This document shows positions 1 through 27,769 of a stretch of 27,769 nucleotides of DNA, one piece after another (position 1 is the first letter of the stretch; each line of letters starts with the position of its first letter). Source of the stretch: a virus; IMG/VR virus record IMGVR_UViG_3300005355_000020, positions 1-27,769 of that record. One strand, written 5' to 3'. The notes beneath the pieces are model-generated. The model searched no databases. It saw only the letters and a list, made by a program, of their open reading frames with translations, and was not told where the DNA came from. Position numbers and translations under genes: made by a program.

Positions 1-497
1 TTCGGATGAAGTACAGCACGCTTCTGTACGGCAGTGAGCCAACGTGTATTCTCGGGTGTGTAGTCCTTCTTTTGATCGAGGCGACTTAAGATCGTGTCCT
101 TTGGTCGTGGACCCATGTCTTCGAGCCAGTTGTCGAAATCATTCCAGCGTTCGCACACTCTGATGCCAAGTGCACCGCATGTCTGATAGCCGGTGTGCTT
201 TCGGTTGGTCGTGCGTTTATGCATGCCTTTCCAAATGAAGTACAGCGGGTGCGCGCTCTTTGGATCACCTTTGCGCGAGCAACCGCACGACTTGACTGTG
301 CCCAGGCGCAGGTATCGTCCTTGTACGGTCTTGAGTGTTCCACATTCGCATTCACAAAGGAATGCGCGATTTTTGCCGATGTTGTTTGCTTGCCTTATGA
401 CGGTGAGTTTGCCGAATTGAGAGCCGATGGGTATGTCAATTGCTTGCACAGAAGAATTAGGCCAAGCGTTAGGCCAAGTGCTAGGAGGGGCGTTCAT
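1..497 (-). CDS. AP2/HNH-type phage DNA-binding protein, cut by window edge
   Basis: The reading frame is open for 165 codons and runs off the left edge, so the C-terminus is missing. Residues 29-75 carry the GKLTV start and a four-cysteine cluster (CECECG near 48-53, SCGC near 70-73) typical of zinc-binding domains in phage AP2/HNH endonuclease-like proteins. Residues 110-155 have the pattern GIRVCERW, FDNWLEDMGPRP, then YTPENTRW, the DNA-binding tail of the same family. No HNH catalytic triad is seen in the visible part, so it may bind DNA without cutting or be a homing-endonuclease relative. The start at 497 was chosen because AACAGAAAG lies upstream; the ATG at 502 hits a stop after two codons. 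It follows the 523-777 gene by 25 bases and is probably co-transcribed with it. Confidence 0.8.
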   Translation of the reverse strand, partial: MNAPPSTWPNAWPNSSVQAIDIPIGSQFGKLTVIRQANNIGKNRAFLCECECGTLKTVQGRYLRLGTVKSCGCSRKGDPKSAHPLYFIWKGMHKRTTNRKHTGYQTCGALGIRVCERWNDFDNWLEDMGPRPKDTILSRLDQKKDYTPENTRWLTAVQKRAVLHP

Positions 498-522
498 TTC
501 ATCGCTTTCTGTTTTGTTGTGT

Positions 523-777
523 CTAGTGTAGCGTCAACGGATTTGTGTTGAGCACGAGAAACTCGTCGAGACGTGCTTCGACCTCTTCTTCTTGTGGGGA
601 TTTTTCGCGCCAGTCTGCGACTTGACGCAAGAACACTCGGCGCATTTTGCCGGTGAGATATGCGGCGATGTGATGTTCTTTGTCAACGACTTCTACACCT
701 TCAGTGCGTAACGCACCACTGCCGGTGAGCGTGCACACGATGTACTTCTCGTTCTCGAATAGGCATCTGAGTTCCAT
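523..777 (-). CDS. Small hypothetical phage protein (84 aa)
   Basis: I do not recognise this protein. It begins MELRCLFENEKYIV, has a strongly charged C-terminal half (EKSPQEEEVEARLDEF) and no membrane segment or cysteine motif beyond isolated residues. The start at 777 is preferred over the longer in-frame start at 843. It sits just behind CCCAGAAAGGACAGAA, a clear ribosome binding site, and behind the promoter at 807-834, which the longer form would have to contain. It is the first gene of a leftward unit that also holds the AP2/HNH-like gene, and it is divergent from the replication genes. Confidence 0.75.
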   Translation of the reverse strand: MELRCLFENEKYIVCTLTGSGALRTEGVEVVDKEHHIAAYLTGKMRRVFLRQVADWREKSPQEEEVEARLDEFLVLNTNPLTLH

Positions 778-806
778 TTCTGTCCTTTCTGGGTTTGGTA
801 GGCGAG

Positions 807-834
807 ACTGTAGCAGAGAATCGAGCCATGTCAA
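807..834 (-). promoter_or_regulatory. Sigma70-like promoter for the leftward gene pair
   Basis: On the minus strand a perfect TTGACA (834-829) is followed after 16 bases by TACAGT (812-807), with TGC just before the -10, an extended -10. Transcription would start about 20-25 bases before the ATG at 777. This is the best consensus -35 seen upstream of any minus-strand gene here. Confidence 0.65.
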
Positions 835-856
835 TAACCCCAATGGATGAGCAGGG

Positions 857-884
857 TTGCAATCCTGGGGAATCCGTGTAGAAT
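857..884 (+). promoter_or_regulatory. Candidate promoter for the replication genes
   Basis: TTGCAA (857-862) and TAGAAT (879-884) are separated by 16 bases, about 55 bases before the primase start at 940. It is back to back with the leftward promoter at 807-834; the -35 boxes are only about 22 bases apart, so the two may share regulation. The assignment rests on sequence only. Confidence 0.5.
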
Positions 885-939
885 GTACGACCCAGCCTAC
901 GGGCGGACCGATGAGCTAACCCAGAAAGGTAAAGAAAGC

Positions 940-1896
940 ATGCCCGCACTTGACGGCATAACTAATTCCGTTGTCCTAGCCGAATTGTTCAAAGGACTAG
1001 GACCAGAAGAGAGAGCAATTCTCTGTTCTGTGAGAGGAAATCCCAGCGAAGCATCACCTAAAGCATGGAGTGGCACGCCTTGGAATGGCGGCGCATGTCC
1101 ATTGCATCATGACCGCAACAACTATGTCGCCATCAGTAGCTTTCGCGAAGAAGAAGGCCGCTTCAAACGACGCAAAGCACAATTCTCGCGAACGTGGTGC
1201 ATCATGATCGACGATGTCGGCACGAAGATACCGCGCACAGCATTGCCGACTGATCTTCTGCCTACGCTTGTCATTGAGACATCGCCGGGCAACTTCCAAG
1301 TATCCTATTTTCTCGAAGCACCGCAGAGCAATGGTGATCTCGTTGCCGATGGCATCAAGCGCATCATTGAATCATTGACTGCGGGCGGTGTCGATCCAGG
1401 CATGGCCGGTGTTACTCGCGTGCTTCGTCTGCCTGAAGGTATCAACGGCAAGCCGCGTGAAGGTGGACCGTGGCAATGCAAGGTGTGGGTGTGGCGTCCT
1501 GAATCGCGCACACCGTGGAATGATATACGCGATGCGTTCCACATCACAGAGCGACACAGGTCATACGTCGAGCCTGATGATGGCGTGACACAAGAGCGCA
1601 TTCGGTGCTTCAAGATCATGCGCGATGCAATCAAATTCCTGGGTCTTGTGAAGCATGCAACCGGCAGCGGTTGGATGGATATTACTTGTCCTTGGATTGC
1701 GCATCACACCGCACGCAGCAACACCGGCACTGCCGTTGCGCCACCAATGAAGGCGAATGGATGGATGGGCGGCTTCAAGTGCCATCATGGGCATTGTGAG
1801 GCAAAGAATTGGGGCGACCTTGAATCATGGGTTGCCGACACGATCATTGAACAGGGCGAGCGAAATCGCGGTCCGTTCTACGGAGATAACGCATGA
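940..1896 (+). CDS. Archaeo-eukaryotic-type phage DNA primase
   Basis: This 318-residue protein probably makes primers for phage DNA replication. The centre has MIDDVGTK (residues 89-96, two adjacent aspartates) followed by VIETSPGNFQVSYF, the pattern of the catalytic core in phage primases of the AEP superfamily. Further on are GVTRVLRLPEGINGK and, near residues 279-294, a cysteine/histidine motif FKCHHGHCEAKNWGDL that looks metal-binding. A longer in-frame start exists at 847, but the promoter -10 (879-884) lies inside that extension, while the ATG at 940 follows AGAAAGGTAAAGAAAGC, so 940 is chosen. The stop overlaps the helicase start by four bases (ATGA), which implies translational coupling. 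Primase and helicase are separate proteins here rather than fused as in P4 alpha. Confidence 0.85.
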   Translation: MPALDGITNSVVLAELFKGLGPEERAILCSVRGNPSEASPKAWSGTPWNGGACPLHHDRNNYVAISSFREEEGRFKRRKAQFSRTWCIMIDDVGTKIPRTALPTDLLPTLVIETSPGNFQVSYFLEAPQSNGDLVADGIKRIIESLTAGGVDPGMAGVTRVLRLPEGINGKPREGGPWQCKVWVWRPESRTPWNDIRDAFHITERHRSYVEPDDGVTQERIRCFKIMRDAIKFLGLVKHATGSGWMDITCPWIAHHTARSNTGTAVAPPMKANGWMGGFKCHHGHCEAKNWGDLESWVADTIIEQGERNRGPFYGDNA

Positions 1897-3668
1897 CAGA
1901 TTCAGTCGATCCTTGGTCCGACACTGAGCATGACAAAGAACTCTTAAGGCAGCAACGCCTAAAGCCAGCGGATAAACCGGAAGACCTTGGACCGGACAAC
2001 TCAGGACACATCACTGTCGATGGCACCGGGATATTAGACACCGATCTCATGCACGAATTCGTGCGCGATAACGGGTATATGTTCTGCATGGACAACTCGA
2101 TTCAAGGCGCAGAGCTTTTCGTGTTCAGCAGAAAGCAGCGAATGTGGCGAAACCATCATGTGATCGAGAAGATTCATGATCTCGCGAAAGATGTTGTGAA
2201 CCATCACAAGATGCGATTGATCGAGATTCAAGATGAGATGAGTAGCATAGGCGTGACGGCAGAGAGACGACAGGCACTTGCACCGCAACACGCTGCACTG
2301 ATGTCGTTGGTCAAGCGCTGTGGCAAGGCCAATACGATTCGAGACATCGCGAGCATGTCACATAAACACTTGCTATCGACGCTCATCGAGAAACGTGTTG
2401 CTCTTGATGCGAACCCATTGCTGTTGAATTGCGAGAACGGCGCAGTCGACTTGAACACCGGCAAATTCAGACACCGCAGAAGGGATGACTACCTCACGAA
2501 GAGCACTGGCACATGGTATGACCCTGATGTCGACTACTCATGGTTCGAAGAAGCGGTGCGAAAGATATTCGATGGCAATGAAGAGATATATGACTTCGTG
2601 CATAAATGGTTCGGCTACAGCGTCACTGGCTTGCGTCGAGATCACGCGATTCTCATTCTGTTCGGCAAAGGACGTAACGGCAAGAGCTTGTTGATTGACG
2701 CGATTGCGACGGCACTCGGTGCGTATGCGTTTAAGTTGCCGCGAGGCTTCATGGAGATAAAGAAGTTCGGCACAGACAATAATGATTTGTATGCGCTAGC
2801 GGGATTGAACGGTGCTCGCTTTGCTCATGGGTCTGAGACAGGAGAACACGCAGACCTTAAGCCTGAAGTGATTAAAGCGATTACCGGCGATGACACCATC
2901 ACGGCACGTCATTCGCATAGGGACTTGAAGACATTCACGATCACGCACAAGATCACGCTTGCGACTAACTACAAGCCAAAGGTGCCCGCCGATGATGATG
3001 CGATATGGGCTCGCTTGTTTCTGACGCCTACACCGGCACGATTCGGACCGAAGGATGAAGTGTTGCTCGGTGAGGCTAAATATGAATGGGATCAACAACT
3101 ACTAGAGCGATGCAAGTCACCTGAAGGTCGATCAGCGGTGTTGCGCTGGGCTGTTGCCGGTGTGCCGAAGTATCTCGCTGAAGGGCTCGTTGTACCGGGC
3201 AGCATTAGGAATCAGATTGCGCTACACCGCAGGGACATGGATGACGTCGGCGCGTTTGTGCAAGAGGTCACTGAATACATGACACCGGCAGAGACTAGCG
3301 AACTAGAGTCGTTGCGCGGTTCTGGTGTGACACCTGAGAAACAGGCAAAGTGGAATGCGATGAACATGCAGCAAAGATGCGAGATTGATCGTAGCTTGTT
3401 CTTCAGGTTGTATAAGACATGGTGCACGTCGCAAGGCATTGTCGGCACGCATCAAAAGAATCAACGGCAACTTACACGCTATCTCAAAGAAAACATGCGC
3501 ATGTGGTCGAATGATGTTGAAGGTCAATTGAAGATGCCGCCCATGATGGAGAAGCAAACGTCGAAAGGTGGTTACGTGTGGCGGTGGGTCAAGCTGTCGC
3601 AGCAAGGTCGACGACTCCTGTCCGAGATCAGAGGAGGGACTGAGCACGACGAAAATACTCCGTTCTAA
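1893..3668 (+). CDS. Phage/plasmid primase-helicase, D5/P4 family SF3 helicase
   Basis: The 591-residue protein matches the D5_N plus superfamily 3 helicase architecture of P4-type replication proteins. The region around residues 155-220 (LLSTLIEKRVALDANPLLLNCENGAVDL) is typical of D5_N. The Walker A motif GKGRNGKS is at residues 258-265. It is followed by the SF3-type segments around HGSETGEHADLKPEVIKAITGDD, then HKITLATNYKP (motif C-like, with the sensor asparagine) and DAIWARL (arginine finger). The C-terminal 120 residues are a basic, probably DNA-binding wing. It would unwind DNA at the phage origin together with the primase encoded immediately upstream, to which it is coupled by an ATGA overlap. 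Length and motif order are normal, with no sign of damage. Confidence 0.93.
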   Translation: MTDSVDPWSDTEHDKELLRQQRLKPADKPEDLGPDNSGHITVDGTGILDTDLMHEFVRDNGYMFCMDNSIQGAELFVFSRKQRMWRNHHVIEKIHDLAKDVVNHHKMRLIEIQDEMSSIGVTAERRQALAPQHAALMSLVKRCGKANTIRDIASMSHKHLLSTLIEKRVALDANPLLLNCENGAVDLNTGKFRHRRRDDYLTKSTGTWYDPDVDYSWFEEAVRKIFDGNEEIYDFVHKWFGYSVTGLRRDHAILILFGKGRNGKSLLIDAIATALGAYAFKLPRGFMEIKKFGTDNNDLYALAGLNGARFAHGSETGEHADLKPEVIKAITGDDTITARHSHRDLKTFTITHKITLATNYKPKVPADDDAIWARLFLTPTPARFGPKDEVLLGEAKYEWDQQLLERCKSPEGRSAVLRWAVAGVPKYLAEGLVVPGSIRNQIALHRRDMDDVGAFVQEVTEYMTPAETSELESLRGSGVTPEKQAKWNAMNMQQRCEIDRSLFFRLYKTWCTSQGIVGTHQKNQRQLTRYLKENMRMWSNDVEGQLKMPPMMEKQTSKGGYVWRWVKLSQQGRRLLSEIRGGTEHDENTPF

Positions 3669-3705
3669 GCTAAAGGACCAAATAACACACCGGGCAAGGG
3701 GGGTG

Positions 3706-3813
3706 AAACAGTGAAACAGGCTGACAGATGCGTTTTGGCCTATTTCTCTCTAGTAAATGCATTTCTAAGGGCGATTTACCCGAAAAAGCATCTGTTGGAC
3801 TGTTTCACTGTTT
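3706..3813. repeat. Long imperfect inverted repeat, possible origin or terminator
   Basis: AAACAGTGAAACAG (3706-3719) is the exact reverse complement of CTGTTTCACTGTTT (3800-3813), and just inside it CAGATGC (3725-3731) pairs with GCATCTG (3788-3794). The unpaired five-base steps on the two sides are equal in length, so the two blocks stack into one stem. The left arm also contains a direct repeat of GTGAAACA. The right arm runs into TTTTTGTATTTT, so on the plus strand it could end the replication transcript. The length and the repeated GTGAAACA unit would also suit an initiator-binding site. Confidence 0.7.
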
Positions 3814-3884
3814 TTGTATTTTAGTGTTATAGCAATTTAGTGATAGGTTTTGGCTGAGTTGTGTCGATCTCCGGTGTTGTTCGC

Positions 3885-3911
3885 TTGACAAGTTGCGATT
3901 GCCGGTATACT
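3885..3911 (+). promoter_or_regulatory. Candidate promoter for packaging/head operon
   Basis: TTGACA (3885-3890) and TATACT (3906-3911) are both near-perfect sigma70 hexamers, but the spacer is only 15 bases, shorter than the 16-18 optimum. It lies 45 bases before the terminase small subunit start. Short spacing can mean dependence on an activator, which would suit late genes, but that is inference. Confidence 0.5.
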
Positions 3912-3955
3912 TCTGCGGTGTTGTCCGCTCTGTTTCAGAGTTTCTTAGAGGGATC

Positions 3956-4384
3956 ATGAGTGACGAAACAAACACACCCGACGAAGAAGACCGCTCTCCT
4001 GGGTGGAATCTTCGCGGTCGCAAATATCCTGGCTCGGGTCGCAAAGAAGGTGTGCAAAACAAAGTGACTCGCGAGTTCAAGACGATTGTGCAAGACCTCA
4101 TCGACGAGAACGCCGACAACGTGCGCGTGTGGCTTGATCGAGTCGCGAACGGTGTGCCGGGTGAGTACCTAGATCGGCCAGAAGGCGGCGGGCGCGATGT
4201 CGTGCGGCACCCTATCGCGGCGGACCCTGCGCGGGCCGTAGACCTCATAGGCAAGCTCGCGGAGTACGTTGCCCCCAAACTCACGCGAACGGAGGTCACA
4301 GGAGCCGGTGGTGCCCCTCTTGCCCCTCCGGTGTTGCGTGTGACTATCGAGGGCAAGCCCGGTGACGCAGAACCCGAGTCCTGA
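3956..4384 (+). CDS. Putative terminase small subunit (142 aa)
   Basis: This protein probably recognises phage DNA at the start of packaging. It has a basic N-terminal segment (GRKEGVQNKVTREFK, a pattern common in phage small terminases) and a helical middle (QDLIDENADNVRVWLDRVANG). A conserved-looking block near the C-terminus reads DPARAVDLIGKLAEYVAPKLTRTEV. The start at 3956 follows AGAGGGATC. An upstream in-frame ATG at 3893 would lie inside the promoter and is rejected. It overlaps the large subunit gene by 23 bases. The small subunit call rests on position and on the GRK...NKVTREFK and DPA.AVDL patterns; such proteins are often left hypothetical. Confidence 0.7.
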   Translation: MSDETNTPDEEDRSPGWNLRGRKYPGSGRKEGVQNKVTREFKTIVQDLIDENADNVRVWLDRVANGVPGEYLDRPEGGGRDVVRHPIAADPARAVDLIGKLAEYVAPKLTRTEVTGAGGAPLAPPVLRVTIEGKPGDAEPES

Positions 4385-5819
4385 TCTCGGCTCGATTCTG
4401 CGATTGCAGTACAAGCAGGGGCTCGCGTTTCTTTCGAAGGCGACTGAGCTTCTCTATGGTGGTGCGGCGGGCGGTGGCAAGAGCTACCTGATGCGCGTTG
4501 CGGCGATTGCGTGGTGCGTGCTCATACCTGGGCTTCAGGTCTACATTTTCCGGCGCACGTTTCCTGACTTGCACAAGAATCACATGGAGGGACCGACATC
4601 GTTCCCTCTTTTGCTTGCTGCGTGGATTCTTTTTCGATGGGTCAAGATCAACTATCAAGAGGGGCAGATACGTTTCTATAACGGCTCGGTTATTCATCTG
4701 TGCCACTGCCAATACGAGCATAACGTCTACAACTATCAAGGCGCAGAGATTCACGTTCTATTGATCGACGAGATTACACATTGGACTGAGCCGATGTATA
4801 CCTATCTGCGCGGACGTGTGCGCATGGTAGGCATCAATATCCCGCCTGAGTATGCAGGCTTGTTCCCGCGTGTGCTGGTGAGTGGCAATCCAGGCGGTAT
4901 CGGTCACAATTGGGTCAAGGCTTCGTTCATAGACAACGTCGCACCGTTCGCACTTAGGCAGATGGAAGAAGACGATGGAGGCATGATCCGATCATTCATC
5001 CCTGCAAAGCTCGCAGACAATCCCGCACTACTCAAGGCTGATCCGAAGTATCGTGCACGCCTAGCGGGTCTTGGTTCTCCTGCGCTCGTGCGTGCGATGC
5101 TCGAAGGTGATTGGGACATCGTTGCCGGTGGCATGTTCGATGACGTGTGGCGTCGTGAGGTGCATGTCATCGAGCCCTTCGCAATTCCCCCATCGTGGGC
5201 GATTGATCGTGCATTCGATTGGGGATCGAGCAAACCCTTCAGCGTTGGATGGTGGGCAGAGAGCGACGGCACAGAGTGCTATCTCGCAGACGGTCGACGT
5301 TGGTCCTATCCACGAGGTACGCTGTTCAGGATCAACGAGTGGTATGGTTGGAATGGCAAGCCTAATCAGGGATTGAAACTCTCTGATCGAACCATTGCAC
5401 AAGGCATCATCGAGCGACAGAAAGAGTGGGGCATGCACATGCGGTGTTCTGCGGGGCCAGCGGACAGCAGCATCTTCGACGAGATCAACGGCGACAGTCC
5501 AGCGAAGCAGCAATCAGCGCTCGGTGTGTATTGGACGAAGGCCGATAAGACACCGGGCTCACGCAAGCGCAGATGGTCCCTAATGCGCGGGCGCATGGCA
5601 GCGTCGCTTAAGCCACGCATGGAAGACGCAGGCTTGTTCATCTTCAACACGTGCCCGCATTTCATTCGCACGATACCCGTGTTGCCGCGTCTAGAGCGTG
5701 ATCCTGATGACATCGACACCGACGCAGAAGATCACGTCGCAGACGAGGCGGGCTATCGCTTGTTGAAAGAAGCAACTGATGCGATGACGATTCGCATGGG
5801 ATTCAGCACCAACGGTTAA
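4362..5819 (+). CDS. terL: Terminase large subunit (packaging ATPase/nuclease)
   Basis: The 485-residue protein is the DNA-packaging motor that pumps phage DNA into the prohead and cuts the concatemer. The Walker A motif GGAAGGGKS is at residues 33-41, the Walker B VLLIDE at 132-137, and a coupling-type SGNPGG follows. The nuclease domain begins at AFDWGSSKPFSVGWW, with Asp286 the expected first metal ligand, and continues through GPADSSIFDEING. The start is GTG at 4362, with GAGGG a few bases upstream inside the preceding gene; no in-frame ATG gives the complete N-terminus. Length and motif order are as expected. Confidence 0.95.
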   Translation: MTQNPSPDLGSILRLQYKQGLAFLSKATELLYGGAAGGGKSYLMRVAAIAWCVLIPGLQVYIFRRTFPDLHKNHMEGPTSFPLLLAAWILFRWVKINYQEGQIRFYNGSVIHLCHCQYEHNVYNYQGAEIHVLLIDEITHWTEPMYTYLRGRVRMVGINIPPEYAGLFPRVLVSGNPGGIGHNWVKASFIDNVAPFALRQMEEDDGGMIRSFIPAKLADNPALLKADPKYRARLAGLGSPALVRAMLEGDWDIVAGGMFDDVWRREVHVIEPFAIPPSWAIDRAFDWGSSKPFSVGWWAESDGTECYLADGRRWSYPRGTLFRINEWYGWNGKPNQGLKLSDRTIAQGIIERQKEWGMHMRCSAGPADSSIFDEINGDSPAKQQSALGVYWTKADKTPGSRKRRWSLMRGRMAASLKPRMEDAGLFIFNTCPHFIRTIPVLPRLERDPDDIDTDAEDHVADEAGYRLLKEATDAMTIRMGFSTNG

Positions 5820-5830
5820 AGGAGAAAGCT

Positions 5831-6037
5831 ATGCTATCACCGGATCAACGCATGCTATTAGGCGAGCTAAAAGAGTTTCTCACTCTCTTGCCTGCGGAGG
5901 TGTCACCGGGCAGACCCGAATGGCGTGCTGTGCTCATGACACGCATCGACACGACGCTCGCAGCGGACGCAGAGCAAGAAGCGATGATCGGTGGCATACG
6001 CGGTGCGTTCACGCGTTGGTTGAGCAAAGGCAAGTAG
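5831..6037 (+). CDS. Small hypothetical protein between terminase and portal (68 aa)
   Basis: A short helical protein (MLSPDQRMLLGELKEFL) with a perfect AAAGGAG ribosome binding site at the end of the terminase gene and only four bases to the portal gene. No cysteines, membrane segment or known motif are seen. Its place in the packaging operon suggests a head or packaging accessory role, but I do not recognise the family. Confidence 0.8.
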   Translation: MLSPDQRMLLGELKEFLTLLPAEVSPGRPEWRAVLMTRIDTTLAADAEQEAMIGGIRGAFTRWLSKGK

Positions 6038-6041
6038 CATC

Positions 6042-7688
6042 ATGGCATCACTATCTACCGGCATCGTTGCCGATGTCTCGTTCAATCGCGTACCTCAATC
6101 AATCAAAGAGCGCTGGTCTGTCGTGCGTGACGTAGTGTCAGGTGACGACGCATTGCGCAGCGACACCTACTTGCCGCAACTCAATGCCTCTGATGCGAGC
6201 GTCGAGAACATAGCGCGCAACAAAGCCTATCGCACACGTGCGGTGTGGTATCCAGCAACGCAGTTCACGCTCGAAGGGCTCGTCGGCTTAGCTTTTCATC
6301 GTGACCCTGTGTCCGAGTTGCCGACACAGCTTGAGTATTTGCTCAAGGACTGTGATGGTATGGGCGTGTCACTCTATCAGCAGTCGCAAGCGACGTTGAA
6401 CAACAATCTCGCAGTCGGTCGACACGGTCTGTTTGTCGATTGGTCCGAGTCGCTAGGGCATCCGGTCATCAAGGCGTATCACGCTGAGTCGATCATCAAT
6501 TGGCGATATGACATTGTCGACGGCAAGGCGACACTCGTGATGGTGGTGCTCGAAGAAGAAGCCGAAGAAGAAGACGGCGAGTGGGGCATTGTGCTGGTGA
6601 AGCAGTGGCGCGAGATCACGCTCAATGAGTCGGGTAACGTGCAAGTGCGTCTGTGGCGTGAAGAAAGCGGAGTGACGAAGACGAAGCGGCTCGTGGCTCT
6701 GGGTGTCGTGAAGAACGCAACGACGGGCGATGAGCGAATCATCGACGCAGTCGAATTGCGCAGCCGTGGCAAGGTGCTGACTGACATACCCTTCACGTTC
6801 ATTGGCAGCAACAACAACGATGCGAGCATCGACCCGTCACCGCTCTATGGCCTTGCACAGTTGAACCTTGCACACTTTCGCAACAGCGCGGACTATGAAG
6901 ACAGTGTCTTCTTCTGCGGACAGGTGCAGCCGTGGATCAGCGGGCTCACAGAGCAATGGCGCGACTTCATGCAGAATCCCTATGTGCTTGACTCCAACGG
7001 CGAGCGACGCTACACCGGGCAGAAGATGTATATCGGCTCGCGCAGCCCGATCCTGTTGCCGCAGGGTGCATCATTCGGCATTGCCCAGGCGCAGCCTAAC
7101 TCACTCGCGAAGGAAGCGATGGAGCACAAAGAGGCGCAGATGGTCGCAGCCGGTGCGCGCATGATCGAGCCGACGAAGGGCAACAAGACCGCAACTGGCG
7201 AGAACAATGATCGTGAAGCGACAACGTCGGTGTTAGCCTTATGTGTGTCGAATGTGAGCGAGGCATACCAGCGTGCCATCGGCTTCTGTGCGACGTTCAT
7301 GGACATGCCAGTAGAGAAGGATTATGCTGATGCGTTTAAGATACAGCAAGACTTTGTCCAGCTACAAGCAAACCCGCAACTCATGGCAGAACTCACAAAG
7401 GCATGGCAAAGCGGATTACTCGCGAAGAACGATGTACGCGATTTCTTTAGGCGTCTTGGCCTTATTGCTACTGAGCGCAGCAATGAAGACATCGACAAGG
7501 ATGTCAACGAAGAAGAACCGCTCGGGACGATGGGGATGCCAGCGGTCCCAGGTGCCCCAGGCGTGACGCCACCGGCCCTAGCAGCGTCGGCGGCGGCAGC
7601 GGCAGGGGGTGGCAAGCCTAACGGCGCGGCGCAGCCTATCCCGATCAAGCCGCAGCCGGATCGGCGGGCCAAGGCACGGGCGCGGTAA
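6042..7688 (+). CDS. Portal protein, DUF4055-like
   Basis: The 548-residue protein forms the dodecameric channel at one capsid vertex. The N-terminal region (YRTRAVWYPATQFTLEGLVGLAF) and the following GMGVSLYQQSQATLNNNLAVGRHGLFVDW match the DUF4055 portal family as I know it, as does HAESIINWRYDIVDG with its acidic VVLEEEAEEEDG stretch. The C-terminal 50 residues are a low-complexity Ala/Gly/Pro tail ending in a basic KPQPDRRAKARAR. It sits in the standard place between terminase and the MuF-like gene. Three bases separate it from the next gene. Confidence 0.9.
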   Translation: MASLSTGIVADVSFNRVPQSIKERWSVVRDVVSGDDALRSDTYLPQLNASDASVENIARNKAYRTRAVWYPATQFTLEGLVGLAFHRDPVSELPTQLEYLLKDCDGMGVSLYQQSQATLNNNLAVGRHGLFVDWSESLGHPVIKAYHAESIINWRYDIVDGKATLVMVVLEEEAEEEDGEWGIVLVKQWREITLNESGNVQVRLWREESGVTKTKRLVALGVVKNATTGDERIIDAVELRSRGKVLTDIPFTFIGSNNNDASIDPSPLYGLAQLNLAHFRNSADYEDSVFFCGQVQPWISGLTEQWRDFMQNPYVLDSNGERRYTGQKMYIGSRSPILLPQGASFGIAQAQPNSLAKEAMEHKEAQMVAAGARMIEPTKGNKTATGENNDREATTSVLALCVSNVSEAYQRAIGFCATFMDMPVEKDYADAFKIQQDFVQLQANPQLMAELTKAWQSGLLAKNDVRDFFRRLGLIATERSNEDIDKDVNEEEPLGTMGMPAVPGAPGVTPPALAASAAAAAGGGKPNGAAQPIPIKPQPDRRAKARAR

Positions 7689-7691
7689 GCC

Positions 7692-8795
7692 GTGGGACGC
7701 TCGCTCAACTCCGAGTTGCGTGATTTGCAGATAGATCACGCGGTGGACTTGCGCGCCTATTCCGACAACGTGGTGCGACGCCTGATCTCGATGCTCAATC
7801 GTGCAGACGTGGGCCTGTTCGCGGAGTTAGTGAAGAAGCTCGAATACATGACACCGGAACGCTTCACGATCAAGCGTCTCGATGTCATGCTCGATAGCAT
7901 TCGTGACTTGAATCACGAGATGTTTGCGCGTGTTGATTCGACATTGCGTGATGAGATCAGAGGTCTAACAGATGTTGAACTAGAATTTCAACAAGGCATA
8001 CTCGCGAAGAACATGCCGCCATCCATTGACATCGCACGTGTGGACATCAATCAAGTTTACGCGGCAGCGATGTCGCGACCTTTCCAGGGTGCGCTACTCT
8101 CTGAGTTCATGAAAGATCAAGAGGCAGCGAAGGCGAAGCTCATTCGTCGCACGATTGCAGATGGCTACGTGCAGAACCGCACGACGGACCAGATCGTGCG
8201 CGACTTGCGCGGCACACCTGAGAACAAGTATCGCGACGGTGTGCTCGAAGGCTCGCGGCGCGAGGTCGCAGCGGTGGTGCGCACGGCACTCTCGCACACA
8301 GCGCAGTTCGCGAAGGATCGTGTGACTGAAGCGAATAAGGACATCATCGGCAATCTGCAATGGCTGTCGACATTGGACGCACGCACGACGCCAGAGTGCC
8401 AAGTGCGTGACGGCAAGGTCTACACGAAGACGCACAAGCCGGTCGATCATGAGTACCCGTGGGGTGCCGGTCCAGGCCGGTTGCACTGGCAATGTCGGTC
8501 GACGTATGTGATGCTCACGAAGTCATGGAAGTCGCTCGGTGTTGACATCGAGGAGTTCGACGCAGGCACGCGGGCCAGCATGGACGGGCAAGTGCCAGCG
8601 AAGACTGATTACGAGTCATGGCTCAAGGAGCAATCGCCACATAGGCAGGTTCAGATACTCGGTGAGACTCGCGCTAAGTTGTTCACCGAAGGTGGGTTGA
8701 CGTTCGACGAGTTGCGCAACGCACGCGGAGAGGAGGTCACACTCGATAAATTGCGCAAGAAGCATAGCGAAGCCTTCAAGAAGGCCGGTTTGTAG
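7692..8795 (+). CDS. MuF-like minor head protein (SPP1 gp7 family)
   Basis: This is a head morphogenesis protein of 367 residues that usually rides inside the capsid with the portal. The C-terminal half shows the family signature: RTALSHTAQFAKDR, then LQWLSTLDARTTPECQVRDGK, then LHWQCRSTYV (residues about 197-277). The first half is helical. The start is GTG at 7692, three bases after the portal stop. No toxin or other domain is fused to the C-terminus, as happens in some MuF proteins; it ends in a short helical tail. Confidence 0.9.
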   Translation: MGRSLNSELRDLQIDHAVDLRAYSDNVVRRLISMLNRADVGLFAELVKKLEYMTPERFTIKRLDVMLDSIRDLNHEMFARVDSTLRDEIRGLTDVELEFQQGILAKNMPPSIDIARVDINQVYAAAMSRPFQGALLSEFMKDQEAAKAKLIRRTIADGYVQNRTTDQIVRDLRGTPENKYRDGVLEGSRREVAAVVRTALSHTAQFAKDRVTEANKDIIGNLQWLSTLDARTTPECQVRDGKVYTKTHKPVDHEYPWGAGPGRLHWQCRSTYVMLTKSWKSLGVDIEEFDAGTRASMDGQVPAKTDYESWLKEQSPHRQVQILGETRAKLFTEGGLTFDELRNARGEEVTLDKLRKKHSEAFKKAGL

Positions 8796-8808
8796 AAGGA
8801 GATACACC

Positions 8809-8949
8809 ATGATTGGACTCGCATTATTAGTCGCAGCGCTCGTGTTGTTTGTGCTGGCAGCACTCGGCATCCCGACGGGACGATTCAACCTGATGGCGGC
8901 GGGCCTTGCCTGTTGGATGGCGTCGCTGTTAGCCTCTAGGAGTATATGA
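8809..8949 (+). CDS. Small two-segment membrane protein (46 aa)
   Basis: Translation gives MIGLALLVAALVLFVLAALG, then PTGRFNLM and a second hydrophobic run, AAGLACWMASLLA. It looks like two short membrane helices with a basic turn. A strong AGAAGGAGATACACC site precedes the ATG. Small membrane proteins of this shape are common in this slot of phage head operons; their function is not known to me. It overlaps nothing and ends one base before the next start. Confidence 0.8.
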   Translation: MIGLALLVAALVLFVLAALGIPTGRFNLMAAGLACWMASLLASRSI

Positions 8950-8950
8950 C

Positions 8951-9148
8951 ATGGAAATGATGAACAGGGCGATTGAAGACGCGTCGGACTTCAGTGAGAT
9001 GCTCAAGAAAATCGAAGAAGCAGTGCCGGTGCGCACGAAGCGCTCGAAGCTGCAACTACCGGAGCACCTGAAAGGGACCGATCCGAAGCCACCGCAGCGG
9101 GCAGGCGAGACGCTCAAGGACTATCGCAGGCGGCTCCTGTGCCGCTGA
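8951..9148 (+). CDS. Small hypothetical protein (65 aa)
   Basis: A charged protein with an acidic, helical N-terminus (MEMMNRAIEDASDFSEMLKKI) and a basic C-terminus (ETLKDYRRRLLCR). The site TAGGAG lies eleven bases before the start. It overlaps the next gene by ten bases and lies in the same operon. No family is recognised. Confidence 0.75.
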   Translation: MEMMNRAIEDASDFSEMLKKIEEAVPVRTKRSKLQLPEHLKGTDPKPPQRAGETLKDYRRRLLCR

Positions 9149-9282
9149 AGAAGTCGACATCGAAGAAGGCGTTCTCGAAGAACGTGCGCGCAGAGGTCAA
9201 GGCCGGTAAGCCGGTGAAGCAAGCCGTCGCCATTGCCTACGCTGTGAAGCGCAAGGCAGCGGCGGCGAAGCGCAAGAAGTAG
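9139..9282 (+). CDS. Short lysine-rich phage protein (47 aa)
   Basis: Starting at GTG 9139 the frame reads MPLKKSTSKKAFSKNV, then RAEVKAGKPVKQAVAIAYAV and a tail of Lys/Ala/Arg. The centre (KAGKP.KQAVAIA) is a pattern I recall from many short phage proteins, some grouped with DUF6496. It is highly basic and might bind DNA or RNA, which is inference. AGGCGG precedes the start inside the previous gene. It is the last gene of the first virion block and faces the leftward cluster. Confidence 0.75.
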   Translation: MPLKKSTSKKAFSKNVRAEVKAGKPVKQAVAIAYAVKRKAAAAKRKK

Positions 9283-9387
9283 GCAAGGGTGGCGGGAGTC
9301 GAACCCGCATTTGTGCACCGGCTCGCGCCGGTCTTCCCTTTGTTTGTTTCCCGTCTCCGGGCTCACCCAGGCGGGAATATTATGCGC
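9283..9387. terminator. Convergent junction with three hairpins, terminator-like
   Basis: Rightward virion genes and leftward small genes meet here. Three inverted repeats follow each other: GCGGG/CCCGC (9292-9308), ACCGGC-TCGC-GCCGGT (9317-9332) and TTCCCG/CGGGAA (9348-9377). The second is followed on the plus strand by CTTCCCTTTGTTTGTTT, a plausible intrinsic terminator for the head operon. Read on the minus strand, the first repeat is a perfect T-arm-like sequence, GCGGG-TTCGACT-CCCGC, but no complete tRNA cloverleaf can be drawn around it. Confidence 0.55.
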
Positions 9388-9603
9388 TTAAAAGCGCTCG
9401 CACATATTGGGAAACTTCCCGGTGCGCTTGATCGTATCGAGTGCGCGGCGTGCGCCTTTGAGTGCGGCACCGTAGGAGGGGAATGCGTAGCCGCTGGTGC
9501 ATGTCGCGATCTCGATGCCTTCGCATGTGCCTTTGCCCATGACGGAGAACTTGATGCGAAGACCGTTGCGGTTGCGGTCGAATCCGGAGAAGTTGATGTT
9601 CAT
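9388..9603 (-). CDS. Small basic hypothetical protein (71 aa)
   Basis: Last gene of the leftward cluster, with its own promoter at 9637-9642. It starts MNINFSGFDRNRNGLRIKF, has three cysteines, a net positive charge and a GAALKGARRALDTIKR helix. The start at 9603 sits six bases after AACAGAAAG, the leader motif shared through the cluster; the longer in-frame start at 9660 would include the promoter. No family is recognised. Confidence 0.8.
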   Translation of the reverse strand: MNINFSGFDRNRNGLRIKFSVMGKGTCEGIEIATCTSGYAFPSYGAALKGARRALDTIKRTGKFPNMCERF

Positions 9604-9636
9604 TCTGTGCTTTCTGTTTGGGTTGCTGAAGCCTAG

Positions 9637-9664
9637 AGTATACACCAGAATAACCGTCACGGTT
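9637..9664 (-). promoter_or_regulatory. Cluster promoter P1 with variant palindrome
   Basis: TATACT (9642-9637) precedes the leader CTAGGCTTCAGCAACC and AACAGAAAG. A short palindrome AACCGT-C-ACGGTT (9652-9664) overlaps the stop codon of the upstream gene. This is not the usual CGTTA-N5-TAACG core, and no TGn extension is present, so this is the most divergent copy. Confidence 0.55.
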
Positions 9665-9914
9665 GATTCTTTGCGGCTTTTTCGTATGTCTCGTCGCTAA
9701 CGTAGCTTAGATCGGAGAAGCCCGCGAGACTGTAGCCGATTAGCTGTGCGAATTGCTCGCGGTCATCTTGCGTGAAGTCCATGACGCCTAATTCATTTAA
9801 GCCCAGGCCGGTACGCGTACCATGTTCAAGTAACTTGTTCACAATGGCATTTGCCTTGAAGCGAAGAACACCGTGTGCATCAAGTTCTAACGGTTGAAGC
9901 GGTTGACGACTCAT
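9657..9914 (-). CDS. Conserved phage protein of unknown function (85 aa)
   Basis: The sequence pattern QPLELDAHGVLRFKANAIV, then DREQFAQLIGYSLAGFSDLSYVSDE, is one I recall from many unrelated phages, always without a known function. It has no cysteines and looks like a compact helical protein. It is the seventh and last gene of the unit starting at 11278. The start at 9914 overlaps the upstream stop in an ATGA and follows AGGAGCAACCGCAC. Confidence 0.82.
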   Translation of the reverse strand: MSRQPLQPLELDAHGVLRFKANAIVNKLLEHGTRTGLGLNELGVMDFTQDDREQFAQLIGYSLAGFSDLSYVSDETYEKAAKNQP

Positions 9915-10144
9915 GTGCGGTTGCTCCTGCCGGTGTGGATGAATGCCTTCGCTTGTTCGATCTCTTCGAAGCGATACACTTGCCATGCTGCGAAGTCTTC
10001 GAACGTCATGCGCCCGTTGCGCACAGCGTCGAACGCTTGCTTTTCGCCCATGCCGACCCAATAGGGACGCTCGGCGATGTTCTTCATCATGCCATCGAAG
10101 ATGTTGCCAAGCATGTCTTCGGGCCATCCTGCGTAATCAGCCAT
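9911..10144 (-). CDS. Small hypothetical protein (77 aa)
   Basis: Starts MADYAGWPEDMLGNIFDGMM and ends in a basic tail, RSNRT. The start at 10144 follows AAGGAATACACAC and overlaps the upstream gene by eight bases; a longer form from 10174 is possible but has no ribosome binding site. The stop overlaps the next start (ATGA). Sixth gene of the 11278 unit. Family not recognised. Confidence 0.72.
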   Translation of the reverse strand: MADYAGWPEDMLGNIFDGMMKNIAERPYWVGMGEKQAFDAVRNGRMTFEDFAAWQVYRFEEIEQAKAFIHTGRSNRT

Positions 10145-10310
10145 GTGTGTATTCCTTGATGATACGATTCGCAAATTCGATAAGACACTCTATCGACATT
10201 TCTGCGCCAAGCACGGGATCAAACCATGCAACAAAATCTATGTTCGTATCGGTTTCTGAATCCCGTTGGATTGACTCGATTACTTTGATAACGTCTTGCT
10301 TTTCAACCAT
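10137..10310 (-). CDS. Small acidic hypothetical protein (57 aa)
   Basis: Translation from the ATG at 10310 gives MVEKQDVIKVIESIQRDSET, ending in ANRIIKEYTHG. TTGGAGCAATTCA provides the binding site inside the upstream gene, which it overlaps by eight bases. Fifth gene of the 11278 unit. No motif is recognised; tight overlaps on both sides are the main support. Confidence 0.65.
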   Translation of the reverse strand: MVEKQDVIKVIESIQRDSETDTNIDFVAWFDPVLGAEMSIECLIEFANRIIKEYTHG

Positions 10311-10569
10311 TGAATTGCTCCAAGTAGACGTTAATCGCGTCGCGTAGCTCGATGAGCCCGATGCGATCCAATTGTGCAGTCGCAATCATGTTGCGCGGCT
10401 TGCCGCCATAGCCGCTGTTTGTGATGCCACCGCGACGGCGAATCTGAATGGCGCAATGATTGGGCATGTTGGCGAACACACGCACCACACTCTTCTCGAT
10501 GCGATACATATCGCCGATGTCGTGAACGTCTGCCGGTCCCTTGATGTCGATGCTTGCGTACTCGCTCAT
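10303..10569 (-). CDS. Hypothetical protein (88 aa)
   Basis: Begins MSEYASIDIKGPADVHDIG; the middle (VVRVFANMPNHCAIQIRRRGGI) looks like beta strands and the C-terminus (LDRIGLIELRDAINVYLEQF) is a helix. The site GAGGAAAACGCATC precedes the start, and the ATG overlaps the upstream stop (ATGA). Fourth gene of the 11278 unit. Function unknown. Confidence 0.75.
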   Translation of the reverse strand: MSEYASIDIKGPADVHDIGDMYRIEKSVVRVFANMPNHCAIQIRRRGGITNSGYGGKPRNMIATAQLDRIGLIELRDAINVYLEQFNG

Positions 10570-10757
10570 GATGCGTTTTCCTCGTTCGACATTTTCTTCG
10601 CGATCTCTTTCATCGTGTGCATCACTTCGGCATTCGTGCCGTACATGCGGAACGCACCGGCAGGATGATTGATGTCCCAGGCTTCAGCAGGCTTTGCCTT
10701 GGTCGCTTCGTAGATGTCGCCATTGTCGGCAGTGTAGGTGATGGTCTTTTGAATCAT
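10566..10757 (-). CDS. Small hypothetical protein (63 aa)
   Basis: From the ATG at 10757 it reads MIQKTITYTADNGDIYEAT, then a central DINHPAGAFRMYGTN and a helical tail, MHTMKEIAKKMSNEE. The longer in-frame extension overlaps the upstream gene entirely and is rejected. ATGA overlaps occur at both ends. Third gene of the 11278 unit. No family recognised. Confidence 0.72.
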   Translation of the reverse strand: MIQKTITYTADNGDIYEATKAKPAEAWDINHPAGAFRMYGTNAEVMHTMKEIAKKMSNEENAS

Positions 10758-10987
10758 GATGCGTATTTCCGGTGAATGTTGGCGACTGCCTGTTGCGCGA
10801 TCTCGACGATGCGTGCGGTGTCGATGCTGCTGTCCTGATTGGCGATCCACTGCGCCACTGCGCCGAGTTCCAGGCTGCACAGGATGTGTGCGGGCAGGCT
10901 AGCCCGGTGGGGCTTGCTCGCGTCGTCTGCGATGCCTTCGACCCTTGCGAGGGTCTTGTTGACGCGGGATTGAATGATGTCGGTCAT
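10754..10987 (-). CDS. Small helical hypothetical protein (77 aa)
   Basis: Predominantly helical by eye: MTDIIQSRVNKTLARVEGIA, then HILCSLELGAVAQWIANQD and a last helix, TARIVEIAQQAVANIHRKY. There is no good ribosome binding site; the start lies three bases after the upstream stop, so it probably depends on translational coupling. Second gene of the 11278 unit. Function unknown. Confidence 0.72.
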   Translation of the reverse strand: MTDIIQSRVNKTLARVEGIADDASKPHRASLPAHILCSLELGAVAQWIANQDSSIDTARIVEIAQQAVANIHRKYAS

Positions 10988-10990
10988 GAT

Positions 10991-11278
10991 TTACTTCAGG
11001 AGGTTAGCGATCTTTGCCAGAGCGTCGGCCTTCGCGTCTTCCCAGAGGTGCACGTGCGGATCGTTGTAGCCGCGCAGCATGGCGATGTAGCGATTGCAGC
11101 GCTCAACTTCTTTGACGAGTGCGGCGTGATCTTCGCGGACCCATTCAGCAGCCATCTTCGCGCCCGTGTCGCTGTCGGTGACGGCGCGGCCAGCGTACTC
11201 GCCGTTCACGTACATCGTCACTTCGACGGTGTCGCCTTCGACGGTGTTGAAGACTTGATTGATCTTTGCGGTTTTCAT
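10991..11278 (-). CDS. Hypothetical protein, first gene of a seven-gene unit (95 aa)
   Basis: The N-terminal half (MKTAKINQVFNTVEGDTVEV, then MYVNGEYAGRAVTDSDTG) looks like beta hairpins, and the C-terminal half (DHAALVKEVERCNRYIAML and DAKADALAKIANLLK) is helical. It follows the cluster leader AACACAGAAAG-like site six bases before the ATG and the strong promoter at 11303-11311. Function unknown. Confidence 0.8.
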   Translation of the reverse strand: MKTAKINQVFNTVEGDTVEVTMYVNGEYAGRAVTDSDTGAKMAAEWVREDHAALVKEVERCNRYIAMLRGYNDPHVHLWEDAKADALAKIANLLK

Positions 11279-11302
11279 TTGCTGCTTTCTGTGTGAGGCT
11301 TG

Positions 11303-11331
11303 ATTATAGCACCGTTATCGAGTAACGGTGC
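11303..11331 (-). promoter_or_regulatory. Cluster promoter P2: palindrome plus extended -10
   Basis: Palindrome GCACCGTTA (11309-11317), five-base spacer, TAACGGTGC (11323-11331); its last three minus-strand bases TGC form the extended -10 TGCTATAAT with 11308-11303. No consensus -35 exists; the palindrome occupies that place. On the plus strand the palindrome is followed by TTTTATTTTTA, like an intrinsic terminator for antisense transcripts. Drives the seven-gene unit down to 9657. Confidence 0.8.
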
Positions 11332-11339
11332 TTTTATTT

Positions 11340-11585
11340 TTAGGCTGCGATGATGGCGAGCTTCTTGACTTTGCACTCGGTGGTCGGCAGGTACTCGGCC
11401 ATCTCACCATCCCAGAATTCGTGACGCTCGGCGGCTTCGTTGTCGTAAACGAACTTCACAACATGGCCGGTGAGGTGCGAGCGAATCTCAACTTCGGTCG
11501 GCAGGGTGCGCATGCCCAGGTCGGAGAGGCTAGCGGACAGGAGGCCAGAGGTCTTGTTGAAGGCGAATTTGTTGAGGTCTTGCAT
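11340..11585 (-). CDS. Hypothetical protein (81 aa), single-gene unit
   Basis: Begins MQDLNKFAFNKTSGLLSASL, continues with an alternating, beta-like TEVEIRSHLTGHVVKFVYD and ends KKLAIIAA. It has its own cassette promoter (11612-11640) and AACAGAAAG six bases before the start. A single cysteine and no known motif. Function unknown. Confidence 0.8.
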   Translation of the reverse strand: MQDLNKFAFNKTSGLLSASLSDLGMRTLPTEVEIRSHLTGHVVKFVYDNEAAERHEFWDGEMAEYLPTTECKVKKLAIIAA

Positions 11586-11611
11586 TTGCGTCTTTCTGTT
11601 GGTGAGCCTAG

Positions 11612-11640
11612 ATTATAGCACCGTTATCCCGTAACGGTGC
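11612..11640 (-). promoter_or_regulatory. Cluster promoter P3: palindrome plus extended -10
   Basis: Same arms as P2: GCACCGTTA (11618-11626), spacer TCCCG, TAACGGTGC (11632-11640), abutting TGCTATAAT (-10 at 11617-11612). The leader CTAGGCTCACCAACAGAAAG is shared with P4 almost base for base. Confidence 0.8.
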
Positions 11641-11648
11641 AAATTCTT

Positions 11649-11888
11649 TTAGGCGTAGAGGTGAGCTTCGGCGACTGCTGCTTTCCAGCCCTTCGGCGTG
11701 AACACGCGTGAGCAGGCGACGCCGAAGAGGTCGCGTGCAGCAATGACGCGGAAACCGGCGATTGCGAGTGCGTCGACGACAACAGCGTCGAGCGTGGGCA
11801 CGTTGGCGTAGCCGTTGTTGCCCATTTCGGCTTCGGTCAGCGCGAAGAAGATCGAGGAGGTTTGTTCGGCGGTGTAGATCGTGGTCAT
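11649..11888 (-). CDS. Hypothetical protein (79 aa), single-gene unit
   Basis: Starts MTTIYTAEQTSSIFFALTEA at 11888, six bases after ACAGAAAG; the extension to 11924 would begin inside the promoter. The centre is hydrophobic (LDAVVVDALAIAGFRVIAA) but broken by charged residues, so a soluble alpha/beta fold is more likely than a membrane protein. Function unknown. Confidence 0.8.
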   Translation of the reverse strand: MTTIYTAEQTSSIFFALTEAEMGNNGYANVPTLDAVVVDALAIAGFRVIAARDLFGVACSRVFTPKGWKAAVAEAHLYA

Positions 11889-11914
11889 TTGCTGCTTTCT
11901 GTTGGTGAGCCTAG

Positions 11915-11951
11915 AGTATATCAAGAAAATCGCCGTTATTGCGTAACGGCG
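11915..11951 (-). promoter_or_regulatory. Cluster promoter P4: palindrome set back from extended -10
   Basis: TGATATACT (-10 at 11920-11915) lies ten bases from the palindrome CGCCGTTA (11931-11938), spacer TTGCG, TAACGGCG (11944-11951). Compared with P2, an A-T pair in the outer arm is replaced by G-C on both sides, so pairing is kept while sequence changes. Confidence 0.75.
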
Positions 11952-11960
11952 AAATTATTT

Positions 11961-12287
11961 TCAGAAAGGAAGATCGTCGAATTCGAGAACGGCGTAAACC
12001 GGCGCGGCGCGGCGGGCCTTCGGGAAGAGCGACGCGGGAAGCAGCGGCTCAGCGACATACCAGCTATCGTACTCGTCACCGTCGAGACGCTGGTGCTTGC
12101 CGTTCACGACGGGACGCATACCGCGATACTCGCAGGCGTCGTCGAGGTCACGCAGGTAAGCGTCAGCGTAATCCTTCGACACGATGCCGGTGTCGCAGCA
12201 TGCGTAGCAGGTGTAAGGAATACCGTCTTCGTCCAGTTCAGGATAGAGGGGGTTGCATTTGGGGCAGGCGGCGGTGAGAGCGTTCAT
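11961..12287 (-). CDS. Zinc-ribbon-like small protein (108 aa)
   Basis: The N-terminus has two cysteine pairs, CPKC (residues 8-11) and CYACCDTG (from residue 27), spaced like a DnaJ-type or rubredoxin-like zinc ribbon with a TG turn. The rest (DAYLRDLDDACEYRGM, then DEYDSWYVAEPLLP) is acidic and not recognised. A zinc-binding adaptor or regulator is plausible. Start at 12287 follows CTGAAAGACGCAAA. It has its own cassette promoter at 12320-12345. Confidence 0.78.
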   Translation of the reverse strand: MNALTAACPKCNPLYPELDEDGIPYTCYACCDTGIVSKDYADAYLRDLDDACEYRGMRPVVNGKHQRLDGDEYDSWYVAEPLLPASLFPKARRAAPVYAVLEFDDLPF

Positions 12288-12319
12288 TTTGCGTCTTTCA
12301 GAATTCGTTGCGATGACGA

Positions 12320-12345
12320 ATTATAGCACGCAGTTATGGCGTAAC
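12320..12345 (-). promoter_or_regulatory. Cluster promoter P5 with a hairpin leader
   Basis: TGCTATAAT (-10 at 12325-12320) with the core GTTA (12333-12336), spacer TGGCG, TAAC (12342-12345). The core overlaps the stop codon and last codons of the upstream gene. The leader downstream of the -10 contains AATTCGT-CATCGCA-ACGAATT, a seven-base-pair hairpin shared with P8. Confidence 0.7.
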
Positions 12346-13224
12346 GGACTCTTCTTTCTTCGAATCGTGTAACTGTTTTAATCCGACATACTGCTTCACC
12401 ATGTCGCGCACTTCGGACCAGTCGTCACACACATGGTCGCCTTCGTTCGGATCGTCAGCGTCAGACATCCATGCGCCAGGATAAACAAACCATGCGCCAC
12501 TTCCACCGGGTTGCTCGATGTCGATGCCGTGTGTCCTTGCAAGCTCATAGATGCCGATCACCTTTCGGCGTGGCTTCTTCGGCGGCGGCTCGGGCGGTGG
12601 CAGTGCTTCACCGACTAGCGTGAGCTTCTTGCGCAGCCAGCGTGCGCGCCCGATCTTAATCAAATGCATTGCAGCACCGCGCACTTGCAAGTAGGTCAGA
12701 TTGCACCAACACGCGAGGTCCATCTCAGTCATCGGGCCTTCATTGCGCACGGCACGCTCAACATGCCATGAGGGACCGCGAATAGGTACGCTGCCGATTG
12801 AACGCACATGGTACTTCACGCCCATCTCGTCGGCGGTTGCCATCAGTTCTTCTGCGACATAGCCCAGGTGCCGACAGGCAAGTCCCATGAGCACACCGAC
12901 GAAGCGCGGGCCATGTCCTTCGTCGGTCGGTGTCAGCCGGTGCGCGGCCTCGTGCAGGATCGTCCAGGGGTTGCGCGCCCAGAGGGGCAGGGTGATGCGG
13001 TGCGAGGCATGCGCCAAGGCACTGCGCTGCCCCCAGGCGGGCCGCTCGATGGGTGGCATGGGCACGCGTGCCCGCCCATAGCGCCCACGCTCTGCGCCCC
13101 AGATCGGGCGCAGGTAGGCGTCGCACTCGTCGAGGGTCTTCATGGTGCCGGACCAGTGTGCACTTTTGGTGCAGCGGGCCTCCCAGGCGTAGACCTTGCT
13201 GCGTTGGTTGTCACGCGGGCGCAT
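12334..13224 (-). CDS. SprT-like zinc metallopeptidase domain protein (296 aa)
   Basis: The largest protein of the cluster. Residues 88-95 read TILHEAAH, a zinc peptidase HExxH motif with His91, Glu92 and His95. A further His104 follows in the segment EGHGPRFVGVLMGLA, the spacing seen in SprT/WLM-type peptidase domains. Around residues 165-200 is a helix-turn-helix-like stretch (MTEMDLACWCNLTYLQVRG), then a Pro-rich basic linker (PPPEPPPKKPRRK). A DNA-bound protease acting on host or phage protein-DNA complexes is a reasonable hypothesis. The start at 13224 overlaps the upstream stop (TGATG) and follows GAGAAGAAG; the longer form from 13278 lacks a site. Last gene of the unit from 14459. Confidence 0.82.
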   Translation of the reverse strand: MRPRDNQRSKVYAWEARCTKSAHWSGTMKTLDECDAYLRPIWGAERGRYGRARVPMPPIERPAWGQRSALAHASHRITLPLWARNPWTILHEAAHRLTPTDEGHGPRFVGVLMGLACRHLGYVAEELMATADEMGVKYHVRSIGSVPIRGPSWHVERAVRNEGPMTEMDLACWCNLTYLQVRGAAMHLIKIGRARWLRKKLTLVGEALPPPEPPPKKPRRKVIGIYELARTHGIDIEQPGGSGAWFVYPGAWMSDADDPNEGDHVCDDWSEVRDMVKQYVGLKQLHDSKKEESVTP

Positions 13225-13493
13225 CACTTCTTCTCGTTGAGCCAATCGAGCGCGGCGCGTGCGATAGGTGCGTCCCATCCAAACATGGATGCTTGTATCG
13301 CAGAGCGCAAGACTTCTTCGCTAGCGGGTCGCTCATTGAGTTCTTCGTAGCTCGGGTGATATATCGGCCAATAGCCCTTCTCGCCTTGTTTCACGGCGAC
13401 GATTGGTGCATCGGTGTCGATCAGTGCCATGTGTGCAGGCGCGAAGATCATGCCGCGTGTGCTCGCGACGTATTCGTTCTTTGTCATTGTCAT
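13224..13493 (-). CDS. Hypothetical protein (89 aa)
   Basis: Reads MTMTKNEYVASTRGMIFAP, a central DAPIVAVKQGEKGYWPIYHP and a C-terminal helix, ARAALDWLNEKK. CAGAAAGGGAAATCACATC precedes the start at 13493. It is coupled to the metallopeptidase gene downstream and overlaps the upstream gene by four bases. An internal extended -10 (13569-13577) could give it an extra promoter. Function unknown. Confidence 0.75.
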   Translation of the reverse strand: MTMTKNEYVASTRGMIFAPAHMALIDTDAPIVAVKQGEKGYWPIYHPSYEELNERPASEEVLRSAIQASMFGWDAPIARAALDWLNEKK

Positions 13494-13681
13494 GATGTGA
13501 TTTCCCTTTCTGTGGTTTGCATGCGTGGATTGAGAGTTGCTTCGAACAGGCTTCGAGCGTATGCACGCAGTATAGCATGTTGTTCGGGTAGCAGGTAGAT
13601 GCCGCGCACTTCTGTTTTGCCTTCGACAGTGCGACGGGCTCGATACAGTGCTTGGCGTTCAGCGGTCGTTTGTGCGCTCAT
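13490..13681 (-). CDS. Small basic hypothetical protein (63 aa)
   Basis: From ATG 13681 it reads MSAQTTAERQALYRARRTVE, then GKTEVRGIYLLPEQHAILRA and a helical tail. The arginine-rich first helix followed by a strand and a helix recalls small ribbon-helix-helix style DNA binders, but this is only a resemblance. The start overlaps the upstream stop (TAATG) and follows GGAG. Confidence 0.7.
   Translation of the reverse strand: MSAQTTAERQALYRARRTVEGKTEVRGIYLLPEQHAILRAYARSLFEATLNPRMQTTEREITS
13569..13577 (-). promoter_or_regulatory. Possible internal extended -10
   Basis: TGCTATACT on the minus strand, inside the 13490-13681 gene and 76 bases before the start at 13493. It is identical to the extended -10 of other cluster promoters but lacks the palindrome and a -35, so it may be chance. 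Confidence 0.25.
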
Positions 13682-13875
13682 TAGGGACACTCCGTAAAGA
13701 TGTAGCGGGTGAAGGAGATGCCACACTTGATGCAGTGGCTCGGTTCTTCGTCGATGATTCGTCCGGATTCATCGTGAGTCCGAGTATACGCCCATTCATG
13801 GACGCATCCAGCAGGATAAGAAGGGCTGACATGAATACTAACGCTCTGAGAATCATCCACATCGTGATCTTTCAT
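13681..13875 (-). CDS. Small zinc-finger-like protein (64 aa)
   Basis: The C-terminal part carries a GCVHEW segment and then HCIKCGISF, giving Cys/His pairs spaced like a small zinc ribbon of the kind common in phage proteins (C..HEW...CxxCG). A strong TAGAGGAGAAACTCA site precedes the start at 13875, which overlaps the upstream gene by 23 bases. Possible nucleic-acid or protein binding; no specific function. Confidence 0.75.
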   Translation of the reverse strand: MKDHDVDDSQSVSIHVSPSYPAGCVHEWAYTRTHDESGRIIDEEPSHCIKCGISFTRYIFTECP

Positions 13876-14089
13876 TGAGTTTCTCCTCTAAGTATACCAG
13901 TGCATCATGCATAGCACGTTGCCACGTTTTGCGTCGACCTAGCTTGTGCGAGTCGCCATACGGCTGCGATGCGATCATCATCCATTCGCCATACTCTTCG
14001 CGTAGCAGCCAGCATTGTTCACCGTCACCCATCGGCATCGACATGGTGATGATGTACGTCAAGCCATCTTTCTGCACGTCCAGGTTCAT
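13853..14089 (-). CDS. Hypothetical protein (78 aa)
   Basis: Begins MNLDVQKDGLTYIITMSMPM, has a beta-like GEQCWLLREEYGEWMMIA and a helical C-terminus, AMHDALVYLEEKLNE. The start overlaps the upstream stop (ATGA) and AGAAGGCAACTGC lies in front. Third gene of the unit from 14459. Function unknown. Confidence 0.75.
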   Translation of the reverse strand: MNLDVQKDGLTYIITMSMPMGDGEQCWLLREEYGEWMMIASQPYGDSHKLGRRKTWQRAMHDALVYLEEKLNERSRCG

Positions 14090-14238
14090 GCAGTTGCCTT
14101 CTCGCGTGCCTCGATGGCATTAGCCTGCGCTTCGAGTTCTCGTGCTTGCACGCTGAACCTCCAAGCGTGAAAGATGATTATGGTGCGCGCCCGGATGCGC
14201 AGTGCTGCGGCCTGTTGTCGAAGTTGTTGTGCGGTCAT
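14086..14238 (-). CDS. Small helical hypothetical protein (50 aa)
   Basis: MTAQQLRQQAAALRIRARTI, then ARELEAQANAIEAREKATA: an almost continuous amphipathic, Arg/Ala-rich helix likely to form a coiled coil. The start at 14238 lies a few bases after the upstream stop with only a weak AAAG. The longer in-frame version from 14283 overlaps the upstream gene and is rejected. Confidence 0.65.
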   Translation of the reverse strand: MTAQQLRQQAAALRIRARTIIIFHAWRFSVQARELEAQANAIEAREKATA

Positions 14239-14243
14239 AGTCT

Positions 14244-14459
14244 TTAATCGTCGGTTGAGCAATCCACGTAACCAGGGAGGCACTCGACTTGCGCATGCAT
14301 GCGCGCCGATGCCGTGTACTTGCGTGCGTTGTTCAGCGCATCAGCCTTGTTCAGCATTTCGACTGCCTTGTTGGCGACCTCTGCTGATTCAAAGGTCATT
14401 GCTTTCCAAGCGTCTGCGTCTGGGCCGTTGAACACTTCGTTGTTGCGAGCTACGTACAT
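14244..14459 (-). CDS. Hypothetical protein, first gene of a seven-gene unit (71 aa)
   Basis: Reads MYVARNNEVFNGPDADAWKA, with a helical middle (VANKAVEMLNKADALNNARK) and two cysteines near the end. AACAGAAAG sits six bases before the start. It opens the unit that ends with the metallopeptidase. Function unknown. Confidence 0.78.
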   Translation of the reverse strand: MYVARNNEVFNGPDADAWKAMTFESAEVANKAVEMLNKADALNNARKYTASARMHAQVECLPGYVDCSTDD

Positions 14460-14485
14460 GGTTTGCTTTCTGTTGGTGAGCTTGA

Positions 14486-14514
14486 ATTATAGCACCGTTA
14501 GCGAGTAACGGTGC
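14486..14514 (-). promoter_or_regulatory. Cluster promoter P6: palindrome plus extended -10
   Basis: GCACCGTTA (14492-14500), spacer GCGAG, TAACGGTGC (14506-14514), abutting TGCTATAAT (-10 at 14491-14486). Identical arms to P2 and P3. Drives seven genes down to 12334. Confidence 0.8.
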
Positions 14515-14519
14515 GTTGT

Positions 14520-14735
14520 TTATGCGCAAATTGCGCGAAAGATTTTCGCTTGCTCGCGATAGTAATCGCGTGTTGCTTGATTGACCGTGCGATCACGCGA
14601 TGCTTCTTCGCACTCGCACACCGCAACAGCGGCAAGGGTGTCGGCCTTCTCTTGATTGAAGGGACGGCCAAAGTCGGCGAAGATGAACGCGTCGTAAGTG
14701 GCGATTGCCTTGTCTGCTGCTTGATACTTGGTCAT
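14520..14735 (-). CDS. Hypothetical protein (71 aa), single-gene unit
   Basis: Helical, beginning MTKYQAADKAIATYDAFIFA, with an Ala-rich middle containing CECEEASRDR, and ending YYREQAKIFRAICA. GAAAGACGCAAA precedes the start at 14735, matching the leader of the 12287 gene. Function unknown. Confidence 0.78.
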   Translation of the reverse strand: MTKYQAADKAIATYDAFIFADFGRPFNQEKADTLAAVAVCECEEASRDRTVNQATRDYYREQAKIFRAICA

Positions 14736-14767
14736 TTTGCGTCTTTCGAATTTCGTTGCGATGACGA

Positions 14768-14790
14768 ATTATAACCCGTTAGCGCGTAAC
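14768..14790 (-). promoter_or_regulatory. Cluster promoter P7, -10 built into an upstream stop codon
   Basis: TATAAT (14773-14768) is formed by the final Leu codon and stop codon TTA-TAA of the upstream gene plus one base. The core GTTA (14778-14781), spacer GCGCG, TAAC (14787-14790) lies within that gene's last codons. The leader has the TTCGTCATCGCAACGAA hairpin also found at P5. Confidence 0.65.
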
Positions 14791-14987
14791 TCCGCAAGTG
14801 CTTTCTGAAAATGTTTGTAGGCTTCTTCTTTCACTCCTCGCAGCGTCGTCGATTTCGCGATCTCTTTGCCGTTGTACGTGAGTCGCCACATGGTGCCGAT
14901 GACAGGATAGTCTTTTTGCGCAACGTAGTTGCCCCAGGTATAGCGCCTGTGGGCATACTTGCTGCGGTGCCATGTCATCGCGCTCAT
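14769..14987 (-). CDS. Hypothetical protein (72 aa)
   Basis: Starts MSAMTWHRSKYAHRRYTWG: aromatic and basic, then a beta-like TMWRLTYNGKEIAKST and a C-terminal helix, EEAYKHFQKALAELRANGL. The start at 14987 overlaps the upstream stop (ATGA); the longer form from 15017 lies within that gene. Its last codons double as promoter P7. Function unknown. Confidence 0.72.
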   Translation of the reverse strand: MSAMTWHRSKYAHRRYTWGNYVAQKDYPVIGTMWRLTYNGKEIAKSTTLRGVKEEAYKHFQKALAELRANGL

Positions 14988-15442
14988 ACTTCGACCAGCA
15001 CCCAGGCTTGCACCCATTTACGGCCAGGGTAGTTCGGCACAGTTGCGATTTGCGGCACCGGATCGAACATCATGACACCTTCACGCACTGCGACTTCGAA
15101 CTTCGCTTCTGCTGCGCGCACGATTGCCATCTCTTCGAATGCGCGAGCTTGCCGCTTCTCGCGGTCCGCTTGCTGGCGTGCTTCTTCTTGCTTTTGCAGT
15201 TCGTTCACGGTATCGAGCCACGCACCGTGCTTCTTCCAGTCGATGCCTTGCGTCAAGAGCCATGCTTCGGCTTCGGCGTCGTCGAAGTTGACCGTCGACC
15301 CTAGACTACCCTCCCAATGCGCCATGCGCCCGGATATGCGGCCAGTGACGCCGACGCGACCGTTCTCGAATTGGTGCACGCTCTTCACGTCGAGGATTCT
15401 GCCTGCGTTGCTCTTTGCGTCTTTGCTGATGCGGAATTTCAT
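14984..15442 (-). CDS. Hypothetical protein with long charged helix (152 aa)
   Basis: The N-terminal third is beta-like (MKFRISKDAKSNAGRILDV, then GRVGVTGRISGRMAHWEG). The middle (residues about 77-117) is a long Gln/Glu/Arg/Ala-rich helix likely to form a coiled coil (NELQKQEEARQQADREKRQA), and a short strand region ends the protein. The start is seven bases after the upstream stop. Third gene of the unit from 16033. Function unknown. Confidence 0.75.
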   Translation of the reverse strand: MKFRISKDAKSNAGRILDVKSVHQFENGRVGVTGRISGRMAHWEGSLGSTVNFDDAEAEAWLLTQGIDWKKHGAWLDTVNELQKQEEARQQADREKRQARAFEEMAIVRAAEAKFEVAVREGVMMFDPVPQIATVPNYPGRKWVQAWVLVEV

Positions 15443-15448
15443 GATGGT

Positions 15449-15850
15449 TTACTCTGCTTCGCTGGGTAGATCGTTGAGAAGCTCGTCGTGCATTTCAGCA
15501 TCGAAGCTCACTTCTTCATCGGGCATGTCGACGCTGACTTCTTCGAGATCGGCGTTCTGCCATGCCTCGATCATTGCACGCACTGCTTCGCCTTTCTCGC
15601 CTTCTTGCCAGCGTTCAGACTTCTCCTCGAAGTCGTTCTCCCAATTCTGGGCAACGTCGTCGACGAAGGACTTCGCTTCGGCGAGCACTTCATTGTAGGC
15701 GTCGATCTTCTCTTGCAGGTCGGCGCGTGCTGTGGTCATTGCGTCGTTAAACGCAGTCACAGCGGTGTCGAGCGCTTCGCGTTCTTCTTGAATGCGAGTC
15801 GCGAGTGTGTCGCGTTGTTCGTTCTGTTCTTTGCCGAGTTTGAATAGCAT
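15449..15850 (-). CDS. Acidic coiled-coil phage protein (133 aa)
   Basis: Opens MLFKLGKEQNEQRDTLATRI and remains an almost unbroken charged helix through DLQEKIDAYNEVLAEAKSFV, ending in a very acidic tail (DMPDEEVSFDAEMHDELL). I recall proteins beginning FKLGK with a similar coiled coil and EKWQEGE-like segment in other phages, all without function. The ATG at 15850 follows CTGAAAGAACATC. Second gene of the unit from 16033. Confidence 0.78.
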   Translation of the reverse strand: MLFKLGKEQNEQRDTLATRIQEEREALDTAVTAFNDAMTTARADLQEKIDAYNEVLAEAKSFVDDVAQNWENDFEEKSERWQEGEKGEAVRAMIEAWQNADLEEVSVDMPDEEVSFDAEMHDELLNDLPSEAE

Positions 15851-15859
15851 GATGTTCTT

Positions 15860-16033
15860 TCAGTTGATGGATTTCAATGCCGACACCGGCAAGCAGAGTT
15901 CTCCGCGACCTTTGCGGCCTGTGGTCGGGCAGACCTCTTTGAGTTGCGCATAGCGCTCGTTGCCGACGATGCGAAACCTCAAGATGATGAAGGTTCCGAC
16001 CTTGACGCCTTTGACTGTTTGTCCGATTTGCAT
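15860..16033 (-). CDS. Small hypothetical protein (57 aa)
   Basis: Found by translating the minus strand below a promoter cassette: MQIGQTVKGVKVGTFIILRF, then RIVGNERYAQLKEVCPTTGR and LCLPVSALKSIN. It looks like a small beta-barrel with two cysteines. AACAGAAAGGCACAAA precedes the ATG at 16033, exactly as for other cluster genes, and ten bases separate its stop from the next start. First gene of a four-gene unit. Function unknown. Confidence 0.75.
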   Translation of the reverse strand: MQIGQTVKGVKVGTFIILRFRIVGNERYAQLKEVCPTTGRKGRGELCLPVSALKSIN

Positions 16034-16060
16034 TTTGTGCCTTTCTGTTGGTGTGTAGAG

Positions 16061-16089
16061 ATTATAGCACCGCTACAGTGTAACGGTGC
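16061..16089 (-). promoter_or_regulatory. Cluster promoter P8: palindrome (one mismatch) plus extended -10
   Basis: GCACCGCTA (16067-16075), spacer CAGTG, TAACGGTGC (16081-16089): the only copy with a mismatch in the core (GCTA instead of GTTA). TGCTATAAT abuts (-10 at 16066-16061). TTTATTTTTA follows on the plus strand. Drives four genes down to 14769. Confidence 0.78.
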
Positions 16090-16097
16090 ATTTATTT

Positions 16098-16364
16098 TTA
16101 GTTGGTGCCGTAAACAGTGCGCTTCACGTTCCACTTGTCGCACACCGGCTTGCCGTTCTCATCTTCGTCGATTGCGACGTGAACAACGGTCTGCAAGATG
16201 CGAGCGAAGCGCTTCTCGCCGGTGTTGTTGAAAGCGATCTCGAAGGGGAAACCGTTCTGCGCGCCCCAGGAGTCAGCAGCGGCAGTGTAGAACTCTGCCC
16301 AATGCTTGCAGCCGGAATCGTCGCGCCATTCGATTTGTCCTACGGGTTTGTTTGCTGCTGTCAT
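16098..16364 (-). CDS. Hypothetical protein (88 aa), single-gene unit
   Basis: MTAANKPVGQIEWRDDSGCK leads into aromatic, mixed alpha/beta sequence (HWAEFYTAAADSWGAQNG) and a beta-like end (VHVAIDEDENGKPVCDKWNV). The start at 16364 is six bases after AACAGAAAG; the extension to 16409 would include the promoter. Function unknown. Confidence 0.78.
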   Translation of the reverse strand: MTAANKPVGQIEWRDDSGCKHWAEFYTAAADSWGAQNGFPFEIAFNNTGEKRFARILQTVVHVAIDEDENGKPVCDKWNVKRTVYGTN

Positions 16365-16399
16365 GATCTGCTTTCTGTTTGCGGGTTGCTGAAGCCTAG

Positions 16400-16428
16400 A
16401 GTATATCACCGTTATCGGGTAACGGTGA
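16400..16428 (-). promoter_or_regulatory. Cluster promoter P9: palindrome with swapped end pair
   Basis: TCACCGTTA (16406-16414), spacer TCGGG, TAACGGTGA (16420-16428), abutting TGATATACT (-10 at 16405-16400). The outermost pair is T-A where P2, P3 and P6 have G-C, a second independent compensatory change. The leader CTAGGCTTCAGCAACCC matches that of P1. Confidence 0.8.
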
Positions 16429-16436
16429 ATTTATTT

Positions 16437-16823
16437 TTAGGCGACAACCTTGAAGGGTTTGTTCCACTTGCCGACGTTGATGTCGACATAGTGTCCGACG
16501 TGGAAATAGTCGGTCATGCTGTCGGACTTGTCGAAGTTGTCGAGGTTCAGAGCGTTGCTGATCTTCTCGAAGATAGCCGTGACGGCTGCGTCGGTGAAGC
16601 ACTCGTCGACGCGCTTGTGATAAATCTGAGCATAGGTCATTTCGGCGGGCTTGCGATACTCGCTCGGGACCAGAGCGGCGATGATGTCGACGGGCGCAGC
16701 GCTGATGTTCAGGACGATGGTGGAGTGATGTTGCACAGCGAGTGTGTACTTCCATCCCTTCGGCATCACCGGCTTGAGAGCGGCGGCGATTTTTGCTTTT
16801 TTGTCTTGATCTACGTAGGCCAT
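16437..16823 (-). CDS. Conserved phage protein of unknown function (128 aa)
   Basis: Pattern MAYVDQDKKAKIAAALKPVM, then KYTLAVQHHSTIVLNISAAP, and a C-terminal NVGKWNKPFKVV. I recall proteins with the AVxHHSTxVLxI segment from many phages, including large myoviruses, with no assigned role. An alpha/beta fold is likely. ACAGAAAGAAAATC precedes the start. Single-gene unit. Confidence 0.82.
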   Translation of the reverse strand: MAYVDQDKKAKIAAALKPVMPKGWKYTLAVQHHSTIVLNISAAPVDIIAALVPSEYRKPAEMTYAQIYHKRVDECFTDAAVTAIFEKISNALNLDNFDKSDSMTDYFHVGHYVDINVGKWNKPFKVVA

Positions 16824-16858
16824 GATTTTCTTTCTGTGTGTCGGTTGCTGAAGATTCG

Positions 16859-16893
16859 ATTATAGCGAGCTTTTCGTCGTTACGCGCTAACGA
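16859..16893 (-). promoter_or_regulatory. Cluster promoter P10: displaced palindrome
   Basis: TATAAT (16864-16859) without TGn extension; the palindrome TCGTTA (16877-16882), spacer CGCGC, TAACGA (16888-16893) lies 12 bases away. The pair next to the core is T-A instead of C-G, a further compensatory change. Confidence 0.68.
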
Positions 16894-16901
16894 ACCAACT
16901 G

Positions 16902-17102
16902 TTACATTTGCCGTAGAATGTCGTAGCCTGTCGTGCTGCCTCGATTTAATTCGTCGCGCAAGCGTCGTGCGAGCTTCGCGCTAGGTAAGCGCTTAAGCGA
17001 GATATTAGCGCGCACGTCGACGACATCCCATCCCAGGACAACGCGCCCGTGACGCGGGCCAAGGCACTCGCGTTTGACGACTGCAAAGGGTTTGTTCTTC
17101 AT
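16902..17102 (-). CDS. Small basic hypothetical protein (66 aa)
   Basis: Starts MKNKPFAVVKRECLGPRHGR and continues VVLGWDVVDVRANISLKRLP, ending in a basic helix (AKLARRLRDELNRG). Net positive, possibly nucleic-acid binding. The ATG overlaps the upstream stop (ATGA), with AAGG further upstream, so coupling is likely. Third gene of the unit from 17562. Function unknown. Confidence 0.72.
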   Translation of the reverse strand: MKNKPFAVVKRECLGPRHGRVVLGWDVVDVRANISLKRLPSAKLARRLRDELNRGSTTGYDILRQM

Positions 17103-17314
17103 GCGGCGACAGCCTTCGCGGCGAGTTGTCCTGCATAGGTGCAGGGTTCCCAGGTTAGCACCGTGACGACGGCACCGCGAGAGCGGGCTATAAGCGCATT
17201 CTCGCGACTGATAGCGCGCATGGCCGTTGCTGCGCTCTTATACGTGCGGTCGTGCTCTTTCCAGAGCCATCCACCAGAGGGAAGCTCCATCATAGTGATC
17301 GAGCGGTGAATCAT
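17099..17314 (-). CDS. Small hypothetical protein (71 aa)
   Basis: MIHRSITMMELPSGGWLWKE, then HDRTYKSAATAMRAISREN and an Ala-rich C-terminus. The start at 17314 overlaps the upstream stop (ATGA); the longer form from 17434 runs antisense-like through the upstream gene and is rejected. Second gene of the unit from 17562. Function unknown. Confidence 0.7.
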   Translation of the reverse strand: MIHRSITMMELPSGGWLWKEHDRTYKSAATAMRAISRENALIARSRGAVVTVLTWEPCTYAGQLAAKAVAA

Positions 17315-17562
17315 CGCACGTACCCATTGCGAATCAGGAAGTCGACCAAGTCCCACTTGTTCGCGGACTCGCGAATCTTGCCTTTGTGCAGCGGGTAGCA
17401 GTTGACGTAATAGACCGTCTTGCCTTCTTTGCACAGCGTGCCGATCAATTCAAGCGCTTTGTCTTCGCGCTTGCCGTTCTTCTCTGCCTGCGCGATGTCG
17501 CGATTGATGCCCGCCATCCAGCGGGATTCTTGAACTTCTTCGAATGATTTGCGTGCGGTCAT
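17311..17562 (-). CDS. Hypothetical protein (83 aa)
   Basis: MTARKSFEEVQESRWMAGIN, a charged helix, then KALELIGTLCKEGKTVYYVN and KWDLVDFLIRNGYVR. Two adjacent ATGs (17565 and 17562) are possible. The second restores the six-base spacing from AGAAAG seen in the rest of the cluster, so 17562 is chosen. First gene of a three-gene unit. Function unknown. Confidence 0.75.
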   Translation of the reverse strand: MTARKSFEEVQESRWMAGINRDIAQAEKNGKREDKALELIGTLCKEGKTVYYVNCYPLHKGKIRESANKWDLVDFLIRNGYVR

Positions 17563-17588
17563 CATCTGCTTTCTGTTGGTGTGCCTCG

Positions 17589-17605
17589 ATTATAGCACAC
17601 TGTTA
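17589..17605 (-). promoter_or_regulatory. Cluster promoter P11: extended -10 with half palindrome
   Basis: TGCTATAAT (-10 at 17594-17589) with only one half-site GTTA (17602-17605); the second arm is absent because the upstream gene ends at 17607. The leader CACACCAACAGAAAG matches other copies. Drives 17562 to 16902. Confidence 0.68.
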
Positions 17606-17606
17606 A

Positions 17607-17768
17607 TCATTGGCCCCAGGCAATGACGCGGAAGAAGTACGGCGTGAACGATTTGCAGTTCATCGCCAGAGCGGCGGCTTCTGCTTCATCGCGTGTTGCG
17701 TATGACTGCGAGAGGTAGTGGCTGTTTAGGCCAGCGGACCCTAGATATTCTGCGTGGATTTTGAACAT
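17607..17768 (-). CDS. Small hypothetical protein (53 aa)
   Basis: MFKIHAEYLGSAGLNSHYLS, then YATRDEAEAAALAMNCKSF and a hydrophobic end, YFFRVIAWGQ. Looks like a strand-helix-strand mini-fold. AACAGAAAGGCGCATC precedes the start at 17768; the longer form from 17813 would include the promoter. Single-gene unit. Function unknown. Confidence 0.75.
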   Translation of the reverse strand: MFKIHAEYLGSAGLNSHYLSQSYATRDEAEAAALAMNCKSFTPYFFRVIAWGQ

Positions 17769-17797
17769 GATGCGCCTTTCTGTTTGCGGGTTGGTGT

Positions 17798-17823
17798 GCA
17801 CCGAGTATAGCACAACTCGGTGC
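17798..17823 (-). promoter_or_regulatory. Cluster promoter P12: different palindrome centred on the -10
   Basis: TGCTATACT (-10 at 17809-17804) lies inside a palindrome GCACCGAGT (17798-17806), eight-base spacer, ACTCGGTGC (17815-17823). The arm begins like the others (GCACCG) but the core GTTA is replaced by AGT and the whole repeat is shifted onto the -10. Confidence 0.7.
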
Positions 17824-17831
17824 GGTTAATC

Positions 17832-18134
17832 TCAGAAGCTAGTATACAGGCCGGTGTGTTCTTCAAACGACTTGCACAGCATGTCAGCGTAGATGCCGGT
17901 GACTTCGGCCTTCTTCGTCAGCTTGAGCGAGCGCAGCGAATAGAAGGTCACGTCATACAGGTCGTCAGCCGTGAGCGTCACAGCAACGCGATTGATGCCC
18001 TTGCTGTTGCGACCAATTGCGAAGATCAGCGAGCCGTTTTGATCTTTGGAGTCGAACGCGAAGTTCTTCGCGCCGGTCATTGCGCAGAACTTGTTGCCGC
18101 CGAGTTGCGAGAGGATGGTTTGTGCGATTGTCAT
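17832..18134 (-). CDS. Conserved phage protein of unknown function (100 aa)
   Basis: MTIAQTILSQLGGNKFCAMT, then GAKNFAFDSKDQNGSLIFAI, a DDLYDVTF segment and the end EEHTGLYTSF. This combination (QLGGN.F.AMTGAKNF ... DLYDV.F ... F...TGLYTS) is one I recall from a very widespread phage family without known function. A mixed alpha/beta fold is likely. ACAGAAAGCAGCAA precedes the start. Single-gene unit. Confidence 0.85.
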   Translation of the reverse strand: MTIAQTILSQLGGNKFCAMTGAKNFAFDSKDQNGSLIFAIGRNSKGINRVAVTLTADDLYDVTFYSLRSLKLTKKAEVTGIYADMLCKSFEEHTGLYTSF

Positions 18135-18160
18135 TTGCTGCTTTCTGTTGGTGTGAATGA

Positions 18161-18186
18161 ATTATAGCAGCGTTATCACGTAACGC
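18161..18186 (-). promoter_or_regulatory. Cluster promoter P13: palindrome plus extended -10
   Basis: TGCTATAAT (-10 at 18166-18161) followed by GCGTTA (18170-18175), spacer TCACG, TAACGC (18181-18186). The pair beside the core is G-C where most copies have C-G, another compensatory change. Confidence 0.76.
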
Positions 18187-18202
18187 AAGCTACATCGCAA
18201 AT

Positions 18203-18379
18203 TTATTTTGCTGCCTTCGCTGCCTTGGCGCGGGCTTGCTTGGCGCGCAGAGCGGTCCAATAGGCAACGACGACGCGGGCGCGGGCGAGTTGGTGCGCGT
18301 CGAACTTGTCTGCGCGGGCAACCATGTCGGCGGCGGTGCCAAGGGTCATCGTGAGGTCATTTTTGCTGATCTTGTTCAT
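18203..18379 (-). CDS. Small helical hypothetical protein (58 aa)
   Basis: MNKISKNDLTMTLGTAADMV, then helix DAHQLARARVVVAYWTALRA and a Lys/Ala-rich tail, KQARAKAAKAAK. Basic, possibly DNA-binding. AGAAAGACAGAA precedes the ATG at 18379; the longer form from 18454 would read through the promoter and terminator. Single-gene unit. Confidence 0.75.
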   Translation of the reverse strand: MNKISKNDLTMTLGTAADMVARADKFDAHQLARARVVVAYWTALRAKQARAKAAKAAK

Positions 18380-18411
18380 TTCTGTCTTTCTGTTTGCGTT
18401 GTCGATGACGA

Positions 18412-18435
18412 AGTATAACACGTTATCGCGTAACG
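18412..18435 (-). promoter_or_regulatory. Cluster promoter P14: palindrome plus extended -10
   Basis: TGTTATACT (-10 at 18417-18412) followed by CGTTA (18421-18425), spacer TCGCG, TAACG (18431-18435). The leader TTCGTCATCGACAACG is a variant of the hairpin leader of P5 and P7. Confidence 0.74.
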
Positions 18436-18444
18436 GAACAAGAG

Positions 18445-18478
18445 AAAGCCCCACTATTTTGTGGGGCTTTCTTTTTAT
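18445..18478 (-). terminator. Strong intrinsic terminator, probably bidirectional
   Basis: AAAGCCCCAC (18445-18454), loop TATTTT, GTGGGGCTTT (18461-18470): a ten-base-pair perfect stem. On the minus strand it directly follows the stop of the 18475-19035 gene and is followed by CTTTCTCTTGTT. On the plus strand it is followed by CTTTTTATT. It is the only classic terminator inside the cluster. Confidence 0.85.
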
Positions 18479-19035
18479 TGAATCACCGGACGGTTAATGA
18501 TCGTCTGGGCTAAGCCGTTATATGCGCCATGTTCCTTCACGGTGGCCTTCATCGTCACGGTGTCGCCGACTTCGCCGAGTTCCTTGCTGCCTTTGTAGAC
18601 GAACGTGTTGCCGTTCTCATCGGTCATGATGTGAATGTAGCTGATGCCATACATGCCTTCAAGTTCCATCAGCTTATTGATGGTGAGCGTGAACACTTCG
18701 CGCTGTCCCACGGTGCTGACGTGGCGTCCAATCGTTGCCGGTGCGTTGCGGGCTTCGATCTTCGCTGCGGCTTTGGCTTTGGCCTTCGCGAGCATGCTTC
18801 GGCCTGCGTTCAATTGAGCGGGCGACAGGGTGCCACGGTCTTCGTAAGAGGCAGACAGGGACTTTGCGAACTCGGACCAGTTAGACGCGCTGTAGAGGCA
18901 ATCGAGCACTTCTTGTGCGTCTGCGTTCTCGCGGAAGAACTTAGCGTTCGCGGCGCTTCTGATCCTGCGCTTGATGGCGGCTTCATAGGCGGCTTCGTCT
19001 TCGATGATGGGGCTGATGGTGAATGCGCGGTTCAT
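18475..19035 (-). CDS. Protein with C-terminal OB-fold-like domain (186 aa)
   Basis: The first gene transcribed in the leftward direction. The N-terminal 100 residues are helical and charged (EAAYEAAIKRRIRSAANAKF, with a basic KAKAKAAAKIEARN segment). Residues about 104-186 form a beta-rich domain: STVGQREVFTLTINKLME, then YGISYIHIMTDENGNTFVY, then GDTVTMKATVKEHGAYNGLA and TIINRP. I recall this block (DGN...G..V..KATVK.H..Y.G..QT...R) from phage proteins and read it as an OB-like nucleic-acid binding fold. A single-stranded DNA or RNA binding role is inference. AACAGAAAG is six bases before the start. Confidence 0.8.
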   Translation of the reverse strand: MNRAFTISPIIEDEAAYEAAIKRRIRSAANAKFFRENADAQEVLDCLYSASNWSEFAKSLSASYEDRGTLSPAQLNAGRSMLAKAKAKAAAKIEARNAPATIGRHVSTVGQREVFTLTINKLMELEGMYGISYIHIMTDENGNTFVYKGSKELGEVGDTVTMKATVKEHGAYNGLAQTIINRPVIQ

Positions 19036-19069
19036 GGTGTGCTTTCTGTTGTGGGTTGCTGATGGAGCA

Positions 19070-19106
19070 AGTATAGCACGGGAAATTAAGCCATGTCACG
19101 CGTAAC
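19070..19106 (-). promoter_or_regulatory. Cluster promoter P15 with near-consensus -35
   Basis: TGCTATACT (-10 at 19075-19070) with GTGACA (19099-19094) 18 bases upstream, the only cluster promoter with a recognisable -35. The palindrome is reduced to one TAAC half-site (19103-19106). It is the first promoter of the cluster and may not need the factor that acts at the other copies. Confidence 0.6.
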
Positions 19107-19151
19107 GAAGCATAACTCGAGTTTTTTAGTCGGGTATTTGACGCGACGGCT

Positions 19152-19190
19152 TTGATGTGGCAGGAATTTGCTTGTATTCGTCTGCCACAT
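19152..19190 (+). promoter_or_regulatory. Inverted repeat over a weak rightward promoter candidate
   Basis: ATGTGGCAG (19155-19163) and CTGCCACAT (19182-19190) are exact reverse complements, with inner GAAT/ATTC continuing the pairing. A weak TTGATG (19152-19157), 17 bases, TATTCG (19175-19180) lies within it. The rightward virion genes after the cluster need a promoter between 19107 and 19242, and this repeat is the only structured element there. The remainder of this 136-base gap shows nothing else. Confidence 0.4.
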
Positions 19191-19242
19191 GGCGTAAGGT
19201 GTCGTGGCTCGCGATTCGCGTTAACTCAACTAGGAAATAAAC

Positions 19243-19770
19243 ATGCTGAAGATTGCGCTCGCCCTTATCACTGCAACTCTGATGACGGCGGCGCTAGCCG
19301 CAAGCGTGCACTTCAAACAGAATCGAAACCCAACGCTCATCGACAATGGCCTGTCGCTCTCGGCAACCGGGTCGCTGGCGGGCCTGGGTGAGGGTGATGT
19401 CGTTGTCAACCTGTCGGCAACGGGCACGATCACCGCGACGTGTACCAATCCCAGCGGTCAGAATCAACCTCCTGGGCAGACACCGCAGCCGGTGACGCTC
19501 TCTGGCTCAGTAGCCATCCCTGATGATGAATTCAAGAACGGCAACGTCGGCTTCAGCGTAACGACGACACCGCCTGACCCTGTCATTGCTGGTGCACCTG
19601 ATTGTCCAAATACACATTGGACAGAGCGCATTACCGACATCAAATTCACGTCGATCACGCTGACAGTGCAGCAAGCCGGTGTCACGGTGCTGTCGACAAC
19701 TTGCACTGAGGCAACGCCGACGCAGAACGGTCCTGTGCCGCCAAGCACAGTCTCTTGCACGCCCACGTAG
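19243..19770 (+). CDS. Secreted cysteine-containing protein of unknown function (175 aa)
   Basis: The N-terminus MLKIALALITATLMTAALAA is a clear Sec signal peptide with a probable cleavage after ALA at about residue 19-20. The mature part is beta-rich (GLSLSATGSLAGLGEGDVVV, then NLSATGTITATCTNPSGQ) with four cysteines that could form two disulfides (TATCTNP, APDCPN, STTCTEA, VSCTPT). I recall similar secreted proteins in bacterial genomes, also uncharacterised. It opens the second rightward block, just after a divergent promoter region, with AGGAAATAAAC before the ATG. An export signal in a phage gene placed before scaffold and coat suggests a cargo gene such as a lysogenic conversion or surface-modifying factor, not a structural part. 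Confidence 0.8.
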   Translation: MLKIALALITATLMTAALAASVHFKQNRNPTLIDNGLSLSATGSLAGLGEGDVVVNLSATGTITATCTNPSGQNQPPGQTPQPVTLSGSVAIPDDEFKNGNVGFSVTTTPPDPVIAGAPDCPNTHWTERITDIKFTSITLTVQQAGVTVLSTTCTEATPTQNGPVPPSTVSCTPT

Positions 19771-19796
19771 ACGCAACTCCCAAAGGGAATTGATTC

Positions 19797-20612
19797 ATGT
19801 ACTTGACGCGAAACGTACTTCAGAAGTATCGTTCACCTGACCCTGATCCGCCCGGTGGCGGCGGAGGCGGTGCTCCTCCTCCTCCTCCACCGGCTCCACC
19901 TCCCAATTCCCCTCAGATTCCCGAGAACTTGAAGCCTCTCGTGCAAGGCATGATCGAGGCTGCTGTCAACGAGCAAGTCGCAGGACTGAAGGCGAAGAAC
20001 GGCGAGTTGATCGGCAAAGAGAAAGAACTCAAGGCCAATCTTGCACAGTTCGAAGGCATCGACCCTGAAGCAGTGCGCAACATTCTCAAACGCTTCGCCG
20101 ATGATGAAGAGGCAACTCTCATCAAGCAAGGCAAGATCGACGAAGTGTTGAACAAACGCACTGAGCGTATGGCGGCGGATTGGGACAAGAAGCTCAAGGC
20201 GGAACAAGCACGCGGAGAGAAGCTCAAGGCAAAAGCCGACAAGCTCGCTGAGCGTGCGATGGCTGAATCAATCATCAAGGCATCGCAGAAGGCAGGAGCG
20301 CTGCCAGAAGCAACGGAAGACATCGTGCTACGCGCTAAGGGCGCGGGCTGGACTATCGACGACGACGGCAATGTTATCGCTATGAGCGGCGACACAATTG
20401 TCTTCGGAAAAGATGGCAAGACGCCCCTCACACCCGAGGAGTGGGCGGCTTCTCTGCGCGAGAACGCGCCCCACCTCTGGCCGAGGGCACAGGGTTCCGG
20501 TGCAATGGGCACCAACGGCATCCCCAAAGGTGGTGCTGATTTATCCAAACTCCCGCCCGAGGCTCGCATCACACACTTCCGCGCCCAACAAGCGCACGGT
20601 GTTGCACGCTAA
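19797..20612 (+). CDS. Scaffold-like head assembly protein (271 aa)
   Basis: Directly upstream of the coat gene, as usual for scaffolds. Residues about 14-41 are low-complexity Gly then Pro (GGGGGGAPPPPPPAPPP). Residues about 50-180 are a charged coiled-coil region (KAKNGELIGKEKELKANLAQ, then MAADWDKKLKAEQARGEKLK). The C-terminal part, with DGKTPLTPEEWAASLRENAP and ITHFRAQQAHG, is characteristic of phage scaffold proteins with a small terminal coat-binding segment. AAGGGAATTGATTC precedes the ATG. No protease domain is fused, and none is found nearby. Confidence 0.8.
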   Translation: MYLTRNVLQKYRSPDPDPPGGGGGGAPPPPPPAPPPNSPQIPENLKPLVQGMIEAAVNEQVAGLKAKNGELIGKEKELKANLAQFEGIDPEAVRNILKRFADDEEATLIKQGKIDEVLNKRTERMAADWDKKLKAEQARGEKLKAKADKLAERAMAESIIKASQKAGALPEATEDIVLRAKGAGWTIDDDGNVIAMSGDTIVFGKDGKTPLTPEEWAASLRENAPHLWPRAQGSGAMGTNGIPKGGADLSKLPPEARITHFRAQQAHGVAR

Positions 20613-20639
20613 AGGGTGAACATCCTTTAAGGTGAAACA

Positions 20640-21566
20640 ATGGCACTGACCCTCGTCGAAGCCGCCAAGCTAAATTCTGGCGACGTCGTGCGTTCGGCTG
20701 TCATCGAAATGTTTGCGCAGGAATCAGATATTCTGCAAGTCCTGCCGTTCGAAGACATCGCTGGCAACGCATTGAAGTACAACCGTGAAGGTTCACTACC
20801 GGGCATCAGCTTCCGGGGTGTGAACGAAGCATTTCCGGAATCGTCCGGCGTGCTCAATCCGCAAACCGAAGCGCTTGTCATCGCTGGCGGTGATCTCGAT
20901 GTGGACCGCTTCATCATTCAGACGCAAGGCGCAGGAGTTCGCGCAACGCACGAGCGCATGAAGGTGAAGTCGCTCGCGGCGGGCTGGACTCTGAAATTCA
21001 TCAAGGGTGATTCATCCACGAACCCACGCGAGTTCGACGGCTTGCAGAAGCGTCTCGTGAATCAGCAAGTCGTTTCAGCGGGTGCAACTTCTGGCGGCGC
21101 GGCCTTGTCATTGGGCACCATCGACGATGCGACCGATACCGTGGACAACCCGACGCACTACCTGATGTCCAAGGCCATGCGCCGGAAGTTCACCGCAGCG
21201 GCGCGCACGCCCACTGTGACGGGCTACGTGACATACAGCGCAGACGCATTCGGTCGGCGTATCTCGCAGTACAACGACATTCCAATGCTCGTCGCGTATG
21301 GCGCGAACGGCGGCGATGACATTCTCGGCTTCGATGAAGCGGCTGCGGCAGGCGCGGCAACGGCAACGTCGCTCTACATCTTGAGCATCGGTGCCGGTCG
21401 CATTTCGGGCATTCAAAACGGCCCGATGGATGTGCGTGATCTCGGCGAGCTTCAAGCTGCGCCAGTGTTTCGCACCCGTGTTGAATGGTACAACGGCATC
21501 GTGATCGAACACGGTCGTGCCGCTGCGCGTATTCGCAACATCGGCAATCTCCCAATCGTTGCATAA
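20640..21566 (+). CDS. Major capsid protein
   Basis: The 308-residue protein begins MALTLVEAAKLNSGDVVRSA and has VLPFEDIAGNALKYNREGSL, PGISFRGVNEAFPES and GGDLDVDRFI. These are the hallmarks of a common family of HK97-fold phage coat proteins that lack a separate cleaved delta domain. The C-terminal part (YLMSKAMRRKFTAAARTP, then GRRISQYNDIPMLVA and GIVIEHGRAAARIRNIG) fits the P-domain and A-domain. TTTAAGGTGAAACA precedes the start. It lies between scaffold and decoration protein as expected. Confidence 0.92.
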   Translation: MALTLVEAAKLNSGDVVRSAVIEMFAQESDILQVLPFEDIAGNALKYNREGSLPGISFRGVNEAFPESSGVLNPQTEALVIAGGDLDVDRFIIQTQGAGVRATHERMKVKSLAAGWTLKFIKGDSSTNPREFDGLQKRLVNQQVVSAGATSGGAALSLGTIDDATDTVDNPTHYLMSKAMRRKFTAAARTPTVTGYVTYSADAFGRRISQYNDIPMLVAYGANGGDDILGFDEAAAAGAATATSLYILSIGAGRISGIQNGPMDVRDLGELQAAPVFRTRVEWYNGIVIEHGRAAARIRNIGNLPIVA

Positions 21567-21577
21567 GGAAGACAATC

Positions 21578-21961
21578 ATGCCTTCTCGCACCTATGACAA
21601 TCTACTGCTCCTGAAGGACGCTGGCGCAATCGTCGCCGATGCGCCCGCACAGGTTGGAGGTTCGGCTCGCGTCATCGACGTAGGCAATGCTCACATGGAC
21701 GGTGTTGCCGTCGTGGACACCGGCGCAATCGACTTCGGAAATGTGGACGAGACATACGTCGTGCGCATTCAAGGTTCGACAAATCTCGCTTTCACCACTC
21801 CTGTCGAACTCGCTGCGCGTGCTATCACTGCTGTCGGTCGGACAGAAATCCCGTTCAACAACGAGATTGCTGGCACCTATCTACAGTACATTCGTGCATT
21901 CAATGACACCGGAGGCACGACACCATCCATCAACAATACGATCTTCATCGCGAAGCCGTAA
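21578..21961 (+). CDS. Bbp16-like capsid decoration protein (127 aa)
   Basis: Follows the coat gene by eleven bases, with AAGGAAGACAATC. The sequence MPSRTYDNLLLLKDAGAIVA, then RVIDVGNAHMDGVAVVDTGA and YLQYIRAFNDTGG, resembles the Bbp16 family of capsid cement proteins (small, beta-rich, about 130 residues). The position right after the coat gene supports this. Family assignment is from memory of the pattern. The long in-frame extension to 21485 overlaps the coat gene and is rejected. Confidence 0.7.
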   Translation: MPSRTYDNLLLLKDAGAIVADAPAQVGGSARVIDVGNAHMDGVAVVDTGAIDFGNVDETYVVRIQGSTNLAFTTPVELAARAITAVGRTEIPFNNEIAGTYLQYIRAFNDTGGTTPSINNTIFIAKP

Positions 21962-21972
21962 GGAGAATGCAC

Positions 21973-22575
21973 ATGCCCAAAATTGCACTACGCTACACCG
22001 GCAGCGATGAAGCGATGCAGAAGCGGTTGGAGGCCACCGATGGCATTCAACTCTTTGAACCTGTCGATGCACGCGAGGTACTCGCGACACCTGATTGCGA
22101 GTACGAAATCGACGAAGAGTCTCGCAAGCAGTTCGGTATGCAATACGATCCGCGTCTGTTCAGCGCTGGCGGCAAGCAAGGTGATGAAGTCGCCAAACCT
22201 GAAGACGAAGGCAAGGTCAACGTGCCGCAGTTGCACGGCATGGACGCCGAATTGCAGACGGGTCTGTCGGCTGAGAAGTACGGTCGCAGCCAAGTTGTCA
22301 AGGCGGTGCCTGACGGCTCGCAGGCAACGGCGACGATGCCCATGACCACGATGGGACGTTCTCTCGTCATGGAAGAACGTCGCAATGAAGCTGCGGCATT
22401 ACCGCAGTATCAGCAATCGAAAGAAGAGAAATCTTCTCAGAGCGACGGCAAGGCATCCGAAGGCAAGACATCCGATGAAATGAGAGAAGCACTCAAGGCC
22501 AAGGGTGTGCAGTTTCCGCCTGATGCAAAGAAGGCAGAACTCGCGGAGTTGGTCGACCGTCACAATGCACGCTAG
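21973..22575 (+). CDS. Head protein with C-terminal SAP/HeH-like motif (200 aa)
   Basis: The first 75 residues (MPKIALRYTGSDEAMQKRLE, then VLATPDCEYEIDEESRKQFG) are charged and possibly folded. The middle is flexible. The last 35 residues (SDEMREALKAKGVQFPPDAK, then KAELAELVDRHN) are a helix-extended-loop-helix of the SAP/HeH type found at the ends of several phage head proteins. It may bind DNA or another helix. The start is the second of two ATGs (21973), seven bases after AGGAG. The connector-region position suggests a structural or assembly protein. Confidence 0.72.
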   Translation: MPKIALRYTGSDEAMQKRLEATDGIQLFEPVDAREVLATPDCEYEIDEESRKQFGMQYDPRLFSAGGKQGDEVAKPEDEGKVNVPQLHGMDAELQTGLSAEKYGRSQVVKAVPDGSQATATMPMTTMGRSLVMEERRNEAAALPQYQQSKEEKSSQSDGKASEGKTSDEMREALKAKGVQFPPDAKKAELAELVDRHNAR

Positions 22576-22635
22576 TGCATCGTGACTTCGCATCGAGCTA
22601 AAACTCGAATCCTGAAACATCAAGGAGATTTATTC

Positions 22636-22872
22636 ATGGCAAAACCAGACGATCCCGGTTCACAAGGCAGATCACAAGCACCCGGTCAAGGCGGCGGCGC
22701 ACCCGGCAAGAGCGGCCTGCATGGTCATTCGCCCGAAGCGAAGGCAGAACGTGCAGCACGTCGCGCTCGCGGCGAAGATGTGCCAGAGCCACCGGAAGAC
22801 GAAGGCGGCAGCGGTCCGACGCAAGCACCCGACAGCGAAGGTCCGGTGGTCAATCCGCTGAACAAACCCTGA
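22636..22872 (+). CDS. Disordered hypothetical protein (78 aa)
   Basis: A Gly/Pro/Ala-rich, charged sequence: MAKPDDPGSQGRSQAPGQGG, then SPEAKAERAARRARGEDVPE and EDEGGSGPTQAPDSEG. It probably has no stable fold. CAAGGAGATTTATTC precedes the start at 22636. Disordered, gly-pro-rich proteins are frequent next to capsid genes as glue or decoration peptides. The function is not known. Confidence 0.7.
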   Translation: MAKPDDPGSQGRSQAPGQGGGAPGKSGLHGHSPEAKAERAARRARGEDVPEPPEDEGGSGPTQAPDSEGPVVNPLNKP

Positions 22873-22922
22873 ACGCCCGGCCCATATCTATCTCCTGTGA
22901 CTTGAAGTATGGGCGTAACTTA

Positions 22923-22948
22923 CTCCGGACTTCGGTCCGGAGATTTTT
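22923..22948 (+). terminator. Intrinsic terminator or attenuator after the capsid genes
   Basis: CTCCGGAC (22923-22930), TTCG tetraloop, GTCCGGAG (22935-22942), then ATTTTT: a textbook rho-independent terminator inside the virion operon. A second, weaker hairpin, GCCCATA/TATGGGC (22880-22914), precedes it. It would limit read-through from abundant coat genes into the connector genes, or separate two transcripts. Confidence 0.85.
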
Positions 22949-22964
22949 AATCGAGAGGTTAAAG

Positions 22965-23225
22965 ATGAATACTGCAAAGAAGGCGAGTGCTTCCATCATC
23001 GAAGATGAAAGCGTCAGCACTCAAGCCGCAGAAGAGAGCGATGCGCCGAAGGTTGGTGTGAACGAAGAACTCGGCATGACAGTTGTTGCCGATAGGTCTG
23101 CGAAAGCGCAGGCGGTTGAAGGCGAGACTGTGCGCATGGTCAATGCCGATGGAAACGAAGCCGACGTGAATGCTGCCGACGTGGCGATTCACGAGCGTGC
23201 CGGTTGGAAGAGACAAGAGGAATAA
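22965..23225 (+). CDS. Small acidic hypothetical protein (86 aa)
   Basis: MNTAKKASASIIEDESVSTQ, an acidic N-terminal half, then DRSAKAQAVEGETVRMVNAD and VAIHERAGWKRQEE. CGAGAGGTTAAAG precedes the ATG. It follows the terminator and precedes the connector gene by six bases. Likely a virion-associated or assembly protein by position; no family is recognised. Confidence 0.72.
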   Translation: MNTAKKASASIIEDESVSTQAAEESDAPKVGVNEELGMTVVADRSAKAQAVEGETVRMVNADGNEADVNAADVAIHERAGWKRQEE

Positions 23226-23231
23226 CGCATC

Positions 23232-23696
23232 ATGGCTGTAGCCGTCTACCCGGCTCCGGGCTATGACAGCTTCATCAGCCTAGAGGATGCCAACGCATAT
23301 CTGACGAGTCTCGGTTACGCGAAAAACGTCTGGGACAACAAGTCGACGACTGAACGCGAAGCAGCATTGCGACGCGGCACGCAATTCATCTACGCACGTC
23401 GTCTTCGTCCTGAAGCATTGTGGGACACCACGACGACACCGGCAACGGCGCGTGTTCACCCGAATGTAGCCGCTGCGACAGCCGAAGCGGCACGTCGTCA
23501 TGTCGAGGGTAGCTTATACGGCGATCTTCCCTCTGCGCCAGTTCTAGAGAAAACAGTGGGACCGTTGACGCTGCGCTATGGTCAGCCGACTATCACCAGT
23601 GAAGCGGAACGATACCCCGTCATCACAGACTTGCTGTTTGGCTTGACTTACACAAGTGCAGCGGGCTTTAGTCCTGTGACTTTTGAAAGAGTCTGA
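23232..23696 (+). CDS. Head-tail connector, DnaT-like/gp6-like (154 aa)
   Basis: Opens MAVAVYPAPGYDSFISLEDA, then NAYLTSLGYAKNVWDNKSTT and REAALRRGTQFI, and contains RVHPNVAAATAEAARRHVEG and EKTVGPLTLRYG. This pattern (SF.SLEDA..YL...G, then A.EAALRRAT..I) is that of the DnaT-like/gp6-type head completion proteins that join portal and tail. The stop overlaps the next start (TGATG). Start with RBS AGAGGAATAACGCATC. Confidence 0.85.
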   Translation: MAVAVYPAPGYDSFISLEDANAYLTSLGYAKNVWDNKSTTEREAALRRGTQFIYARRLRPEALWDTTTTPATARVHPNVAAATAEAARRHVEGSLYGDLPSAPVLEKTVGPLTLRYGQPTITSEAERYPVITDLLFGLTYTSAAGFSPVTFERV

Positions 23697-24067
23697 TGGC
23701 ATCAGCACTGTACGGCGAACTCGCACAAGCGGCGGTTGACTTGCTCAATGAGCTAGGGCAACTTGTGCTTCTATCTCGCCCAGGTGCCGGTGCTGGCTAT
23801 GATCCTGATACTGGCTTCGTCGACGAAGAAGCCGTTGTGGTATGGAGTGCCAACGGTGTTGAATTTGAATACAATCAACGCGAGGTTGACGGCTCGCTCA
23901 TTCAGAGCGGAGATCGTCGCGTGCTGATCGCGCCTAATCTTGGCACGATGCCGCAGAGCGGCGATGTCGTCACGCTCGGTGCTTATCGTCTTGAAGTCGT
24001 TGAATCGCGCCCGCTGCAACCTGCGGGCGTTGTCGTGCTCCATGAAGTGCAAGCGAGGGGCACATGA
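23696..24067 (+). CDS. Head closure/connector protein (123 aa)
   Basis: A beta-rich protein: MASALYGELAQAAVDLLNEL, then LVLLSRPGAGAGYDPDTGFV and a long RVLIAPNLGTMPQSGDVVTL-type barrel section. The size, position between connector and tail completion genes, and overlaps at both ends fit a head closure (stopper) protein. The specific family is inferred from context. Confidence 0.78.
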   Translation: MASALYGELAQAAVDLLNELGQLVLLSRPGAGAGYDPDTGFVDEEAVVVWSANGVEFEYNQREVDGSLIQSGDRRVLIAPNLGTMPQSGDVVTLGAYRLEVVESRPLQPAGVVVLHEVQARGT

Positions 24068-24465
24068 GCTTTTCCGATGACATCAGGGAATTCCAACGCA
24101 AGACAAACTTGTCGATGGATGTGATCGTGCGCAAAGTTGTGATTGACATGACGGTCGCACTCACGCGCATGTCGCCAGTGGACACCGGCAGGTTTCGCGG
24201 AAATTGGATGCTCGGTGTTGGCTCGCCTAATACGTCGACGATTGAGGCAGTTGACAAAGACGGATCGACGACTGTTGCGCGCATCACGCAAGGCGTCGAA
24301 GGTGTGAACGCAGGCGGTGTTGTCTACATCACTAACTCATTGCCATACGCTAGGCGGCTGGAATATGGTTGGTCGAAACAAGCACCGTCACCTCCGGGTA
24401 TCGTGCGCTTAACAGTGCAACGGTATACGGACTATATCGCGGCAGCGGTGAGGAGCTTGAAATGA
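24064..24465 (+). CDS. Tail completion protein, HK97 gp10-like (133 aa)
   Basis: Starts MSFSDDIREFQRKTNLSMDV and carries TRMSPVDTGRFRGNWMLGVG, then VVYITNSLPYARRLEYGWSK and QAPSPPGIVR. PVDTG.FRGNW followed by NSLPYA..LE.GWS.QAP.G is the signature of gp10-type neck/tail completion proteins. ATGA overlaps at both ends place it firmly in the connector run. Confidence 0.87.
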   Translation: MSFSDDIREFQRKTNLSMDVIVRKVVIDMTVALTRMSPVDTGRFRGNWMLGVGSPNTSTIEAVDKDGSTTVARITQGVEGVNAGGVVYITNSLPYARRLEYGWSKQAPSPPGIVRLTVQRYTDYIAAAVRSLK

Positions 24466-24872
24466 GCTTGCCGCAAATACGTCGTGCGCTAGAGAAGCAT
24501 CTTGCGGCGCTCATGCCGCCTATTCCAACATCATGGGACAACGTGTCGTTCTCTCCACCGGCTGATGGCTCGGTGTATCAAGAGGCGAAGCTCGTGCCTA
24601 ATAAGCCTAACGGCGAAATGATGGATACGCTCACGTTTATTGAACAAGGCTTTTTGCAAGTCGCGGTGTTCTATCCGCAGGGTAAAGGTCCAAGGGACGC
24701 TGAGAACCGAGTAGATGCATTGCGCGCTCACTTTCGTCGGGGCACTACTTTGATCGAAGGTGGCATCGAAACGAATATCACCGAAGTCCCTGAAGTAGCA
24801 GCCGGTCTGCCGGTAGAGGGACAGTGGCGAGTTCCGGTGACTATCTACTGGCAAGCGCAAGTAGCTAGTTAA
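24462..24872 (+). CDS. Tail terminator protein, DUF4128-like (136 aa)
   Basis: Begins MSLPQIRRALEKHLAALMPP, then TLTFIEQGFLQVAVFYPQGK and AENRVDALRAHFRRGTTL, ending RVPVTIYWQAQVAS. The mix of a first helix, a beta sheet and a second helix, plus the slot just before the tail tube gene, fits a tail terminator (DUF4128-like). The start at 24462 overlaps the upstream stop (ATGA). Confidence 0.82.
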   Translation: MSLPQIRRALEKHLAALMPPIPTSWDNVSFSPPADGSVYQEAKLVPNKPNGEMMDTLTFIEQGFLQVAVFYPQGKGPRDAENRVDALRAHFRRGTTLIEGGIETNITEVPEVAAGLPVEGQWRVPVTIYWQAQVAS

Positions 24873-24903
24873 AGATCAACGGTTCTTCTTTGAGGATCAC
24901 ATC

Positions 24904-26127
24904 ATGGCAATCGCAAAAGGTGCAAATAAGCTCCTAATCGCAAAACGGCAAACGGCGAAGGGCACGCTCGCTATTCCTTCTGTCGGCGGGCAGATCATTC
25001 GTCGTGACACATCGACCTTTGACCGTGCGAAAGAGACAACAACAACCGAAGCTGAACAGACATCGCGCAAGCAACTCATGTCGTCGCGTCACGGTGCTGT
25101 GACCGTCAACGGTTCTCTTGCTGCGCTGTTCTCGCCCGGTACATACGCGGACTTCTTCGCTGCGTTGCTGATGCGTGAGTTCACCGCAGTCGCGAACATC
25201 ACAGGCGTGACGGCAACGGTTGCAGGCAGCGGACCGACCTACACCATCACACGCACGACGGGCTCATGGCTCACAGACGGTGCGAAGATTGGGCGCGTCC
25301 TTCGTCCGACTGCGGGTCTTGCTGTGGGCTCGCGGCGCAATATGCTGATCGTCGGCGTGTCGGCGCTGATCTTGACGGTGATGCCACTCAATCGCAAAGT
25401 ACCGGCTATCGAAACAGCAGTCCCGGCGTGCACGTTCATTTTCCCAGGTGGCATCACGTATGTGCCTGAAACAGCGCACACCGACATTTACTACTCATTC
25501 GAAGAGTGGTTTCCTGAAGTGCCACGCAGTCAGGTCAGTCAGGACGTGAAGGCGTCGTCGGTGAACGTGCGCCTGCCTGGATCGGGCAATGCGGGTCTTG
25601 ATTGGACATTCCTGGGACTAGATCAGACCAAAGCGGCGACGCGCTACTTCACCACGCCGTTAACGGAAACGACGACAAGCGTCATGGTGGCAGCGGGCGG
25701 TGCACTGATCGTGAACGGCTCGCGGCGCGGCACAGTGACAGACCTTACCTTGACGCTCGATGCTCGCGGCGCGGTGGCTGATCCTGTCGTGGGCGACACT
25801 ATCCGGCCTGACGTGTTCACCGGCAAACTCATGGCGAGCGGTAGCTTCACGGCGTACTATGACACCGCCGAGATTCCTGACTTGTACGATGATGAAGTCG
25901 AGACAAGCATCGTGTCGGCACTGGCGGCGAGTTCATCGGACACAGCGGACTTCAACACGTTCTCGCTGCAAAAGATCAAGCTCAATTCGAGCACACCCGA
26001 TGACGTTGAAACCGGCCTGAAGCGCACGTATAACTTCGTCGCGCTCTATAACGATCTCGGCGGACCGGCACTTGCGGCGAGCGCGACAACGATTGAACTG
26101 CAAGACAGTGCGGTTGTTCCTTCGTAA
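24904..26127 (+). CDS. Major tail tube protein (407 aa)
   Basis: MAIAKGANKLLIAKRQTAKG, then RRDTSTFDRAKETTTTEAEQ and the beta-rich domain that includes GVTATVAGSGPTYTITRTTG. The whole sequence is typical of large siphovirus tail tube proteins with an inserted Ig-like or extra beta domain. It follows the tail terminator by 31 bases, a short gap without a clear promoter. Subunits stack as hexamers to make the tail tube. Confidence 0.87.
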   Translation: MAIAKGANKLLIAKRQTAKGTLAIPSVGGQIIRRDTSTFDRAKETTTTEAEQTSRKQLMSSRHGAVTVNGSLAALFSPGTYADFFAALLMREFTAVANITGVTATVAGSGPTYTITRTTGSWLTDGAKIGRVLRPTAGLAVGSRRNMLIVGVSALILTVMPLNRKVPAIETAVPACTFIFPGGITYVPETAHTDIYYSFEEWFPEVPRSQVSQDVKASSVNVRLPGSGNAGLDWTFLGLDQTKAATRYFTTPLTETTTSVMVAAGGALIVNGSRRGTVTDLTLTLDARGAVADPVVGDTIRPDVFTGKLMASGSFTAYYDTAEIPDLYDDEVETSIVSALAASSSDTADFNTFSLQKIKLNSSTPDDVETGLKRTYNFVALYNDLGGPALAASATTIELQDSAVVPS

Positions 26128-26145
26128 TTCAACAGGAGAACTATC

Positions 26146-27660
26146 ATGGCAGAAGATGGCGCAGACACCAGAGCGGCGGCTACAACTTTGACGGGCACGT
26201 TCACAGGTACGTTCACGGGTACGTTCTCTGCGTCGCCTGCGCCTGCGCCATCTCCGACACCAACACCGACACCTCCTGCGCCATCACCTTCGCCTGCGCC
26301 GACACCGGCACCTCCTGCGGTGCAGGCAGAGAGTCCCAATGGCACGACGATACCTGCCGATGGTGCTGTCATCATCGACGGCTCAGGCGCACGCTGGACC
26401 GTCACCGACGGTGTTGTTCGCCGTAACGGTGTTGATACCGTTTCATCGAATGTGCGCACGTTGCTTTACTACGGCGGCGTTGTCTATCAATCGAATGCGT
26501 CCGGTGGTTGGTGGAAGTGGGTAAGTGACGGTTGGCAAGATTCATTCGATCCGCGTGTGTCGACATCTACGCCGTCACCATCTCCTGCGCCTGGACCGGC
26601 ACCGGCACCATCGGCAGGAGTGCCCAACATCGCGAATGTTGCGCGGCATCCTGCCGACATGCTCGAAGTCGGGCCGTATTGGATTCAAGACAATCGCTGG
26701 GGGCAAGGCGGCATCAGCGAAGGTACAGCATCGTATCAATATCAACAGTCGCTTGAGCGTTCGCTGACATTGACACCGGCAGGTGCGTGTGCTGCCCGCA
26801 TAAAATGGAGTTGGCCCGAGTTCAATCAGCAGGGACAGAAGATCGACGGCAATGGTGCCTACAGCGAAGTCAAGGGCTATCCAAGCATCATCTATGGCAC
26901 TGCGCCTGGGGATTCTGGTCCGGATCAATGGCCTGCCTATATGTATGCCGTGCGGGCACCTGATGGCGTCACGGTGCCGTCGCCACCGAGTAACGCACCG
27001 CAGGATGTGTCGAGGAATTGGCAACCGCAAGGCGGCTCTGTGATTCGACGTGTGCCGTGCGGCAAGTCGCCGAGTGCAACACTCGTGCCGAAGCGACTAG
27101 GCATGGCACCGGGCTCGATTGTGGGTGACTTCAAGTGGAGCAAGGCTAACGCAACGGGCAAGGGCCATTTGTCCTGGGACATCTGGCTTCAAGAGACAAC
27201 CGATCAGGGCTTCGGTTTTCCGAATTCATCGGTGACGCACGAGATCATGATTCCAATGGGCAATTGGGGCACCTACGGGCGGCATCCGGACGGGCGCTAT
27301 TCCGGTTGGTACAGTCATGACACCGTCATTGATGGCGTTACCTATCACGTCTACATGGCCGGTGCGGGTTATACATTCGGCGGGCTTGCGGGCAAGTTCA
27401 CGAACGAAGAGACAGGCAAGCCGCGCACGGGTTGGAAGTTCATCGTGTTCCAGCACGACGGCGATAATCATCCGAAAGGTCCGGACGGCAATATTCACTT
27501 GGACTTTCCGAAGTTCTTCGCACATGCGGCGCAGTCCAAGTGGAACGGCGTGCCGATGGTTCGTGGCACTGAGTATTGCACCAACATACAACTCGGCGTC
27601 GAGATGGTCTATGGTGCAGGAGATTTGACCATCTACGATTTCAACATCACAGGAAAATGA
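26146..27660 (+). CDS. GH12-like endoglucanase/xyloglucanase candidate, virion cargo (504 aa)
   Basis: Residues 15-28 have a tandem GTF-TGTF repeat, then a Pro/Ser/Ala/Thr linker (33-60). A small beta domain follows (about 63-137: SPNGTTIPADGAVIIDGSG, then WTVTDGVVRRNG and GGWWKWVSDGW), resembling modules attached to bacterial and phage carbohydrate enzymes. After a second Pro linker, residues 165-504 show the GH12 pattern: VKGYPSIIYG, GHLSWDIWLQETT, THEIMIPMGNWG with Glu366 (expected nucleophile), YHVYMAG, WKFIVFQHDG, and IQLGVEMVYGAGDLTIYDF with Glu486 (expected acid/base). Such enzymes cut beta-1,4-glucans or xyloglucan. No signal peptide is present. It lies 18 bases after the tail tube stop, an unusual slot, so it is probably displayed on the tail. 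Confidence 0.8.
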   Translation: MAEDGADTRAAATTLTGTFTGTFTGTFSASPAPAPSPTPTPTPPAPSPSPAPTPAPPAVQAESPNGTTIPADGAVIIDGSGARWTVTDGVVRRNGVDTVSSNVRTLLYYGGVVYQSNASGGWWKWVSDGWQDSFDPRVSTSTPSPSPAPGPAPAPSAGVPNIANVARHPADMLEVGPYWIQDNRWGQGGISEGTASYQYQQSLERSLTLTPAGACAARIKWSWPEFNQQGQKIDGNGAYSEVKGYPSIIYGTAPGDSGPDQWPAYMYAVRAPDGVTVPSPPSNAPQDVSRNWQPQGGSVIRRVPCGKSPSATLVPKRLGMAPGSIVGDFKWSKANATGKGHLSWDIWLQETTDQGFGFPNSSVTHEIMIPMGNWGTYGRHPDGRYSGWYSHDTVIDGVTYHVYMAGAGYTFGGLAGKFTNEETGKPRTGWKFIVFQHDGDNHPKGPDGNIHLDFPKFFAHAAQSKWNGVPMVRGTEYCTNIQLGVEMVYGAGDLTIYDFNITGK

Positions 27661-27664
27661 GCAC

Positions 27665-27769
27665 ATGGAATTAGATCAAGTTCAAGAAGAGCCCAACACG
27701 CAACGCGTTGCCGTTGGCTGGGATGAAGAAGGCGAACCGACAGAAGGCTTCGTCATTGTCGGCAAGGAC
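27665..27769 (+). CDS. Start of a further tail gene, cut by window edge
   Basis: Only 35 codons are visible: MELDQVQEEPNTQRVAVGWD, then EEGEPTEGFVIVGKD. ACAGGAAAATGAGCAC precedes the ATG. In siphovirus order the gene after the tail tube is usually a tail assembly chaperone or a tail module; the acidic N-terminus would be compatible, but nothing more can be said. Confidence 0.7.
   Translation, partial: MELDQVQEEPNTQRVAVGWDEEGEPTEGFVIVGKD

Follow-up and report, generated by a model that had tools for sequence, protein, structure and literature searches.

Phage enzymes that degrade cellulose have been described for the Erwinia amylovora phage S6, which needs bacterial cellulose and encodes the cellulases gp094 (GH48) and gp095 (GH5); these are beta-1,4-glucanases, as is predicted for the protein analyzed here, and they are tied to cellulose as the first receptor (PMC9544554). 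However, S6 is a podophage, and its enzymes belong to other families, have other folds, and are encoded at another genome position. Beta-helix tailspike depolymerases are likewise hypervariable, exchangeable polysaccharide-cutting domains encoded among conserved tail genes; in contrast, the present domain is a predicted GH12 jelly roll, and its gene lies between those for the major tail protein and a chaperone, not among the tail-tip genes. Two described GH12 enzymes, the Bacillus licheniformis xyloglucanase (2jem/2jen) and Rhodothermus marinus Cel12A (2bw8, 1h0b), have the predicted fold, the motif WxWP...VKxYPxI, the Asp, and the Glu positions in common with the phage protein. The phage domain differs from them in being about 110 residues longer, with 19% identity over the structural alignment, and the phage protein lacks a signal peptide, is joined to a phage N terminus, and has a Pro where typical GH12 enzymes have a Trp after EIMI, so that its specificity may differ. 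GH12 proteins of Ramlibacter and Polaromonas (L012–L020) belong to the same subfamily (30–36% identity) and are interleaved with the phage copies in the tree, but they are secreted or lipoprotein forms, several of them with CBM-like modules, and are encoded outside any tail operon.

The window, i.e., the whole analyzed stretch of 27,769 nt, belongs to a tailed phage. Genes for primase/helicase, terminase, portal, head morphogenesis, scaffold, and major capsid proteins were recognized, together with adaptor, head closure, neck, and tail terminator genes, and within our best explanation the virus is a siphophage. The portal protein has up to 47% identity to those of the Pseudomonas phages Medea1 and phiAH14a; it had no match in 399 genomes of one order, a result that is uninformative on the host. 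The features of the locus are collected in Table 1. The original prediction turned out to be exact for the reading frame and the two glutamates, and the position right after the tail tube gene, the GTF repeat, the two Pro-rich linkers, and the lack of a signal peptide were all found as it had described them. No promoter-like site was detected in a scan of positions 24700–27769. Pfam and PHROGs revealed no recognized structural or virion-binding domain in the N terminus, and its match to phrog_15511 was discarded as probably due to low complexity.

Table 1. Features of the GH12 gene and its flanks in the window.
Feature	Position	Strand	Basis or remark
Major tail (tube) protein gene	24904..26127	+	phrog_290, E=4e-28; conserved in siblings; immediate upstream neighbor of the GH12 gene
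Ribosome-binding site AGGAGA	26134..26139	+	Sequence; just past the major tail protein stop
GH12-domain protein, 504 aa, without signal peptide	26146..27660	+	ATG at 26146, TGA ends at 27660; hydropathy comparison
LTGTFTGTFTGTF repeat, N terminus	26188..26226	+	Kept in siblings; candidate virion-attachment segment
Pro-rich linker 1	26230..26322	+	Translation of the ORF
76-aa Trp/Tyr-rich module (ESPNGTTIP...GGWWKW...DPR), unnamed	26329..26556	+	Also in other phage and bacterial lipoprotein glycosidase-like proteins
Pro-rich linker 2	26557..26619	+	Translation of the ORF
Predicted GH12-fold catalytic domain, residues 157–504	26614..27657	+	Profile, AlphaFold2 model, Foldseek
Asp345 in SWDIWLQ, invariant	27178..27180	+	Aligned with the Asp conserved in GH12
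Glu366 (THEIMIP), predicted catalytic nucleophile	27241..27243	+	Family alignment and profile match
Glu486 (LGVEMVYGAG), predicted acid/base	27601..27603	+	Family alignment and profile match
Tail-assembly chaperone gene, start only (cut by the window end)	27665..27769	+	Homologue in sibling L003 is phrog_313

Searches with the single 504-aa sequence did not yield a credible match among Pfam, NCBIfam, and PDB profiles; matches to narG and to Pro-rich proteins were noise. On its own, the protein has diverged too far to be caught by the Pfam GH12 model, and therefore, a family profile is needed to link it to GH12. The profile was built from 29 family members, with relatives drawn from viral contigs and genomes. 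It matched the B. licheniformis xyloglucanase BlXG12 with E=4.2e-16 and R. marinus Cel12A with E=4.5e-6, in both cases with both glutamates aligned, and other GH12 enzymes were matched as well. The motifs WxWP...EVKxYPxI, D[IL]WL, THEIMI, and GVExVxG were in register with GH12, and E366 and E486 fell on the catalytic glutamates of Cel12A. At the first of these positions, Cel12A has a Glu, while 2jem and 2jen have Q and A, which we take to be nucleophile mutants. PF01670, the Pfam GH12 family, was matched individually by 15 of the 29 members (best value 1.4e-9), and one relative (L048) exceeded the Pfam cut-off.

E366, E486, and the Asp are invariant across the 29 diverse members. As the first scans had been seeded on THEIM, the conservation of E366 was possibly circular, and two scans with motif-free seeds served as a control: A3 used just the N-terminal half and A4 just the C-terminal part. 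These recovered the same contigs and, in addition, a new clade (L085–L090 and L093), which also carries (S/T)HEIM and GVE. An artefact of the seeding was thus ruled out.

The structure prediction and the comparison with GH12, which the original prediction had proposed as a check, gave the same picture. AlphaFold2 reached a pLDDT of 28.8 with the single sequence and of 92.8 (pTM 0.92) with the family alignment. The predicted model is a beta-jelly roll, as in GH12, with E366 and E486 both in predicted strands. All 50 PDB matches listed by Foldseek were GH12 structures, the best among them being 2jem (E=1.7e-14, TM 0.82 on the target). Taken together, profile, Pfam members, model, and PDB matches establish the fold and the residues as far as prediction allows, and the claim that the C-terminal domain of 340 residues is GH12-like and has both catalytic glutamates is borne out. 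The protein almost certainly belongs to GH12, and it is very probably an active enzyme.

The original prediction had also proposed a small carbohydrate-type module. A 76-aa module is indeed present, but it could not be recognized as a CBM, as no credible match was found in Pfam or the PDB. It is also found in proteins of phages and in glycosidase-like lipoproteins of bacteria (L137, L138, L139, L142, and L167), in phage L137 together with another glycosidase-like domain. The C termini of the bacterial lipoprotein-type carriers look glycosidase-like by eye; Pfam gave no confirmation, and neither Pfam nor the PDB provided a family for these glycosidase-like partners. In Paraburkholderia sprentiae, a few genes separate the coding sequence of the module protein from that of an exopolysaccharide tyrosine autokinase. 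A carbohydrate-related role of the module may be suggested.

Phage proteins of no fewer than six unrelated architectures contain a domain of this GH12 subfamily. In L048, the domain is fused to a beta-helix and to PF09931, an N-terminal attachment domain of baseplate hubs, and L044 encodes a fusion of the baseplate-hub/beta-helix type that adjoins the tape measure gene. In L031 and L039, it is part of a fibre-like protein encoded beside head and tail genes, and in L032, it is joined to a CBM35. The segment that precedes GH12 and CBM35 in the latter protein (L032:3177-5417) resembles a phage neck or adaptor protein by eye, with no match in PHROGs. A phage protein of 1989 aa (L029:63-6032) combines a beta-helix with GH12, GH18-like, and GH8 domains to a four-part polysaccharide-degrading protein; the nearest structures to its GH8 domain are of the chitosanase/lichenase type. 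In L009:1761-5189, a beta-helix and the 76-aa module lie upstream, and a GH18-like domain is apparently inserted inside the GH12-like domain.

All nine bacterial forms have signal peptides, in agreement with secreted or lipoprotein enzymes, whereas the phage forms have no N-terminal signal, with the exception of L038. This contig encodes a lipobox and has no phage-like neighbors among the three that were tested, and it may be bacterial. Phage copies interleave with those of Ramlibacter and Polaromonas in the tree, branches with good support require four changes or more, and a single phage origin of the domain was rejected (p-AU 3e-5). The interleaving indicates that the source of the GH12 genes was probably Burkholderiales. 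The Ramlibacter and Polaromonas genomes G001, G002, G003, and G004 have 2 to 5 matches to the subfamily each, some of them in tandem.

The order major tail protein, GH12 gene, chaperone was observed in all 12 sibling contigs examined, some of which are near-copies of one virus. With these flanks, the gene is encoded among virion structural genes, as would be expected for a depolymerase. Among the large proteins encoded elsewhere in the tail region of one sibling (G005), Pfam detected no glycosidase. In more distant cousins, the tail protein gene is not followed by a GH12 gene; this applies to L158 (capsid 79%, tail protein 55% identity), to L161–L163 (tail protein 38–39%), and to phiAH14a. The presence in siblings and absence in cousins characterize the gene as an insertion that has been kept by this phage genus, and its absence in the cousins means that tails can be assembled without it.

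Comparison of the window with the closest sibling, L003, showed how variable this slot is. The GH12 ORF has 71–86% nucleotide identity, the bases after it have 96%, and the preceding genes for the major tail and neck proteins have mostly 94–100%, with one 250-bp bin at 80% near 23390–23639. The ORF is thus the most divergent stretch between the near-identical siblings. In this pair, the dS value is 0.65 for the GH12 gene versus 0.17 for the tail protein gene. Values of dN/dS of 0.03–0.19 reveal constraint by purifying selection. Two copies show frame changes: in L003:5563-5700, the reading frame shifts after the GTF repeats but before the Pro linker, which is either an assembly error or a broken copy, and in the sibling L011, the ORF is also interrupted, here within the catalytic domain.

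The gene diversifies faster than the neighboring structural genes not only in the comparison with L003 but also in that two clades occupy the one slot. The proteins of L085–L093 share the GTF segment and the 76-aa module with the window protein, but their GH12 domain is distant and groups with the Ramlibacter and baseplate-fused copies. One origin for all GH12 copies in the slot was rejected (p-AU 0.001). Judged from the sequences, the catalytic domain in the slot has been swapped for a distant GH12 domain at least once. Slot, divergence, exchange, and constraint together make up a pattern typical of receptor or depolymerase genes.

We therefore regard it as reasonably probable that the gene is an accessory gene of the tail operon and encodes a GH12-family endo-beta-glucanase that acts as a virion-attached depolymerase. 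The putative virion-tied role is well supported, if indirectly, by the slot, the lack of a signal peptide, the hypervariability, the domain exchange, and the hub fusions elsewhere. The protein could instead be a soluble auxiliary enzyme that is made late, is freed at lysis, stays off the particle, and attacks matrix or plant glucan to the advantage of progeny or neighboring hosts. The lack of a recognized virion-binding domain in the N terminus would fit, and so would the other glycosidases encoded by soil phages, which have been read as auxiliary genes (PMC6786970; PMC9485262). However, the tail-operon position in every sibling, the conserved GTF N terminus, and the baseplate-hub fusions of the domain in other phages make this unlikely.

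With regard to the substrate of the putative depolymerase, a beta-glucan of bacterial origin seems more likely than a plant polymer. An enzyme of GH12 fold whose target is an exopolysaccharide other than a glucan, e.g., a chitosan-like or mixed polymer, might be considered, because L029 joins GH12 to a chitosanase/lichenase-like GH8 and a GH18-like domain; yet the top folds are all GH12 enzymes for beta-1,4-glucan, mixed-linkage glucan, or xyloglucan, and we regard this option as improbable. Still further down the scale, a tail adhesin that has kept the GH12 fold and binds carbohydrate but no longer cuts would suit the atypical surroundings of the active site (the Pro after EIMI, the additional residues) and is very improbable in view of the invariant catalytic residues, the Glu motifs in the clade found without motif seeding, and the purifying selection.

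For the preferred reading, a virion-attached endo-beta-glucanase, we infer activity, virion location, substrate, and N-terminal attachment as follows. The GTF repeat and linker 1 would hold the protein on the particle, possibly beside the tail tube, and the 76-aa module would help to place the enzyme on carbohydrate. Hydrolysis of a beta-1,4- or mixed-linkage glucan would be the task of the C-terminal jelly roll, in which E366 and E486 would act through the retaining mechanism of GH12. The enzyme would thereby open a path through the host exopolysaccharide, or it would bind the exopolysaccharide as the first receptor. By analogy, the best reading is that the enzyme would be functionally like the S6 cellulases, from a different family. 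Tentatively, one might go further and imagine that many copies of the enzyme deck the tail shaft via the GTF N terminus and digest a beta-glucan matrix, and that the slot beside the tail tube gene exchanges catalytic domains following changes of the host polysaccharide.

Among 50,697 records of isolated phages, three diverse GH12 queries matched nothing, and no GH12 was present in the viral fold library. No description of a phage GH12 enzyme was found in the literature searched, which was covered in part, so that absence is not proof; matches to "GH12" by prefix concerned GH120/GH127-type enzymes. With this finding, the depolymerase repertoire of phages would gain a further cellulase family, and exopolysaccharide made of beta-glucan would be indicated as a barrier or receptor for phages. 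It also cautions that such genes should not be read as auxiliary genes of carbon cycling. The hypervariable slot would allow polysaccharide specificity to be studied.
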